Of a DNA stretch of 64,000 bases, positions 1 to 64,000 are shown one piece after another. A model generated the notes under the pieces. That model searched no databases. It saw nothing but the letters and a program-made list of their open reading frames with translations, and was not told the origin of the DNA. The number at the start of each line of letters is the position of its first letter. Position 1 is the first letter of the stretch. This stretch comes from Borreliella afzelii. GTDB lineage: Bacteria > Spirochaetota > Spirochaetia > Borreliales > Borreliaceae. A program made the translations under genes and the position numbers. Location: assembly GCF_014202295.1 (NCBI RefSeq), contig NZ_JACHGM010000001.1, forward strand, positions 372,001 to 436,000, given 5' to 3'.

Positions 1-2
1 AC

Positions 3-542
3 GAAACTGAAAAAACCAACAAGCAAGATAACAAAAATACAAAATCTCAAAAAAAAGAAAACTTGAATTTGGTAAATTCTGATAAAAAAATTACCGAACT
101 TGAAAATGAAATCTCCAATCTTAAAGATTTGTATTTAAGAAAACAAGCAGAATTTGAAAACTTCAGAAAAAGATTAGAAAAAGAAAAAGATAATTTTGTT
201 AAATTTGCAAATGAAACCATAATGAAAGATGTTGTTAATTTTCTTGATAACCTAGAGAGGGCTATTAACTCTTCAAAAAAATCTAAAGATTTTGACAACC
301 TATTAACAGGAATCAGTATGATTGAAAATGAAATACTATCAATCTTTGATAAAAAATATAATTTAAAAAAATTTGGAGAAAATGGCGAAAATTTTGATCC
401 AAGCCGTCATGAAGCAATAAGCATTGAAGAGAAAGAAGATCTTAAAAATCCAGAAATAGTAGAAGTATACCAAAAAGGATATTGCTACAACGACAGAATA
501 TTAAGAACAGCAAAAGTTAAAGTTGCTCAAAGTAAAAATTAA
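3..542 (+). CDS. grpE: GrpE nucleotide exchange factor (5'-truncated by window edge)
   Basis: Nucleotide exchange factor that releases ADP from DnaK in the cytoplasm. The reading frame is open to the first base of the window, so the true start lies upstream; an internal TTG at 63 is not the likely start. The visible 179 residues show a charged, Lys-rich N-terminus, a long coiled-coil helix and the C-terminal beta domain with FDPSRHEAI and the closing GY-YNDRILR-A-V-V pattern typical of GrpE. It lies 23 bp before dnaK on the same strand, so the order is grpE-dnaK-dnaJ. No promoter is visible because the upstream region is outside the window. Confidence 0.95.
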
Positions 543-565
543 TTAGAAAAGAGGAGGTTTATAAT

Positions 566-2473
566 ATGGGCAAAATAATAGGTATTGACCTAGGCACAAC
601 AAATTCATGCGTAGCTATAATGGAGCATGGAAAACCAGTCGTAATACAAAATTCAGAGGGAGGAAGAACTACTCCATCTATTGTTGCCTACACAAATAAA
701 GGCGAAAGGCTTGTGGGGCAAGTCGCAAAAAACCAAATGGTTACAAACCCCGAAAACACAATTTATTCTATTAAAAGATTTATGGGAAGAAGATTTGAAG
801 AGGTTGCAAGCGAAATAAAAATGGTTCCTTATAAAATAGAAAAGGGACTAAATGGCGATGCACGAGTAAACATTTCTAATATAAAAAAGCAAATGTCGCC
901 GCCTGAGATCTCAGCAGCAACTCTTACAAAAATGAAAGAAACAGCAGAAGCTTACTTAGGTGAAAAAGTTACAGAAGCTGTCATTACAGTTCCTGCTTAC
1001 TTTAACGATGCTCAAAGACAAGCTACAAAAGATGCTGGTAAAATAGCAGGCCTTGAAGTGAAAAGAATTGTTAACGAACCAACTGCTGCTGCTCTTGCTT
1101 ATGGAATTGAAAAAAAACACGAAGAGATTGTTGCTGTTTACGATCTTGGTGGGGGAACATTTGACATTTCAATATTGGAACTTGGAGATGGTGTTTTTGA
1201 AGTAAAGTCAACCAATGGAGATACACATCTTGGAGGTGACAATTTTGATGATGAGATAATAAAGCATTTAATTTCGGAATTCAAAAAAGAAAGCGCTATT
1301 GATTTATCAAACGATAAAATGGCTCTTCAAAGACTAAAAGAGGCAGCTGAAAAAGCTAAAATAGAACTTTCAGGCGCTCAAGAAGCTTCAATAAATCTTC
1401 CATTTATTACAGCAGATGCAAACGGTCCAAAACACTTACAATATACTCTAACAAGAGCAAAATTCGAACAAATGGTAGACCATTTAGTTCAAAAAACAAA
1501 AGAACCATGCCTTAAAGCTATTAAAGATGCTGGACTTAAAGCTTCTGACATTAATGAAGTAATACTTGTAGGCGGATCAACAAGAATTCCTGCTATTCAA
1601 AAAATTGTAAAAGATATATTCGGACAAGATCCTAACAAAGGAGTAAATCCAGATGAAGCTGTAGCAATTGGAGCTGCTATTCAGGGTGGTATTTTAACCG
1701 GAGAAACTAAAGATATGGTACTCCTTGACGTTACTCCACTCTCACTAGGAATAGAAACGCTAGGTGGTGTAATGACCAAACTTATTGAAAGAAACACTAC
1801 AATTCCTACAAAAAAAAGTCAAGTATTCTCAACAGCCGCTGACAATCAAACCTCTGTTGATATTAAGGTTCTTCAAGGTGAACGTGAAATGGCAGCACAA
1901 AATAGAATACTTGGTAATTTTATACTTGATGGAATACCAGCAGCACCAAGAGGAGTGCCTCAAATTGAAGTTAGCTTTGACATTGACGCTAATGGAATAG
2001 TTCACGTGTCTGCAAAAGATATGGGAACAGGCAAAGAACAAAAAATTAGAATTGAATCATCATCAGGACTTTCTGAATCAGAAATAGATCGCATGGTAAA
2101 AGATGCAGAAGCTCATGCAGAAGAAGATAAAAAATTAAAAGAAAATATTGAGGCAAAAAATACAGCTAATTCTTTAATTTATCAAACAGAAAAATCATTA
2201 AAAGAATATTCTGAAAAAATTTCAATCGAAGACAAAGAAACTATTGAAAATAAAATAAAAGAATTAAAAGAAAGTCTTGAAAAAGAAGACATTTCACTTA
2301 TAAAATCTAAAACAGAAGAACTTCAAAAAGCTTCTTACAAGATAGCTGAGATGATGTATAAAGATTCTTCCCAGCAAAATGCAAGCAACCAACAAGAAAA
2401 TGGTACTCAAAACAATACAAGCGAAGAAGGCAAAGAGGCTGATTACGAAGTTGTTGACGAGGATAAAAAATAG
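566..2473 (+). CDS. dnaK: DnaK (Hsp70) molecular chaperone
   Basis: ATP-dependent Hsp70 chaperone that binds exposed hydrophobic peptides, working with DnaJ and GrpE. The 635 residues match the usual length. The nucleotide-binding domain opens with GIDLGTTNS, has [17 protein letters not shown] near residue 145, DLGGGTFD near 195 and VGGSTRIP near 335. The linker [15 protein letters not shown] precedes the substrate-binding domain, and the tail is an acidic, Gln/Asn-rich lid that ends EVVDEDKK. The ATG is preceded by a strong ribosome site, GAGGAGG at 551-557. Its TAG stop shares one base with the GTG start of dnaJ. Confidence 0.99.
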
Positions 2474-3567
2474 TGAAAAAAGATTATTATGAAATTTTGG
2501 GGCTCTCAAAAGGAGCCTCAAAAGATGAAATAAAAAAAGCTTATAGAAAAATAGCAATTAAATACCACCCTGATAGAAATCAAGGGAATGAAGAGGCTGC
2601 TTCTATCTTTAAAGAAGCTACTCAAGCTTACGAAGTTTTAATAGATGATAATAAAAAAGCCAAATACGACAGATTTGGGCACTCCGCTTTCGAAGGGGGA
2701 GGATTTGAAGGATTTTCAGGTGGATTTAGTGGATTTTCAGACATCTTTGAAGATTTTGGTGATATTTTTGATTCATTTTTCACTGGAAACAAAGGACAAG
2801 AAAAAAATAGAAAACATGCAAAAGGTGAAGACGTAGGATATAACATAGAAATATCTCTTGAAAATGCATACTTTGGTTACAAAAACGATATAAACATAAC
2901 AAGACAAATACTCTGCCATTCTTGTTTTGGAAAAAAATCTGAAAAAGGTACAAGTCCTTCAATATGTAACATGTGTAACGGCAGCGGAAGAGTAGTACAA
3001 GGTGGAGGATTTTTCAGGGTTACAACAACATGTTCTAAATGTTACGGTGAAGGTAAAATAATATCAAACCCTTGTAAATCTTGTAAAGGAAAAGGAAGCC
3101 TTGCAAAACAAGAAACTATTCAATTAAACATTCCTTCAGGCATTGATAATAACCAACAAATAAAAATGAAAGGCAAAGGAAATGTTAATCCAGACAACCA
3201 AGAATATGGTGATCTTTATGTAAAAATATTAATAAGATCTCATAAAATATTTAAAAGAAATGGTAAAGATCTCTACGCAATGCTTCCAATAAGCTTTACT
3301 CAAGCAGCCCTTGGAAAAGAAGTAAGAATAAAAACAATTGCTTCAAAAGAGATTAAAATACAAATTCCAAAAGGAATAGAAAATGAAGAACAAATTTTAA
3401 TTAAAAACGCAGGAATGCCAATTCTTCAAACCGAAAAGTTTGGAAACTTAATATTAATCACCAAAATAAAAACACCTAAAAATTTAAATTCTAATGCTAT
3501 CAAACTTTTTGAAAACTTGAGCAAAGAATTAAGAGATGGCGATGAAATAGATTTACTCAAAGTATAA
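2473..3567 (+). CDS. dnaJ: DnaJ (Hsp40) co-chaperone
   Basis: J-domain protein that delivers substrates to DnaK and stimulates its ATPase. At 364 residues it is a class I DnaJ: J domain with the HPD motif at residues 32-34, a Gly/Phe-rich stretch at about 70-100, a zinc region with four Cys repeats at about 140-205, and the C-terminal substrate domains. The first zinc repeat reads CHSCFGKK, losing the usual final Gly, while the other three are regular CxxCxGxG. The start is GTG, overlapping the dnaK stop by one base (TAGTG), which suggests translational coupling. Confidence 0.98.
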
Positions 3568-3568
3568 T

Positions 3569-4309
3569 ATGTATATAACTCATGCCAATTCAATAATTGA
3601 AAGCATAAAAAACAATAAAGGATTTGAACTTTATATATCAAAAAAAAGTTCAAAAACTAAAGAAATTGAAAAATTGGCTAAAACACAAAATATAAAAATA
3701 ACAAAAATCAGTATAAATGAGCTTGACAAAATTCTAAAAAACAAAGATCATAGAGGATTTGCATTAAAATTAAAAGTTGAAAAAAATAAAAATGTAAAAA
3801 CACAAACCAAAGATTTTGAAAACTTGCTAGAAACATTTAAAAAAAAAGAAAATGTTTTCATTTTACTTTTAGACGAAATAGAAGACCCCCAAAACTTCGG
3901 AGCAATCCTTCGAACAGCAGAACAGTTTAGTATAGATCTTGTAATTACTACTCAAAAACATAGTGCAAAAGACAATTCAACGGTTTTGCGCACCAGCTCT
4001 GGTGCAAGTCAATATGTAAAAAAAATAACAGTGACAAACATAAACAATACAATAAATTTTTTAAAAAAACATGGATTTTGGATATACACTGGTGATATTA
4101 AAGGGCAAGATATAAACAAAATCAAAATAAACGACAAAAAAATTGCACTTATTTTAGGAAATGAAGGAAAAGGTGTTCACAAGCTAACAAAACAAAATTC
4201 CGATTTTTTAATAAGAATTCCAACTAGTGGCAAAATAGACTCACTTAATGTTTCTGTATCTGCTGGCATTTTAATCTTTGAAATCAAAAGGCAATTAAAT
4301 CTACTCTAA
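3569..4309 (+). CDS. SpoU/TrmH-family RNA 2'-O-ribose methyltransferase
   Basis: Predicted S-adenosylmethionine-dependent 2'-O-methyltransferase of the SPOUT superfamily, probably acting on 23S rRNA (RlmB-like) or tRNA. The N-terminal ~75 residues look like the small substrate-binding domain seen in RlmB. The catalytic trefoil-knot domain carries NFGAILRTAEQF (motif 1), LILGNEGKGV (motif 2) and IPTSGKIDSLNVSVSAGI (motif 3). The length of 246 residues fits RlmB. It starts one base after the dnaJ stop with no visible ribosome site, so it is probably translated by coupling. It ends convergent with trxB. The exact RNA target cannot be read from the sequence. Confidence 0.88.
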   Translation: MYITHANSIIESIKNNKGFELYISKKSSKTKEIEKLAKTQNIKITKISINELDKILKNKDHRGFALKLKVEKNKNVKTQTKDFENLLETFKKKENVFILLLDEIEDPQNFGAILRTAEQFSIDLVITTQKHSAKDNSTVLRTSSGASQYVKKITVTNINNTINFLKKHGFWIYTGDIKGQDINKIKINDKKIALILGNEGKGVHKLTKQNSDFLIRIPTSGKIDSLNVSVSAGILIFEIKRQLNLL

Positions 4310-4329
4310 AACATTAAATTGAATAAAAA

Positions 4330-5310
4330 CTATTTTAAAAAATTCCCCAACTCAACAGACGCAATAAATCCCTCAGCAGCAGCAGTAATGGCTTGAGCAT
4401 AAAGTTTATTACTAACATCTCCACACGAAAAAACACCATCAACACTTGTTTTAACAACGTCTTTAGTTATAATAAACCCTTCTTCATCTAAATCCAAAAA
4501 CCCTTTTAAAAATTCTGTATTCGGCTTATAACCAACAGCCATAAATACAGCATTCACTTCTAATTTATAAACAATATTATCTTTTTTATTAAAAATTTTA
4601 ACCGAAGAAATAGAAGATTTTCCATCTACTTCTGTGGCCTCTGAATTATACAAAATTTCAATATTCGGCAACTTTGCAACATTATCTCTTAACATAGCAA
4701 TAGCTCTAAGATAATCTTTTCTTACAAGAACATAAACCTTATCCGCTAATTTGCTTAAATAAATTGCTTCTGAAAGAGCAGTATTTCCTCCACCAATTAC
4801 TGCAACCCTTTTCCCTTTATAAAGATGTCCATCACAAATAGCACAAACCGAAATACCCTTATTCCAAAATAAATCCGAATTTTTAAGAGATTCAAGTTTT
4901 TTGGGTTTTGATCCAACGGCAATAATTACAGCTTTACTTTTATAAACATAATTTTCTGTATAAAGGTAAAAAATACTATTTCTTTTTTTTATAGAAAAAA
5001 CAGTTTCGAGAAAAGTTTTAGCTCCAAGATTTACTACTTGCTCTCTCATATTTAACATCAAATCTCTACCACTTATTCCATTTTTAAAGCCTGGATAATT
5101 GTAAACCTCTGTGGTTGTAGTAAGCTGTCCTCCAGGTTCAGGGCCTTCTAAAATAGTAGCTTTATAATTGCTCATAACAGAATAAATCCCAGCTGTTAAT
5201 CCAGCCGGACCAGATCCTACAATTATTACATCTTCAATAAAATCTACCTCTTTTTGAGATAAATTTTCCTTTTGAGTAAGATTTATATCAATGGTTTCAA
5301 ATTCCAACAT
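4330..5310 (-). CDS. trxB: Thioredoxin reductase
   Basis: FAD/NADPH-dependent reductase that reduces thioredoxin in the cytoplasm. The 326 residues show the FAD-binding GSGPAG at residues 32-37, the redox pair CAIC at 156-159, the NADPH-binding GGGNTALSEA near 175 and the closing FAD motif GVFSCGDV. About 20 extra residues precede the first Rossmann fold compared with typical TrxB; the ATG has a GGGAGG ribosome site a little upstream. It is the last gene of the minus-strand run beginning at pheS, 68 bp after pheT, and is convergent with the methyltransferase gene. Confidence 0.96.
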   Translation of the reverse strand: MLEFETIDINLTQKENLSQKEVDFIEDVIIVGSGPAGLTAGIYSVMSNYKATILEGPEPGGQLTTTTEVYNYPGFKNGISGRDLMLNMREQVVNLGAKTFLETVFSIKKRNSIFYLYTENYVYKSKAVIIAVGSKPKKLESLKNSDLFWNKGISVCAICDGHLYKGKRVAVIGGGNTALSEAIYLSKLADKVYVLVRKDYLRAIAMLRDNVAKLPNIEILYNSEATEVDGKSSISSVKIFNKKDNIVYKLEVNAVFMAVGYKPNTEFLKGFLDLDEEGFIITKDVVKTSVDGVFSCGDVSNKLYAQAITAAAEGFIASVELGNFLK

Positions 5311-5378
5311 ATAAATTTTAAGCCTCCCTTAAAAATTTCAATGCAAATCTTAGTGTTGCTAGAATTAATATTAAATAC

Positions 5379-7082
5379 TTAAGATCGACTCATAAGCTTA
5401 TTGATATTAACCTCAAAAACAGAGCATGGAATAAAAATACCAAAATTATTTAAAACATAAGGTGAAATTTCACCAAAGCTACCTATATTAAAGTCTTTAA
5501 GAAAAATATCCGCTCCCCTACCATTAATATAAAAATTGGCTTGTGATTCTTTTAAATTAATCTCAATATTTAAATAATAAAAAAGCGTTGCAACAATTGA
5601 ATTAATCTCATTAAAAGAAATTTCTTTGCCAGACATTAAAAAAGCTAAATTGGTAAAAGTGCTTGTTCCTTCAATAGTAGTATTCAAATTCTTTAAAGCT
5701 ATCTTACCAACCTCAAAAATTTTATGCGGATAAGGGAAATTAGAACTAACACTTTCTGATTTTAATAAATTGGGAATTATTGATGCCCTAATATATTCAT
5801 AATTCTCTGTCATTGGATTAGATACTTTTAAAAAGTTTTGATCACTAATATTCATTCTATCAATAAAATCTTTCTTAGAACCCATATAATTATAAATCAT
5901 CTCTTGAAATCCCATACCCACCATTAAATTTCTAATATCCCTTGAAAACTCTTCTAAAGCACTAAGCCTTCCCACTGCAAAAGCCTTAGGAAGCTCTGGA
6001 TGAAAACTTGCAAGACCTTCCCCTATCATCACATCTTCAATCACATCAACCTCATGAAGAAAGTCGTTTCTATAAAAAGGTGGGATAACATAATTTTTCA
6101 AATCTCTAGAGTAAGAATTTACTCCCATTTTTTTTAAACTAAGGCAAATACGCTCTAATGTTAAATTACTTCCAAGCAGCCTATTAACATTTTTTACATT
6201 AAACTCTACTTCTTCTTGGAAATAATAAGGGCATACTAATTCTTCAAAATCTAAACCAAAAGGCTTTTTAAACACAGTTTTTACCGGCAAAATTTCAAAA
6301 CCCATATCATAAAAATCACAAGCTACTACAGATAACGCTAACAAAGTTGCTTCAAAATCAATCCCCGTAACCTCAACAAATATATCAGTATCACCAACCT
6401 TTAAAGATCCGATATTATTAGAATTAATTATTGGAGGATAAGAGACTACATTATTATTATCATCCAATAATAACGGATACTTATCAAAATTTTTGATAAT
6501 ATGGGAATATTCCAATCCTTTGGGATGCTTCTCATTTATTTCTAAAAGAGAAAGCTCACAATCCATTCCCAAGGGAACAAACTTATGATTAGGAGATGAA
6601 GCAACATAACTTATTGGAAATTTAATAAAATTAGAATTATACATCCCCATTGCAACTCTTTTCCTCTTTTGTCCATAACTTTGACAAAGCTTTTCTTGAA
6701 ATTGAATTAGTGCCTCAAGCATTCTATCATTAATAATCAATCCCTTTGCTAAAAATCCAAAAATAAACGGTCTGATTTGAGACATTTTATTATCCACTAA
6801 AATTTCACCATAACACTTTTTAAAGTCTCCTTTTTTTGAAAAAAAATCATAACAAGGCATTTTTCCAAAAAAATACGTTTTTATTTGACGAGCAAGTCCA
6901 GTATAGGACCACAAATCTGGCCTATTTGTATCATTAAATTCTATTTTGATTTTTCCTGAATTTTCATCAAACCCATCAAATTCCGCTTTAAATGGTTCAA
7001 GCAATTCTGAAATCTCTGAATTTGTAAAATTTTTTCCTACTTTATCTAAAAAAAGATTTTTATAAATTTCTACTTTTGGCAT
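5379..7082 (-). CDS. pheT: Phenylalanyl-tRNA synthetase beta subunit, archaeal/eukaryal type
   Basis: Beta subunit of the alpha2-beta2 PheRS that charges tRNA-Phe. At 567 residues it is far shorter than the ~800-residue bacterial form: it lacks the N-terminal EMAP-like tRNA-binding domain and the C-terminal anticodon-binding domain. It has the B3/4 editing-type region (about 90-250), a B5-like region (near 290, RLLGSNLTLERI), and the catalytic-like core with IEDVMIGEG and NPMTENYEYIR. This architecture matches archaeal/eukaryal PheRS, a known feature of spirochaetes. Its start overlaps the 3' end of pheS by 13 bp. Confidence 0.95.
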   Translation of the reverse strand: MPKVEIYKNLFLDKVGKNFTNSEISELLEPFKAEFDGFDENSGKIKIEFNDTNRPDLWSYTGLARQIKTYFFGKMPCYDFFSKKGDFKKCYGEILVDNKMSQIRPFIFGFLAKGLIINDRMLEALIQFQEKLCQSYGQKRKRVAMGMYNSNFIKFPISYVASSPNHKFVPLGMDCELSLLEINEKHPKGLEYSHIIKNFDKYPLLLDDNNNVVSYPPIINSNNIGSLKVGDTDIFVEVTGIDFEATLLALSVVACDFYDMGFEILPVKTVFKKPFGLDFEELVCPYYFQEEVEFNVKNVNRLLGSNLTLERICLSLKKMGVNSYSRDLKNYVIPPFYRNDFLHEVDVIEDVMIGEGLASFHPELPKAFAVGRLSALEEFSRDIRNLMVGMGFQEMIYNYMGSKKDFIDRMNISDQNFLKVSNPMTENYEYIRASIIPNLLKSESVSSNFPYPHKIFEVGKIALKNLNTTIEGTSTFTNLAFLMSGKEISFNEINSIVATLFYYLNIEINLKESQANFYINGRGADIFLKDFNIGSFGEISPYVLNNFGIFIPCSVFEVNINKLMSRS

Positions 7083-8632
7083 CTTATCTTTCCTCGCCTT
7101 AGAATAACATCACCAATATCATAAGTAAAAAGATCTCTTAAATCATTTAGACCTAAGTGCATTAAAGCCATTCTATCTATTCCAATCCCCCAAGCAATAA
7201 CAGGAAGATCAATGCCTAAAGGCTTTGTAACTTCTGGCCTAAAAATTCCACTTCCTCCAAGTTCAAACCAGCCAAGAACAGGATGTTTTACATGTATTTC
7301 AATCGAAGGTTCGGTAAAGGGGAAATATGCAGGAACATATTTAACTTCTGTAGCACCTGCAAACTCTTTGGCAAAAATTTCAAGAAGGCCTAACAAAGTT
7401 TTAATGTTAACGTTATCCTCAATAACAATCCCCTCAGTTTGATAAAAATCAACTCCGTGAGTTGCATCTACTTGATCATATCTAAAACATCTAAGAACTC
7501 CAAAATATCTGCTTGGGTTTTTAGCATTAATTAACTGTTTTGCAGAAAGAACAGTACCTTGAGTTCTTAAAACTAATCTCTTAGAAAGATCCTCACTAAA
7601 ACTATATCTCCAACCTCTTGAACCTGTTGCATATCCTGATTCATGAGCTAATTTTACATTAGAAAAGTAAGGTTCAGGTAAGGATTTTTGCATGCTAGGA
7701 TCTGAAATGTAATAAACATCTTTAATGTCACGAGAAGGATGAAATTGAGGCATAAAAAGAGCATCGTTGTTGAAAAATTCTGTTTCTACTAAAGGCCCAT
7801 CAAACTCTTCAAAACCAAGGCCAACTAATTTGTCTTTAATTTTAGAAATATAATCTAAATAAGAATTAAAGCGCCCAATAAAAGTTTTAGCTGATGGAAT
7901 ATGAATATTATAAGCTCTAAATTTTTTATTCTCATACGTTTTATTTTTTAAAATTTCGGGAGTAAGCTTAGTAAGCTCATCTCCTGTCAATTTGCTTTTC
8001 ATTAAAAAATTTTTTACTTCTAAGCCAAAATCAGATAATCTAAACTTTAAATCAAACTTTTCTATTATTTTAAAAAATACAGAATCTGCTCCTTTTTTCT
8101 TAGCAAAATTTGATATTAATAAAAGCTCTTCAGTTGTCAAACTTTCTCTAAGAAGATCACTACTTTTTGCTCTTTCTAACAAGACACGTATTTTTTGATA
8201 ATTAGCCTCTATACCATCTGAACAATTTATAATAACCTGTTTATTTAAATCAAGAGAAAGAATGCCCTCTTTTAATAAATTGCCAAACGCTTTTCTCACT
8301 TCTTTGAGATCAAGCTCAAGCTCTAATGCTAAATTTGAAGCCAAAACTGTCTTTCGAGATACTAGATTTATTATTTTTTCCTCAACAAACCCATCTTTTA
8401 AAACACTAAGGCCCTTTTCTGTTGCTTTATAAAATACATTTAATTTCCTATAAGTCTCTATAATAATCCTTTTAGAATTTAACCATTCAATTGTTTTATT
8501 TGCCTGGCCTTCATTAAACCCTAATTTTTCAATAATAATTGAAGAAGAAATATTATCCTCTTCTTTATTATTTAAAATAACTTTAATCTCAAGAGGATGT
8601 AATGTTTTTATTAAATTTAAATCTGCCTTCAT
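7070..8632 (-). CDS. pheS: Phenylalanyl-tRNA synthetase alpha subunit, archaeal/eukaryal type
   Basis: Catalytic class II aminoacyl-tRNA synthetase subunit. At 520 residues it is much longer than the ~340-residue bacterial PheS because of a ~230-residue N-terminal region with winged-helix-like segments, as in archaeal and eukaryal enzymes. Motif 2 is visible as FGVLRCFRYDQVDATHG and motif 3 as GIGIDRMALM near the C-terminus; the Phe pocket region includes ELGGSGIFRPEV. It overlaps pheT by 13 bp, so the two subunits are co-translated. It starts 11 bp after the stop of the giant coiled-coil gene. Confidence 0.95.
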   Translation of the reverse strand: MKADLNLIKTLHPLEIKVILNNKEEDNISSSIIIEKLGFNEGQANKTIEWLNSKRIIIETYRKLNVFYKATEKGLSVLKDGFVEEKIINLVSRKTVLASNLALELELDLKEVRKAFGNLLKEGILSLDLNKQVIINCSDGIEANYQKIRVLLERAKSSDLLRESLTTEELLLISNFAKKKGADSVFFKIIEKFDLKFRLSDFGLEVKNFLMKSKLTGDELTKLTPEILKNKTYENKKFRAYNIHIPSAKTFIGRFNSYLDYISKIKDKLVGLGFEEFDGPLVETEFFNNDALFMPQFHPSRDIKDVYYISDPSMQKSLPEPYFSNVKLAHESGYATGSRGWRYSFSEDLSKRLVLRTQGTVLSAKQLINAKNPSRYFGVLRCFRYDQVDATHGVDFYQTEGIVIEDNVNIKTLLGLLEIFAKEFAGATEVKYVPAYFPFTEPSIEIHVKHPVLGWFELGGSGIFRPEVTKPLGIDLPVIAWGIGIDRMALMHLGLNDLRDLFTYDIGDVILRRGKIRCQK

Positions 8633-8643
8633 AAATATAACCT

Positions 8644-11600
8644 TTAATCACCCTTGTTGCTTATACCAAGTTCTAAAATAAGCTCAACTTCTCCAATAGA
8701 TAATTTAGTAGCTCTAGAAATTTCTTCAGCGCTCCATCCTTGCCTCATTAATTTTATTACAGAATTCCTAACAGTTTTATTATTAAGACCAACATTATCT
8801 TGATATTTAGAATCTGTTTTGACAAGAATGCCAAGAGTTTTTATTCTCTCTTCTGCTGCAATATTTAAATTCTCTAACCTTGTCTCAGATTTCACCACCT
8901 TCTCTCTCATAGTTAAAGTGTTTTTCAACCTATTTTCAATATCTAAGAGCATTTCCTTTAAATTCTGAGCATTAACCATCACTTCTTCAGACAACCCTTT
9001 GTTTAATAAGAGATTAGAAACAACATTTTCCATGTCTTTAAGATTGTTCTGAAACTCAGTGCTCTCTTTACTTAAAGTATTAAATCTTTTCTCCACTTCA
9101 TTTATTAAATCAAAGTTTTTATCAACGGACTCTATAGTACTCTTTAATATACTCTCTTTGTTGCTAATTCTTTCATAATTATCAAGAATGGTTCTCTGCT
9201 CAACAGATATCTCTTTTATTTTAGCTTTATAAATTTGCATTTCATCATAAGATTCAACTAAACTCTTATATCTACTATCAAATGAAGAATAAAATTCAAA
9301 AAATTTATTTAAATCATTCTTAATAGCTTGAATAGATTCATGTTCTAACTTTAAATCATTAAAGGTTTCAATAATACCTAATGTTTCTTTTTGAATATTA
9401 TAGAATTCTTTGTTAACGTTTTCAAAATTATTTTTATATTCCTGAGCAAGATCTATCTCATTTTTTAAAGTTTCCCATAATTTCTCTAACTTATCCTTAA
9501 GAGAATAGGCCTCTAAAAATATTGAATTATTTTTTTCAAGCTCAGCATCTAGTTTTTTAAAATTTTCAATTTGAAAATTTAATTTATCATAACTATCTTC
9601 AAATTCTTTTCTCAAATCGGATTTATATTCAACCAGATTGTCTTTAATGTCACTAATAAATTTATTAAATGTAATATCACAATTTAATATTTTAGATTCA
9701 AGTTCTAAAACATTAGTATCAACTTCTTTTAATAATTCTTTATGATTTTTTTTGAATTCAACCTCAAACTTATCAATTTGTTCTTGTAAGTCATTCTTTA
9801 CGGATTCAATCTCCAACGTTGAATGTTTTAAACTTTTTTTAAGCTCGTCCTCAAGTAAACCGAACTCTGATTTTATAGATTTAGAAAAAGAACTATATTC
9901 ATTCTCAATTGATGTCTCAATATTACTTCTGTATAAACTAATTTTTTCAGAAAATTCTGAAATATTTTTATGCATTAATTCAATTTGACCTTCAAAGCTT
10001 TCTTTATCACTAGAAATTACATCAACCATTTCCCGCCTTACTTTATCAAGATTAGAAGATAAAGTTGTAAATTCTTGCTCCAATTTTTGATTAAGCTCAA
10101 AAATCCTATCTTCAAGATTCTTTTGCTGAGTTAAAAATTTCACTTCTGCCTGAGTCAAGATATCTTCAGTTTTCTTATTAACCTTTTCGTCTATCTTTTC
10201 TACTTTAAAATCAACAAATCTTTCAAGATCTAAAACTTTAAGATTTAATGATTCACCAATATTTTTAAAATCAAGATGAACTGATTGTTCAATTTTTTTA
10301 GCCTCGCTTTGCAAATTGCTAAAAATCTCTTCAGCCTTAACTTCAAAACCATCTTTAAAAGATTCTAAACCAATTTTAACATTAAGAATATCATTCTCAA
10401 ATGATTTAATTCCAAGTTCAGCAAGATTTATTTTCTTCTCTATTGTACTATAAGATTTTTCTTGCCAATTTTTTACATCATCTTTAATATTTAAAAACCA
10501 AGAATCAATAATATTTTGCCTGTTATTTACAAAATCAATAAATTCATCTACTCTCCCAGTAATATTGGTTTCCATTAAGGCTATCTCACTCTCCATATCT
10601 TTTTTTTTGGAAGAAAATTCCTTAGTAAAATCCAAATAAAAATTTTCTTTATCATTTTTCATTTTTTGTTCAATATCTAAGTGAAAGCTTTGAATAAGTT
10701 CTGTCTTGTTTTCCAAATTTTTAGACAAATCATATTCTAAATTTTGAATTTTATCATTATATGAAGCAACAAAGTTTTCCAAAGAATATTTAAGCTCTTC
10801 GCCTCTAATTTTCAAATCTTTAAAAAAATCTTCTTCTAATAGTTTAAGATGTGATGAAACATTGTGATAAGACTCTTCTTTTAATCTAATAACATCCTTT
10901 TCAACATTATTTAAATCAGACTCAAGATTTTTAAGATTTTTTAATTGAGATTCAAGTTCAAAAATCATCTCTTTATTTGAATGCTTAAACTCTTCACTTA
11001 AAGTTGTAATATAAGAATTTAATCTCTCTAAAAATTCATCATACATATCAGCATACTTTTTCTCAAGCTCATCATATTGACTTGAAGCTAAATTATCAAT
11101 GGCTTTAATTTTGTTGTCAATTTTACTCTCTAAATTCAATTGCCCTTCATTGCACCTTTCTTCAAGTTCAATATACTTAAGATTAAAATCATTGGCTATT
11201 TTATCAATACACCCATTCACTTTGTCATTCAAATTTTTCTCTATGCTATCAAAAGTATTTTCAATTGATTTTAAAGAATCAATTCTCTTATGAATTTCAT
11301 TTTCATACTTTATAATGTCATCATCAATCAAAGTGTTTGCCTTTTTTATACAAACTTCAAAATGATTTTTTATATCCTCTTCAACACTTACCTTAATCTC
11401 TCCAAATTGAGAATTTATAACACCGTAACAATCCTGAATTTTATCTCGCAATTCTTTTTCAAACTCTAAAATATCTTTTGATCTTTGTTCTATTATCTCA
11501 AAATTATGATCCATTTCAGCAATCTTAATCTGCAAATTTTCATCATTAATTGTAAGTGTTTTATAGATCTCATCTCTAATTTTTGAAATAGCTCCCTCAC

Positions 11601-14600
11601 TTTCAATTAAAAATGTAGAATATCTCTCTTCAAAATTACTCTCAATAAGTTTAAATCTTTCCTTATAAAGATCATTTAAAAACTCAGATTTACTCTCAAT
11701 ATTATTTTTAAGATCATTTGTTATCTCTCCAAATCTCTCTTTTGCTTGCATAATATCACTATCAATAGTTCTCCTATAATCAATTGCTTCTTCTAATCTA
11801 GATTTATAATACTGTTCGATCTCTTTAACAAACTCACTAATTTTTGTCTCTCCATCATCTGTTAGATCTTTAACTTTCAATTCAAATTTTTCAACCTGAT
11901 ATTTTGACACATCAAAAGATTCCTTAAGTTTTTGAAGATTTTCATCCATACCTTTGCTAAGACTATCCATTCTATCTGTTAATCTTCTATTTAGATTTTC
12001 AATCTCATGCATTATTTCATTTTCAAGTTTGCTAGAAATATTTTCTGAATACCCTCTGTAATTAGATATCACTTCATTATATTTTTCATTAATTTCTTTG
12101 TTTATATCATTAAACTTTACACTAAGAGAATCAAGAGTAATATCTATATTAGCCTGAAAAGAAGCAATATCAGTTCTTTTATCCTGCAATAAACTATCAA
12201 CCTCTTTAACAAATTCCTCTGAATTATTTAAAACTACAGCAAACTTTTTTGACAAATTTTCCTCAAGTTCTCTAGTCTCTTTATTAAAATGGTTCATTAT
12301 ATCCTGTAAAAGCTCATCAGAATATATAGCACCCTGATTTCTAAATTCATCTATTTTCTCAAGATAATAACTCTCAAGACTTTCTATGGAAAATTTAAGC
12401 TCTTTGATTTTTGTAGTTACTTCAGAATCTATTAAATCCAAATCTACCTTGCCTGAAGACAATAAATTTTCAATTTTAACAGTTATTTCGTTTAATTTGC
12501 TTTGCCAATCACTAAGCTTAATGTCTACTTCATTGTTAATTGAATCTTTCCTATTTAAAATATCTTTGGAAATTCTATCTAAAAAATCATCAATTTGCTT
12601 TTGATTGTCTGATTTTATATCAGAGACAATTTGTAGTTTTGACTCAATAAATTCATTAAGATCAGATTTAAAATTATTTAAAACATCTTCTGATTCAATC
12701 TTGAAATCTTTTAATTTATAATCACATTCTTCAATCTTACTTATAACAAAATTATTCTTATCATCAAATTTTTTGTTTAAATCCTCAAGCATAAATACAC
12801 TTTTATCTTTAATTATTTCTGTTTGTCTATTAATAAATTCTTTAATTTCTAATATAGCTTCATCACTTTGTGAATATGACATATCCTTTAATTCTTTATA
12901 TTTTTCTATAACTAAACTCTCAATATCACCTGTTTTTAACAAAACATATTCCATTCTATCGTTAATATCTTTTTCTAGATTTTCTATTTTTAAAGTAGCA
13001 GATGAAAGTAGCTCTTCACTAGAGATCTTAATATCAAGCAAAGATTTATTTAAAGCAATAAGCTCATCTTTCCAACTACCATGCATATCAATAGCTTTTT
13101 TTTGAATATGATCAGAAAGATCATTAAAAACACTCTCACTAAGCTCTATTCCTTTGTCTTTTTGAATCTGAATTAAACTTAAAAATTCTTCATTTGTTTT
13201 ATTTATTTGAGATTCAATATTTTTTAAATTAGAATCCATTTCACTTTGCCACTTTGAATATTGGAGCTTACTTTCTTCTAGCTGACTAACAAAAATATTT
13301 ACCTCATCGTAATAACGATCCTTAAACTCTATTATATTTTTACCAATTTCATCTTTAATGTTAATTAAACTAGTATTAAAATCTCGCTTTAAAATCTCTT
13401 GGTTTTCTTCTAACATATTACACAAAGATCCAATTTCATTTTCTAATTTTTTGTTTAAATCTTGAAATTCTTGATAATTATTAATCGCTTCTTGAGAGAA
13501 TGTGTCAAATTTTTTACCATAAATTAAAGAAAAATCATCCATTTCTGCCGTTAATTTATCTGTAAAGACTTTATATTTAGATTCCATTTGATCTTCAAAT
13601 TTAGAGCTGCTAGAATCCAAAGATTCAAAAAGAGCTGTGTACTTAGCATTTATACTATCACTTAAATTTGAATAATTATTATTAAATTTGCCACCAATTT
13701 CTTCAAAATTAGAAATCAAATTATCATTAAGCTTAATAAGCTTGTCTTGAATATTTGAATCAACATCTAAAAGTTGAGATTCTAATTGCATTTTAAGTTG
13801 ATTAATATCATCCTTAAAACTTCCACTAAATACTTTAATATCTTCTTCAAACTTATTTTTAAATTCAAGATATATTTTATTAGAATCATCTTCAAGCCTC
13901 TTCATAAGATCGATAGCACCTACTTGAACGCTTTCCATTTTAGAATTCAAATCTAACAAACCAAGTTCTACCCTTTCTTTAATGTTCTTATCAACTTGGT
14001 TTATTTTATCTTCATAATCTTCATAAATATTTTTAAGATTTAATTCAACTTGAGATCTAAATTTATCAAAAACATCATCAACCTGCTCCTCATATTTTCC
14101 CATCTCTATTCGTATTGATTCTTCAAGTGAATTAATTCTTGAATAAACATTGTCCTTAAAAGAAGAGCTCATAGAAGAAATTTCATCATCTACTAAAATC
14201 AACTTATCCTCAAGTTTATCTTGAATTTCCTTAGAACGATCATCAACGTATGTAAAGATATCCTTAAATTTATTTTGCAATTCTTCATTTAGTCTATTTA
14301 AAATAAAATCTTCTTTCTCATTAATTTTATTCTTTACGCTCTCCATAATAAGCTCTATAGAATTTTCTATTAACTTATATTTGTCTTCATAAAAACCAAA
14401 AGAATTTTCTATCTCTTTATTATATTTAACAATATTAAATTCAACTTTTTCAAGAAAATCGTTAAATTCTAAATCTAATTTCTCATTACCCTTAACTAAA
14501 ATATCCTTTTTTCTCTCTTCAATATTTGCTAAATCTTTTTCATAAAGATCAATCTCTTTATTCAAATTGTCCATTTTAAAAACAAGGTCTTTAATATTAG

Positions 14601-15132
14601 TATCAAACTTTTCCCAACTAGCAATTTTAATAGACTCGAGATTTTCCTTATTGGTCTTGTCAAATTTTTCTAACACCGAATTTAAATTTGATTCAACCGA
14701 ATCAATTTGAGTATTAAATCCTTTTAAAGTTTTTGAAAGTTTATCTACTATTTTCCCATCAACTTGCAATCTTTCTATATTCTCTTGAACTTTAAAGGTC
14801 ATCTCATCAAGATCCTTAAGCATAGAATCATGATAAGCTATCTTTTTTTCAACCTCTGCAAAATCATTGCTTTTGTTTTTAATCTTTTGCTGAACTTCCT
14901 CAATCTTTTTTATTATTTCTATGCTAGATCTTTGATAAGCTTCCATATCAACAGCAAGATCATTAATCTCTTTTGTCTTATCTTCAATAAAATCTTCAAG
15001 ATTAACCTTTGTAAGGTCAATGAACTTTTTAATTTTATCTAAAGCTCTAGAACGTTTATCATATTGCCTATAAACAAACAAAACTATTGAAACCAAAAAA
15101 AGGTTAACTAAAATAGTCGCAAAATCTATCAT
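8644..15132 (-). CDS. Giant membrane-anchored coiled-coil protein (SpiroCoCo-like)
   Basis: A 2162-residue protein, by far the largest in the window. Residues about 5-22 form a single hydrophobic helix, so it is probably an inner-membrane protein with the rest in the cytoplasm. Nearly the whole chain is charged heptad-like coiled coil, rich in Lys, Glu, Asp, Ser and Asn with almost no Pro. The last ~45 residues (SVIKLMRQGWSAEEISRATK, then GEVELILELG) look like a small helix-turn-helix unit. It corresponds to B31 BB0512; I recall the family name SpiroCoCo. Function is unknown; a cytoskeletal, tethering or cell-shape role is inference. It sits between a HAD phosphatase and pheS. Confidence 0.85.
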   Translation of the reverse strand: MIDFATILVNLFLVSIVLFVYRQYDKRSRALDKIKKFIDLTKVNLEDFIEDKTKEINDLAVDMEAYQRSSIEIIKKIEEVQQKIKNKSNDFAEVEKKIAYHDSMLKDLDEMTFKVQENIERLQVDGKIVDKLSKTLKGFNTQIDSVESNLNSVLEKFDKTNKENLESIKIASWEKFDTNIKDLVFKMDNLNKEIDLYEKDLANIEERKKDILVKGNEKLDLEFNDFLEKVEFNIVKYNKEIENSFGFYEDKYKLIENSIELIMESVKNKINEKEDFILNRLNEELQNKFKDIFTYVDDRSKEIQDKLEDKLILVDDEISSMSSSFKDNVYSRINSLEESIRIEMGKYEEQVDDVFDKFRSQVELNLKNIYEDYEDKINQVDKNIKERVELGLLDLNSKMESVQVGAIDLMKRLEDDSNKIYLEFKNKFEEDIKVFSGSFKDDINQLKMQLESQLLDVDSNIQDKLIKLNDNLISNFEEIGGKFNNNYSNLSDSINAKYTALFESLDSSSSKFEDQMESKYKVFTDKLTAEMDDFSLIYGKKFDTFSQEAINNYQEFQDLNKKLENEIGSLCNMLEENQEILKRDFNTSLINIKDEIGKNIIEFKDRYYDEVNIFVSQLEESKLQYSKWQSEMDSNLKNIESQINKTNEEFLSLIQIQKDKGIELSESVFNDLSDHIQKKAIDMHGSWKDELIALNKSLLDIKISSEELLSSATLKIENLEKDINDRMEYVLLKTGDIESLVIEKYKELKDMSYSQSDEAILEIKEFINRQTEIIKDKSVFMLEDLNKKFDDKNNFVISKIEECDYKLKDFKIESEDVLNNFKSDLNEFIESKLQIVSDIKSDNQKQIDDFLDRISKDILNRKDSINNEVDIKLSDWQSKLNEITVKIENLLSSGKVDLDLIDSEVTTKIKELKFSIESLESYYLEKIDEFRNQGAIYSDELLQDIMNHFNKETRELEENLSKKFAVVLNNSEEFVKEVDSLLQDKRTDIASFQANIDITLDSLSVKFNDINKEINEKYNEVISNYRGYSENISSKLENEIMHEIENLNRRLTDRMDSLSKGMDENLQKLKESFDVSKYQVEKFELKVKDLTDDGETKISEFVKEIEQYYKSRLEEAIDYRRTIDSDIMQAKERFGEITNDLKNNIESKSEFLNDLYKERFKLIESNFEERYSTFLIESEGAISKIRDEIYKTLTINDENLQIKIAEMDHNFEIIEQRSKDILEFEKELRDKIQDCYGVINSQFGEIKVSVEEDIKNHFEVCIKKANTLIDDDIIKYENEIHKRIDSLKSIENTFDSIEKNLNDKVNGCIDKIANDFNLKYIELEERCNEGQLNLESKIDNKIKAIDNLASSQYDELEKKYADMYDEFLERLNSYITTLSEEFKHSNKEMIFELESQLKNLKNLESDLNNVEKDVIRLKEESYHNVSSHLKLLEEDFFKDLKIRGEELKYSLENFVASYNDKIQNLEYDLSKNLENKTELIQSFHLDIEQKMKNDKENFYLDFTKEFSSKKKDMESEIALMETNITGRVDEFIDFVNNRQNIIDSWFLNIKDDVKNWQEKSYSTIEKKINLAELGIKSFENDILNVKIGLESFKDGFEVKAEEIFSNLQSEAKKIEQSVHLDFKNIGESLNLKVLDLERFVDFKVEKIDEKVNKKTEDILTQAEVKFLTQQKNLEDRIFELNQKLEQEFTTLSSNLDKVRREMVDVISSDKESFEGQIELMHKNISEFSEKISLYRSNIETSIENEYSSFSKSIKSEFGLLEDELKKSLKHSTLEIESVKNDLQEQIDKFEVEFKKNHKELLKEVDTNVLELESKILNCDITFNKFISDIKDNLVEYKSDLRKEFEDSYDKLNFQIENFKKLDAELEKNNSIFLEAYSLKDKLEKLWETLKNEIDLAQEYKNNFENVNKEFYNIQKETLGIIETFNDLKLEHESIQAIKNDLNKFFEFYSSFDSRYKSLVESYDEMQIYKAKIKEISVEQRTILDNYERISNKESILKSTIESVDKNFDLINEVEKRFNTLSKESTEFQNNLKDMENVVSNLLLNKGLSEEVMVNAQNLKEMLLDIENRLKNTLTMREKVVKSETRLENLNIAAEERIKTLGILVKTDSKYQDNVGLNNKTVRNSVIKLMRQGWSAEEISRATKLSIGEVELILELGISNKGD

Positions 15133-15151
15133 AAAATATTTTACCCATATT

Positions 15152-15838
15152 CTATATATTCAAACGTATATATTCTCTTAAGTCCTTATAATCATGAAAA
15201 ATAAAATCAATCGTCCCCTTGAAATTTATATTCTTTTTTGAAAAAAAAGCTGCTTTCATTGAAACATTTTTAGCACCTAAAATGTCATATTCATAAGAAT
15301 TCCCTACATACAAAATATTATTACTACTTAAATTTAAATCTTCAATAATTTTTAAAAAAGGCGCTTTATGCGGCTTTAAATACCCAGTATCTTCTGAAGA
15401 ATAAAGAATATCCCAAAAACTGTCTTGAATGCCTAATAAATTTTTGACACGACCTAAAATAGGAAAGTCTGACATTACACCCAATTTTATTCCCTTAAAT
15501 TTAAGCCAATAGATTAAATCTTGAACTCCAAGATATGGCTTGAGTTTTTTAAACTTATCACTAAAAATCTGACTGTAATATATTTTATTTAATAAAAAAG
15601 CACACCTATTCTCATCAAGATTTAAATGCTCAGAAAGCATTTTAACCTGAAGGGAAAGTAATTCATCTCTATTTGAAGGCGGAAATTGATTGGTTTGTAA
15701 AATTCGTATTTTTTTTCTAATCTTTTTAAAAGCTAAAAAAAACTTAATATTAGTTAAAAATTCAAAAAACATTAATTTATTTCTATCCACTTCAGGATAC
15801 AAGGTGCCATCTAAATCAAATATTACAGCTTTAATCAT
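15152..15838 (-). CDS. HAD-superfamily hydrolase
   Basis: Predicted magnesium-dependent phosphatase of the haloacid dehalogenase superfamily, 228 residues. Motif I is FDLDGTLYP at residues 8-16 with the nucleophile Asp, motif II is the SDF near residue 120, motif III is the Lys in YLKPHKAPF, and motif IV is GNSYEYDILGAKN. A helical cap lies between motifs I and II, as in the phosphoglycolate phosphatase/YjjG group. The start ATG overlaps the stop of the preceding gene (ATGA), so it is coupled to the NlpC/P60-like gene and der. The substrate cannot be assigned. Confidence 0.85.
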   Translation of the reverse strand: MIKAVIFDLDGTLYPEVDRNKLMFFEFLTNIKFFLAFKKIRKKIRILQTNQFPPSNRDELLSLQVKMLSEHLNLDENRCAFLLNKIYYSQIFSDKFKKLKPYLGVQDLIYWLKFKGIKLGVMSDFPILGRVKNLLGIQDSFWDILYSSEDTGYLKPHKAPFLKIIEDLNLSSNNILYVGNSYEYDILGAKNVSMKAAFFSKKNINFKGTIDFIFHDYKDLREYIRLNI

Positions 15839-17094
15839 GATAATTGATTATTTGCCTTTATAGGTATAGGTACTATCGGTAAATTTTCAGGAATCTTAAC
15901 TCTAACTAAATGGATATAAGATTTTGGATATCTTTTTTGAAGAGACTTAATCGAAGTCTCAGCATTAACTTCATTAACAGACACTCTAAAAATTTTATTT
16001 TCATCAAGAAATGGAAGAAATAAAACAACATGTTTATGAAGCATCATACTTGACAAATTGTTAACACCCGTACTAATAGATCCAAAATAAATATATCCGG
16101 GCTCATCTAAAGCTAGACTATATAATAAAAATTCTAAATTTTCAATTTTATAGCCACGGTTGTCAATATAATCAAAAAACTTAATATTATTGACATCATT
16201 TTCCTTAATTTTAGACAAATTAAAATCCATATTAATATTATTTATCCTATAGGCAATATTACGAATCCAATCAAGACCAAAAAAAGGATCCTTGTTAAAT
16301 TCTTGGTTGTTAGTAAAAACACTACCTCTAACACCAATATGTCTAAGCTTAAGATCATCAATCCTTAAAAGTCGTCCCGTAATTGATTTATAAATCGAAT
16401 CCGCCACCCATTTAACAAATCCTGAACAATTAAACCCTACAGGATCTTTTTGCAACAATCCAGTTTCTATATGCACCATTTTGCCATATTCATCCATTGC
16501 ACCATCAACAACCTCAGCAATGGAAAAAGATGCAAGAGCCTTCCTTAGGGTAATTGCCATATTAGAAATATTTTCATAAATATCAAAATATTCAGGAATA
16601 AAATACCTAAAATCAATAACCTTGGCAATATAATTTATTATATTGCCAAGAGAAATTACTGCAATCTCTTCAATCTTAAAAGGCAATTTAACATCTTTAT
16701 AAATTAAAGTATTTATTAAATAAAAATCAGCACTAGAAGAAAATTTTGCAGACTTTATTCTAATAAACGTATCACCCCTGTTTATAAAAAATATTTTTAT
16801 CTGTTCAATGCCATCTTTGCCCACTTTAATCACATAAGACCCTGGAAAAATATAATCCACATTCTTTTTTTTATTAAAAAAAGAATAGTAAACATACTCA
16901 GAAGAAACTGAACTTGAAACTTCAATATAATAATTTTCTGTAATAAAGTGCTTAGTTGGACTTATTTTTTTTTGTACATAGCTTGAATTAAAATATTTTG
17001 AATACTTAGTCCTTATATCAAAATCATAAAAAAAACTCTCAAGCGCAAAAAGATTTAGACTCTTAATTATTAGGAATAAAAATATATATTTCAC
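15835..17094 (-). CDS. Exported protein with NlpC/P60-like Cys-His signature
   Basis: A 419-residue protein starting with a hydrophobic signal sequence (MKYIFLFLIIKSLNLFALES) and so likely exported to the periplasm. The first ~180 residues resemble no domain I know. Around residue 220 the sequence FNCSGFVKWVAD resembles the catalytic Cys segment of NlpC/P60 cysteine peptidases (DCSGFV), and LHKHVVLFLP near residue 358 could supply the His. A peptidoglycan endopeptidase or related amidase role is therefore possible but inferred. The start is GTG, overlapping the der stop (GTGA), and the stop overlaps the HAD gene (ATGA), so the three genes form one tightly coupled unit. Confidence 0.7.
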   Translation of the reverse strand: MKYIFLFLIIKSLNLFALESFFYDFDIRTKYSKYFNSSYVQKKISPTKHFITENYYIEVSSSVSSEYVYYSFFNKKKNVDYIFPGSYVIKVGKDGIEQIKIFFINRGDTFIRIKSAKFSSSADFYLINTLIYKDVKLPFKIEEIAVISLGNIINYIAKVIDFRYFIPEYFDIYENISNMAITLRKALASFSIAEVVDGAMDEYGKMVHIETGLLQKDPVGFNCSGFVKWVADSIYKSITGRLLRIDDLKLRHIGVRGSVFTNNQEFNKDPFFGLDWIRNIAYRINNINMDFNLSKIKENDVNNIKFFDYIDNRGYKIENLEFLLYSLALDEPGYIYFGSISTGVNNLSSMMLHKHVVLFLPFLDENKIFRVSVNEVNAETSIKSLQKRYPKSYIHLVRVKIPENLPIVPIPIKANNQLS

Positions 17095-18392
17095 TTTAAA
17101 TCTCTTATTTTTTCTCTCAATTCTACTAAAATTGGAATATTGTTATATCCAATTTTACGCAAATTATTTACTAAATAATTATAATAAGAATTTGGAAAAT
17201 TCTTTATTTTATTTGCAAAAAGAATAAACCTGACAGGATTAGCACTAACTTGCGTAATATATTTTATTTTATGAGAAACATTTAAATGATAATCTTTGAT
17301 CCATAAATTCAACATTTTATTTAGATCTGGGGTACTGGTTTTAAACTCAAGTTGATCTTTTAACTTAAAAGCTTCTTTAAAAAGAGAATCTAAACCTATC
17401 TTTTTATGAACAGAAATTCTAAATATAGGAGCAAAATTTAAAACAGGGAAAAAAAATTTCACACGACTCTTTAGGGCTTCAAAATAGCCTTTAGATTCCT
17501 TCACAAGATCCCATTTGCTAAATACAATAATAATTCCTTTCCCTTTTTTAGTAACATAATGAGCAATCTTTTTATCCTGAGAAGTTAATTCTTCTTTAAC
17601 ATCAATCAACAAAAACACAATATCCACCATGTCAATTACTTTTAATGCCCTATTAACAGAATAATATTCAACAATTTCATTTACTCTGGCCCTTCGCCTT
17701 ATCCCAGCTGTATCAATAATCTCAAAAACTTTTCCATTTCTAGTTAGTTTGGTTTTAATAAAATCCCTAGTAGTACCGGGTTTATCCGAAACAATTGAAA
17801 TTTCATTTCCAGATAAATAATTAATAAGGGTGGACTTGCCTGAATTAGGCTTACCTATAATCCCAACCTTAATATTAACTTCATCCTCAATATTAGCCTC
17901 GCCAACTTCTACTTTTAAAAAATCCCTAAGTTTAGCAATGCCTCGACAATGAACTGCACTAACCAAGAAACAGCGCTTGAACCCTAAATTATGAAATTCA
18001 TGAGCTAAAAATTCCTTATCTTTGGCATCTACTTTGTTTAAAACTAAAATTACCTTATTACTATATTTCCTAAGTCTTTCAATAATCTGATAATCTTCAA
18101 GTAAAATTTCATTAACATCTAAAACTAATAAAATTAAATCAACTTTTTCTAAAGAGCTTAAAACCTTTTGCACAACAATTTTGCTAATCTCATCTTTTAA
18201 GATAGTAAACCCACCAGTATCAATTAATTTAAACTTAAAAGAACCAACCTTACAAACCTCTTCAACTAAATCTCTAGTAACACCGTAAGTATTTTCAGTG
18301 ATACTCCTTTTTGTATCTAAAATTCGATTAAATAAAGCAGATTTCCCAACATTTGGTCTACCAACAATAAGAACCTTTTTATAACTAAGCAA
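17091..18392 (-). CDS. der: Ribosome biogenesis GTPase Der (EngA)
   Basis: Essential GTPase needed for maturation of the 50S ribosomal subunit. The 433 residues contain two tandem G domains: the first with GRPNVGKS near residue 11 and NKVD near 117, the second with GKPNSGKS near 182, DTAG near 230 and SKWD near 294. The C-terminal ~85 residues form the KH-like domain. The start codon is TTG; no ATG or GTG lies closer to the AGAGG ribosome-site-like sequence upstream. It heads the der - NlpC/P60-like - HAD unit, and is divergent from the GerMN-domain gene. Confidence 0.97.
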   Translation of the reverse strand: MLSYKKVLIVGRPNVGKSALFNRILDTKRSITENTYGVTRDLVEEVCKVGSFKFKLIDTGGFTILKDEISKIVVQKVLSSLEKVDLILLVLDVNEILLEDYQIIERLRKYSNKVILVLNKVDAKDKEFLAHEFHNLGFKRCFLVSAVHCRGIAKLRDFLKVEVGEANIEDEVNIKVGIIGKPNSGKSTLINYLSGNEISIVSDKPGTTRDFIKTKLTRNGKVFEIIDTAGIRRRARVNEIVEYYSVNRALKVIDMVDIVFLLIDVKEELTSQDKKIAHYVTKKGKGIIIVFSKWDLVKESKGYFEALKSRVKFFFPVLNFAPIFRISVHKKIGLDSLFKEAFKLKDQLEFKTSTPDLNKMLNLWIKDYHLNVSHKIKYITQVSANPVRFILFANKIKNFPNSYYNYLVNNLRKIGYNNIPILVELREKIRDLK

Positions 18393-18427
18393 AGCAAATA
18401 CACCTCTTTATTTATTCCGATATTTCC

Positions 18428-18435
18428 ATTATAAT
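18428..18435. promoter_or_regulatory. TATAAT-like -10 in the divergent der / GerMN intergenic region
   Basis: The 77-bp gap between der and the GerMN gene contains ATTATAAT, which reads as TATAAT on plus (18430-18435) and, overlapping, as TATAAT on minus. The plus-strand -35 position 17 bp upstream reads TTTATT, a poor match, and no good minus-strand -35 was found. This is a likely but unproven -10 element for one or both divergent genes. Confidence 0.35.
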
Positions 18436-18469
18436 ATCAAATATTAGTATTTATGCCAATTACGCATGA

Positions 18470-19225
18470 GTGTTTATATTGAAAAGGAAAAAAAGTTCAA
18501 GCTCAATCAAATCAGACATACTTCTAATTTTGATTGCTATTGTTTTAACAATAATTAGCGCACTATTAATAACCAAAAATTCACTTATTATGCATATTTT
18601 TAAAGAAAAAAATTACGATAACAGTTTATTTGAATCAAGTAAAACACACGATAATAGGTTAATTGAAGTCAAAAAAGACACTAATAAAAATACAAATATA
18701 AAAATACTTAAAAATGAAAGTTTTTTAATCCAACCACCAGAAATAAAAAAACTTGAAGAAGAACTTAAACAAAACCAAAGAAATAATAACCTTAAAAACA
18801 AAAAATTTATCAAGCTTTATTTTATAAAAGTTACCCCAGAAGGCTATTTTTTAAGACAAACTGTAAAAAGAGCTATATATTACGACAAAAATATTCTTGA
18901 AGAAACACTAAAATCTTTAATCAAAGGACCAAATGAATACGAACTAAAAAACAATTTTTTAAGCTTAATCTCTATAAAAACTAAGCTGTTAAACTTAAGC
19001 CTAAGTGAAGGAATTGCTAAAATAAACTTATCTAAAGAATTTTATGAAAATAGTTTCGGAATTGAGGGTATAATTAATCAAATAGCTCAAATAACTTTAA
19101 CATGTCTTGAAATTAAAGGAATTACTGGAATAATTTTAACGATAGAAAATAATCCAATAATACTTGAAGAATTAAACTTAAACTTCTCAGGGATATTAAA
19201 TAAAAAGACTTTGGATAAATATTAA
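18470..19225 (+). CDS. GerMN-domain membrane protein
   Basis: A 251-residue protein with a Lys-rich N-terminus, one hydrophobic helix at about residues 16-36, a low-complexity Lys/Asn linker to about 110, then a GerMN (sporulation/germination N-terminal-type) domain: LKSLIKGP, a run of beta strands including AKINLS, and GIEGIINQIAQITLTC. The domain occurs in exported proteins of non-sporulating bacteria; its role here is unknown. It is the only plus-strand gene between 4330 and 36583. The start is GTG at 18470; an in-frame TTG at 18479 is a possible alternative and neither has a clear ribosome site. It overlaps the 3' end of tlyA by 4 bp. Confidence 0.75.
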   Translation: MFILKRKKSSSSIKSDILLILIAIVLTIISALLITKNSLIMHIFKEKNYDNSLFESSKTHDNRLIEVKKDTNKNTNIKILKNESFLIQPPEIKKLEEELKQNQRNNNLKNKKFIKLYFIKVTPEGYFLRQTVKRAIYYDKNILEETLKSLIKGPNEYELKNNFLSLISIKTKLLNLSLSEGIAKINLSKEFYENSFGIEGIINQIAQITLTCLEIKGITGIILTIENNPIILEELNLNFSGILNKKTLDKY

Positions 19226-20013
19226 AATTCAATATTGTTAAGCAATTGCATAGAGCTTGCAATATTTAAAATACTTGACCTAATAATTAAAAACATAAAT
19301 TCTTGATTGCCTTTTTTACCTTTGGTTTTTAACTTTAATATATTTTTAACTTGTAATTTATTTTTATAGAACTTTTCAATTACACTTTGCAAAATTATTT
19401 TCAAATACTTACCATTCACAACGCCATTAAAATTTTTTATATCTAAATTTAAACTTTTAACCTCAAATTGAGGCTTGATCAAAACTATAATAAAATTATC
19501 AGAAAGTTTATCTATTAAATTCACACATATACTTATTGACGATCTAAAAGAAACATCTACAACGGCAAAATTAGGCACAATTTCAAATTCTGTAACATCA
19601 AAAATATTAGTTCTCTCTAAAACTTTAACTCTTGGATCAATTCTCAATTTATAAGAAAGTTGATTAATGCCTACATCAATTGAATAAACAAAATTAGCAC
19701 CACACTGTAACAGACAATCAGTAAAGCCACCAGTTGAAGAGCCAACATCAACACAAATTTTATTTTTAACTTCGATCTCAAAACCTTTAAGAGCTTCTAA
19801 AAGCTTATAACCTCCCCTTGATACAAATATTTGACAAGTATTCTCAACTAAATCTATTTTACTTGCTTTGTTTATTAACATTTTAGGATTTTTTTCTTTA
19901 TGAGAATTTACATATACATTACCCGTTAAAATCAAAACCATTAATTCTTTTCGTGTTTTTTCCGGATACCTTTTACAAAGTACATTTAATAAATTATTTC
20001 TGAATCCTTTCAA
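19222..20013 (-). CDS. tlyA: TlyA-family rRNA 2'-O-methyltransferase (S4 + FtsJ-like)
   Basis: Predicted SAM-dependent ribose methyltransferase, a family often annotated as hemolysin but known elsewhere to modify 16S and 23S rRNA. The N-terminal ~60 residues form an S4-type RNA-binding domain; FVSRGGYKLLEAL leads into the Rossmann fold with VDVGSSTGGFTDCLLQ and VVDVSFRS, and IKPQFEV carries the conserved Lys-Pro-Gln. At 263 residues it matches the family. It overlaps the 3' end of ymdB by 20 bp and closes the long ribosomal/RNA-processing gene run. Confidence 0.9.
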   Translation of the reverse strand: MKGFRNNLLNVLCKRYPEKTRKELMVLILTGNVYVNSHKEKNPKMLINKASKIDLVENTCQIFVSRGGYKLLEALKGFEIEVKNKICVDVGSSTGGFTDCLLQCGANFVYSIDVGINQLSYKLRIDPRVKVLERTNIFDVTEFEIVPNFAVVDVSFRSSISICVNLIDKLSDNFIIVLIKPQFEVKSLNLDIKNFNGVVNGKYLKIILQSVIEKFYKNKLQVKNILKLKTKGKKGNQEFMFLIIRSSILNIASSMQLLNNIEF

Positions 20014-20782
20014 TTTTTAAAGCACGGCCTGTCTTTAGATTGGAGGTAATAATAACTCCTTGTAAAATTATGTCATCTTTCACAACTTCAGCTCTTAAAG
20101 GGATATATTCAAGCAAGCCTTTAAGAGAAATGTCGGGATTAAATCCTATTACAGAATTCAATCCCCCTGTCATTCCAACATCACTAATATAGGCTGTCCC
20201 TTTTGATAATATCCTTTCATCTTTAGTCATAACATGAGTATGAGTCCCAACCACACCTGTTACAAAACCATTTAAAAAATATCCAAAACTTTCTTTTTCA
20301 TAATTACTCTCAGCATGAAAATCTACAAAAATGGTTCTGGCCTTATTACTTAGCATATTAATCAATTTTTTTGTATTATCAAAAGGATTTTTAACAATAA
20401 AATTCATATTTATACCCCCTTGAACATTAATCACAGCGATCTTCTCATCTCTAACAGTCAAAAAACAATAGCCATGCCCATCTAATAAATCTGAAAAATT
20501 ATTTGGCCTTAAAATATACATCTGCTTATTTAAATAATCATTTATTTTGCAATTAGAATACACATGATTCCCGGTGGTAATAACATTAACACCTGATCTA
20601 AAAAGATTATTTGCTATTTCCGGAGTTATTCCAAAACCATTTGAAGAATTTTCTCCATTAGCAATTACCAAATCTATTCTATATTTGTTTTTAATATTTT
20701 TAAGATTAAAAAAAACTTTTTTTAATCCACTCTCGCCTATTATATCCCCAATTATCAAGGTTTTAATAATGCTATCTTGCAT
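19994..20782 (-). CDS. ymdB: YmdB-type metallophosphoesterase (2',3'-cyclic nucleotide phosphodiesterase family)
   Basis: Dinuclear-metal phosphoesterase of the calcineurin-like fold. All expected metal ligands are visible: Asp in IIGDIIG, Glu in ANGENSS, Asn-His in TGNHVYS, His in VDFHAES and the pair of His in GTHTHV. In other bacteria YmdB is usually encoded beside RNase Y, as here. The ATG at 20782 lies 11 bp inside the rny stop; an in-frame GTG at 20803 could extend it by 7 residues but has no better ribosome site. A second, degenerate paralogue lies at 40795-41616. Confidence 0.92.
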   Translation of the reverse strand: MQDSIIKTLIIGDIIGESGLKKVFFNLKNIKNKYRIDLVIANGENSSNGFGITPEIANNLFRSGVNVITTGNHVYSNCKINDYLNKQMYILRPNNFSDLLDGHGYCFLTVRDEKIAVINVQGGINMNFIVKNPFDNTKKLINMLSNKARTIFVDFHAESNYEKESFGYFLNGFVTGVVGTHTHVMTKDERILSKGTAYISDVGMTGGLNSVIGFNPDISLKGLLEYIPLRAEVVKDDIILQGVIITSNLKTGRALKIERIQK

Positions 20783-22304
20783 ATTCAATAACTCTAGTTT
20801 CACGAATAATTGTAACTTTAATTTTTCCAGGATATCTCATTTCAGCTTCTATCTTCTTGGCAATATCTCTTGCAAGTAAAATTGATTTTTCATCATTAAT
20901 TAAAGCATTGTCAACAATAATTCTAACTTCACGACCAGCTTGAATCGCATAACATTTTTGAACACCTTCAAAACTATAAGCAATATCTTCAAGTCTTTTA
21001 AGTCTATTTATATAGTTATTTAAACTTTCTCGCCTTGCTCCAGGGCGAGATGCTGAGATGGCATCTGCTATTTGAACAACAATAGCCTCAAGACTCTCGG
21101 GCTTAACTTCATTATGATGCGCAGCAATAGCATTAACAACAATTTCACTCTCTCCGCAACTTTGAGCAAGTTCAGCACCAGTAATAGCATGTCCCTCGCT
21201 ATTATCAGAAATACTTTCCATACCTTTCCCAATATCATGTAAAAGACATGCTCTTTTTACTACAATAGGGTCTAATTTCATCTCTTTAGCTAAAATTTCT
21301 CCTATTATAGCAGTTTCTTTGGAATGGCTTAAAACATTTTGCCCATAACTACTTCTAAAATAAAGCCTTCCCAACCCTCTAATAAGTCTCTTATCAAGTC
21401 CATGTATATTAAGATCAAAAACTACTTTCTCACCTTCTTCTTGAATAATGCTATTTATCTCATTGGTAACATTATACACAACTTCTTCAATCCTAGCAGG
21501 ATGAATCCTACCATCTGTAACAAGTCTTTCTAAGGTCCTCTTGGCAAGTTCTTTTCTTATTGGATCAAAGCAAGATATAACAACAGCTTCAGGAGTATCA
21601 TCAATAATGATATCGGCTCCTATTAAAGTCTCAAGAGCTCTAATATTGCGTCCTTCTTTACCTATAATCCTCCCCTTCATCTCGTCATTAGGCAATTCAA
21701 CAGAAGCTACTGTAAACTCTGAACTTACCTCTGTAACAATACGCTGCATAGTAGATACTAAAATATCTTTTGCGACTTTATCCGCTAATAACTGAGCCTC
21801 CTGTTCACTTTTATTGATAATAACTTGAGCATCTCTTCTAGACTCATGCTCAACTTTTTCAATTACAATTTTTCTTGCATCTTCTCTTGTAAGACCAGAA
21901 ATATTCTCCAATCTTTTAACAAGATCGGCCTCTTTTTCTCTTATTACTTTTTCTTTTTGTTCAAATTCTTTAATTTTAAAATCAACTCTGGATTGTTGTT
22001 TATCAAGAGCAGATATTCTCTTATCTAAGGTTTCTTCTCTTTGTAATAATCTTTTTTCCAGATTAACAATCTCATTTTTCCTATCCCTTATATCCCTATC
22101 TTGCTGGTTTTTTTCTTTAAGCATTTGAGATTTTGCATTAGCAATAATTTGCCTTCTTTCATTTTCTATCTCTAATTGTGATTCTACCCTTACTTTTGTC
22201 AGATTTTTTTCTAAATCTAATAAAGATAATCTACCTAAAAAAACTCTTATTAAAAATCCTAATATAAAGCCAGCAAAAATAGAAGAAAAAATAATATACA
22301 TCAT
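20772..22304 (-). CDS. rny: Ribonuclease Y
   Basis: Membrane-anchored endoribonuclease central to mRNA turnover in bacteria lacking RNase E. The 510 residues match the family: an N-terminal transmembrane helix at about 3-22, a long charged coiled coil to about 190, a KH RNA-binding domain (GRNIRALETLIGADIIID) and the catalytic HD domain with LLHDIGKGM near residue 356. The ATG has an AGGAG site. It lies 73 bp after rplQ on the same strand and overlaps ymdB. Its position at the end of the ribosomal protein block suggests co-expression, though the gap could hold a separate promoter. Confidence 0.97.
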   Translation of the reverse strand: MMYIIFSSIFAGFILGFLIRVFLGRLSLLDLEKNLTKVRVESQLEIENERRQIIANAKSQMLKEKNQQDRDIRDRKNEIVNLEKRLLQREETLDKRISALDKQQSRVDFKIKEFEQKEKVIREKEADLVKRLENISGLTREDARKIVIEKVEHESRRDAQVIINKSEQEAQLLADKVAKDILVSTMQRIVTEVSSEFTVASVELPNDEMKGRIIGKEGRNIRALETLIGADIIIDDTPEAVVISCFDPIRKELAKRTLERLVTDGRIHPARIEEVVYNVTNEINSIIQEEGEKVVFDLNIHGLDKRLIRGLGRLYFRSSYGQNVLSHSKETAIIGEILAKEMKLDPIVVKRACLLHDIGKGMESISDNSEGHAITGAELAQSCGESEIVVNAIAAHHNEVKPESLEAIVVQIADAISASRPGARRESLNNYINRLKRLEDIAYSFEGVQKCYAIQAGREVRIIVDNALINDEKSILLARDIAKKIEAEMRYPGKIKVTIIRETRVIEYAR

Positions 22305-22377
22305 ATCATTTAACTCCTATGCTGTTAAAAGCAATTTAAACTTTAATCTTATAAAACAGTATGCTCAAATTTATTAA

Positions 22378-22749
22378 TTATTCGGCTTTTAAAGGCTTTT
22401 CAACTAATTCTAGGATAGCCATTTCAGCCGCATCTCCATATCTTTTACCTAATTTAATCATCCGAGTATACCCACCACTTCTTTGTCTAAAAACAGGAGA
22501 AATTTTGGTAAACAGCTTATTTAAAATATATTTATCATGTATAAATTTTGATAATTCTCGCCTATTATGCACAGTGTCAACTTTTGCCTTTGTAATTAAT
22601 CTTTCAGAAAATCTTTTAACTTCAAACAATTTTGCCTTAGTAGAAGAAATTTTTTCATGTTTTAAAAAAGAAATTACCATATTTTTTAAAAGCGCTCTCC
22701 TATGACTAGATTTCCTACTTAACCTATTAAAACCCAATTTTGCTTTCAT
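22378..22749 (-). CDS. rplQ: 50S ribosomal protein L17
   Basis: Large-subunit protein near the polypeptide exit tunnel. The 123 residues begin [20 protein letters not shown] and include the conserved [13 protein letters not shown] and [12 protein letters not shown] stretches of L17. It follows rpoA by 21 bp, the standard order at the end of the alpha operon, and is the last ribosomal gene of the block. It ends [17 protein letters not shown], close to the usual bacterial length. Confidence 0.97.
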
Positions 22750-22770
22750 GAAATAACCTAAACTCTCCTT

Positions 22771-23805
22771 TTATTCAGATATTTTAACATTCTTGCTCAA
22801 TACAGATAAAGCATCTTCTTTGGACATTCCTAAAAACAATTGATAAGAACCAAGTTTTTCGATTATCTCTTCTAAACTTTTTTTCCCAAAATTTCTAGCC
22901 TTAGAAAGCTCTTCTGCATTTTTACTAATAAGCTCCCCTAAAGTTCTAACATTTTCTTTGGCTAAACAATTTAAAGATCTGACTGACAAATCCAATTTCT
23001 CAATACTCATATCAAGTAAGTTAGAACTTTCTGATTTTGATTTATCAAAAGATACACTAACACTATCTTCAAAATCTACAAGAGGAAACAAAAACTCTCT
23101 TACTATTGATGCAGCCTTTTTTATTGCATCTTTAGCAGAAATCACACCTGTAGTCCAAATTTCCATTACAAGCTTATCATAATCTGACCTTTGACCAACC
23201 CTAGTATCTTCTACAGAATATGAAACTTTCTCTATAGGCGAAAATATAGAATCCAAAGCAATAACATTAACTTCTTCTAAATACTTGGAATTTTGCTCAG
23301 AAGACACATAGCCTCTACCATAATTAATTTGAAATTCAAAATCTAAATTCACATCATGTGATAAAGTAGCTATAACTAAATCTTTATTAAAAACCTCAAC
23401 TCCATCCCTTTCAAAATGAGAAGCTTTCAAAACATTAGTATCTTTACCACTAACACTAAAACTTATTGTTTTTCTTTGCTCTCCTTCTCTAAGTTTTAAA
23501 TGAATATTTTTAATATTAGCAATGACTTCAAGAGTATCCTCAGAAACTCCAGGAATCAAATCAAATTCACTTGAAACGACCTTTGATGAAGAGTCTTTAT
23601 TATTAGACTGAACTCTCATAGCAGTAATAGCATACCCTTCAATAGAAGAAAGCAACACACGCCTTAAAGTATTACCTATGGTAACTCCAAAACCTCTTTC
23701 AAAAGGATATATCGTAAATTTACCATAAGATCCATCATCTTGACTTTTTAAAAATTCAATTTTTTCAGGTATAGTAAAATCTTTCAAAAATCTTTCCATG
23801 GGCAT
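22771..23805 (-). CDS. rpoA: RNA polymerase alpha subunit
   Basis: Alpha subunit that dimerises to seed RNA polymerase assembly. The 344 residues have the N-terminal assembly domain (PFERGFGVTIGNTLRRVLLSS near residue 35) and the C-terminal DNA/activator-binding domain with helix-hairpin-helix residues LSVRSLNCLAKENVRTLGEL. The CTD is intact, so UP-element and activator contacts are possible. It lies between rpsK and rplQ; the usual neighbour rpsD (S4), whose product represses the alpha operon in E. coli, is absent here. Confidence 0.98.
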   Translation of the reverse strand: MPMERFLKDFTIPEKIEFLKSQDDGSYGKFTIYPFERGFGVTIGNTLRRVLLSSIEGYAITAMRVQSNNKDSSSKVVSSEFDLIPGVSEDTLEVIANIKNIHLKLREGEQRKTISFSVSGKDTNVLKASHFERDGVEVFNKDLVIATLSHDVNLDFEFQINYGRGYVSSEQNSKYLEEVNVIALDSIFSPIEKVSYSVEDTRVGQRSDYDKLVMEIWTTGVISAKDAIKKAASIVREFLFPLVDFEDSVSVSFDKSKSESSNLLDMSIEKLDLSVRSLNCLAKENVRTLGELISKNAEELSKARNFGKKSLEEIIEKLGSYQLFLGMSKEDALSVLSKNVKISE

Positions 23806-23820
23806 TATAACTCCTTCTAA

Positions 23821-24213
23821 CTAAACCCGTCTGGTTTTTTTCGGCCTGCATCCATTATGAGGAATAGGGGTAATATCTGAAATTGATTTTACAGTCATCC
23901 CAATCGAACCAATAGCTCTTATTGCAGATTCTCTACCAATACCTGGCCCTTTTATATACACATGAACATAATTAATTCCAAAATCTCTCACTTTATTTAA
24001 AGCAGATTCTGCTGTTATTTGAGCAGCATATGGAGTCGACTTTTTAGCCCCTTTAAAACCCATCCCACCAGCACTTGCCCAAGCTAAAGCATTTCCCTTT
24101 ATATCAGATACAGTAACTATGGTATTATTAAAAGTAGCTTGTATATAAACGTTTCCTTCTCCTATGTTTCTTTTAATTTTTTTTTTACTATTAGTTGATA
24201 ATTTTGCGCTCAA
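23821..24213 (-). CDS. rpsK: 30S ribosomal protein S11
   Basis: Small-subunit platform protein. The C-terminal two-thirds has the family signature ([33 protein letters not shown], ending [12 protein letters not shown]). An upstream TTG at 24225 is open, but it lies inside the GGAGGG ribosome site; the TTG at 24213 sits about 5 bp after that site and is the better start, giving 130 residues beginning [12 protein letters not shown]. The N-terminus is more Lys-rich than most S11. It is 15 bp before rpoA. Confidence 0.95.
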
Positions 24214-24240
24214 CTTACCCTCCAAATCTTAAAAACTATT

Positions 24241-24618
24241 TTATTTGCTAGCTATTTTCTTATTAGCTACAGTCTTTCTTTTTCCTTTTCTAGTTCTTGC
24301 ATTTGTTTTAGTTCTCTGCCCTCTCAAAGGCAATCCTTTTCTATGTCTAACGCCCCTATAACATGCTATATCCATAAGCCTTTTAATAGACATAGCAACC
24401 TCACTTCTAAGTTTTCCCTCTACAACATAATCGCTCTCAATCACCTTCCTAAGTCGATTAACCTCATCATTATCTAAATCTTTAGCAATTTTGCTTGGAG
24501 AAATATCTGCCTTATTGCAAACTTCTAAAGCTCTTGTTCTACCTATACCATAAATAGAAGTAAGTGCTATTTTTAATTGTTTATTACTTGGTAAATCTAT
24601 TCCCGATATTCTAGCCAT
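24241..24618 (-). CDS. rpsM: 30S ribosomal protein S13
   Basis: Small-subunit head protein that contacts the large subunit and P-site tRNA. The 125 residues start [20 protein letters not shown], have the helix-two-turn-helix GIGRTRALE, and end with the basic [20 protein letters not shown] tail that reaches the P site. It opens the alpha-operon portion of the block, 17 bp after rpmJ and 27 bp before rpsK. Confidence 0.98.
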
Positions 24619-24635
24619 CTTATTCCCTCTAATTT

Positions 24636-24749
24636 TTACTTTTGTCTTTGCTTGTGCTTTAAATTATCACAAATAATTCTTAATACACCTTTTCTTTTTA
24701 TAACTTTACATTTTTCACAAATTGGCTTTACACTTGCTCTAACTTTCAT
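24636..24749 (-). CDS. rpmJ: 50S ribosomal protein L36
   Basis: A 37-residue zinc-ribbon protein of the large subunit, found by reading the secY-rpsM gap. It starts [20 protein letters not shown] and carries the four zinc ligands Cys11, Cys14, Cys27 and His32, so it is the zinc-binding (C+) form. An ATG at 24749 follows the secY stop by 12 bp. The infA, map and adk genes that often lie beside it in other bacteria are missing. Confidence 0.97.
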
Positions 24750-24761
24750 AATCAAACACTC

Positions 24762-26066
24762 CTAAATTTTTTGCAAAAATGCATAATTCTTTTTATTTCT
24801 ATGAGAAAATCCTTGCGTTTTCAAATAAGCATCAATATGAATTAATGTATCAAGTGCAACTCCTACCATAATAAGCAAAGAAGATCCCCCCATTATTCTA
24901 GAAACATCGTGCGGAAATCTAAAAATATTTTGCACTAAAAACGGAATAATTGCAATAATTGACAAAAAAATAGATCCTGAAAATAAAGTTTTATTCATAA
25001 TTTCATCTAAATATTTTTCCATTTCATCAGACTTTATTCCAGGAATAGTACCCCCATTCTTACGAATATTATTACTTATATCTTTGGGACTTAACTGAAT
25101 CTTAGAATAAAAATACGTAAATCCGATTATCAAAACTACATTTAAAAAAGTATAATAAAACCCATTAGGCCTTAAATAAGATAAAATTTGCCTAGCTATA
25201 GAAGAAGTTTCCGCAAAACCACTTAAAATTTGTAAAGGCAAAGTAATCAAAACAGAGGCAAAAATAACCGGCAAAACACCCGATGGATTCAATTTAATTG
25301 GCAAATATGAACTAACCGTACTATTAGAATTTGCTCTAGCATAATGAATAGCAATTCGCATTTGAGCTTTATATTCATATATAATTAAAATAACAACTAA
25401 AATAAATATACTTATAACAAGTATCACAAAAACAGGATTAACATTTTGTGAAGGATCCTGCATGCTTTGGAATAAGTTAAACAAAGCTGCTTGAAGTCTA
25501 ACCACTATGCCGGAAAAAATTATCAAAGACGTCCCATTACCCACACCTCTTTGATTAATCTGCTCTCCAAACCACAAAAGAATAAATGTTCCCGTAGTAA
25601 CTGTTAAAATAGCAATAAATATGTATCTATAAAAAGGAATAGTAACGGCACCCGGAATACCCTTAGCATAAAGACTTGTTGCATATCCTTGAATTACAGC
25701 TGCAACTATTGTTAAATATTTTGTATATTTTTTAGTCTTTTGTCTCCCACCATCACCCTCTTGCATTTTTTTCAAAGAAGGAAAAGAATAAACAAGAAGC
25801 TGAACAATAATAGATGCTGAAATGTAGGGCCCTATACTAAGCATAAATATAGAAAAATTACTAAAAGCACCACCTGAAAAAAAATCAAAATAATTAGCAA
25901 TTGAAAAATCTGATTGTGACTTGAAATAACTTTTAAGCGCTACAGAATCTATTCCTGGTATCGGCAAGTACGAACCAACTCTAAAAAGAAAAAGAATAAA
26001 TAAAGTAAACAAAAACTTATTTCTCAAATCCTTAACAGTAAATAAACTTAAAAACAATTCTTTCAT
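24762..26066 (-). CDS. secY: Preprotein translocase subunit SecY
   Basis: Channel-forming subunit of the SecYEG translocon in the inner membrane, needed for export of the many lipoproteins of this organism. The 434 residues have about ten hydrophobic helices. Characteristic pieces are FRVGSYLPIPGID in helix 1, the plug-region SGGAFSNFSIFMLSIGPYISASI, and the cytoplasmic loop QINQRGVGNGTSLIIFSGI. Length matches the family. It lies 12 bp after rplO and 12 bp before rpmJ, as in the E. coli spc operon. Confidence 0.98.
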   Translation of the reverse strand: MKELFLSLFTVKDLRNKFLFTLFILFLFRVGSYLPIPGIDSVALKSYFKSQSDFSIANYFDFFSGGAFSNFSIFMLSIGPYISASIIVQLLVYSFPSLKKMQEGDGGRQKTKKYTKYLTIVAAVIQGYATSLYAKGIPGAVTIPFYRYIFIAILTVTTGTFILLWFGEQINQRGVGNGTSLIIFSGIVVRLQAALFNLFQSMQDPSQNVNPVFVILVISIFILVVILIIYEYKAQMRIAIHYARANSNSTVSSYLPIKLNPSGVLPVIFASVLITLPLQILSGFAETSSIARQILSYLRPNGFYYTFLNVVLIIGFTYFYSKIQLSPKDISNNIRKNGGTIPGIKSDEMEKYLDEIMNKTLFSGSIFLSIIAIIPFLVQNIFRFPHDVSRIMGGSSLLIMVGVALDTLIHIDAYLKTQGFSHRNKKNYAFLQKI

Positions 26067-26078
26067 TTTTATTCCACT

Positions 26079-26516
26079 TTAAACTAATTTAATAGTACCG
26101 CCAATTTTCATTACAAGGCTTTCAGCCGTTTTAGAAATTTTAGAAACCTCCAAGGAAACTTTTTTTGTAAGCTTGCCATTAGACAAAATCTTAATTTTTT
26201 TATTTTTCTTTCTTATAAGTTTATTTTCAAGCAAAGTATCATAGTTGACCACTTGTCCATCATTAAATTTTTTATCTATATCTCCAAGATTAACAATTGC
26301 ATATTCCAATTTATAATCATTATTAGAAAAACCTTTCCTCGGTAATCTTCTATAAAGAGGAGTTTGTCCACCTTCAAATCCAAGTCTTGGCGAAGTATTT
26401 CTTGCTTTTTGACCCTTTTGCCCTCTCCCAGAAGTTTTACCAAGCCCTGAACCTGGACCTCTGCCAACAATTTTGCGTCGCTTAGCCGCTCCCTTAGGCT
26501 TTAATAGACTAAACAT
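26079..26516 (-). CDS. rplO: 50S ribosomal protein L15
   Basis: Large-subunit assembly protein of 145 residues. The Gly/Arg-rich N-terminal extension that threads into 23S rRNA is clear ([19 protein letters not shown], then [18 protein letters not shown]-like). The C-terminal globular part ends with the beta-rich [17 protein letters not shown]. Its start overlaps the 3' end of rpmD by 8 bp, so the two are coupled, and secY follows after 12 bp. Confidence 0.97.
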
Positions 26517-26820
26517 TACTTACCTCGCTTAATAAAATCATATTAATAGTCTCGTTAAGCATACCTTTAATAGATTGATTTAAAAAATGAACCTTTTTAT
26601 CACCTATTTTATTTAAACCCAATGCTTTTAAAACTTTGACCTTTTTATTTAATTTTCCAATAAGACTTCTTATAAGAAAAACTTCCACATTAATATTGTT
26701 TTTAGAAATAATTTCCCTATTCTTTTCCATTCTTCTAATAAAACATTTATTCTTAGACCTAGACCTTGAAGCATTAAACCTAGCTTTCTTTAGTTGTAAC
26801 CTTAATTTCCTTTTAATCAT
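26509..26820 (-). CDS. rpmD: 50S ribosomal protein L30 with N-terminal extension
   Basis: The C-terminal ~55 residues match L30: [30 protein letters not shown] and a [10 protein letters not shown] helix. L30 is normally about 60 residues, so this 103-residue protein carries an extra ~45-residue, Arg/Lys-rich N-terminal segment (starts [20 protein letters not shown]) that probably makes additional rRNA contacts. The ATG follows rpsE by 3 bp and there is no better internal start with a ribosome site. Its position between rpsE and rplO is the standard one for rpmD. Confidence 0.88.
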
Positions 26821-26823
26821 GTA

Positions 26824-27321
26824 TTAACCCCATAAAGTTTTCAAAGTTTTCCCTCGCATTTCTGCCACTTTTTCAGCATTCAAAACTAAATCAAATGCCT
26901 TAAAAGTTGCCTTTACTACATTCATAGAATTATTAGAACCAAGAGATTTGCTCAAAATATCGTGCACCCCTAAAGCCTCCATTACAGCACGAACAGGACC
27001 TCCTGCAATAACACCAGTACCATGAGTAGCTGGCTTGATTAAAACTTTAGCTTTTTTAAAACAACCAATAACCTCATGAGGCAATGTTCCTTTTCGAATA
27101 GAAACAAATCTTAAATTTTTCCTAGCACTTGTTAAACTTTTTTTTATTGCATCACTAGCATCATTAGCTTTACCAAAGCCCCAACCAACATGTCCTTCTC
27201 CGTCTCCAACAACCATGAAAGCAGCAAAAGAGAATCTTCTCCCGCCCTTAACAACTTTAGTAACTCTGTTGAGTGATATTAATTTTTCTATCTGCTTTCT
27301 CTGAGTCTGAACATCTACCAT
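26824..27321 (-). CDS. rpsE: 30S ribosomal protein S5
   Basis: Small-subunit protein involved in decoding fidelity. The 165 residues include the dsRNA-binding loop with VVKGGRRFSFAAFMVVGDG and GHVGWGFGKANDASDAI, and the C-terminal GTGVIAGGPVRAVMEALG. It lies between rplR and rpmD. The region around GGRRFSF is the site of spectinomycin-resistance substitutions in other bacteria; here it looks wild-type. Confidence 0.98.
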   Translation of the reverse strand: MVDVQTQRKQIEKLISLNRVTKVVKGGRRFSFAAFMVVGDGEGHVGWGFGKANDASDAIKKSLTSARKNLRFVSIRKGTLPHEVIGCFKKAKVLIKPATHGTGVIAGGPVRAVMEALGVHDILSKSLGSNNSMNVVKATFKAFDLVLNAEKVAEMRGKTLKTLWG

Positions 27322-27333
27322 AAATACACTCCC

Positions 27334-27693
27334 TTAAATATTAATACCAAACTCCCTTAAAGAAGTTGCAAAACTTGCAATAAGTCCATGATACTTATAA
27401 CCATTTCTGTCAAAAATAAGATTATTTATATTTTTCTCCTTAAGCCTTTTAGCAAGAACTTCTCCAAGTTTTTTTATATCATCAATATTTTTGCTTAAAT
27501 TAAGACTTTTTTCAATAGTAGAAATACTTGCAACCGTATGTCCCTTACTATCATCTATAACTTGCGCATAAAAATACCTATTGGATTTAAATATGGTAAT
27601 TCGTGGCCTGGTAGCTATTCCACGCCCTATTTTATCCTTTATTCTTTTTTTACGCCTAATCTTTCTCTGTTCTGCTTCTTTTATTTTTTTCAT
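27334..27693 (-). CDS. rplR: 50S ribosomal protein L18
   Basis: 5S rRNA-binding protein of the central protuberance, 119 residues. The basic N-terminus ([13 protein letters not shown]) is followed by the [20 protein letters not shown] core and the C-terminal [21 protein letters not shown] typical of L18. The tail is shorter in Gly than E. coli L18 but length is normal. It follows rplF by 17 bp and precedes rpsE by 12 bp. Confidence 0.97.
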
Positions 27694-27710
27694 AACTATT
27701 AACCCAAAAT

Positions 27711-28253
27711 TTATTTTTTTACACCAGATTTTCCAACTTTTCTTCTAATAATTTCATTATCATACTTAATGCCCTTTCCTTTATATGGCTCTGGTTTTTT
27801 TAAACTTCTAATTTCAGCAGCAACCTGGCCAACCTTAAACTTGTCTATTCCTTCAACAGAAATTTTAGTATTCCCGTCAAGCTTTACACTAACACCATCT
27901 GGGATAACATATTCAAACTGAGTTGAATAGCCAAGGCTTAAAAAAAGGCTATTACCTTGTTGCTCTGCTCTATAACCTATACCATTTATAGTAAGAGACT
28001 TAGAAAATCCTTCAGTTACTCCTTTTATCATATTAAAAATCAAACTTCTGTAAAGACCGTGATAAGCTTTTGCTTTTTTATCATTAAAAACTCGACCAAC
28101 AATAACGCTACCATTTTCAACTTTAACATTAATACTGTCTTTTATATTTTGAACTAATCTTCCCCTAATACCTTCAACTATTACTAAATTGTCTTTAACA
28201 TCAATCTTTACAGTATCTGGAATCTTTATCGGAAGTCTTCCAATACGTGACAT
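27711..28253 (-). CDS. rplF: 50S ribosomal protein L6
   Basis: Large-subunit protein near the factor-binding site, 180 residues with the family's duplicated fold. The start is [18 protein letters not shown] and the conserved C-terminal signature is the [24 protein letters not shown] segment. It lies between rpsH and rplR with 16-17 bp gaps, as in the standard spc operon. Confidence 0.98.
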
Positions 28254-28269
28254 ACATCCCCCTATTAAA

Positions 28270-28668
28270 CTACCAAACTGAGCAAATCAACTCACCACCT
28301 ATTTTTTTATCTTTAGCTTCTTTGCCAGTAATAACACCTTGAGAAGAAGATATGATTAATATTCCATATCCATTTTTTATTCTTGGCATATTCTTATATG
28401 AAGAATAAATTTTTCTACCGGGAGTAGAAATGGCATCTATTTTATTTATAACAGGATTTCTTTTGTTATCGTACTTTAACAAAACTCTAATAAAAGTAAT
28501 TCCTTCTTTTTCTAAAAAATTAAAATCCTTGATATAACCCTCTTTTTTAAGAATGTTTAATATTGATTTATTCATATTAGACATCTTTAAATCTACAGAT
28601 CCATGCTTAACTCTGCTTGCATTTCTCAATTTAGTTAGCATATCTCCTACTGAATGAGTAATCGCCAT
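28270..28668 (-). CDS. rpsH: 30S ribosomal protein S8
   Basis: Primary 16S rRNA-binding protein of the small-subunit platform, 132 residues. It starts AITHSVGDMLTKLRNASRVKH and ends in the typical ISSSQGVITGKEAKDKKIGGELICSVW. In E. coli S8 represses the spc operon by binding the rplX-rplE mRNA region; whether that holds here cannot be judged by eye. It follows rpsN by 9 bp. Confidence 0.98.
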   Translation of the reverse strand: MAITHSVGDMLTKLRNASRVKHGSVDLKMSNMNKSILNILKKEGYIKDFNFLEKEGITFIRVLLKYDNKRNPVINKIDAISTPGRKIYSSYKNMPRIKNGYGILIISSSQGVITGKEAKDKKIGGELICSVW

Positions 28669-28677
28669 AAAATCCCC

Positions 28678-28863
28678 TTACCAACTTGATTTTGAAACGC
28701 CAGGAATTAATCCTTCAGACGCATACTTCCTAAAACATATTCGACACATACAAAAATCTCTCAAATATCCTCTTGGACGACCACATAACTTACATCTATT
28801 ATTCTGCCTTGTTTTATACTTAGGCTTTCTTAAAGCCTTAATAATCATTGATTTTTTAGCCAT
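28678..28863 (-). CDS. rpsN: 30S ribosomal protein S14, zinc-binding type
   Basis: A 61-residue S14 of the short, zinc-binding (type Z) form, with the two CxxC pairs in [20 protein letters not shown]. Zinc-independent S14 is about 100 residues and lacks these cysteines. No second S14 gene is seen in the window. It lies between rplE and rpsH. Confidence 0.98.
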
Positions 28864-28880
28864 ATACCTTATAAATCCCT

Positions 28881-29429
28881 TTAATTACTAAACGGCATTC
28901 CAAATTTCAAAAGCAAAGCTTTGCTTTCTTTATCATTTGAAGCTGTTGTCACAATTGTAACATTCAAACCAGATATTCTCTCTATTTTATCATAGTCTAT
29001 CTCAGAAAATATTATTTGCTCCGATATACCAAAAGAATAATTTCCATTGCCATCAAAAGCATCCCCATTTATTCCCCTAAAATCCTTAACCCTTGGCAAT
29101 GCTAAATGAATAAGCTTATATAAAAATTCATACATCGAGTTACCTCTAAGTGTAACTTTAGCACCTATTTCTTGCCCTTGTCTAATTTTAAATCCAGCTA
29201 TTGCTTTTTTTGCTTTTGTCTTTACAGCTTTCTGGCCGGTAATTTGAGCAAGCTCTAAAACTGCAGAATCTAACAACTTCTTATTCCTAACAGCCTCACC
29301 AACACCTATAGAAACTACTATCTTCTCAAGCTTGGGAACTTGCATTATAGATTTATATTCAAATTCTTTAACAAGTTCTTTTATAACACTGTCTTTATAA
29401 TATTTCTTCAATTCAGGAACATAATTCAT
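28881..29429 (-). CDS. rplE: 50S ribosomal protein L5
   Basis: 5S rRNA-binding protein of the central protuberance that also contacts P-site tRNA; 182 residues. Family pieces are [19 protein letters not shown] at the start, [10 protein letters not shown], and [24 protein letters not shown] in the middle, with GMPF near the end. It starts 5 bp after rplX. Confidence 0.98.
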
Positions 29430-29434
29430 ATACT

Positions 29435-29740
29435 TTATATCCTCTGTCCATTTTTTTTAAGGTATCTTATTTTTTCATTATTTTCAAATCTAATACCTAA
29501 TCTTGAAGAAGTTCCTTTGACAAATATCATCACATTTGAAATATCTATAGCGGCCTCCTTGTCTATTATTTTACCTTTTTCTTGGGGTGTCCTAGCTTTA
29601 ATAACTTTTTTAACCATATTGCAAGATTCAACAATAACTTTATTTTTTTTTCTATTTATACTAGCAATCTTACCTATTCTTCCCTTGTCTTTTCCAGAAA
29701 GAATTTTTACACTATCACCTATCTTCAACTTTGTCTTCAC
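29435..29740 (-). CDS. rplX: 50S ribosomal protein L24
   Basis: Assembly-initiator protein of the large subunit, 101 residues. The KOW motif is clear ([27 protein letters not shown]), followed by [12 protein letters not shown] and the conserved [16 protein letters not shown]. It lies 14 bp after rplN and 5 bp before rplE. Confidence 0.98.
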
Positions 29741-29754
29741 AAAACCCCCTTTTG

Positions 29755-30123
29755 CTATATCACCTCTGAAGCCAATGATACTACCTTCATAAAATTAGCA
29801 TCCCTAAGTTCTCTTGCAACAGGTCCAAATACCCTTTTACCCCTAGGGCTCAAATTAGCATCAAGTATCACACAAGCATTATCATCAAACCTAACATAGG
29901 TTCCATTCTTACGTCTTACTTCTTTAGAAGTCCTAACAATTACAGCTTTACAAACATCTCCTTTTTTAACAGAAGAATTAGGAATCGCTTGTTTTACTAC
30001 AATAGTTATTATATCCCCGATTTTGGCATAACGCCTTTTACTACCACCAAGTACTTTAATACACTGAGCTACCTTGCCACCAGTATTATCAGCAATTGTT
30101 AAATAGGTTTGCATCTGAATCAT
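29755..30123 (-). CDS. rplN: 50S ribosomal protein L14
   Basis: Large-subunit protein at the intersubunit bridge, 122 residues. The ATG at 30123 gives the usual [17 protein letters not shown] start and lies 6 bp after an AGGAGG site (30130-30135); an upstream in-frame TTG at 30129 is too close to that site to be used. The conserved [21 protein letters not shown] is present. It follows rpsQ by 27 bp. Confidence 0.98.
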
Positions 30124-30150
30124 AATCAACCTCCTTTAGAAAAATCAAAA

Positions 30151-30405
30151 CTATTTTAATTTCTCTAAAACTTCAACAAGAGACCATCTTTTATCTTTAC
30201 TAATAGGTCGAACTTCAATAATTTTTACCTTATCGCCAACCTTTGAAACTTCTTTTTCATCATGCGCTTTAACTTTTTTACTAACCTTTAAATACTTATG
30301 ATAGATTGGATGCATCTTTCTTTGAACAATTTCTACTACTATAGTCTTAGACATCTTATCACTAACAACTCTACCGATTAATTCTTTTTTATTTTCTCTT
30401 GCCAT
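30151..30405 (-). CDS. rpsQ: 30S ribosomal protein S17
   Basis: Primary 16S rRNA-binding protein of 84 residues with the OB-fold core [39 protein letters not shown] and a closing [19 protein letters not shown]. It starts 2 bp after rpmC, so the rpmC-rpsQ pair is probably translationally coupled. Confidence 0.98.
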
Positions 30406-30407
30406 AT

Positions 30408-30608
30408 TTAAACCTTTCTAATGCCTAATTTATATTCACAAATCATTGTATTAAGCCTTGCAATATCACGTCTAATCTCTCTTTTCTTTAAAGGATTTTC
30501 AACATGACCAACAACAGATTTAAATCTTAAATCTAAATATTCTTTCTTTAATTCTAGCCTTTTAGCTTTCATGTCCTCAAGAGTAAAATTCTTAAAATTT
30601 TTTAACAT
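30408..30608 (-). CDS. rpmC: 50S ribosomal protein L29
   Basis: A 66-residue helical hairpin protein near the peptide exit tunnel. Family pieces are [22 protein letters not shown] and [20 protein letters not shown]. It lies 2 bp after rplP and 2 bp before rpsQ. Confidence 0.96.
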
Positions 30609-30610
30609 AA

Positions 30611-31027
30611 TTACCTCAAATCTCGCCTTACAACAAACATGGTTTTTACTGGAAGTTTAGAACTCGCAAGTGACATAGCCTCTTGAGCAAGTTCCTCCAC
30701 AACTCCAGCCATTTCAAACATAACAGTACCAAGCTTAACAGGAGCATTCCAATGATCAACACCCCCTTTACCCTTACCCATTCTAGTTTCGGCTGGTTTT
30801 TTAGTATAAGGAATATCAGGAAATATTCTTATCCAAACTCTCCCACCTCTTTTTATTTTACGAGTCATTGCAATACGAGCAGCTTCAATTTGGCGAGCAG
30901 TAATAAAATTTGTTTCCAAAGAAACAAGTCCATATTCACCAAAAGAAATTTTATTGCCCTTCTGAGCCTCTCCAGACAATCTTCCCCTCTGCTTTTTTCT
31001 ATATTTAACCTTTTTTGGACTTAACAT
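30611..31027 (-). CDS. rplP: 50S ribosomal protein L16
   Basis: Large-subunit protein that shapes the A-site tRNA pocket, 138 residues. It starts [19 protein letters not shown] and has [21 protein letters not shown], the [12 protein letters not shown] loop and the closing KLPVKTMFV. It starts 4 bp after rpsC. Confidence 0.98.
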
Positions 31028-31031
31028 CTAA

Positions 31032-31907
31032 TTATCCTCCAATATTCTGCTCATTAGAATCGACTCTTTCTTTAGAAAAAGACGAACTAAGTTTATTCAA
31101 AAGACTTGCTTCGTCTTTAGACAATCCATCTTTTTTATTTAAAGCCCTAGTTTGCTTTTCATTAATTTTCTCTCTATTATTTAAAATTTTATCAAAATTT
31201 TTAACAGTCTCGCCTCTTTCCCTAAAAGGTTTTTTATTTATTACCTGACCAGCATCAGAATTGGTTTGTCTACCTAAAACCTCACCCTTAAATAACCAAA
31301 CCTTAACTCCAATAATTCCATAAGTAGTATGAGCTTCAGAAAACCCATAATCTATATTAGCTCTAAGAGTATGCAAAGGAACCCGACCTTCCTTAACTTC
31401 AAAGCTTCTTGCAATCTCAGCCCCACCAAGTCTCCCAGCAATCTTAATTTTTAGCCCTTGGGCACCTTTTAACATAGAAGTAGAAAGAGCTGATTTTAAA
31501 ACTTTTCTATAAGACACTCTATTTTCTACTTGCTTTGCAATCCCATTAGCAATAATTTGAGCATCAAGCTCTGGCCTTTTAACCTCTTTAATCTTAATAC
31601 TAATCTTTTTAGAAATTTTTTTAGTTAACAATTGACCAATCTTTTCAAGATTGGAACCTTTAAGCCCTATCACAGAACCAGGCCTTGGAGTAACAATTAC
31701 TACTGTTACTTTTTGAGGATTATTTCTAATAATTTCTATATCAGAAATATCAAATTTAATCCCTTTAAGAAACTTCATAATTTCTAGCCTTATTAAAAAG
31801 TCTTCATGAAGAATTGTAGAATACAATTTTTTATCAAAATACCATTTTGATTTCCAATCCTTATTAATTTTCACTCTTAAGCTATATGGATGTACTTTTT
31901 GGCCCAT
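31032..31907 (-). CDS. rpsC: 30S ribosomal protein S3 with long C-terminal tail
   Basis: Small-subunit head protein at the mRNA entry site. The first ~215 residues match S3, with the KH-domain GRPGSVIGLKGSNLEKIGQ-type segment and AEGxxPLHTLRANIDYG-type motif. The protein is 291 residues, against roughly 210-235 in most bacteria, because of a ~70-residue charged tail (from about residue 220, KPFRERGETVKNFDKILNNR onward) of no obvious fold. It lies 3 bp after rplV. Confidence 0.95.
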   Translation of the reverse strand: MGQKVHPYSLRVKINKDWKSKWYFDKKLYSTILHEDFLIRLEIMKFLKGIKFDISDIEIIRNNPQKVTVVIVTPRPGSVIGLKGSNLEKIGQLLTKKISKKISIKIKEVKRPELDAQIIANGIAKQVENRVSYRKVLKSALSTSMLKGAQGLKIKIAGRLGGAEIARSFEVKEGRVPLHTLRANIDYGFSEAHTTYGIIGVKVWLFKGEVLGRQTNSDAGQVINKKPFRERGETVKNFDKILNNREKINEKQTRALNKKDGLSKDEASLLNKLSSSFSKERVDSNEQNIGG

Positions 31908-31910
31908 GCT

Positions 31911-32273
31911 TTATCCTTTAATATCTTTTTTTTCATCAACTTCAACAAAAATATGACAATTTCTATTAACAAGCCTATCAGCTCTACCCCTAGCTCTAGG
32001 CCAAATCTTTTTACGACGACGCCCATCATCAACCATAACCATTTTAATAAATATCATATCCTCGGAAAGATTTTTATTGTGATACATCGCATTTGATGCT
32101 GCTGATTTAACAACTTTTTCTAAAAGCTTGGCTCCTTTATTAGGCATAGAACAAAGCACTGCAATAGCCTTAACATAAGACTTCCCTCGTATATTGTCAG
32201 CTATTGGCCTAACTTTTTTTGGAGAAGCGGGTAAATTTTTACCCTTTGCTGTATATCTTCTATTTACCAACAT
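31911..32273 (-). CDS. rplV: 50S ribosomal protein L22
   Basis: Large-subunit protein lining the exit tunnel. The open frame extends upstream into rpsS, but the ATG at 32273, 7 bp after the rpsS stop, gives a normal 120-residue protein starting MLVNRRYTAKGKNLPASPKK. The conserved ASPKKVRPIADNIRG and the tunnel hairpin near GRRRKKIWPRARGRADRL are present. The longer 150-residue reading would overlap rpsS by 83 bp and adds no conserved sequence. Confidence 0.96.
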   Translation of the reverse strand: MLVNRRYTAKGKNLPASPKKVRPIADNIRGKSYVKAIAVLCSMPNKGAKLLEKVVKSAASNAMYHNKNLSEDMIFIKMVMVDDGRRRKKIWPRARGRADRLVNRNCHIFVEVDEKKDIKG

Positions 32274-32280
32274 AATTGCT

Positions 32281-32559
32281 TTACTTCCTTCCCTTTTTAT
32301 CTGACTTAGCATGCCCTCTAAAAATTCTTGTAGGTGAAAACTCGCCAAGCTTATGCCCCACAAGATCTTCAGTAATATAAATAGGTATAAAAGTCTTGCC
32401 GTTATAAACAGATATAGTAAGACTTACCATTTCGGGAATTATTGTTGAAGATCTGGAATAGGTTTTAATAACAACTCTCTTCTCACTTCCAAAAGATGAT
32501 AAAACTTTTTGATAAAGACTCTTTTCTATAAAAGGTCCCTTTTTAATAGATCTTGCCAC
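32281..32559 (-). CDS. rpsS: 30S ribosomal protein S19
   Basis: Small-subunit head protein, 92 residues, starting MARSIKKGPFIEKSLYQKV, with TYSRSSTIIPEMV and the closing GHKLGEFSPTRIFRGHAKSDKKGRK. It lies between rplB and rplV in the standard S10-operon order. Confidence 0.98.
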   Translation of the reverse strand: MARSIKKGPFIEKSLYQKVLSSFGSEKRVVIKTYSRSSTIIPEMVSLTISVYNGKTFIPIYITEDLVGHKLGEFSPTRIFRGHAKSDKKGRK

Positions 32560-32568
32560 TATACTCTC

Positions 32569-33402
32569 CTATTTATTTCTTCTTTTAATAATAAACTTAT
32601 CTGAATATCTCTTCTTCTTGCGAGTCTTATAGCCTTTGGTAGGCTGTCCCCAAGGAGACACGGGATGGCGACCTCCAGAAGTTTTTCCTTCACCACCACC
32701 ATGCGGATGGTCAACAGGATTCATGGCAACACCTCTAACCTTAGGTCTTCTACCAAGCCACCTACTTTTACCAGCTTTTCCTATAGAAACATTGACATAA
32801 TCTTCATTTCCAATTTCACCAATTGTTGCAATGCATTTTTTGAAAATTAACCTCACCTCACCAGATGACAATTTTACAGTAACATAATTCCCATCAGAAG
32901 CAAGTATCATAGCATACCCCCCAGCACTTCTTACAAGCTGCCCACCCTTTCCTACATTAAGTTCGATATTGTGAACAGTTCTTCCAATAGGAATGTTTTC
33001 AAGGGGCAAGGCATTACCAATTTTAATTGGGGCATTTGGACCACTTTCCAAAACATCTCCAACTTTAATGTCTTTAGGAGAAATAATATACCTTTTTTCT
33101 CCATCTTTATAAACAAGCAAAGCTATATTAGCACTTCTATTAGGATCATATTCAATAGAAGCAACTCGAGCGGGAATGCTAAATTTATCTCTTCGATTAA
33201 AATCAATCAACCTATACTTTCTCTTATGCCCACCACCTCTTCTTCTAATACTAATCCTACCAGAAGAATCTCTGCCCGATTTAAATTTTTTACCTTTTGT
33301 TAAAGATTTCAAAGGATCATTACCTTTGCTCAAATCATCAAAAGATAAAGTCGTCTTATAGCGCAAAGAAGAAGTTTTTGGCTTATAAGTCTTAATACCC
33401 AT
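32569..33402 (-). CDS. rplB: 50S ribosomal protein L2
   Basis: Large-subunit protein needed for subunit association and peptidyl transfer, 277 residues. Signatures are [21 protein letters not shown], the [20 protein letters not shown] stretch and the catalytic-loop [20 protein letters not shown] with the conserved His. It lies between rplW and rpsS. Confidence 0.99.
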
Positions 33403-33423
33403 ATTTATTTTTCTCCAAAACCA

Positions 33424-33720
33424 CTAAAAAATATCTATTTTATCTTCCTTTTTGAGATAAACATATGCCTTCTTCCATGAAGAAGTTTTCCCCTTACCTA
33501 TAGGATATCCTTTTCGAGACACCACAACCTTGGCTTTACTTTTAATATTAAGCAAATTACACGATACTGGAGTAACATTAAAAAGTTCTTTTATTGCTGC
33601 ACCAACCTCTTTTTTATTTGCTCTTTTATTAACCTTAAAAACATAAACATTAATACTTTCTCTTTGAGTATTAGTTTTTTCAGTAAGCATAGGTGAAACT
33701 ATTATATCATAAGCTTTCAT
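33424..33720 (-). CDS. rplW: 50S ribosomal protein L23
   Basis: Exit-tunnel protein that docks trigger factor and SRP, 98 residues from the ATG at 33720 (MKAYDIIVSPMLTEKT). That ATG lies 6 bp after a GAGG site; an upstream in-frame TTG at 33735 would add five residues but has no site. The core VFKVNKRANKKEVGAAIKELF is typical. It follows rplD by 20 bp. Confidence 0.96.
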   Translation of the reverse strand: MKAYDIIVSPMLTEKTNTQRESINVYVFKVNKRANKKEVGAAIKELFNVTPVSCNLLNIKSKAKVVVSRKGYPIGKGKTSSWKKAYVYLKKEDKIDIF

Positions 33721-33740
33721 ACTTATCCTCAACATCTTTT

Positions 33741-34370
33741 TTATTTGACGTAAAACTCATTAAGCTTGTTAACAGCAGATTCTAGGGCTATTAAATTCTT
33801 AGCGTAAAACAAATCAACAACTCTAAGTTTATCAAAAGACAAAATCTTTAAATCTCTTATATTTTTACCAGCCCTTTTAATCATCTGATCATCATTGCCC
33901 AAAAGAATAACCACTTTACCATTAAAACTTGCAAAATTTTTTATTATTAAAGCAAGATCTTTTGTTTTTCCTGATTCAATATTAAAATTCTCAATAACCT
34001 TAAAATTATTTTCATCAGAAGCGCGTAAACTTAATACAGACTTAAATGCAAGCCTTTTTACCTTTTTAGGCAATCTATAACTATAATCTCTGGGTTTTGG
34101 CCCTAATGCTATACCTCCACCAATCCACACTGGATTTCGCCTTGTGCCCACTCTAGCCCTGCCGGTTCCTTTTTGCTTCCAAGGCTTTTTAGAACTACCC
34201 CTAACCTCTGATCTGGTTTTAGTTGAAGATGTACCAACCCTAAGATTAGATAACTCATTTTTTATAGCATTATAAATAGACCCATGACTAATTTCTATAT
34301 TAAAAACTCTATCATCCAAATTTATAGTCCTAATCTCTTTCCCATCTTTAGAAAAAACTTTTCTTTCCAT
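33741..34370 (-). CDS. rplD: 50S ribosomal protein L4
   Basis: Exit-tunnel protein of 209 residues. The RNA-binding loop TKTRSEVRGSSKKPWKQKGTG with GRARVGTRRNPVWIGGGIAL is intact. In E. coli L4 binds the S10 leader and represses the operon; here the leader precedes tuf (36584-36761) and has a different layout, so that control is uncertain. Confidence 0.98.
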   Translation of the reverse strand: MERKVFSKDGKEIRTINLDDRVFNIEISHGSIYNAIKNELSNLRVGTSSTKTRSEVRGSSKKPWKQKGTGRARVGTRRNPVWIGGGIALGPKPRDYSYRLPKKVKRLAFKSVLSLRASDENNFKVIENFNIESGKTKDLALIIKNFASFNGKVVILLGNDDQMIKRAGKNIRDLKILSFDKLRVVDLFYAKNLIALESAVNKLNEFYVK

Positions 34371-34379
34371 ACTAAATAC

Positions 34380-35000
34380 CTACTTTTTAGATTTCTTAAC
34401 AACAACAAAAGAACCCTTAGCACCAGGAACAGCTCCTTTTACTAGAATAGCTCTCTTTTCTTCATCAATTAAAACAACTTCAAGATTTTGAATAGTTTGT
34501 TGATTTCCACCCATTCTACCAGCCATTTTGGTCCCTTTAAATGTTCTTGCGGGAGTAGTAGCTTGTCCTGTACCACCAAGATGTCTATGAAATTTTGATC
34601 CATGAGAAGATGGCCCACCGCTAAAATTATGCCTTTTCATAGCCCCTTGAAAACCTTTACCTTTAGTAGTTCCTGTAACATCTACATACTTAACTGACTT
34701 AAAAACATCGACTTTAATCTCATCCCCAGCATCATATCCATCAAGTCCCTTAAGCTCTATTACATATTTTTTAGGCTCAATATCTTTTAAACTTTTATAT
34801 TGACCTTTTATAGGCTTTGAAACTTTAGAACCCTTAAGATCAACAGAACCTGCTATAAGAGCACTATAACCATCTCTATCAACTGTTTTCTTCCCTATAA
34901 TATAATTGGGCTGAAACTCTATAACAGTAACAGGAACCACAATGCCATTTTTCTGAAATATCTGAGTCATGCCAACTTTTTTTCCAATCAATCCCAACAT
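34380..35000 (-). CDS. rplC: 50S ribosomal protein L3
   Basis: Large-subunit protein reaching toward the peptidyl-transferase centre, 206 residues. It starts MLGLIGKKVGMTQIFQKNG and has TKGKGFQGAMKRHNFSGGPSSHGS and the MAGRMGGNQQTIQNLEVVLID segment. It follows rpsJ by 35 bp and precedes rplD by 9 bp. Confidence 0.98.
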   Translation of the reverse strand: MLGLIGKKVGMTQIFQKNGIVVPVTVIEFQPNYIIGKKTVDRDGYSALIAGSVDLKGSKVSKPIKGQYKSLKDIEPKKYVIELKGLDGYDAGDEIKVDVFKSVKYVDVTGTTKGKGFQGAMKRHNFSGGPSSHGSKFHRHLGGTGQATTPARTFKGTKMAGRMGGNQQTIQNLEVVLIDEEKRAILVKGAVPGAKGSFVVVKKSKK

Positions 35001-35035
35001 TAAAACACCTCAAATTCATATACTTAAAATATCAT

Positions 35036-35347
35036 TTACTGTTTAATATCTACTTCAACACCTGCTGGAAGCTCTAATTTCATTAAAGAGTCCATTAAAG
35101 CAGAAGTGGGCTCTAAAATATCAATAAGCCTTTTATGAGTTCTCATCTCAAATTGCTCTCTTGACTTTTTATTGACATGAGGAGAACGTAAAACAGTATA
35201 TTTTTTTATTTTTGTCGGCAAAGGAATTGGACCCTTAATTTGAGCCTTGGCCTTCTGAACAGCTTTAACAATAGATTCGGCACTCTGATCTAATATTTTA
35301 ACATCAAAACTAAATAATCTTACGCGTATCTTATCTTTAGCAATCAA
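35036..35347 (-). CDS. rpsJ: 30S ribosomal protein S10
   Basis: Small-subunit head protein, 103 residues, also the NusG/NusB partner in antitermination. It has [49 protein letters not shown] and a normal C-terminus. The start codon is TTG, 6 bp after an AGGAG site at 35354-35358; no ATG lies near. It follows tuf by 51 bp, with a short hairpin in the gap. Confidence 0.97.
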
Positions 35348-35360
35348 TTTATTCTCCTAA

Positions 35361-35392
35361 ACTTTAGAGAGTATTAAATATATCCCTAAAGT
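35361..35392 (-). other. Inverted repeat in the tuf-rpsJ gap
   Basis: ACTTTAG at 35361-35367 and CTAAAGT at 35386-35392 are perfect reverse complements. With one G-U pair the RNA stem extends to about 10 bp around a 12-nt loop. No T-tract follows on the minus strand, so this is not a classical terminator; it could be an mRNA processing or stability element that separates tuf from the ribosomal protein genes. Confidence 0.45.
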
Positions 35393-35398
35393 CTTAAA

Positions 35399-36583
35399 CT
35401 ATTCCAATATCTCAAGAATTCTTCCTGAAGCAACAGTTCTCCCACCTTCTCTAACAGCAAATTCCACATTTTTATCCATGGCTATTGAAGAGATCAGCTC
35501 AACAACAATATCAACATTGTCACCAGGCATAACCATTTCTTTGCCTTCTAAAGCAACAACGCCAGTAACATCGGTTGTTCTAAAAAAGAATTGTGGTCTA
35601 TATCCTGGGAAAAATGGCTTGTGTCTACCGCCCTCTTCTTTAGTCAAACAATAGATTGAAGCTTTAAACTTTTTGTGCGGAGTAATTGTACCTGGAGCTG
35701 ACAAAACTTGTCCCCTCTCAATATCTTTTTTATCAACGCCCCTTAGAAGAAGACCAACATTATCCCCTGCTTGACCTTGCTCAAGAATTTTTTGGAACAT
35801 TTCAACACCAGTAACAGTGGTTTTTCTGGTTTCTTTAATACCAACTATTTCAACTTCTTGACCAACCTTAATAACACCTCTTTCAATACGCCCAGTAGCA
35901 ACAGTACCTCTTCCTGAAATAGAAAATACATCTTCAACAGCAAGCAAAAATGGTTTGTCAATATCTCTTTCTGGAAGATCAAAATAATTATCCATAGATT
36001 CAAGAAGTTCTTTAACGCATTTTGTAGCCTCAGGATCTTCTGGATTTGACATAGCTCCAAAAGCAGAACCCTTAATTATTGGTGTATTAGCTGAAAAGCC
36101 ATATTTTTCAACAAGCTCTAAAACTTCAACCTCAACAAGTTCAACAAGTTCAGGATCTGCTAAGTCTAATTTATTTAAAAAAACTATTATTTTCTTTATT
36201 CCCATTCTTTGGGCAAGAAGCAAATGTTCTTTTGTTTGGGGCTCAGCACCACTATCAGCAGCAACTAAAAGTATCGCTGCATCCATTTGAGCTGCTCCTG
36301 TAATCATATTTTTTATATAATCAGCATGGCCTGGACAATCCACATGAGCATAATGCCTATTGGCTGTTTCGTACTCAATATGCCTAGCATTAATTGTTAT
36401 TCCCCTTGCTTTCTCTTCGGGTGCATTATCAATATCTTCATACTTTAATGCTTTTGCATCTTTATTTAATTTTGAACAATAAATACTAATAGCCGCTGTT
36501 AATGTTGTTTTGCCATGATCAACATGACCTATTGTTCCAACATTCATATGCGGTTTTGTTCTTTGAAAAACTTCTTTTGCCAT
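35399..36583 (-). CDS. tuf: Elongation factor Tu
   Basis: GTPase that delivers aminoacyl-tRNA to the ribosome. From the ATG at 36583 it is 394 residues, the standard length, with GHVDHGKTT near residue 19, DCPGHADY near 81, NKLD near 136 and the tRNA-binding C-terminal domains. The AGGAGG site at 36590-36595 decides this start over an open frame extending 7 codons upstream. It is the first gene of the ribosomal block, an unusual position: elsewhere tuf follows fusA in the str operon. A sigma-70-type promoter lies at 36768-36796. Confidence 0.99.
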
Positions 36584-36711
36584 GATTAACCTCCTAAATT
36601 CCACATTCTAAATAGCTACTTACATTTAATCTCTTTAAAAAAATTTTAAACAAATTTATTCTTATCAAAATAAAAAATAGCTACAAATAATCAAAAAAAT
36701 AAAAAAATCAA

Positions 36712-36750
36712 TTTTTAGAAATTGACCCGCACTGCGTGTTTTTCTAAAAA
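36712..36750 (-). terminator. Hairpin plus T-tract in the tuf leader (possible attenuator)
   Basis: Reading the minus strand, TTTTTAGAAA and TTTCTAAAAA form a perfect 10-bp stem around a 19-nt loop that holds the only GC-rich patch of the region (ACGCAGTGCGGG, itself able to pair CGC with GCG). The stem is followed by a run rich in T (TTGATTTTTTTATTTTTTT). It lies 11-50 nt downstream of the predicted tuf transcription start and about 130 nt before the ATG, the layout expected of a transcription attenuator. Stem and T-run are seen; regulation is inferred. Confidence 0.45.
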
Positions 36751-36767
36751 ATTTTAATAGCTTTAAA

Positions 36768-36796
36768 ATTCTACACATTTTATAAAATATAGTCAA
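36768..36796 (-). promoter_or_regulatory. Sigma-70-type promoter of the tuf / ribosomal protein operon
   Basis: On the minus strand TTGACT (36791-36796) and TAGAAT (36768-36773) are separated by exactly 17 bp, each a 5-of-6 match to the consensus. A start near 36761 would give a leader of about 178 nt before the tuf ATG. It is the best promoter match I found upstream of the block and is placed correctly. Confidence 0.75.
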
Positions 36797-37073
36797 TATG
36801 CTTAAACTTTTAGACTCAATTAATCCTACATACAATGACATTAAAAATTAACACGAGCTCTATATTAATTAAAGAAAAGCACAAAATACTATAGAATAAA
36901 ACTTTAAAACAACTACTTAAAATAAGAAATATTCAACTGATACATTTAAAAACATGAAATTCAAAACAATAGTAAATAATTTTTGAAATTAAGTCACCAT
37001 TTTAAATTGATCAAACATCTTTATATTGTCAAAAAGATTAACACTAACCCAATAAAAAAATATAATAAAAATA
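36797..37073. other. AT-rich gap between the tuf promoter and the lipoprotein gene
   Basis: No open frame, RNA gene or clear hairpin is visible here. The promoter of the plus-strand gene at 37074 should lie near the right end; TTGTCA at about 37026 is a possible -35, but no convincing -10 follows at the right spacing. Confidence 0.5.
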
Positions 37074-37463
37074 ATGAAAACTCAAAAATTTAAGTTTAAA
37101 TTAATACCAATACTTACAATTTCTAGCATTTCAATTGTTTTTATATCTTGCATGAAGACAAGCACAATAAAATCAAAAGAAAATGCAAAAGAAATTACCT
37201 ATCTTATTAGCACTATAAAAACTAACAAAAAAGTAGAAATAGTAAACTATAAATCCGACAGCAAAAACAATCTAATAATTACTCTTAAAAACAAAAGTAA
37301 AGAAAATATAAATGCAAATTCATTAGCAATTTTTAAAGAAGGTAGCAAAACGGGTGAATTAATTAGAGAAAAACTTAATGGACTTGAGACAAAAACTTTT
37401 CATTTGAAAACTAAAATCAATACTAAAAGAAAAAACATATTATATATTTTTGAAAAACAATAA
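37074..37463 (+). CDS. Small putative lipoprotein
   Basis: A 129-residue protein with a Lys-rich start, a hydrophobic stretch at about residues 10-26 and VFISC as a candidate lipobox, so probably lipidated at that Cys (Borrelia lipoboxes are looser than those of E. coli). The mature part is Lys/Asn-rich and predicted mainly beta (KKVEIVNYKSDSKNNLIITL, TFHLKTKI). I recognise no family. It stands alone on the plus strand, divergent from tuf and convergent with the MATE transporter gene; the 88-bp gap to the latter shows no clear terminator. Confidence 0.7.
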   Translation: MKTQKFKFKLIPILTISSISIVFISCMKTSTIKSKENAKEITYLISTIKTNKKVEIVNYKSDSKNNLIITLKNKSKENINANSLAIFKEGSKTGELIREKLNGLETKTFHLKTKINTKRKNILYIFEKQ

Positions 37464-37551
37464 CCAAAGAAAAACAATTTAAAACCAAAATTATTAAAAA
37501 TAAATCAACTATTTCTTTTATTAAAATGCAAGTATAAATAAATCTTAATTA

Positions 37552-38916
37552 CTATTTGTATTTTTTAATTAAAATGGGTTTAGTCCAATAACGAGTACAA
37601 GTAAAAACAACTAAAATTATAATTGCTAAATAATTTGAAATTATGAAAGCATAACCCAAAGAATTTTCAATTATGCCAAAATGCTGAAAAATAAACACTA
37701 CTGGGAGACGAATAAGCCATAATCTAATAAAAATAATAATCATTGCAATTTTTGTTCTACCAGACCCAATAAGTCCTCCAAAAAATACTTGTTGTAATCC
37801 ATATCCAAAAGTACCAATGGTTGTTAACAATAAATAATTATTAGCATAATTTAAAACTTCTAAATCATTCGTAAACAACCCTAATATAAAATGTTTATTA
37901 ATAATAACAATCGAATTTATTATTAATAAAATAATCAAAGAAATAAAAAATCCCTTTTTTAAAACTTCTTCCACCCTATTGATTTTCTTAGCACCAAGAT
38001 TTTGGCCAACAATTGAAATAATTCCAGTACCAATTCCCATAGCAGGAAGAAATAAAAAAGAAATAATGGTGTTTGTAAGTCCATACGCCGCTAAAAATTT
38101 CGGACTAATCTCAATAACAATATAATTAAAAATAAAAAAAGACAATGAAACCATTATTTGCCCAAAAGTTGAAGGCAATCCTAAATTAACAATTTCTTTA
38201 ATAGATCTTACGTCTAGCGCCAAGTCTTTCGGATAAATTTTCAATCCACGATTTAGTCTGTAAGTTAAACATAAATAAAAAGCAACGGTTAACAATTTTG
38301 AAAATAAAGTAGCCCAAGCGGCCCCGGTAATGCCCATATTAAAACTAAATATTAAAATTGGATCAAGAATAAAATTAACAATATTAGCAAATAAAACTAT
38401 TATCATTGAAAGGATGGTTTCTCCTTGAGCATTTAAAATATATGTAATTGAAATGCTTAAAAACATAATAGGTATTCCAAAAATTGTCACATAAAAATAA
38501 GCTCTTGAAAGTTCTTTAAGGTCGCCTTTTACACCTAATAAATCTAAAAGATGCTCAATAAAAAAAAAAGCACAAATAGCAACAAATAGGGACAAAACAA
38601 AGTTTAAAACAATAAGTTGCCCTGCATACCTTGAAAAACGAGAAAAATTTCCCTCTCCTATACATTTGGACATCAAAGAAATGCTTCCTGTAGCCATACC
38701 CATAGCAATAGCCATAATAAAAAAATTTACAGGACCAGCAAGTGAAAGCGCTGACAAAGGCATGGCTCCAAGTTTACCAACATAAAACATATCAGTAAGA
38801 TCATAAAAAGCTTGAATAATATTGGTTATAACAATAGGAAAACTTATTAAAAAAAGAACCTTATATAGGTTGCCATTTAATATTAATTCCCTAGTCTTGC
38901 TCTTATTTGTAGACAT
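37552..38916 (-). CDS. MATE-family efflux transporter
   Basis: A 454-residue inner-membrane protein with about twelve hydrophobic helices in two related halves, the MATE architecture (cation-coupled export of drugs or metabolites). Family-like segments are the N-terminal ISFPIVITNIIQAFYDLTDMFYVGKLGAMPLSALSLAGP-type region, GMATGSISLMSKCIGEG near residue 80 and GIISIVGQNLGAKKINRVEEV in the second half. The substrate cannot be read from the sequence. It stands alone with a ~490-bp gap before it. Confidence 0.88.
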   Translation of the reverse strand: MSTNKSKTRELILNGNLYKVLFLISFPIVITNIIQAFYDLTDMFYVGKLGAMPLSALSLAGPVNFFIMAIAMGMATGSISLMSKCIGEGNFSRFSRYAGQLIVLNFVLSLFVAICAFFFIEHLLDLLGVKGDLKELSRAYFYVTIFGIPIMFLSISITYILNAQGETILSMIIVLFANIVNFILDPILIFSFNMGITGAAWATLFSKLLTVAFYLCLTYRLNRGLKIYPKDLALDVRSIKEIVNLGLPSTFGQIMVSLSFFIFNYIVIEISPKFLAAYGLTNTIISFLFLPAMGIGTGIISIVGQNLGAKKINRVEEVLKKGFFISLIILLIINSIVIINKHFILGLFTNDLEVLNYANNYLLLTTIGTFGYGLQQVFFGGLIGSGRTKIAMIIIFIRLWLIRLPVVFIFQHFGIIENSLGYAFIISNYLAIIILVVFTCTRYWTKPILIKKYK

Positions 38917-39405
38917 AAAATTTCATCCTTATCTAAAATATTTCTTTATAAAAAATCTAAACTCAAATTTATTCATCAATAATAAAAAAGCATTTGATTT
39001 ATAATTTTTGAAATTAAAAATCAATATATAATGTCAAAACAATTAGCAGTTAACGTGTTATGCATTACAATAGTCAAGATACAAATAAAATCTATTAACC
39101 TGCTACACCAAAAAAATCATATCTAAAAACAGAAAAATTAAAACCAGATATAATAAAAATTCAATAATACTGTTTTAATCATAAATAAGCAGCAATTAAT
39201 AAAATTAAAAACATTCTCACAAATTAAAGCAGAGTAATAAACATTTATTTAAAATAATAAATAATATTAGATAAAAAATCCCCACAATAAAAATTAATTT
39301 AATATAATTTCATTCATAATTCAACCTCTTAATACCTTATCTTTATTCTCTTAAAAACATTTTCCATAAATCACATATAATATAATAAAGCCTAATACTA
39401 AGAAG
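38917..39405. other. 489-bp intergenic region between murA and the MATE gene
   Basis: Very AT-rich sequence with no open frame of useful length, no tRNA-like or GC-rich island and no strong hairpin. A minus-strand TTGACA lies at about 39017-39022 but has no good -10 at 16-18 bp. It probably holds the murA 3' region and the MATE promoter. Confidence 0.5.
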
Positions 39406-40689
39406 CTATTGACTTTTAACTCTCTTGATTTTTGCACCCAAATTAATTAATTTGCTAGCTACATCTTCGTATCCCCTTTCAATTTGATAAACATTTTGGA
39501 TCTCACTGCGACCTTCAGCAACAAAAGCAGCAATAAGAAGAGCCATTCCTGCCCTTACATCCGGAGAAGATAAAACGCTACCTTTAAGTGGAGCTTTACC
39601 TGTAACTACTACACGGTGTGGATCACAAAGTACAATTCTAGCCCCCATTTTTATTAACTTATCTACAAAAAACATCCTAGATTCAAACATCTTCTCAAAA
39701 ACAAGAACCGTGCCTTCTACTTGAGTTGCAGTAACTATAATAATACTCATAAGGTCTGTTGGAAAGGCTGGCCACGGACCATCATCAATTTTTGGAATTT
39801 GTCCACCAAAATCTAATTTGACTTTTAATTCTTGTTTATCTCTTACATATACATTTTCCCTATCATATTCAAAATTAATACCAAGTTTTGAATATATATG
39901 CCTAATTAATCTGAAATGCTGGGGATCTGCTTTTTTAATTTCCAGCTCGCCTCCTGTTAATGCAGCAAGGCTAATTAAAGAACCAACTTGCATAAAATCG
40001 GCTCCTATTCTAAATATGGTTCCACTTAATTTTTTTACACCCTTTATTTCTAAAACATTTGAACCAATCCCCAAAATATTAGCACCCATTGAATTTAGCA
40101 TATTACATAAATCTTGAACATGTGGCTCACAAGCAGCGTTCATAATAACAGTATTCCCTTCAGCAAGAACCGCAGCCATAATGATATTTTCTGTGGCTGT
40201 AACAGAAGCTTCATCTAAAAACATTTCAGCTCCAACAAGCTTGTTGGCCTTTAAAACAATCCTTTCATCTTTTATACTTAACTTAGCCCCCAGCTTACAA
40301 AGACCGTAAAAATGAGTATCAAGCCGCCTCTTTCCAATCACATCTCCTCCTGGAAGCGCCATATCTATTTTTCCAAATCTAGAAACAAAAGGTCCTAATA
40401 AAAGGATGGAAGCCCTAATTAAATCTGTAAAAGAGGAATCTATTTCGGTTTTTACAATATCTAAAACTTTTATTTTTAAAGTATTACCCTCTCTTACAAT
40501 ATCTGCTCCTATATCACTTAAAATATCTAAAACAACTTTCACATCATTAATATTAGGAATATTTTCTAAAATAACATCTTCATCGGTAAGCAAAGCAGCC
40601 AAAATACAAGGCAAGGCAGAATTCTTATTACCACTAGCTGTAATTTGACCACCTATCTTAAAACCGCCTTCTACAATATAACTATGCAT
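39406..40689 (-). CDS. murA: UDP-N-acetylglucosamine 1-carboxyvinyltransferase (MurA), Asp-containing active site
   Basis: First committed enzyme of peptidoglycan synthesis: transfers enolpyruvyl from PEP to UDP-GlcNAc. The ATG at 40689 (MHSYIVEGGFKIGG) has a GGAGGG site; the open frame extends 12 codons upstream without one. The 427 residues match the family, with NKNSALP near residue 21, SVTATENIIMAAV and the closing GYEDVASKLINLGA. The catalytic Cys of GGCAIG is replaced by Asp116 (GGDVIG), the change that makes MurA insensitive to fosfomycin. Confidence 0.96.
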   Translation of the reverse strand: MHSYIVEGGFKIGGQITASGNKNSALPCILAALLTDEDVILENIPNINDVKVVLDILSDIGADIVREGNTLKIKVLDIVKTEIDSSFTDLIRASILLLGPFVSRFGKIDMALPGGDVIGKRRLDTHFYGLCKLGAKLSIKDERIVLKANKLVGAEMFLDEASVTATENIIMAAVLAEGNTVIMNAACEPHVQDLCNMLNSMGANILGIGSNVLEIKGVKKLSGTIFRIGADFMQVGSLISLAALTGGELEIKKADPQHFRLIRHIYSKLGINFEYDRENVYVRDKQELKVKLDFGGQIPKIDDGPWPAFPTDLMSIIIVTATQVEGTVLVFEKMFESRMFFVDKLIKMGARIVLCDPHRVVVTGKAPLKGSVLSSPDVRAGMALLIAAFVAEGRSEIQNVYQIERGYEDVASKLINLGAKIKRVKSQ

Positions 40690-40794
40690 AACCCACCCTC
40701 CTATACATATACTACATATACACAAGAAAACTAATAAAATTAAATCACACAGATAAGATCAATTAAATTTAAAGGATAGCTGAAAAATTAAATA

Positions 40795-41616
40795 TCAAAC
40801 AATACCCATATCTTTTAAACTTGATTTATAATCGATATATTCTCTGATAGACTCTACAGAAAAAGGATGTCCATTCTCATCAATATCAATTAAAACACCG
40901 TTAAAGCCAAGGCCTTCCCAAGATTCATCGAATTTCTGATTTAAAAATCCTTTCAAAAATTTATCTACCTCTAAATTGGGAACATATCCAAAAACACTAT
41001 CCAAACTCCCAACTCTGCCTAAATCAGTTATAATAGCAGTATTATCTAAAATTCTCAAATCAGCTGTTAAAATTCTTTTTCCAGTTCCAAGACAAGCACT
41101 AACTCTTGATTTTAGATAAAAAAACAAAGCATTCACTTCGGCCGTAGTATTTGAATCAAAAAGAACAATAATATTATTTGTTTGTGTTTTGATTCTTTTA
41201 TAAAAAAAATCAAAACTATAAAAAGGATGATTAAAATTATACTTAGTTATTCCTGTTTGACCTACAATTCTCATCACAGCCAACTTCTTGCCATTAATAT
41301 TATAAATAAAATAAGAATATCCTTTTAACTTTGCAGGACAATTTAAGGGTTTTAAAATAAAATTATACTTATCAAGTTCATTAAATAAATCGTACCTTGC
41401 AAAAGCATTTTCACCTAAGGTTAACACATCAACTCCATACTTTTTCAACAAAAAGGCATGCTTCTTACCAAGACCTCTTAAACCCGTAGTAAAATTATTA
41501 CCAGATATTACAAAATCAATCCCTTTTCTAACCTTAAAAGATGATAAAAAAGATTTTATCGCAATAATCCCAGCTTTACCTATAACCTCGCCAGCAATTA
41601 AAACTCTTAAAGACAT
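40795..41616 (-). CDS. YmdB-like protein lacking the metal ligands (predicted pseudoenzyme)
   Basis: A 273-residue protein that aligns along its length with the YmdB phosphodiesterase at 19994-20782: GEVIGKAG for GDIIGESG, ISGNNFTTG for ANGENSSNG, TLGENAFAR for TTGNHVYSN, VLFDSNTT for VDFHAESN, CLGTGKR for VGTHTHV and DLGRVGSLDSVFGY for DVGMTGGLNSVIGF. Every metal-binding residue is replaced while the scaffold is kept, so catalysis is unlikely and a regulatory or structural role is inferred. No frameshift or stop is present. It lies between a small membrane protein gene and murA on the minus strand. Confidence 0.8.
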   Translation of the reverse strand: MSLRVLIAGEVIGKAGIIAIKSFLSSFKVRKGIDFVISGNNFTTGLRGLGKKHAFLLKKYGVDVLTLGENAFARYDLFNELDKYNFILKPLNCPAKLKGYSYFIYNINGKKLAVMRIVGQTGITKYNFNHPFYSFDFFYKRIKTQTNNIIVLFDSNTTAEVNALFFYLKSRVSACLGTGKRILTADLRILDNTAIITDLGRVGSLDSVFGYVPNLEVDKFLKGFLNQKFDESWEGLGFNGVLIDIDENGHPFSVESIREYIDYKSSLKDMGIV

Positions 41617-41629
41617 AAAGCCTCTCTTT

Positions 41630-41857
41630 TTATTGATCTAATTCAAATAATTTAATAAGTAAACTTCGTACAATAAAAATTGACACAAAATACCCCACCA
41701 AAACAGCAAAAACAATCATCATAAAAATTAATATAAATTGCAAATAAGGCTTTACGATAATACTAAATTTAATAACTAAAAGAAACTCTAAAAAGAAAAC
41801 TAAAAACATTAAAAATAAGTTCATTAACACGCATAAAATAAAACCCAAAATCTTCAT
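41630..41857 (-). CDS. Small membrane protein, function unknown
   Basis: A 75-residue, very hydrophobic protein with two predicted transmembrane helices (about residues 4-32 and 38-66) and a short polar C-terminus ending KLFELDQ. No family is recognised. It overlaps the lspA stop (ATGA) and precedes the YmdB-like gene by 13 bp, so it belongs to the same transcription unit. Coding assignment rests on the tight spacing and the membrane-like composition. Confidence 0.65.
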   Translation of the reverse strand: MKILGFILCVLMNLFLMFLVFFLEFLLVIKFSIIVKPYLQFILIFMMIVFAVLVGYFVSIFIVRSLLIKLFELDQ

Positions 41858-42366
41858 GTATTAAACGCTTTTCTTTTTATAAAAAAATCATAAACCAAAA
41901 ATAAAATCATTCCTATAACAACATAGCTATCTGCAAAATTAAAAGTAGGCCATCTATCAAGTCCAAAAATTCCATAAAATTTGAAATCCAAAAAATCTAC
42001 AACTCCAGAAGGTCTAAATAATCTATCAATAACATTGCCCACTCCTCCTGAAAAAATTAATAAAAGTGAAATCCTGGCAATACGATTTTTTTCTTTCAAA
42101 GAAAGAGAAAAAATAAATATCAAAATAAAAATAGGCATTGCAAGAAAAAAAATTTTTTTCAAACTATAATTAATATTCGAACCTATAGAAAACAAAATAC
42201 CTGTATTTCTTACATGTATTATCCTAAAAAAATTCTCAAAAAAAGAAAAATATACTGAACCCAATTTGACATACTTCACAACCAAATACTTAGAAAGTTG
42301 ATCAAAAAAAATTAAACTAATAATAAATATAAAAATATTGAAATATTGTTTACTTTTAACGCTCAT
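41854..42366 (-). CDS. lspA: Lipoprotein signal peptidase (signal peptidase II)
   Basis: Inner-membrane aspartyl protease that cleaves the signal peptide of diacylated prolipoproteins. The 170 residues have four hydrophobic helices and the family motifs: FFDQLSKYLV near residue 20, RNTGILFSIGS, and the two catalytic Asp residues in GGVGNVIDRLF and FNFADSYVVIG. Borrelia has an unusually large lipoprotein set, several of which are in this window. It lies 10 bp after the Nif3-like gene. Confidence 0.97.
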   Translation of the reverse strand: MSVKSKQYFNIFIFIISLIFFDQLSKYLVVKYVKLGSVYFSFFENFFRIIHVRNTGILFSIGSNINYSLKKIFFLAMPIFILIFIFSLSLKEKNRIARISLLLIFSGGVGNVIDRLFRPSGVVDFLDFKFYGIFGLDRWPTFNFADSYVVIGMILFLVYDFFIKRKAFNT

Positions 42367-42376
42367 ACAAAAATCC

Positions 42377-43123
42377 TTATAAATTAGTATCTTTACAAAT
42401 AAATTTAACCTCTAAATCTTCTTGAATTTTAAAATCTTCCATTAATTTAATTAAACCAAAAGTTTCAGTAAAATAATGTCCCGCAAAAATCAAGCTTACA
42501 CCACATTCTTCTGCTAAAGAGTATATTTGATGAGAAGTATCTCCGGTTATAAACAAATCTATATCATAATGTAAAGCCTCTTCAAAAAAAGAATATCCAG
42601 AACCACTAACAATTGCGACCTTATTCACCTTTTCTTTAAACTTTTTCGAAAAAAGAATATGTTTATTTTTCTTTTTGATTTTTTCTAAAATTTCAGAAAA
42701 ACTAAAAGCAGAATCAGCAATAATTCCTAGATTAAATCCTTCATAATTTGCGAAAGCAAAAGGATTTGTTAATCCTAAAAAATCTGAGAACACTTTGCTG
42801 TGCGAATAAACAGAATGGGCATCCATAGGCAAGTGCACTGAATAAAGAGCCAAATTATTTTCAATCAAGAACTTCACTTTATTATACATATTAGAAATAA
42901 TGCGCTCTTTTTTTGACCAAAAAATACCGTGATGGGTAATTAAAAAATCATTTCCTTTTGCTTCTTTTAAAGTTGAATAGCTAGCATCAACTGCAAAGGC
43001 AACCTTGTTAACCTCAGCACTAAGATCTCCTACTTGAAGACCGTTTAAATTTTTATCAACATGCTCATACTTTTTTATATCAAAAATTGAATTAAGTTTA
43101 AAAAACAAATCTCTTACATTCAA
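42377..43123 (-). CDS. Nif3-like dinuclear metal centre protein (DUF34)
   Basis: A 248-residue member of the NIF3/DUF34 family, which folds around a two-metal site; some members are called GTP cyclohydrolase I type 2, but the function is unsettled. Visible ligands are in FLITHHGIFW (near 80), YSVHLPMDAH (near 108), and the C-terminal ADxSHQ-like FITGDTSHQIY and GHYFTE. It starts 1 bp after the yfiH stop in the same unit as lspA and murA. Confidence 0.88.
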   Translation of the reverse strand: MNVRDLFFKLNSIFDIKKYEHVDKNLNGLQVGDLSAEVNKVAFAVDASYSTLKEAKGNDFLITHHGIFWSKKERIISNMYNKVKFLIENNLALYSVHLPMDAHSVYSHSKVFSDFLGLTNPFAFANYEGFNLGIIADSAFSFSEILEKIKKKNKHILFSKKFKEKVNKVAIVSGSGYSFFEEALHYDIDLFITGDTSHQIYSLAEECGVSLIFAGHYFTETFGLIKLMEDFKIQEDLEVKFICKDTNL

Positions 43124-43124
43124 G

Positions 43125-43814
43125 TTAAATTCTCCAAATTAAAGCATAACTTTGCCCCTCTCTTAATCTTCTATAAGAATAAAGATTCTTAGAGCAATAC
43201 GTACAAAGTTTTGAACTATAAATATTTAAATTAAAACTAGAAAGTAAATTAAAATTAAAACTAGCATTATCAAAGTATATTTTATTATCTCTTATGGAAA
43301 AAGCCGTATTTAATAAACTTTTGCTAAATTTATTACTTACTTCTTTCAAGAAAATTTCAGAAACTTCATAACAACAAGATCTGTTATAAGGTCCAAAAAC
43401 AATTTTTAAATCTTTAAAAGATGATCCCATTTTTTCAAACATAAACAACATTTTTAAAATAATCAAGCTAAAGCTTCCTTTATATCCACTGTGAATAAGT
43501 CCTATAATTTTTTTTACTGAGTCATAAAAGTAAATTGGAAGACAATCTGCAAAGTAAGTAACAAGAGCTACATCTAAAGAACTAGATATAAGACCATCTC
43601 CTTCTTGAAAATTTATAAAATCATCTTTAACTTCATAAATAATATCTGTGTGTAATTGTTTTAAATATTTTATTTTCTTTGACTTAGGAACAAAGTTTAA
43701 ATTATCATTACTAAGTTCTTTTAAATTTAGATGAAAAGGTTTTTTAGTATAAATCATTTTAACATCATCCGCTATCCTAAATTCATAATAAAGTTCATGA
43801 TCTATTGTTTTCAC
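43125..43814 (-). CDS. YfiH/PgeF-family multicopper-oxidoreductase-like / purine nucleoside enzyme
   Basis: A 229-residue member of the laccase-domain family (YfiH, YlmD). Conserved zinc/substrate residues are seen in TYFADCLPIYFYD, GLIHSGYKGSF (HAGWRG in others) and FGPYNRSCCYEVSEIF. Members degrade purine nucleosides, and YfiH in E. coli helps remove misincorporated residues from UDP-MurNAc peptides, which would suit a cell-wall gene neighbourhood. The start is GTG overlapping the lptB stop (GTGA). Confidence 0.87.
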   Translation of the reverse strand: MKTIDHELYYEFRIADDVKMIYTKKPFHLNLKELSNDNLNFVPKSKKIKYLKQLHTDIIYEVKDDFINFQEGDGLISSSLDVALVTYFADCLPIYFYDSVKKIIGLIHSGYKGSFSLIILKMLFMFEKMGSSFKDLKIVFGPYNRSCCYEVSEIFLKEVSNKFSKSLLNTAFSIRDNKIYFDNASFNFNLLSSFNLNIYSSKLCTYCSKNLYSYRRLREGQSYALIWRI

Positions 43815-44605
43815 AATCTAAATTCTTCTCCTAAATAAAGCTTTTTGGCTTTTTCGCTGCTTACTATATAATCAACATCACCCTCATCAAGCACTTGCCC
43901 CTGATAAACAATATAAGCTCTATCAATTATATCAAAAGCATCTCTTACATTATGATCGGTAATAAGAACTCCAATGTTTCTTTCTTTTAAAATTTTTATT
44001 ATATTCTTGATATCTCCGATTGCAATAGGATCAATACCTGCAAAAGGTTCATCCAAGAGTAAAAAATAGGGATTTACAGCTAAAGCTCTTGCTATCTCTA
44101 CACGCCTTCTCTCTCCACCAGAAAGAGTATAAGCTTTTTGACTTTGTATTCTTTTTATTTCAAATTCTTTAAGTAAATTCACAAGCTCTATCTTACGCTC
44201 AGCCTTGGATAGATCCTCTCTTCTCTCTAAAGCAACCATAATATTCTCTTCAACTGTAAGTTCTCTGAAAATTGAAGCATCTTGAGGAAGATACACAATT
44301 CCTATCCGTGCACGCTCATACATATTAAGAGCTGAAATGTTATAATCATTTATTAAAACTTTACCCGCATTGGGCTTAATGAATCCTACAATAGTATAAA
44401 ATGTTGTTGTTTTTCCAGCTCCATTTGGACCAAGAAGCCCCACAACTTCGCCTTTATGAATGTTAATCGTAATACCATTAACAGCAAACTTTTCACCATA
44501 TTTTTTAATAATGTTATCTGCTTTTAAGACAACATTATTAACGGAATTAAGATTAAGACTTTCCTTAATCTCCTTTATTTTATTTTTTTTCTTCAGAAGC
44601 ATCAT
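43811..44605 (-). CDS. lptB: LptB-like ABC transporter ATPase
   Basis: ABC ATPase of the LptB subgroup, which powers lipopolysaccharide transport in LPS-bearing bacteria. It has Walker A GPNGAGKTT, signature LSGGERRRVEIARAL, Walker B FLLLDEPFAGIDP and the H-loop ITDHNVRD, and reads ETITIDHN-like throughout. Borrelia has no LPS, so the cargo must differ. The start is uncertain: ATG at 44605 or 44602, TTG at 44611 or an ATG/GTG further upstream; a GAAGGAG sits 12-18 bp before these. All overlap the 3' end of the LptA-like gene. The adjacent lptA- and lptC-like genes support the assignment. Confidence 0.9.
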   Translation of the reverse strand: MMLLKKKNKIKEIKESLNLNSVNNVVLKADNIIKKYGEKFAVNGITINIHKGEVVGLLGPNGAGKTTTFYTIVGFIKPNAGKVLINDYNISALNMYERARIGIVYLPQDASIFRELTVEENIMVALERREDLSKAERKIELVNLLKEFEIKRIQSQKAYTLSGGERRRVEIARALAVNPYFLLLDEPFAGIDPIAIGDIKNIIKILKERNIGVLITDHNVRDAFDIIDRAYIVYQGQVLDEGDVDYIVSSEKAKKLYLGEEFRL

Positions 44606-45275
44606 TTTCAACTTGAGTAAACTCTCCTTCAACACTTCCCTCAAGTTTATACCTATTAGTTTTTGTATTGAAAATTATTCTTGAAGCAGAATAATAATTA
44701 TCTTTCTGGTAAATTACTGGGACCCCCTCAAGAACCATTTCTTTCTCTTCTTTATTATAAGTTCCATTCTCAGCTCTTGCAAAAGTATCATCCTTATATA
44801 TTTTAACAGAATATTGCATAATATAAACATTAGATTTATTACTCCCCTCAACTCTTTCTGCTTTAATAAGCATATTGTTTTCTAAGTCTTCAAGCTCAAC
44901 CCCTTTTTGAAGATAAAAATTATCCAATTTTTTATTAAAAAACAAAAACTGAGCCTTAACATGCATCTTATTCTTATAATCTTCATAAAAAACATTGCCT
45001 CGAGCTTCAAGATAAGAGCCATTTTCTCCATAAATTTCAATTTCATCTGCCCTAAGCTTAAAATCTGACGAAATAACCTCTGAATTCCCTTTTAAAACAA
45101 TTTTTTTATAAAAAGAAGACACTATTCCTTGTGCAAAATCTGACTTAAAGGTAAAATTAGTATTTTTCTCTTCATTTCCCTTAACCCCTTCAGATTTAAG
45201 GCTAGATTCTTCTTGTGCTGCTTGAATATTATTAACAAAAATAATAAAAATCCATATTAAAATTAAATCCCTCAA
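44580..45275 (-). CDS. lptA: LptA-like periplasmic OstA-domain protein
   Basis: A 231-residue protein with an N-terminal signal (MRDLILIWIFIIFVNNIQAA) and then repeating beta strands of the OstA/LptA type: KIVLKGNSEVISSDFKLRADEIEIYGE, YLEARGNVFYEDYKNKMHVKAQ, and ATRAENGTYNKEEKEMVLEG-like segments. LptA forms the periplasmic bridge of the Lpt pathway. The start is TTG overlapping the stop of the upstream gene (TTGA). The C-terminus is acidic (DASEEKK). In an organism without LPS it may carry another envelope molecule. Confidence 0.83.
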   Translation of the reverse strand: MRDLILIWIFIIFVNNIQAAQEESSLKSEGVKGNEEKNTNFTFKSDFAQGIVSSFYKKIVLKGNSEVISSDFKLRADEIEIYGENGSYLEARGNVFYEDYKNKMHVKAQFLFFNKKLDNFYLQKGVELEDLENNMLIKAERVEGSNKSNVYIMQYSVKIYKDDTFARAENGTYNKEEKEMVLEGVPVIYQKDNYYSASRIIFNTKTNRYKLEGSVEGEFTQVENDASEEKK

Positions 45276-45799
45276 TTCATGATTCCTTCAACCCCAGAAT
45301 CAAAATAAAAAACATTGCTATTTAAAAAATAAGAAAATCCCTTTCCTTTTATTTTGCTATCATTAAATCTAATTAATACTAGCTCATTTGGAGGAGATTG
45401 CAACTTCTTGTCTTTATTCTTCCATAAAAGCCTATTTGAATTAAGCAAATAATAATTATTCTTATCCTCTATCTTAAATTCTACAGAATCTCTCATATCC
45501 AAATCCTTTGTAATATAAGAACCTTCCAAATTATTAAATTTCCCTGAAATTTCATTATCTAGCGAATGATATAAAAACCTTCCATTCTCTACCTTATAAA
45601 TTTTATAATCATTAAAATAGCTAAAACTTAAGGATTCTAAAACAGTTTGCTCTTTATTGTATGCAACATCATAATAATTGATTCCTAATATCTGTATTGA
45701 AGGAAACTTTTTTGCCTCATCAGATCTATTAGAATATTCATCATAATCGAAAGTGCAAGCAAAAAACAAAAATAACAAATAAAGCCTAAGTATTCTCAT
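45272..45799 (-). CDS. lptC: LptC-like envelope lipoprotein
   Basis: A 175-residue protein with a short hydrophobic N-terminus and the candidate lipobox LFFAC, so probably lipid-anchored rather than spanning the membrane as E. coli LptC does. The remainder is beta-rich, with SFSYFNDYKIYKVENGRF and a closing NDSKIKGKGFSYFLNSNVFYF pattern like the end of LptC family members. Identity to LptC is inferred mainly from fold pattern and its place directly before lptA and lptB. A promoter lies at 45847-45875. Confidence 0.65.
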   Translation of the reverse strand: MRILRLYLLFLFFACTFDYDEYSNRSDEAKKFPSIQILGINYYDVAYNKEQTVLESLSFSYFNDYKIYKVENGRFLYHSLDNEISGKFNNLEGSYITKDLDMRDSVEFKIEDKNNYYLLNSNRLLWKNKDKKLQSPPNELVLIRFNDSKIKGKGFSYFLNSNVFYFDSGVEGIMN

Positions 45800-45846
45800 A
45801 AATATTTTTCACAAAACTAGAAATTTTTTATTTCAATTAACAATAT

Positions 45847-45875
45847 ATTAAACATAACATTAAAAACTTTATCAA
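45847..45875 (-). promoter_or_regulatory. Promoter of the lptC-lptA-lptB unit
   Basis: On the minus strand TTGATA (45870-45875) and TTTAAT (45847-45852) are 17 bp apart, each matching five of six consensus bases. A start near 45840 would lie about 40 nt before the ATG at 45799. It is the only well-spaced pair I found in the 277-bp gap between this gene and ndk; the rest of the gap (45876-46076) shows no gene. Confidence 0.6.
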
Positions 45876-46076
45876 ACAAAATTTATTTACATAACCAATT
45901 ATAATGTAAAACTTAAGAGTAAAATAAATACACCACTTTCAAGAACAGTTTTTTGTATAAAATTTCTCCTAAGAATGTAAGAAATTAAAACAAAAATACA
46001 AAAAGTGTTTCTATTTTAGATTGGTATTAAATTAGCAATTTAAAATTTATCCCTTCAAAGAAATAGATTATAAAAA

Positions 46077-46586
46077 TTAACAATAATAATGCTCACATTC
46101 ATCATCTCTTTTGTAGTTTAAAATTTCATTATCTTTAAACCAAATTGATATTTCGCGAATCGCATCTACCTCATTTGCAGATGCATGAATCACATTATAG
46201 ATTGAAAAGCCTTTTTCATTTGAATATTTAAGACTGTGATAAGAGAAATCTCCTCGTATTGTTCCAGGAATGGCTAATTTTGGCTCAGTAGCACCGCAAA
46301 GCTTTCTAACAACCTCAATGCTTTCAACTCCTTCAACAACAAATACAAAAACAGGAGAATTTGAAATAAATTTAACTAAAGACCTCCAAACCGCCTCACT
46401 ATGCCTAAGGGCAACATCATCATACAAATAATGTTTTTTTGCTAGATTCTCATCAACAATAAGCATTTTAGCAGCCACCATTTTTAAACCCACCCTTTCA
46501 AATCTAGCAACTATATCGCCAATCAAACCCCTTCTAACTCCATCTGGCTTAATAATACATAAAGTCTTTTGTAACAACATTGACAT
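46077..46586 (-). CDS. ndk: Nucleoside diphosphate kinase
   Basis: Transfers the terminal phosphate of NTPs to NDPs through a phospho-His. It starts MSMLLQKTLCIIKPDGVRRGL, and the catalytic His is in NVIHASANEVDAIREISIWF near residue 132 (usually NVIHGSDS). At 169 residues it exceeds the common ~140-150 by a Cys/His-rich tail (KRDDECEHYYC) and small insertions. The ATG follows an AGGAGG site. It lies 169 bp after ybaB; TATAAT on the minus strand at 46657-46662 may be the -10 of its own promoter, though no good -35 is seen. Confidence 0.95.
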   Translation of the reverse strand: MSMLLQKTLCIIKPDGVRRGLIGDIVARFERVGLKMVAAKMLIVDENLAKKHYLYDDVALRHSEAVWRSLVKFISNSPVFVFVVEGVESIEVVRKLCGATEPKLAIPGTIRGDFSYHSLKYSNEKGFSIYNVIHASANEVDAIREISIWFKDNEILNYKRDDECEHYYC

Positions 46587-46755
46587 AAAATCCTCCTAAA
46601 ATTCAGAACATGTATTAAAAAAATTAAATAAATCAAAATACTTACTTAATACCAAAATTATATCTGATTAATTAAATTTATATGGAATACTATAAGTTAT
46701 AAAGCGCTTAACATCATATTGAAAAATCAAAATATAACTTTTACAAAATCAACAA

Positions 46756-47055
46756 CTACATTCCAAAAGGAAGAACTCCCATGGTTTTTAATTTTATCTC
46801 TTCCTTAACCTTAGAAACAGCATCATTTAAAGCAGATTTAACCATTTGTTCAAAAGCATCATTATCTAAATCATCAAAAAATTCCTTATTAATTGAAACT
46901 TTTTTAACATTAAATTCACCATCCATCTCAATAGTAACAATATTGCTACCCGCTTTACCACAAACCGTAATTTTAGACATTTCCTTTTTAATATTGTCAA
47001 TATTGCTCTTAACACTAGACATATTTTTCAAAAAATCTAACGGATTTACTGCCAT
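46756..47055 (-). CDS. ybaB: YbaB/EbfC-family nucleoid-associated protein
   Basis: A 99-residue DNA-binding protein (MAVNPLDFLKNMSSVKSNID) with the coiled N-terminal helix and VCGKAGSNIVTIEMDGEFNV core of the family. The Borrelia homologue EbfC binds DNA at erp operators and shapes the nucleoid. The ATG at 47055 has a GGAGG site (47065-47069) lying in the 3' end of dnaX; the upstream extension of the frame lies within dnaX. The dnaX-ybaB order is conserved in many bacteria. Confidence 0.95.
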   Translation of the reverse strand: MAVNPLDFLKNMSSVKSNIDNIKKEMSKITVCGKAGSNIVTIEMDGEFNVKKVSINKEFFDDLDNDAFEQMVKSALNDAVSKVKEEIKLKTMGVLPFGM

Positions 47056-47059
47056 ATTT

Positions 47060-48760
47060 TTATTCCTCCAGAACTTCACTTGCTCCAAAAATATTTTTTA
47101 CAGTTTCTAATTTTTCAAAATCCTTTTCAAGGCTTTTGAAATTTTTCTGAAACACAATGCTTAAATTGGGAAATTCTTTATAAAACTCAGACCTTATCTC
47201 ACCCTTATAATTTTGAAGCTCATTATATTCAAACTCACTAAACACCTTATAATAAAGAACATTCTCATCAATAACAACTTCTCCTGAATGAACTAAAGTT
47301 TGAATATATCTTGAAACAATATAAATAAATTTATCTCTTATATCAATAAAATCATTTGCTTTACTTGAATTATCATCCTCAATAAAAATCTCATCAATCT
47401 CATCAATCTTATCAATCTTATCAATACTATTGGGCTTTAAAAGATTTTCATCAATTTTTGTTGACAAATTTTCATCACAACCGGTCTCCTCTTTTTCTAA
47501 AGATTTGATTTTGGGAAATTCATATTCTAAATTGAGTTTTGTTGGAATAAAAGCTAAATCATCTTCACTCTTCTTATTTGCTAAAGCATCAAAATTGCTT
47601 GAGTCTAAAGCCATATCTTCTAACAAATTGTCCTCAATATTTTGAATTTGTTTTATCAAAACATGATTTGGAATATAGTTTTTAAGTCTTAAAATTTTAA
47701 TAAAATTAATCTCAAGCTCATATCTTGGATTAATCGAAAATTGCAAATCCCTGTAAGTTTCAAGCAAAACAACAATAATTCTCTCAAGATAATTCAAATC
47801 AAACTCAATTAATTTCTTTCTCAAATCCTCAGATTTAATTCCAATAAACTCAAAATTTTTAATGCCTATCTTTAAAAATAATGCCTCTCGAAAAAATTCA
47901 ATTGAATCTAACAAAAATTGCTCATAAGAGACTCCTGCTAAAAATATAGAATCAAGAATACAAATTAACTCTTTTACATCTTCACTAAGAATGCTAACTG
48001 ACAACTTCTCCAAAAATTCATCATTAGTGAAGCCCATCTTAGATCTTATTTGATCTAATTTAATGTCAGAATTAGTAAAAGAAACTACCTGATCAAAAAG
48101 AGTGTAAGCATCTCTTACGCTACCACTACTTTTATATGCAATCCATTTTAAAGCCTCATCTTCATACTTAATATGATCTTCAAAACAAACCTTCTTAAGC
48201 ATATTATAAATCTTTTCTAACGACAAAAGTTTAAAACTAAAATGCTGACATCTGCTTTTTATTGTCTCTGGAAGCTTATGTGACTCTGTAGTAGCAAAAA
48301 TAAAAACAATATAATTTGGGGGCTCTTCAATTGTCTTTAAAAGAGCATTAAAAGCAGAATTGGAAAGCATATGAACTTCGTCAATAATATATATTCTATA
48401 TTTGGAAATTGCAGGAGGAAACATTATTTCTTCTTTAATTTGTCTAATATCCTGAACCGAAGTATTTGAAGCACCATCAATTTCAATAACATCAAGACTG
48501 CTATCACTCTCAATAGATTTACAATTGCTACACTCCCCACAAGGCATAACTGTCGGACCATTCTTACAATTTAAGCATCTCGCAAAAGCTCTGGCTGATG
48601 AAGTCTTTCCAACACCTCTTGGACCTGAAAAAATATAAGCATTTGCTATTTTATTTTTCTCTATAGAATGCTTTAGGGTTTCAACAACAAAATCCTGCCC
48701 TTCAAGAGAGTTGAAATCTCTGGGACGTTTTTTAAGAGCAGTACCTCTTGAAGATGCCAT
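47060..48760 (-). CDS. dnaX: DNA polymerase III tau/gamma subunit
   Basis: Clamp-loader ATPase, 566 residues from the ATG at 48760 (MASSRGTALKKRPRDF). Visible are SGPRGVGKTS (Walker A, near 48), the zinc cluster CLNCKNGPTVMPCGECSNCK, IIDEVHMLS (Walker B) and the SRC sensor. The GGAGG site at 48771-48775 decides the start over an upstream TTG. Between the clamp-loader domains and the C-terminus lies an acidic linker with an Ile-Asp-Lys/Glu repeat coded by four 9-bp units at 47391-47426. The length suits a tau-like form. The holA gene lies at 55843. Confidence 0.96.
   Translation of the reverse strand: MASSRGTALKKRPRDFNSLEGQDFVVETLKHSIEKNKIANAYIFSGPRGVGKTSSARAFARCLNCKNGPTVMPCGECSNCKSIESDSSLDVIEIDGASNTSVQDIRQIKEEIMFPPAISKYRIYIIDEVHMLSNSAFNALLKTIEEPPNYIVFIFATTESHKLPETIKSRCQHFSFKLLSLEKIYNMLKKVCFEDHIKYEDEALKWIAYKSSGSVRDAYTLFDQVVSFTNSDIKLDQIRSKMGFTNDEFLEKLSVSILSEDVKELICILDSIFLAGVSYEQFLLDSIEFFREALFLKIGIKNFEFIGIKSEDLRKKLIEFDLNYLERIIVVLLETYRDLQFSINPRYELEINFIKILRLKNYIPNHVLIKQIQNIEDNLLEDMALDSSNFDALANKKSEDDLAFIPTKLNLEYEFPKIKSLEKEETGCDENLSTKIDENLLKPNSIDKIDKIDEIDEIFIEDDNSSKANDFIDIRDKFIYIVSRYIQTLVHSGEVVIDENVLYYKVFSEFEYNELQNYKGEIRSEFYKEFPNLSIVFQKNFKSLEKDFEKLETVKNIFGASEVLEE
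47391..47426 (-). repeat. Four tandem 9-bp units within dnaX
   Basis: TCATCAATC, TCATCAATC, TTATCAATC and TTATCAATA follow each other without a gap. They encode the Ile-Asp-Lys / Ile-Asp-Glu run of the acidic linker. The 9-bp period keeps the frame, so copy-number changes would alter linker length without disrupting the protein. Confidence 0.8.
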
Positions 48761-48936
48761 CAACTTTTTACCTCCCAATGCCTTAATAAGTAAAATGCTA
48801 TAAATATATACTATACAACATATTTATATCTCAAAACTATTACTTTAAAAAAAGTACCAAAGAATTTTATAAAGCATAAAAAATATCTAACAAAAAAAGC
48901 TTCCTAATAAAATATAACAAGGTTGAAAGTTTTAAA

Positions 48937-48954
48937 AAGATAAATCCATATCTT
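48937..48954 (-). terminator. Weak hairpin downstream of the SRP RNA
   Basis: On the minus strand AAGATA and TATCTT pair around a 6-nt loop and are followed by only three T before an A-run. It lies about 40 nt beyond the SRP RNA 3' end and could end the tRNA-Arg / tRNA-Ser / SRP RNA transcript, but it is weak. Confidence 0.3.
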
Positions 48955-48993
48955 AACATAAAGTAAAGCATTGCATTTTGGCTCAAAATTAAA

Positions 48994-49087
48994 CCTAAGA
49001 CTTGCGTACTCACCAAAAAAATCGCCTACCGCTGCTACCTTCCAGTCCTGACGGGGTTTGGCAACACTTGATAGTACGGGTCCTAGG
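48994..49087 (-). ncRNA. ffs: Signal recognition particle RNA (4.5S type)
   Basis: The apical domain that binds Ffh is clear on the minus strand: GTCAGGACTGGAAGGTAGCAG, with the conserved GGAAG-type tetraloop and AGCAG symmetric loop. The ends pair as expected: CCTAGGAC at the 5' end with GTCTTAGG at the 3' end, and CGTACT with AGTACG inside them, giving a single long hairpin of about 94 nt. It is the short 4.5S form without the Alu domain. It starts only 3 nt after the end of tRNA-Ser(GGA). Confidence 0.92.
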
Positions 49088-49090
49088 AAT

Positions 49091-49177
49091 CGGAGAGAAT
49101 GGGATTCGAACCCATGATACATTTTACCGTATACACGCTTTCCAAGCGTGCGCCTTAAGCCACTCGGCCATCTCTCC
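49091..49177 (-). tRNA. tRNA-Ser, anticodon GGA
   Basis: An 87-nt class II tRNA. Acceptor GGAGAGA pairs with TCTCTCC, the anticodon stem CACGC/GCGTG frames the loop TTGGAAA (GGA, reading UCC and UCU), a long variable arm follows, and the T loop is TTCGAAT. The discriminator is G and CCA is not encoded. It lies 15 nt after tRNA-Arg and 3 nt before the SRP RNA. Confidence 0.97.
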
Positions 49178-49192
49178 AAATCAATATAATTC

Positions 49193-49266
49193 CGTGTCCA
49201 AGAGGACTTGAACCTCCGACCTTAAGAATCGCAATCTAACGCTCTATCCAACTGAGCTATGGACAC
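49193..49266 (-). tRNA. tRNA-Arg, anticodon GCG
   Basis: A 74-nt class I tRNA with acceptor GTGTCCA/TGGACAC, D stem GCTC/GAGC, T stem GGAGG/CCTCT and T loop TTCAAGT. The anticodon loop TTGCGAT gives anticodon GCG, which reads CGC and CGU; most bacteria use ACG converted to ICG. The anticodon stem TTAGA/TCTTA has one T-T mismatch. CCA is not encoded. It is the first gene of the minus-strand RNA unit, with the palindromic promoter region just upstream. Confidence 0.95.
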
Positions 49267-49276
49267 AAATAATTAA

Positions 49277-49316
49277 TTTTTATTGTAATAAAAATTACTA
49301 TTTATTACAATAAAAA
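49277..49316. promoter_or_regulatory. Perfect 16-bp inverted repeat forming two overlapping divergent promoters
   Basis: TTTTTATTGTAATAAA (49277-49292) and its exact reverse complement (49301-49316) flank an 8-bp centre. On plus, TTGTAA (49283-49288) and TACAAT (49306-49311) are 17 bp apart and would start transcription near 49318 for the lipoprotein gene. On minus, TTGTAA (49305-49310) and TACAAT (49282-49287) are also 17 bp apart and would start near 49275 for tRNA-Arg. Each -35 overlaps the -10 of the opposite promoter, so both cannot be occupied at once. The promoter reading is inference; the symmetry is exact. Confidence 0.65.
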
Positions 49317-49340
49317 CATTCAATGGAAAATGGAGAAGTT

Positions 49341-50048
49341 GTGAAAACTAAAATAATCATTTTTCTTTTAATATTATCTATATTATCATGCTCTAAATCA
49401 GTCTCAAATGAAGTTAATTCTGAATTCATAATTAAAACTAAAAATATCAAAGCAAAAGAAATACTAAAAAACAAGAATATTCTCCACATAGATGCAAAAA
49501 TTCCTTTTATGAAAAATGCAAACTTTGAATTTGAAAATTTTATAAAAAAATGGAAAAAAGACATCGAAAATAAAATATCAAAACCCGAAAATACAAACAA
49601 TGAATATTTTTATTTTTCCAGCTTTACAATATTTAAAAATGAAAATATTGGAATTACATCCATTTTATATAAAGAATCCTTAAAAGAAAATGAATCTAAC
49701 ACTTTTTTAAAATATTACTCTTTAAACCTAAAAGGAAACAAAAAAATAGAAATTTCAGAAATAATATCAAAAGATCAACTAGACTCTCTAATAAACGTAT
49801 TAAAAGAACAGGTAAAAAGTAAGATTATAGATTTTAACGTCAAAGATAAATACAATCTAAACGAATTGGAAAAAAAATTCACAACAATCTTTCCAAGATA
49901 TAAATATTACTTTAAAAATAACCAAATTATAATTTTTTACAGTCCATTCTTAATTGATTGTAATGAATGCGATAAAATTGAATTTCAATTCCCTTTGCAC
50001 GAAAACACAGAAAATGGATATCGGCCCAATAAAACCCCGCGCTCTTAA
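49341..50048 (+). CDS. Putative lipoprotein with DUF3298/RsiV-like C-terminal region
   Basis: A 235-residue protein from the GTG at 49341, which follows GGAG (49332-49335) by 5 bp and gives a clean signal (MKTKIIIFLLILSILSC) with lipobox ILSC. An ATG at 49323 would add six residues but has no ribosome site. The C-terminal half (EISEIISKDQLDSLINVLKEQ, then YYFKNNQIIIFYSPFLID) resembles the DUF3298 fold found in RsiV-type proteins, with a Cys pair in DCNECD; this match is tentative. It lies alone on plus between two tRNA units transcribed in the opposite direction. Confidence 0.72.
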   Translation: MKTKIIIFLLILSILSCSKSVSNEVNSEFIIKTKNIKAKEILKNKNILHIDAKIPFMKNANFEFENFIKKWKKDIENKISKPENTNNEYFYFSSFTIFKNENIGITSILYKESLKENESNTFLKYYSLNLKGNKKIEISEIISKDQLDSLINVLKEQVKSKIIDFNVKDKYNLNELEKKFTTIFPRYKYYFKNNQIIIFYSPFLIDCNECDKIEFQFPLHENTENGYRPNKTPRS

Positions 50049-50076
50049 TCTTATGCTTAAATCAAATAAACAATTA

Positions 50077-50163
50077 CGGAGAGGGTGAGATTCGAACTCA
50101 CGGTAGGCTTACACCTACAACGGTTTTCAAGACCGTAGCATTAAACCACTCTGCCACCTCTCC
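50077..50163 (-). tRNA. tRNA-Ser, anticodon TGA
   Basis: An 87-nt class II tRNA. Acceptor GGAGAGG pairs with CCTCTCC, the anticodon stem ACGGT/ACCGT frames CTTGAAA (TGA, reading UCA and other UCN codons), the variable arm is long and the T loop is TTCGAAT. The discriminator is G with no encoded CCA. It lies 56 nt after tRNA-Ser(GCT) and is probably its co-transcript. Confidence 0.97.
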
Positions 50164-50219
50164 AGAGTTAAAACAAATTTTAATAAATAAAATACGCACT
50201 GTCAAGATTTAAATAATTA

Positions 50220-50309
50220 CGGAGAGAATGGGATTCGAACCCATGGTCCCCTTTTTAAAAGGACAACTTCTTAGCAGGAAGCCCCATTCGGCCACTCTGG
50301 CATCTCTCC
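50220..50309 (-). tRNA. tRNA-Ser, anticodon GCT
   Basis: A 90-nt class II tRNA. Acceptor GGAGAGA pairs with TCTCTCC, the anticodon stem GCTTC/GAAGT frames CTGCTAA (GCT, reading AGC and AGU), with a long variable arm containing a TCCTTTTAAAAAGGGGA hairpin and T loop TTCGAAT. No encoded CCA. A strong promoter lies immediately upstream. Confidence 0.97.
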
Positions 50310-50325
50310 TACAGTATTAATACAT

Positions 50326-50355
50326 ATTATCTTATAGAGATATTATTATTGTCAA
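50326..50355 (-). promoter_or_regulatory. Promoter of the tRNA-Ser(GCT)-tRNA-Ser(TGA) unit
   Basis: On the minus strand a perfect TTGACA (50350-50355) is followed at 18 bp by GATAAT (50326-50331), a five-of-six -10. Transcription would begin near 50319, about 10 nt before the mature tRNA 5' end. It lies in the 64-bp gap after the TPR gene. Confidence 0.75.
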
Positions 50356-50373
50356 CTAAATAAATTATAAATA

Positions 50374-51684
50374 TTAGTAATTTATTCTAAACTCTTTGTA
50401 AGCTTCTATCAAGTTTTGAAAATCTCTAATAGAAATGTCAACTTCAGAACAAATCAATTCTTCATGCAAGAGCTCTTGAATCATTTTTTCCTCATTATTG
50501 CTGAATTTTAACTCAATACACTCATCTTTAATTCTCCAAATATATGTATTTACTCTTATATTGTGATCAAAAACAAAAATAGGATCTCTCAAATTTAAAG
50601 AATTATCAATAAAAAATAAATACTCCAAATACCAATTGGTTCTTAAAGAGACTGCAAATTCTTCAAGCAGATTTTCAATCAACATATCCTCGCTAGACTC
50701 AAGTAATTTTAAAAATTTTAAATAAGGCTCTGGATTAAGCTCACAAAGTTTTTTCATATAAAAATAGGCATCCTCAAGATCACGATTTCTAAGAAAAAAT
50801 AAGGTTGCATAAAAATACACCAAATCTAGGTTAGAATAATCATTAATAATTCTCTCAATAGCCTTTTTGGGAGAAAATTTTAAAAGCTCAATTGTTGCAA
50901 TGTGCATATTATAAATTGTATAAATATTTGAAAAATTCAAAATGGCTTTAACGTAAGACATTGTGGCTTGAGTCATGTTGCCTATTTTATGAAAAATAGT
51001 TGCCCTATTGTGCCAAATATACTTAGAATAATGAGAATCAGTTAAAAATTTTTCAGAAAGCCTAATTGCCCTGCTTATTTCCCCAATAGAATAAAAATAA
51101 TACATTAAATAATTAACAACAAGAGCAAGATTGGCATCAAAAAAAATTTTGTCTGCTTTTAAAAAGCTTGCTGTTTCAAGAGATTCGCTATTTTTTAAAA
51201 TCCAAATATTAAGCTTAACTAGAGAATTGTTTTGATCCAAATCTCTAGCCTCGAAAAATAATTTCGAGGCCTTGTCTTTATTCCCTAACATTTCAAATAA
51301 GACAGCACTATTGTTTAAAGCTTGTATAAAATCAGATTTTTGCTCTCTAGCCTTTAAAAAACAGCTTAACGCAAGTTTATATTCTCTTAAATTGAAATAA
51401 AAAACACCCAAATTATAATTCTCAAAAGGGCCTAGATCATCTTTATTTTTTTCAACTTTCCCATAATCCATAAGCTTAACTAAAAAATTGTATTCACTCA
51501 AAATAACAGGATAAGTATTTAACACATATAAAAGAGCCTTATAATCCTTTTTCTTAAAATAAATAAGTGCTTTAAGTGCAAGAGAATCAAAATTTTCATC
51601 AAAAACATCTAAATTATCAAGAGAATTTTTAAAGTCACCATTTTTATAAAAATTTAAAGCTTTCTCAAAACTAAAGTTATTCAT
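50374..51684 (-). CDS. TPR-repeat protein
   Basis: A 436-residue protein made mostly of tetratricopeptide-like helical repeats, seen as spaced ALxxxxxGDFxxAL and FNLREYKLALSCFLKAREQ-type units from the N-terminus to about residue 290. There is no signal peptide, so it is probably cytoplasmic. The last ~120 residues, including ELVLKF-like WYLEYLFFIDNSLNLRD, are not obviously TPR. Its start overlaps the end of the LamG/FN3-like gene by 8 bp, so the two are coupled. A scaffold or assembly role for that exported partner is only a guess. Confidence 0.75.
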   Translation of the reverse strand: MNNFSFEKALNFYKNGDFKNSLDNLDVFDENFDSLALKALIYFKKKDYKALLYVLNTYPVILSEYNFLVKLMDYGKVEKNKDDLGPFENYNLGVFYFNLREYKLALSCFLKAREQKSDFIQALNNSAVLFEMLGNKDKASKLFFEARDLDQNNSLVKLNIWILKNSESLETASFLKADKIFFDANLALVVNYLMYYFYSIGEISRAIRLSEKFLTDSHYSKYIWHNRATIFHKIGNMTQATMSYVKAILNFSNIYTIYNMHIATIELLKFSPKKAIERIINDYSNLDLVYFYATLFFLRNRDLEDAYFYMKKLCELNPEPYLKFLKLLESSEDMLIENLLEEFAVSLRTNWYLEYLFFIDNSLNLRDPIFVFDHNIRVNTYIWRIKDECIELKFSNNEEKMIQELLHEELICSEVDISIRDFQNLIEAYKEFRINY

Positions 51685-53194
51685 ATTTTTTAAAAATCTC
51701 CATGGGCCTTACAGAAATTTCCTTTGAGAAAGAAGTCTTATTAACGCTTTTGTCTAAATTGTAAGCAGCAATACTAATATAATAAAGCCTTCCATCTTCA
51801 AGTCCTGTAATCTTGAAAGAAGTTTGATTTCCAACATCAATAGGAGAAGTTAAAACACCACTGGTTTTTCCATGATAATTGCCAGAAGCAACACCGATAT
51901 AAATATAATATCCTTCAACACTACTATTAACAACAGGAATCCACTCAATAAAAACTTCTCTAGAGCCTGGAATAACTTTTGTTATCACAGGAGGAAATGG
52001 AGCTGCTTCGGGAACATAAGTGATCGACATACTATAAAGAGAAGGACTGCTTACAGAATCCCCACTAGGATAAAATTCAACTTTTATTTGAATATATTTT
52101 GATATCTTTGAATCTGGAAAATCTTTTTTAGGATCAAAATGAATCCAAGCCCCAGTTAAATTTTTCTTAATATTCCCATAGCTATCTGTATCATAAAATA
52201 CCTTATTATCTAATCTATAATAATAAACAATCTCTGTATCCTTAGGAACATTAGAATCAACATCAAAAGACAATATTTGAGAATAATATTTAGAAAGCTT
52301 GATAGGCTCTGTAATAATGTATCCCATATTCTTTGAAAAAAAAGCATTACTAACTTCTTCAAAGCTTTTATGTATTTCCAAATTCTCAACAGCACCGGTA
52401 AAATAAGTTCCTAGGGTAAAATCAATAAAATTGCCAATACTTAATAAATATCCTGATCCTTCCTTCTTGTCATCTGTTACATACTCTATTGCTTGAGGTT
52501 TAGAGTCTATCAAATATTCAAGTATGCCGTCCCTTTGCCTATATCTTAAAGTATGTAAATGCCATTTCTTTGGAATAAAATCGTCATTACTTTTCATTCT
52601 AATTTTGATAGGATTTTTATTATCTTTTAAAAATACATTGTTTAAAACCCAAACAAAATTTCCCTCATCACTTTCTAATCTAATAGACTGATCTACCCAC
52701 AAATTATTAATATTTTTATAACCATCCCAACTAAAAATAATTTCTCCTGTAACAGAAGTCGTTCGATACACCCAAAACTTAATAGTAAAATCAGAAACAG
52801 TATTACCTGAGAAAAAGAATGCTTTTTTTGTTAATGGTTTAAACTTAACAGAATTTTGATTTGAATAAAAAATTAAAGAGCCGTTAGAGACATTACGAAA
52901 TTCATTTGAAACTCTCAAACTTTTTGCACTAACTAAATAGTTTGAAGATGTATCTTTTAATTTATTATCCCTTCCTATTTCTAAGCGTAAATCAATATTA
53001 TTTAAATCTAAAACAGCTTTGTATCTATCTAAATAAATACCAAGCAAACCCCTCACATCCCTTTCAAAAGTAATATTGCTAGAATCTTGAATAAATTTAA
53101 AATTTTTTTTTGAATCAAGTATCAACTTTAATTCTTGAGATAAAAGACTAGAAAAGCACAAAAAAAATAGCAAGAGCATTAAAATTAATCTCAT
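51677..53194 (-). CDS. Exported LamG/ConA-like and fibronectin type III protein
   Basis: A 505-residue protein with a signal peptide (MRLILMLLLFFLCFSSLLSQ). Residues about 100-275 look like a concanavalin/LamG-type beta sandwich (FTIKFWVYRTTSVTGEIIFSW, WHLHTLRYRQRDGILEYLID, GAVENLEIHKSF). Residues about 400-495 fit a fibronectin type III domain (APFPPVITKVIPGSREVFIEW, then GLEDGRLYYISIAAYN). The domains suggest binding to a glycan or protein in the periplasm or at the surface. No anchor is seen. It is coupled to the TPR gene and divergent from uvrC. Confidence 0.72.
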   Translation of the reverse strand: MRLILMLLLFFLCFSSLLSQELKLILDSKKNFKFIQDSSNITFERDVRGLLGIYLDRYKAVLDLNNIDLRLEIGRDNKLKDTSSNYLVSAKSLRVSNEFRNVSNGSLIFYSNQNSVKFKPLTKKAFFFSGNTVSDFTIKFWVYRTTSVTGEIIFSWDGYKNINNLWVDQSIRLESDEGNFVWVLNNVFLKDNKNPIKIRMKSNDDFIPKKWHLHTLRYRQRDGILEYLIDSKPQAIEYVTDDKKEGSGYLLSIGNFIDFTLGTYFTGAVENLEIHKSFEEVSNAFFSKNMGYIITEPIKLSKYYSQILSFDVDSNVPKDTEIVYYYRLDNKVFYDTDSYGNIKKNLTGAWIHFDPKKDFPDSKISKYIQIKVEFYPSGDSVSSPSLYSMSITYVPEAAPFPPVITKVIPGSREVFIEWIPVVNSSVEGYYIYIGVASGNYHGKTSGVLTSPIDVGNQTSFKITGLEDGRLYYISIAAYNLDKSVNKTSFSKEISVRPMEIFKKYE

Positions 53195-53255
53195 TTTTGA
53201 CCTTTTATTTGTTATTATTTATATTTTTAAATACCTCAAAACATAAAACAAACTG

Positions 53256-53283
53256 TCTTATGTTACAATATTATATCATAAGA
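53256..53283. repeat. 7-bp inverted repeat in the uvrC upstream region
   Basis: TCTTATG (53256-53262) and CATAAGA (53277-53283) flank 14 bp that contain TACAAT and TATTAT. It lies in the 121-bp divergent gap between uvrC and the LamG/FN3-like gene and could be an operator or chance symmetry in AT-rich DNA. On minus, TTGTAA and TATGTT at 17 bp form a possible promoter for the LamG/FN3-like gene. Confidence 0.35.
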
Positions 53284-53315
53284 TGATTTCTAAAATCTAA
53301 AAACTACCTAACAGT

Positions 53316-55112
53316 ATGAAAGAAAACCTAACAAGTTTATTCGAAAAAGTAATAAAATTACCAACCACAAGCGGTTGCTATAAAATGCTAAATGAAAATA
53401 AAAAAATACTCTATATTGGAAAAGCAAAAAATCTAAGATCAAGAATAAAAAGTTATTTTTTAGAAAAAAAAAGTCACAAAATCAAAATATTAATGAAAAA
53501 TGTAAAATCAATAGAAGTTATTACAACAAACAGCGAATACGAAGCATTGCTTTTAGAATGCAATCTAATCAAAACTCACAAACCTGATTACAATGTAAAA
53601 TTAAAAGACGGGAAAGGTTATCCCATGGTAAGGATAACTCATGAAAAATATCCAAGGATTTTCAAAACTAGAAAAATAATTAACGACCAAAGCGAATATT
53701 TTGGACCATTTACCAATGTGAAAAAATTAGACCAAGTACTAGATTTTATTAACAAAACATTTAAGATTAGAAAATGTAAAAAAAAATCCAATACTCCTTG
53801 TCTATATTACCATATGGGACAGTGCCTTGGAGTATGCTTTAAAGAAAACCTTGAAAAAGAATATCAAGAAGAACTAGATAAAGCAAAATCCATACTAAAC
53901 GGAAATATATCCGAAATATTAAGCCAAATTGACATTAAATTAAAACTTGCCGTACAAAAAGAAGATTTTGAAAACGCCATTAAATTAAAAGAAATTAAAA
54001 GTTCTTTAATAGAGATTAATCAAATCCAAATCGTTACAAAAACCAATAATTTAAACACAGACTATGTATATGTTCATCCAGGAGAAAATGTAAATACAAT
54101 AATAGTATTAAAATATAGAAATGGAAAATTAGTTGAAAGAGATGCAAACTTTGATGAGAGCATATGCAAAAAAAATGAGTTGATTTTACAATTTTTAATT
54201 CAATACTACACATCTATTAATATGATAGTACCCGACAAAATTCATATCTTTCTCAAAGATATCGACACTAAAAATGCTGAAAAGCTAATAAATGAGATTA
54301 AAAATACAAAAACAGAAATTATTTACAAAGAAACAGAAGAAATTTTAAAAATAATGGAAATGGCCATATCTAATGCTGAATTATCTTTAAGAGAATATGA
54401 AAATAAAAACAACAAAGCGCTTGAGAGTTTGAAAATTTTTTTAGAAATGGATAAACTTCCCAAAATAATTGAGGGGTTTGACATTGCCCATCTTAAAGGT
54501 CAAGAAACGGTAGCCTCTATGGTTACTTTTAAAATGGGAATACCCTTTAAAGAGAACTACAAGCTTTACAAGCTAAACTCACTATTAAAAGGAGAAATTG
54601 ACGACGTTAAAGCAATAAAAGAAGTAATCTTAAGAAGATATTCAGAAATAATCAATAAAAATTTAGAACTACCAAATTTAATTTTAATTGATGGGGGGAA
54701 AGGACAATTAAATGCTGCTTTTTCTATCTTAAAAGGCTTAAAAATAGAAAACAAAGTCAAAGTCTGTTCGCTGGCAAAAAAACACGAAACAATATTCTTG
54801 ACAACCAACAAAAAAGGAATAAATCTACCTCAAGGACATCCTGCTCTCAGGATACTGCAAAATGTAAGAGATGAAGCACACAGAAAAGCTAACGGATTTA
54901 ACAAAAAAAGAAGAGAAAAAATAACCCTATTGTATACAAAAATAAATGGAATTGGAGAAAAAACAGCCCAAAAAATATTAAAATCAATTGGAACCTATAA
55001 AGATATATTACCTTTAAGTGAAAATGAAATTTCAGAAAAAATCAAAGTAAATATTCGGCTTGCAAAAAGAATAAAAGAATTTGCAATAAAAGAAACCTCA
55101 ATAAAAACATAA
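53316..55112 (+). CDS. uvrC: Excinuclease ABC subunit C
   Basis: Nuclease that makes both incisions in nucleotide excision repair. The 598 residues match the family: GIY-YIG-type nuclease domain ([23 protein letters not shown] near residue 20), a Cys-rich patch ([23 protein letters not shown]), a UVR motif near 205 ([13 protein letters not shown]), the second nuclease domain ([32 protein letters not shown]) and C-terminal helix-hairpin-helix ([17 protein letters not shown]). The ATG has no strong ribosome site. It stands alone on plus. Confidence 0.97.
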
Positions 55113-55200
55113 TCACGACAAATAAATTTTAAATTCAATTGAAATTTTATATAACTTCTAAATTAACGATAAGATTACAAAATTTTAAACTGGATTATTA

Positions 55201-55839
55201 TTAATTTATATTTTTTAAAATATAAACACTATTTGAAATTCCAGGCGATAAAACTAAAAAAAGATCATTAATAAGCTTGTTTCTAACTTGAATATTTGAA
55301 ACATCCCCCAAAAGTTCTATTTTATATCCTTTAGAAGAATTCTTGACTACTTTAAAAAAATGAACAACCTCGGTGTAATCACAATTGCTCAACTCTCCAA
55401 TAACTTTATTTATTAAATTATCAAATATTTTTTTACGCTCTTTTTTTTCTAAATTTTTAATCTTTGAAGATCTTCCTTCAATTTTATTTAATTTAGCAAA
55501 AAATTTTTCTATCCCGTTTTGAAAGTTAATATTTTTAATAATAACTTTAAATTCAAAGCCCTTAGAAATATTTTTTTTATCTACTATTTCATATCTTAGA
55601 TTATTAAAAAACAAAGGATAAAAAATAAAATCGTCTTTTGCTTGAGATTTTAACCCAAAAATCTTTGCTCTTAGATCATCATCACTTGGAATATTTAAAT
55701 GGTCAAAAAATATTTCAGGACTACTTTGAAAATTTTTAATAGAATCAAGAAACTCTATTAAAACAATTTCCGCTAATCTAGATTCAGACCTACAAGATAA
55801 AAAACAAAACAATACAATCCAACTTAATTTTTGCCTCAT
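55201..55839 (-). CDS. Putative lipoprotein, function unknown
   Basis: A 212-residue protein with a signal (MRQKLSWIVLFCFLSC) whose FLSC is a likely lipobox. The mature region is Lys- and Asn-rich, mixed helix and strand, with a central KIEGRSSKIKNLEKKERKKI segment. No family is recognised. It lies 3 bp after holA and may be its operon partner. It ends facing uvrC across an 88-bp AT-rich gap. Confidence 0.7.
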   Translation of the reverse strand: MRQKLSWIVLFCFLSCRSESRLAEIVLIEFLDSIKNFQSSPEIFFDHLNIPSDDDLRAKIFGLKSQAKDDFIFYPLFFNNLRYEIVDKKNISKGFEFKVIIKNINFQNGIEKFFAKLNKIEGRSSKIKNLEKKERKKIFDNLINKVIGELSNCDYTEVVHFFKVVKNSSKGYKIELLGDVSNIQVRNKLINDLFLVLSPGISNSVYILKNIN

Positions 55840-55842
55840 ACA

Positions 55843-56832
55843 TTAAAAATTAAATTTTGATTCCGAGAAGCAATGCATTAAAAAATTATTATTAAGCTTT
55901 AAGATTGAAAATATTAAAAAATATGACAAATTTTGATGAATATTTTTAGAATAAATTCTCAAATATAAATCAAACTTATATAAAATTTTCAAAACAATTT
56001 TTATTTCTGAAATTGAATAATTTTTAACCCCTACTCTATAAATTTTATTTAATGAAAAAAAGATTTTATTTTTATTCAATGCACTCTGCAAGCTTCCAAA
56101 TACATTATAATCTATTTGCACCTTTAATAATCTTTTAAATTGCCAAATAAGACTCATCAAAACATTAAGCAAATCTTCTCCCTGATCCAAAATAGACTTA
56201 ATCTTTATCAAAGAATGAGCCATATCTTTTCTTAAAATTGAATTAAATAAAGAAAAAGTGTTTTCAAAACGAACAAAACTAATCCAAGAAGTTATATCTT
56301 CCTCATCAATAATGTTATTCTTGGCAAAAAGCGCAAAAGAATCTATATAAAATTTCAAAATTTTAGTATCTGAATTTAACATTAAAAGCATTAAATTTAT
56401 TGCAGAATCTGTAATTTTAATATTAAGATTAGAAAAATTTCTTTTTACAAATGTAAATTTGTCATCATCAGAAATTTCATAAAAAACTTTTTTTATAAAC
56501 TTAAGCTTATTTTTAAAATCAATATTACATGTATTACTATTAGAAACAAAAATAACAGTTTTATTGCTAGACTTTAAAATTGCATTACATACTAGTTCTA
56601 AATCTTTTCCTGCTTTTAAAAGTTCAGACTCATAAACAATAAAAATTTCTTTTTCTGAAAAAAAAGACCTAGAAAACAGTTTTTCAACAAATCCCACAAC
56701 TGAGATTTCTGACAAAAAAATTTTAGTAACTGAAACTTTTGATTTAAAAGCATCCATCTTGATTAAAAGCTCTTTCAAATAAGCTTCTTTTAAACCTTGC
56801 TCACTGCCTAACAATAAATAAACCACTTGCAT
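55843..56832 (-). CDS. holA: DNA polymerase III delta subunit
   Basis: Clamp-opening subunit of the clamp loader. The 329 residues have the delta pattern: VVYLLLGSEQGLKEAYLKEL at the start, FSRSFFSEKEIFIVYESELLK near 75, VIFVSNSNTC near 105, and the helical C-terminal collar region with SLIWQFKRLLKVQ. The ATG at 56832 is preferred to the TTG one codon earlier. Sequence is divergent from E. coli HolA, as is usual for this family. It is divergent from the glycosyltransferase gene. Confidence 0.88.
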   Translation of the reverse strand: MQVVYLLLGSEQGLKEAYLKELLIKMDAFKSKVSVTKIFLSEISVVGFVEKLFSRSFFSEKEIFIVYESELLKAGKDLELVCNAILKSSNKTVIFVSNSNTCNIDFKNKLKFIKKVFYEISDDDKFTFVKRNFSNLNIKITDSAINLMLLMLNSDTKILKFYIDSFALFAKNNIIDEEDITSWISFVRFENTFSLFNSILRKDMAHSLIKIKSILDQGEDLLNVLMSLIWQFKRLLKVQIDYNVFGSLQSALNKNKIFFSLNKIYRVGVKNYSISEIKIVLKILYKFDLYLRIYSKNIHQNLSYFLIFSILKLNNNFLMHCFSESKFNF

Positions 56833-56888
56833 CAAAGTAAATTATAATCCAAGTACCAAATATATTATACTTAAGCTAGGAGGAGAAT

Positions 56889-58037
56889 ATGAAAGTTGCA
56901 ATATTTACAGATACGTATATCCCAGAAAAAAATGGAGTAGCAACGTCAATAAAGCAAATTAAAGAAGGATTTGAAAAAAATGGTTATGAAGTGTACATAT
57001 TTTGTCCAAAATCCAAAAAATCTTTAAACGAAAAAAACGTTTACAGATGCTCATCTATTCAAATAAATAAAAAACTAGATGCTGTAATAGCTTTTCCCAA
57101 CAAAAGAAAAATATTTAAAATAATACAAAGCTATAAACCAGACATCATTCATACTCACTCCGAGTTTTCTATGGGAAAAATTGGAAAACAAATTGCATTA
57201 AAACAAAACATACCAATAGTTCACACAAGCCATACAATGTGGGATTATTATTTGCATTACTTAGGAATTTTTAAATACTTTATTAAACCCGACAAAATGA
57301 TGCAAAAACATTATAATAAAATAAAACATTTTATTTACCCATCAAGCAAAGCAAAAGAGAGATATTTTCAACTATCAAATAATTCTAACTATAGAATAAT
57401 TCCAAATGGCGTTGATAGAAAGCTTTTCATAAAAACTCTAAGCAAAGAAAAAAAAGATGAAATTTTAAAAAAGCATAATATAAAGCAAACAGACAAAATA
57501 ATCATATTTGTTGGAAGAATAAATAAAGAAAAAAACATAAATTTATTAGTAATACATTTAAAAGACCTTTTAATACAAAATAAAAATTATAAACTTATCA
57601 TTATTGGCAAAGGAAGTGAAGAAAAGGAAATAAAAAATTTTAGCATCAAACATGGACTTGAAAAACAAATATTGCTAATAGGAACAATTCCGTGGGAAGA
57701 AATATGCTATTACTATAAAATTTCTGATATCTTTGCTAGTCTATCAAGAAGCGAAGTATATCCAATGACAGTAATAGAAGCATTAACCGCTGGGATACCT
57801 GCTATTTTAATAAATGATTTTATATATAAAGACGTAATAAAAGAAGGGATAAATGGATTCTTAATAAAAAAGTACGAAAACTTATCTCAGTACATAGACA
57901 AAGTAATAAAAGATGATAAAACACTAAAAATATTTAAACAAAATGCGAAAAAATACTCTACTAAATTTTCAAGTCATTTTTTTACAAAAAAAATTGAAAA
58001 TTATTACTCAGAAATTATTGCAAGAAAAAATCATTAA
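56889..58037 (+). CDS. GT4-family glycosyltransferase (monogalactosyl-diacylglycerol synthase)
   Basis: A 382-residue GT-B enzyme of the GT4 family. It starts with IFTDTYIPEKNGVATSIKQIKEG, has HTHSEFSMGKIG and the nucleotide-sugar-binding FVGRINKEKNINLLV near residue 205, with EALTAGIPAI near 305. From position it is B31 BB0454, shown to make monogalactosyl diacylglycerol, a major envelope lipid of Borrelia. A strong AGGAGGAG site precedes the ATG. It overlaps the mscS 3' end by 4 bp in a convergent arrangement. Confidence 0.88.
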   Translation: MKVAIFTDTYIPEKNGVATSIKQIKEGFEKNGYEVYIFCPKSKKSLNEKNVYRCSSIQINKKLDAVIAFPNKRKIFKIIQSYKPDIIHTHSEFSMGKIGKQIALKQNIPIVHTSHTMWDYYLHYLGIFKYFIKPDKMMQKHYNKIKHFIYPSSKAKERYFQLSNNSNYRIIPNGVDRKLFIKTLSKEKKDEILKKHNIKQTDKIIIFVGRINKEKNINLLVIHLKDLLIQNKNYKLIIIGKGSEEKEIKNFSIKHGLEKQILLIGTIPWEEICYYYKISDIFASLSRSEVYPMTVIEALTAGIPAILINDFIYKDVIKEGINGFLIKKYENLSQYIDKVIKDDKTLKIFKQNAKKYSTKFSSHFFTKKIENYYSEIIARKNH

Positions 58038-58876
58038 TATAATTTATCAAAAGGTATAAAACAAATTGGAAACTTAATTTTCATATCTAATAAAACACTT
58101 TGAATAGACTCACCAATAAAATATTTAAAATCCCAAAAAGCCTCTGTATTGACAAAAAATCGAACCTGCACGATTATATAACAAGGGGTATATTTTTCAA
58201 CAATAAGAGTAGGAAAACAAGCCTCAACATTAAATTTCTCATTATTGAAAATCATTAAATCCTCTATTTTATCTTTTAATAAACCAATATTTGTATCATG
58301 GGGGACTTGAAAAGAAAACACAACTCTTCTTCTAGGATTTGCTGAAAAATTAACAACAAAATTGGATGTAAGCTTACTGTTTGGAATTTTAACAATTGCT
58401 TCGTTAAATGTTTTAAGTGTAGTAAAAAAGATTTGGACATTCTCAACCAAGCCTTCAACATCGCCACATTTAATATGATCTCCACACTTAAAAAACTTAG
58501 AATTCAAAACAATAAATCCACTAACAAAATTAGATAAAATGCCTTGAGCAGCAAGCCCAATAGCAAGCCCTAATGATCCAAATACAGCAATAATAGATGT
58601 TGTAGGCACCCCAAGATATGGCAATATTATTAAAACAATAACAAAATCTGTAAATATTTTGAAAAAAGATTTTAAAAAATTGAAAACTGTAGCCTCTAAC
58701 TTCTCCTCTAATTTAGACTTTTCCAAAGTCTTAAATAAGATTTTTCCAATTTTCTTAACTATTAACTTTAAAAAATACCACAGCGCTATAGCAATCGAAA
58801 CTTTCAAGCCATAACCTATCATACTCTCAAGAATATGATTAAAATAATCTTTAAATATGAAAAACTCCTTAAACAA
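58034..58876 (-). CDS. mscS: MscS-family mechanosensitive channel
   Basis: Small-conductance mechanosensitive channel that protects against osmotic downshock. The 280 residues have three N-terminal hydrophobic helices, the pore-lining helix with GSLGLAIGLAAQGILSNFVSG, the beta domain (GDHIKCGDVEGLVENVQIFFTTLKTF) and the C-terminal cytoplasmic vestibule region with NPRRRVVFSFQVPHD. Length fits E. coli MscS. The following 211-bp gap to the ChrA gene shows no other gene. Confidence 0.93.
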   Translation of the reverse strand: MFKEFFIFKDYFNHILESMIGYGLKVSIAIALWYFLKLIVKKIGKILFKTLEKSKLEEKLEATVFNFLKSFFKIFTDFVIVLIILPYLGVPTTSIIAVFGSLGLAIGLAAQGILSNFVSGFIVLNSKFFKCGDHIKCGDVEGLVENVQIFFTTLKTFNEAIVKIPNSKLTSNFVVNFSANPRRRVVFSFQVPHDTNIGLLKDKIEDLMIFNNEKFNVEACFPTLIVEKYTPCYIIVQVRFFVNTEAFWDFKYFIGESIQSVLLDMKIKFPICFIPFDKLY

Positions 58877-59099
58877 ACTAAACTTTCCTTCTAAGCTTTA
58901 CATAAATTAATTGAATTATATCACAAAAACAAAACAAACCTTTCCAATAGAAAACCTCTAGTTAAAACAATATATCAATGTTTTAAAGCTACAATAAAGC
59001 ATGTTTTCATCATCACTGTTCAACAACAAAATACACATTACAAGAACATTTGTGGTAAAATTAGTATGCTAAAGATTTTTACTAAATTTGACAAAACAA

Positions 59100-59693
59100 A
59101 TGCATAAAAAGAAGCAAAAAAAAATATATGAAATTCTGGACTTGTTTTTACTTGTCTTTAAAACAACAACTCTTACAATTGGCGGAGGATTAATAATTAT
59201 ATCTGAGCTTAAAAAAATACTTGTTAAAAAAAGAAAAATAATATCAGAAGACGATTTTAACAAAATATTAGCAACATCAAATGTTATTCCTGGGGTTACA
59301 GCAGTTAATTTTGTGTTTCTAATAGGAAGAAAATTTGGGGGTTTCCCATGCGCACTTTTACTCGTTGTTGCCGGAATTTTACCTTCCATTATTGCAATAA
59401 TAATGGTTTTCCTTTACCTGGAATTAATGCCAGATAGCATATATGTTAAAAAATTTCTAGAAGGTGCAAAAATATCTTCAATTATCATAATGTTAACAGT
59501 TGTTTTAAAATTTTCAAAAAAAATGTTAAATAATTCTATAATAAAATGGACAATATGTTTTCTTGTAATTTTTGCAATTTTTAAATTAAAAATAAGAATA
59601 TCATATATTCTGCTAATATTCTTTTTAATATACACATTAAAATATATAACAATAAAAAAAATATTAACTAAACAGAAAAAGGATAGAAGTTGA
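59100..59693 (+). CDS. chrA: ChrA-family transporter, N-terminal-type half
   Basis: A single CHR domain of 197 residues with about five or six membrane helices. The family motifs are LTIGGGLIIISELKK and VIPGVTAVNFVFLIGRKFGG. Together with the next gene it forms the two-part (short-chain) version of the chromate transporter ChrA; the native substrate is unknown. The ATG at 59100 is preferred; a TTG at 59088 is in frame. It starts the plus-strand unit that runs into rpoN. Confidence 0.85.
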   Translation: MHKKKQKKIYEILDLFLLVFKTTTLTIGGGLIIISELKKILVKKRKIISEDDFNKILATSNVIPGVTAVNFVFLIGRKFGGFPCALLLVVAGILPSIIAIIMVFLYLELMPDSIYVKKFLEGAKISSIIIMLTVVLKFSKKMLNNSIIKWTICFLVIFAIFKLKIRISYILLIFFLIYTLKYITIKKILTKQKKDRS

Positions 59694-60223
59694 TTTTAAT
59701 AAATTTATTAATTACATTTTTAAAAATCGGATTATTAAATTTCGGAGGTGGCAATGGAATTGCAGCAATAATAAACAATGAAATAATTAATAATAAACAC
59801 TGGATAACAAAAGAAGAATTTGTCAATATGATTACAATATCAAGAATAACCCCCGGACCTATTGCCACAAACATAGCAACATACGTTGGAATGAAAACTG
59901 CAGGAATTGCGGGGGCAATAATTGCTACTGTAGCATTAATAACAGCTCCAATAATAATAATGGTTATAATCCTCCTAATGCTACACAAAATCGGCTTTTT
60001 AAGTTATTGTCTAGAAAATCTAAAACCTATTATTGTTGCACTGTGGATAATTACAATAATCATTTTGCTCGAAAACACATATTTAAAGATAGAAAACGAC
60101 AAAACAGAGTTTTTAAGAACATTGACTATTGTGGGAATTAATTTTTTTATTTTATTTTTTTATAATAAAATAGGCCCAGCATTAATAATTATACTTAGCG
60201 GTTTTTTTTATACATTAATATAA
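59690..60223 (+). CDS. chrA: ChrA-family transporter, C-terminal-type half
   Basis: A second CHR domain of 177 residues, with LNFGGGNGIAAIINNEI and RITPGPIATNIATYVG, both typical, and several hydrophobic helices. The start is TTG overlapping the stop of the first half (TTGA), so the two are translationally coupled and probably form a heterodimer. Two bases separate it from the rpoN start. Confidence 0.85.
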   Translation: MILINLLITFLKIGLLNFGGGNGIAAIINNEIINNKHWITKEEFVNMITISRITPGPIATNIATYVGMKTAGIAGAIIATVALITAPIIIMVIILLMLHKIGFLSYCLENLKPIIVALWIITIIILLENTYLKIENDKTEFLRTLTIVGINFFILFFYNKIGPALIIILSGFFYTLI

Positions 60224-60225
60224 AT

Positions 60226-61485
60226 ATGATTAAACAAAAATTAAAATTATCTCAAAATTTAAACTCAATTCAAATACAAACAATAAAATTATTAAGTCTT
60301 AATAAAAAAGAATTAACACAGCTTATATTAGAAGAAATCGAAAATAACGAATGCCTAAAAATAGACTCAAATAAAATATTTTTTGAAACATTAAAAACAT
60401 ATAGATTTAAAAAGGTTTTTTATAAAGAAGATAATATGATAAAAAATCAACACGACATAGCGCTTGAAAAAACACAAACAAACATTTCTTTAAAAGAACA
60501 CCTTTTGCTACAATTAAGAATTCAAAGAATAAACGAAGATGAACTTAAAATAGGTGAAATATTAATAAACAATCTAAACAACAAAGGCTTTCATATAATA
60601 AACCCTTACGATCTTTTTAAAAAGGAAGAAAAAGAAAAAGTAAAAAAAATAATTGAACTTATTCAAAAATTTGATCCAATAGGAATTTGTGTCCCCAATA
60701 TAATAGAATCGTTAATTTTACAAGCAAAGCATCATAAATTAGAAAGTAATATTATTAAAATTCTTGAAAAAGCAGAACTTCTTGAAAAAACTCAAGAAAA
60801 GTTAAAAGAAGAGCTCAAAATAAGAAGTAAAGAATTTAACACAGCTTTAGAAATTATAAGACAAAAGCTCAATCCCAACCCAACATTCGAATTTAAAGAC
60901 CCAGAAGACACTAATTTTTATGTTGATCCAGATATATTAATAATAAACCACAATAACAAATTTAAGATTAAAATCAAAGAAGTTAACATCTTTAAAAAAG
61001 AACTTAAAAGAACAAATGAAAATCCTCAAAAACAAAAAAAAGCAAAATGGTTAATCGAATCATTGAGATATAGAGACGAAATACTTGCAAAAATAGGAAT
61101 AGCTATATACACATTGCAAAAAGAATTTTTAAGAAGAGGTTTTAAAAGCTTAAGACCAATGAACTTGAGCATTTTGTCAGAAAAAATCAATGTATCAAAA
61201 TCAACAATATCAAGAGCAATAAAAAATAAATATTTAAAATGCGAATGGGGTACCATATTAATCAAAGAGCTCTTTAGCTCTGTTGGTGGAGCAAAAACAA
61301 ATGAATTTTCAAAATTAAGCATTAAAATAACGGTAAAAAAGTTGCTAGAAGTAAATAAAAAGATGTCAGATAAAGCAATTTCTGCTATACTAAAATCCAA
61401 AGGAATCTCTATTTCTAGAAGAACAGTAAACAAGTATAGAAATGAATTGAAATCTGAGAAAGGAAGAATATATTATGGAACCTAA
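60226..61485 (+). CDS. rpoN: RNA polymerase sigma-54 factor
   Basis: Alternative sigma factor requiring an AAA+ activator; in Borrelia it works with Rrp2 to switch on rpoS in the tick-to-mammal transition. The 419 residues have a Gln/Leu-rich region I (KLKLSQNLNSIQIQTIKLL), a core-binding region (about 100-250), a helix-turn-helix with MNLSILSEKINVSKSTISRAI near 320 and the RpoN box SRRTVNKYR at 397-405. It is about 60 residues shorter than E. coli RpoN, mainly in region II. It lies 2 bp after the ChrA genes and overlaps hpf by 11 bp. Confidence 0.97.
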   Translation: MIKQKLKLSQNLNSIQIQTIKLLSLNKKELTQLILEEIENNECLKIDSNKIFFETLKTYRFKKVFYKEDNMIKNQHDIALEKTQTNISLKEHLLLQLRIQRINEDELKIGEILINNLNNKGFHIINPYDLFKKEEKEKVKKIIELIQKFDPIGICVPNIIESLILQAKHHKLESNIIKILEKAELLEKTQEKLKEELKIRSKEFNTALEIIRQKLNPNPTFEFKDPEDTNFYVDPDILIINHNNKFKIKIKEVNIFKKELKRTNENPQKQKKAKWLIESLRYRDEILAKIGIAIYTLQKEFLRRGFKSLRPMNLSILSEKINVSKSTISRAIKNKYLKCEWGTILIKELFSSVGGAKTNEFSKLSIKITVKKLLEVNKKMSDKAISAILKSKGISISRRTVNKYRNELKSEKGRIYYGT

Positions 61486-61768
61486 AATTCAAGCAGTTAA
61501 TTATAACTTAAATGAGAGTGAAAAAATTTTTATTCTCAAAAAGCTAGAAAAATTTGATACTCATATCAAAAAACATGTAGAAAATTTAAAAATTACAATC
61601 AAAAAAGAACATGAACTTTTTGAATTCGACGCACATATTCACTTTAATTGGGGGAAAAGAATACATATAAGAGAAGCTGGAAAAATACTTCTCACCCTTA
61701 TTGATAGCGCAATAGGAACACTTTACAAAACAGCAACTAAAGAAAAAGAAAAGAAAAACAACAAATAA
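61475..61768 (+). CDS. hpf: Short ribosome hibernation promoting factor (HPF/YfiA family)
   Basis: A 97-residue protein of the short HPF type: IQAVNYNLNESEKIFILKKLEKFDTHIKKH, then KITIKKEHELFEFDAHIHF and REAGKILLTLIDSAIGTL, ending in a Lys-rich tail. HPF inactivates ribosomes under nutrient stress. It overlaps rpoN by 11 bp; the rpoN-hpf pair is widely conserved. The length fits the short form that pairs with RMF in gammaproteobacteria, but no RMF gene is seen here. Confidence 0.92.
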   Translation: MEPKIQAVNYNLNESEKIFILKKLEKFDTHIKKHVENLKITIKKEHELFEFDAHIHFNWGKRIHIREAGKILLTLIDSAIGTLYKTATKEKEKKNNK

Positions 61769-61780
61769 GATAAGTAAAAA

Positions 61781-62056
61781 ATGCAAGAAGTAGAAATTGA
61801 GATAATAAATAAAGATGGGATACATTCAAGATCAGCAAACATCATTTCTGAATTCGCAAATAAACACTCTTCGTGTGATATAAAAATAACAACAAAAGAT
61901 GGTAGAAAAGCTGACGCAAAGTCTACAATCGAAATTATCATATTAGGAATAGTATACAAAGAAAAAGTAAAAATAACTGTCATCGGGAAAAAAGAAAAAC
62001 TGACAATTAAAAATTTGTTAAACTTACTAAAATATAATTTTTTAAAAGAGCTTTAA
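61781..62056 (+). CDS. ptsH: HPr-type phosphocarrier protein (NPr-like)
   Basis: A 91-residue PTS phosphocarrier. The active site reads GIHSRSAN with phospho-acceptor His15 and Arg17, one of the usual GIHARPA positions changed (Pro to Ser at 18). Ser48 in ADAKSTIEI corresponds to regulatory Ser46. It follows hpf by 12 bp and precedes the antiporter-EIIA gene by 2 bp. Borrelia has a separate HPr beside Enzyme I elsewhere, so this copy looks like an NPr serving the linked EIIA domain; that role is inferred. Confidence 0.9.
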   Translation: MQEVEIEIINKDGIHSRSANIISEFANKHSSCDIKITTKDGRKADAKSTIEIIILGIVYKEKVKITVIGKKEKLTIKNLLNLLKYNFLKEL

Positions 62057-62058
62057 AA

Positions 62059-64000
62059 ATGAACAAAAAAATTTTTTACATAACAATATTGCTGCACTTA
62101 CCTAATATTCTATTTTCATACTCAACAAAAGATGACATTGAGACAACAATGTCATCTTTTGTTATGAGTCTGGCAATCATTGTAATCTCATCTATTTCGC
62201 TAGGCAATCTAGTAGCAAAAATAGGGATTCCAAAAGTAATAGGACAAATAACAGCGGGAATCATTCTAAGTCCAAATGCCTTTGGAAAAATTCAAATACC
62301 TTTATTATTCCCATTAGGAATAACTCAAATTGGAGAAAATTATTTAATAAATGAAAAAATATTTGCAATCTCTACCATAGCTTCAATAATATTACTTTTC
62401 ACGGCAGGACTTGAAACTGACTTAAAATTGTTTATCAAATTTTTGCCACGCGGAGGAATTATTGGAATAACAGAAGTTATTGGCACCTTCACAAGTTTTG
62501 TATTAATGGCCAGCATAATTTTTAATGTGCCTCTGATAAGTCCAACCTCGCTTTTTATTGGAATAATTGGAACTCCAACATCAGCAGGAATCGCAGCAAG
62601 TATACTCTCTGCAAAGAAAAAAATGAGCACTTCAGAGGGAGTAACAATAATCTCAACTTCGATTATTGATGATGTGCTTTCAATGCTTATGCTTACAAGT
62701 GTAATAACTATATCAAGATCTATATCAGATCTTGATATAGCAAGCTCAATTAAAAGCATAATTCAAAACATAGTAATTTGGCTATGCTTAACTTTCTTTT
62801 TAATATATATATCAGAGACACTCTCAAGACTGTTGAAAAAATTAAACAGCGTTACATTGGCAACCGTAATAACACTCTCTCTAGCCCTTACTATTTCAAG
62901 TATTTTTCAAAATCTAGGAATGTCTTTTGTTGTTGGAGCTTATGTATTTGGACTTGCTATGTCAAAAACAGATATTGTATATGTAATTCAAGACAAACTA
63001 ACAATCTTTGAAAGATTTTTTATCCCAATCTTTTTTACATCAATTGGACTTATGTCAGATATTAACGAAATACTCTCAAAAGAAGTTCTCATTTTAGGAT
63101 TGGCAATTAGCGCAATAGCAATACTTACTAAAAGCATATTTTGCTTTATTCCAGCACTCTTTTTGGGATTTAATAAACTTGGAGCCTTAAAAATTGCAGT
63201 AGGAATGGTCCCAAGAGGAGAAGTTTCACTTATTATGGCAAATGTAGCATTATCTTCAGGATTTATTAGCCAAAAAATATTTGGAATCATAATAATAATG
63301 GTATTTTTACCAACAATAGTTGCAACACCCATAATAAACTTTTTATTCAAAATAAATAAAAGCGGACTTAAAAAAGAACTCCCAATAGATCAAAATACAC
63401 ACATATGCGTATCATTTGAATATGACAATTTAGCCAAAATTCTTGTGTGGGACTTGAAAAACGAGTTAAGAAAAGAAGGATTTTTCACACAACAGATTAA
63501 AAATGATTCTTCACAATATATTAATGCAAGAAAAAATAATATATCCTTTTCAATAAAAAGAGAAGGCAGTAAAATCACATTCGAATGCCCAAATAATCAC
63601 TTAATTATAATGCAAGACCTTTTTAGAGAAACAATCTTAAACCTAGAAAAAATAACCAAAGAAGTTGAAACAATCTCTTTAAGAACAAAAAAACTAGATT
63701 ACTCAATAAATTATGATAAAATCCTTAGTAATATCAAGCTAAATAAAAGAATAAAAAAGGAAAATATTATTCTAGAATTAAAAGCAAGCAATAAGGCGGA
63801 TGTTCTAAGAGAACTTTTAAGCGTAATAAACATTGAAATTGACAAAGAAAGAATATTCCAAGATTTAATGGAAAGAGAAAAATTAATTACTACCGCACTA
63901 AAAGAAGGTTTTGCTATTCCTCATTTAAAAACAAATTTAATCTCAAAAATACATATTGCAATAGGAATAAGCCATGAAGGGATTGACTTTAATGCTCTTG
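62059..64000 (+). CDS. CPA2-type cation/proton antiporter with C-terminal PTS EIIA domain (3' end outside window)
   Basis: The first 647 residues are visible; the gene continues past the window. A cleavable or first helix (MNKKIFYITILLHLPNILF) is followed by about 12 membrane helices to residue ~430 with the LGNLVAKIGIPKVIGQITAGIILSP opening and the ion-binding pair Asp204-Asp205 (STSIIDDVLSML) of the CPA2 family. After a linker of unknown fold (about 435-565), from residue 568 the sequence is a PTS EIIA type-2 domain: NIILELKASNKADVLRELL, RE-LITTALKEGFAIPH with phospho-acceptor His622. B31 BB0447 is annotated as a Na+/H+ antiporter. It directly follows the HPr gene. Confidence 0.93.
   Translation, partial: MNKKIFYITILLHLPNILFSYSTKDDIETTMSSFVMSLAIIVISSISLGNLVAKIGIPKVIGQITAGIILSPNAFGKIQIPLLFPLGITQIGENYLINEKIFAISTIASIILLFTAGLETDLKLFIKFLPRGGIIGITEVIGTFTSFVLMASIIFNVPLISPTSLFIGIIGTPTSAGIAASILSAKKKMSTSEGVTIISTSIIDDVLSMLMLTSVITISRSISDLDIASSIKSIIQNIVIWLCLTFFLIYISETLSRLLKKLNSVTLATVITLSLALTISSIFQNLGMSFVVGAYVFGLAMSKTDIVYVIQDKLTIFERFFIPIFFTSIGLMSDINEILSKEVLILGLAISAIAILTKSIFCFIPALFLGFNKLGALKIAVGMVPRGEVSLIMANVALSSGFISQKIFGIIIIMVFLPTIVATPIINFLFKINKSGLKKELPIDQNTHICVSFEYDNLAKILVWDLKNELRKEGFFTQQIKNDSSQYINARKNNISFSIKREGSKITFECPNNHLIIMQDLFRETILNLEKITKEVETISLRTKKLDYSINYDKILSNIKLNKRIKKENIILELKASNKADVLRELLSVINIEIDKERIFQDLMEREKLITTALKEGFAIPHLKTNLISKIHIAIGISHEGIDFNAL

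Follow-up and report, generated by a model that had tools for sequence, protein, structure and literature searches.

The window is a stretch of 64,000 nucleotides of Borreliella afzelii (contig NZ_JACHGM010000001.1, positions 372,001 to 436,000), and at its 3' end it contains a run of genes on the forward strand. The sequence-only reading had described there rpoN, hpf, an HPr gene and an antiporter gene with a type-2 EIIA domain as tightly packed, which was confirmed by the open reading frames and by Pfam domains above the cut-off, while the interpretation attached to it held in part. The following features were assigned (window coordinates):

59088..59693, + strand, first half of a chromate-transporter-like protein (PF02417, E 1.5e-29), the probable opening gene of the packed run
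59690..60223, + strand, second half of the chromate-transporter-like protein (PF02417, E 1.4e-36), 2 bp before the rpoN start
60226..61485, + strand, rpoN, sigma-54, 419 aa (Sigma54 AID/CBD/DBD of Pfam and TIGR02395, above cut-off), intact in the window
61475..61768, + strand, hpf, hibernation-promoting factor of the short type, 97 aa (above cut-off for Ribosomal_S30AE, E 3e-7)
61781..62056, + strand, HPr1, i.e. ptsH-1, bb0448 in B. burgdorferi, 91 aa (PTS-HPr PF00381, E 5.8e-15)
62059..64000 in the window, + strand, CPA2/NapA-type antiporter-EIIA fusion, 701 aa, bb0447 in B. burgdorferi, ending at window-equivalent 64164
62185..63351, + strand, transmembrane exchanger domain of the fusion, residues 43-431 (Na_H_Exchanger PF00999, E 2.8e-42; NapA 4bwz/5bz3)
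62668..62673, + strand, Asp204-Asp205, aligned with Asp156-Asp157 of NapA
63130..63132, + strand, Lys358, aligned with Lys305 of NapA and invariant in a 24-sequence alignment
63364..63738, + strand, middle domain (unnamed; strand-helix-four strands-helix), residues about 436-560
63751..64000 in the window, + strand, type-2 EIIA domain, residues 565-699 (PTS_EIIA_2 PF00359, E 3.4e-20), the final 52 residues lying past the window
63922..63924, + strand, codon of His622, the predicted phospho-acceptor corresponding to PtsN His73, in an AIPH motif (A-x-P-H)

In the window, rpoN and hpf overlap by 11 bp, the gap between hpf and HPr1 is 12 bp and that between HPr1 and the antiporter gene 2 bp; in most species, HPr1 and the antiporter gene overlap by 1-4 bp. 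The packed run extends beyond these four genes, at the 5' side to the chromate-transporter-like pair, whose first-half gene upstream of rpoN is kept in all Borreliaceae checked, and at the 3' side to aspS, which starts 3 bp downstream of the antiporter gene. A sequence scan of the run revealed no terminator-like site; the 42 promoter-like sites counted, compared with a mean of 31.6 in shuffled sequences, carry little weight in this AT-rich DNA. The gene order is identical in all Borreliaceae examined, hence an arrangement by chance is excluded, and HPr1 adjoins the antiporter gene in 36/36 genomes.

The antiporter gene was read past the window edge into the genome (L004, 6060-8165), which gave a protein of 701 aa with about 11 hydrophobic stretches. 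It shares with the Na+/H+ antiporter NapA (4bwz, 5bz3) the core fold as well as the Asp-Asp pair and the Lys of the transport site (D204/D205/K358 versus D156/D157/K305 in NapA), whereas NapA is devoid of the middle and EIIA domains. From these sequence features, we infer a NapA-type antiporter exchanging Na+ or K+ against protons. The middle domain is conserved in the fusion family, and AlphaFold2 predicted its homologous stretch with a pLDDT of 91.7. It was assigned to no Pfam family, and structure searches gave neither a Foldseek match at E<0.001 nor a clear fold match in the PDB.

The EIIA domain is complete when the gene is read to its end, so that its degeneration beyond the window edge, which had been named as an argument against the proposed relay together with the absence of comparable fusions from relatives, was rejected; such relatives were also found (see below). 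The putative acceptor His622 is invariant in 36/36 Borreliaceae and in 24/24 sequences of the alignment, and it occurs in 79 of 80 wider relatives. R606, E607, T612, G617, A619 and P621 in its surroundings are likewise conserved, and EIIA is the most constrained stretch measured in the window's genus (dN/dS 0.027, compared with 0.039 for the distant HPr2), while HPr1 is the least constrained one (0.364). For the homologous EIIA domain of L139, the fold of PtsN is predicted, with a TMt of 0.88 against 2a0j. However, the fused domain does not represent EIIA-Ntr (PtsN) proper, since it scored only 50.4 bits with the curated PtsN equivalog model TIGR01419 (cut-off 138.7) and the second active-site His (PtsN His120) is replaced by Tyr668 in all 36 Borreliaceae. 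This exchange may alter the kinetics of phosphotransfer. The low score and the Tyr could also point to a structural or protein-binding module, which has lost its phosphorylation in Borreliaceae, but we regard this as rather unlikely, because the acceptor His and its surroundings are kept under the strong constraint given above, and Tyr is found at the His120 position in 10 of the 80 wider relatives as well (His in 64). Another explanation is based on the finding that the fructose IIA model gave the top NCBIfam score among the EIIA models and that the genome encodes two FruA-type proteins with EIIA domains of their own: EIIA might pass its phosphate in trans to the EIIB of a sugar permease, with the antiporter serving as a mere anchor. 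This is very improbable, because both FruA-type proteins already include an EIIA (in the genome, type-2 EIIA exists only as the fusion or within FruA-size proteins), neither EIIB nor EIIC recurs next to the fusion, and a separate EIIA gene adjoins the antiporter gene in L063, L065 and L066. The fusion is best read as an antiporter under PTS control.

The antiporter-EIIA fusion is a genuine and ancient one that extends beyond Borrelia. In addition to 36/36 Borreliaceae, whose branch in the family tree is very long, it is scattered through Spirochaetota and occurs in at least nine other phyla, hence the assumption of a Borrelia-specific fusion had to be given up. Outside Borreliaceae, no conserved neighbour of the fusion was found. 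Our literature search, which mostly covered papers available without subscription, returned none on an EIIA-antiporter fusion, and PTS-gated NapA-type antiporters would apparently be a functional class not described before.

The adjacent HPr1 had been proposed as the dedicated carrier between Enzyme I and the fused EIIA, co-expressed with sigma-54. The tight packing, with overlapping genes in most species, and the adjacency in all genomes are consistent with this idea, as is the HPr1 of the window itself, which retains His15, Arg17 and the Ser at the regulatory position (residue 48), with Pro18 exchanged for Ser (GIHSR). An HPr domain with His15 and Arg17, which marks the HPr family, is kept in 30/36 species including the window's, but in the six others (G237, G258, G234, G260, G264 and G247) the site was lost or weakened by at least four independent changes, while His622 never varies. 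Furthermore, no HPr was found beside the fusion outside Borreliaceae; ten fusion-bearing genomes contain one HPr each, located on another contig. The ptsH-1 mutant of B. burgdorferi was nearly normal in mice with little effect on infectivity (PMC3485029). Considering also the relaxed selection on HPr1, a dedicated relay appears clearly unlikely. Nevertheless, HPr1 may have a role, since its site is present in most species and residual purifying selection persists (about 0.27) where His15 and Arg17 are kept, including the window's species. Judged by conservation, Enzyme I together with HPr2 is the likely phosphate donor of EIIA. The single Enzyme I (573 aa) is encoded just after HPr2 and far from the fusion locus, and HPr2 is 97-100% identical within the genus with an unchanged site in the 30 species read. 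HPr1 is probably not a necessary partner of the fusion and looks like a fading relict of an old operon. The case illustrates that close packing of genes may be misleading: the adjacent HPr1 appears to be a relict whose loss is tolerated, whereas the distant HPr2 is conserved.

HPr1 is more closely related to the HPrs of the spirochaete rpoN-hpf-hprK-HPr operon than to HPr2. This gene order is the usual one in the class Spirochaetia and represents the ancestral spirochaete order, from which hprK was deleted in Borreliaceae (present in 0/36 versus 19/20 other class members), with the fusion gene now adjoining. The Borrelia locus thus shares the order rpoN, hpf, HPr with this operon and differs by the missing hprK and by the antiporter-EIIA gene and aspS that follow. 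In a family without HprK, HPr1 does not qualify as an HprK-controlled HPr. Because loci throughout the class show the rpoN-hpf-hprK-HPr order, the view of a locus rewired from a proteobacterial order was rejected. The proteobacterial PTS-Ntr operon comprises rpoN, yhbH/hpf, ptsN, rapZ and ptsO (PMC13104625) and likewise places an EIIA domain and an HPr-type carrier in one run with rpoN and hpf. However, the Borrelia locus has no rapZ and its EIIA resides in a transporter that is encoded elsewhere in other spirochaetes; neither a stand-alone ptsN in the rpoN operon nor a second, PtsP-type Enzyme I was found. Moreover, rpoN is a pseudogene beside an intact antiporter gene in 5/36 genomes, all from the relapsing-fever genus. 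Hence, co-expression with sigma-54 is not essential, and the proposed functional tie to sigma-54 was discarded. The loss of rpoN on three or more occasions with retention of the antiporter also argues against the dedicated relay discussed above.

Altogether, we consider it fairly probable that EIIA sets the activity of a NapA-type antiporter with HPr2 as phosphate donor and HPr1 as dispensable relict. Phosphate from PEP would be transferred via Enzyme I and the housekeeping HPr2 to His622 and would not be passed on, so that phosphorylation of His622 could report the PEP and sugar-uptake status. EIIA would then raise or lower the exchange via the conserved middle domain. HPr1 would be the leftover of the ancestral operon minus its kinase; in genomes with an intact HPr1 site, e.g. 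the window's, it may still carry some phosphate, and its reading frame is possibly kept open because translation of the antiporter is coupled to it.

Control of cation transport by EIIA is known in E. coli from separate proteins. The nearest tested parallel is the inhibition of the antiporter YcgO by unphosphorylated PtsN (PMC11808508), in which an EIIA of the same fold with an acceptor His also acts on a cation/proton antiporter with extra cytoplasmic domains. However, PtsN and YcgO are separate proteins and YcgO is a CPA1 antiporter with RCK/CorC-like domains, whereas the Borrelia protein, known here from its sequence, combines a NapA-type CPA2 core, the middle domain and EIIA in one chain. 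The earlier claim that the fusion makes the control of cation/proton exchange intrinsic stands as the most likely function, with the gating itself as a prediction. As a mere analogy, the cytoplasmic domain of SLC4 anion exchangers (band 3) is a Foldseek fold relative of EIIA and is likewise joined to an exchanger, but these proteins are eukaryotic, have no known phospho-His and show another transporter fold.

Through the fusion, the balance of salt and pH is probably coupled to the energy supply of the cell. We see about an even chance for the wider view that PTS-gated NapA-type antiporters form a family in at least ten phyla, in which the attached EIIA reads the PEP/sugar status and changes Na+ or K+/H+ exchange, and which in Borrelia couples sugar uptake from the blood meal to ion and pH balance via Enzyme I and HPr2 after decay of the HprK/HPr1 branch. 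If true, the one-chain version, present across all these phyla and in pathogens that possess very few regulators, would allow the connection of the sugar phosphorelay with ion/pH homeostasis to be tested directly on one protein. In B. burgdorferi, bb0447 rises in feeding ticks (PMC4985143).

The open reading frames confirmed rpoN, hpf, an HPr gene (HPr1) and the antiporter-EIIA fusion in the places claimed by the sequence-only reading, within the 1.33 Mb Borreliaceae genome containing the window (G000:C1:372001-436000). They belong to a same-strand run in which two chromate-transporter halves precede rpoN, hpf, HPr1, the fusion gene and aspS, the latter starting 3 bp past the fusion gene's end. 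In B. burgdorferi, HPr1 is ptsH-1, bb0448 (PMC3485029), and the antiporter is bb0447 (PMC4985143).

Window 59088-60223, same strand as rpoN: two chromate-transporter-like halves, the second ending 2 bp short of rpoN

Such halves adjoin rpoN also in the other Borreliaceae checked. While the gene order stood, its interpretation as a nitrogen-PTS-like relay co-expressed with sigma-54 is supported only in part.

The antiporter is 701 aa long and ends in an EIIA domain (final 135 residues) that is complete and whose AIPH motif holds His622, invariant in Borreliaceae. A profile of 24 relatives matched NapA structures (4bwz, E 3e-59), and NapA D156/D157/K305 align with D204/D205/K358 of the antiporter. 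NapA is an electrogenic cation/proton antiporter, and because these residues are matched, the same type of exchange is predicted here. Between exchanger and EIIA lies a conserved unnamed domain (residues ~436-560) with no Pfam match and no clear PDB match; its fold was predicted on the homologous stretch of locus L139 as strand-helix-four strands-helix (pLDDT 92). For the EIIA homologue of the same locus a PtsN fold was predicted. His622 corresponds to PtsN His73. However, the position of PtsN His120 is taken by Tyr668, a tyrosine in every Borreliaceae, which is a real reason for caution over phosphotransfer.

The fusion occurs in 36/36 Borreliaceae species. Among 247 genomes sampled from the phylum, full-length fusions turn up repeatedly, across many families and at ~30-37% identity, and at least 80 loci were found in the genome collection, distributed over Spirochaetota, Fibrobacterota, Omnitrophota, Fidelibacterota, Lentisphaerota, Kiritimatiellota, Verrucomicrobiota, Planctomycetota, Elusimicrobiota and Delongibacteria, many of these wider relatives being metagenome bins. 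EIIA and antiporter are separate adjacent genes at three spirochaete loci (L063, L065, L066), and one fusion carries two EIIA domains in tandem (L061 832-3498). A planctomycete fusion of 942 aa (L205 3293-6121) has ~200 additional residues ahead of the middle domain. The acceptor His is replaced by Arg (AMPRAK) at L130 5992-8064, the sole case among 80 wider relatives. The Borreliaceae branch is very long, which makes their place within the fusion family unsure. At two Fidelibacterota (Neomarinimicrobiota) loci (L167 4156-5910; L194 8128-9930) aspS directly follows the fusion, like in Borreliaceae.

Outside Borreliaceae, neither HPr, Enzyme I or hpf nor any recurrent neighbour was found beside the fusion. 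Ten fusion-bearing spirochaete genomes (G005, G018, G030, G033, G038, G060, G063, G064, G077, G086) have a single HPr on a contig other than that of the fusion. Pooled pairwise dN/dS (Nei-Gojobori; pairs not independent) was 0.364 for HPr1, 0.181 for hpf, 0.077 for the antiporter core, 0.027 for the strongly selected EIIA part and 0.039 for the distant HPr2 in the window's genus, and 0.222, 0.120, 0.101, 0.082 and 0.071, respectively, in its sister genus; we infer these to be the Lyme group and the relapsing-fever genus. HPr1 is decaying: G237 lost both His15 and Arg17, G258 shows Arg17 to Ser together with a deletion of 30 residues, and Arg17 became Lys or Gly in G234, G260, G247 and G264; these are at least four independent events, each lesion being seen in a single assembly of its own genome. 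The G237/G247 pair gave a dN/dS of 1.4, at few sites. Both residues are present in 30/36 species, including the window's, and selection on such site-intact HPr1 is relaxed, not absent (0.27, window's genus). The HPr1 frame is open in 36/36; in most species its last 1-4 bp lie within the antiporter gene, and translational coupling could explain its persistence.

As for sigma-54, the rpoN frame is unbroken both in the window and across the 18 genomes of its genus. In the sister genus, stops or frameshifts break it in G076, G248, G249, G106 and G237 (L206-L210), which the tree places as three or more separate losses, with almost nothing remaining in G237. The hpf and antiporter frames stay open in all five. 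That New World relapsing-fever species have lost rpoN was previously reported (PMC4157404; PMC8316131). Neither the link to the adjacent HPr1 nor that to sigma-54 deserves attention.

What deserves attention is the fusion, as a widespread and probable one-chain version of a known control that is apparently undescribed in the literature searched. The only Enzyme I is encoded beside the nearly invariant HPr2, which would phosphorylate His622, and the phosphorylation state of His622 would in turn alter exchange. The nearest experimental parallel is E. coli YcgO, which is bound and inhibited by unphosphorylated PtsN, phosphorylation weakening the binding (PMC11808508). However, its transporter and extra domains are unlike those of the fusion, therefore the sign of control is not transferable. 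For B. burgdorferi, an 8.6-fold rise of bb0447 is seen in feeding ticks (PMC4985143) and a ptsH-1 mutant showed little effect on infectivity in mouse (PMC3485029), in keeping with the antiporter being needed and HPr1 being dispensable.

Regarding the origin of the gene order, almost all of the 30 loci examined in the class Spirochaetia have hpf after rpoN, and past hpf, where the locus extends far enough, come a ~330-aa gene and then HPr. The ~330-aa gene encodes HPr kinase (N and C Pfam domains in three tested); HprK is present in 19/20 other class members and in 0/36 Borreliaceae. In the tree, HPr2 groups with E. coli HPr (support 100/99) and HPr1 falls on the side of the rpoN-linked HPrs, its own position being weakly supported because of its long branch. 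Therefore, the best reading of the Borreliaceae locus is an ancestral rpoN-hpf-hprK-HPr operon that lacks its kinase and adjoins the fusion gene and aspS. Past HPr, L248 and other class loci carry a DUF4390 gene, an NtrB-like histidine kinase, an NtrC-like sigma-54 activator and then lexA, a stretch that is the continuation of the ancestral operon.
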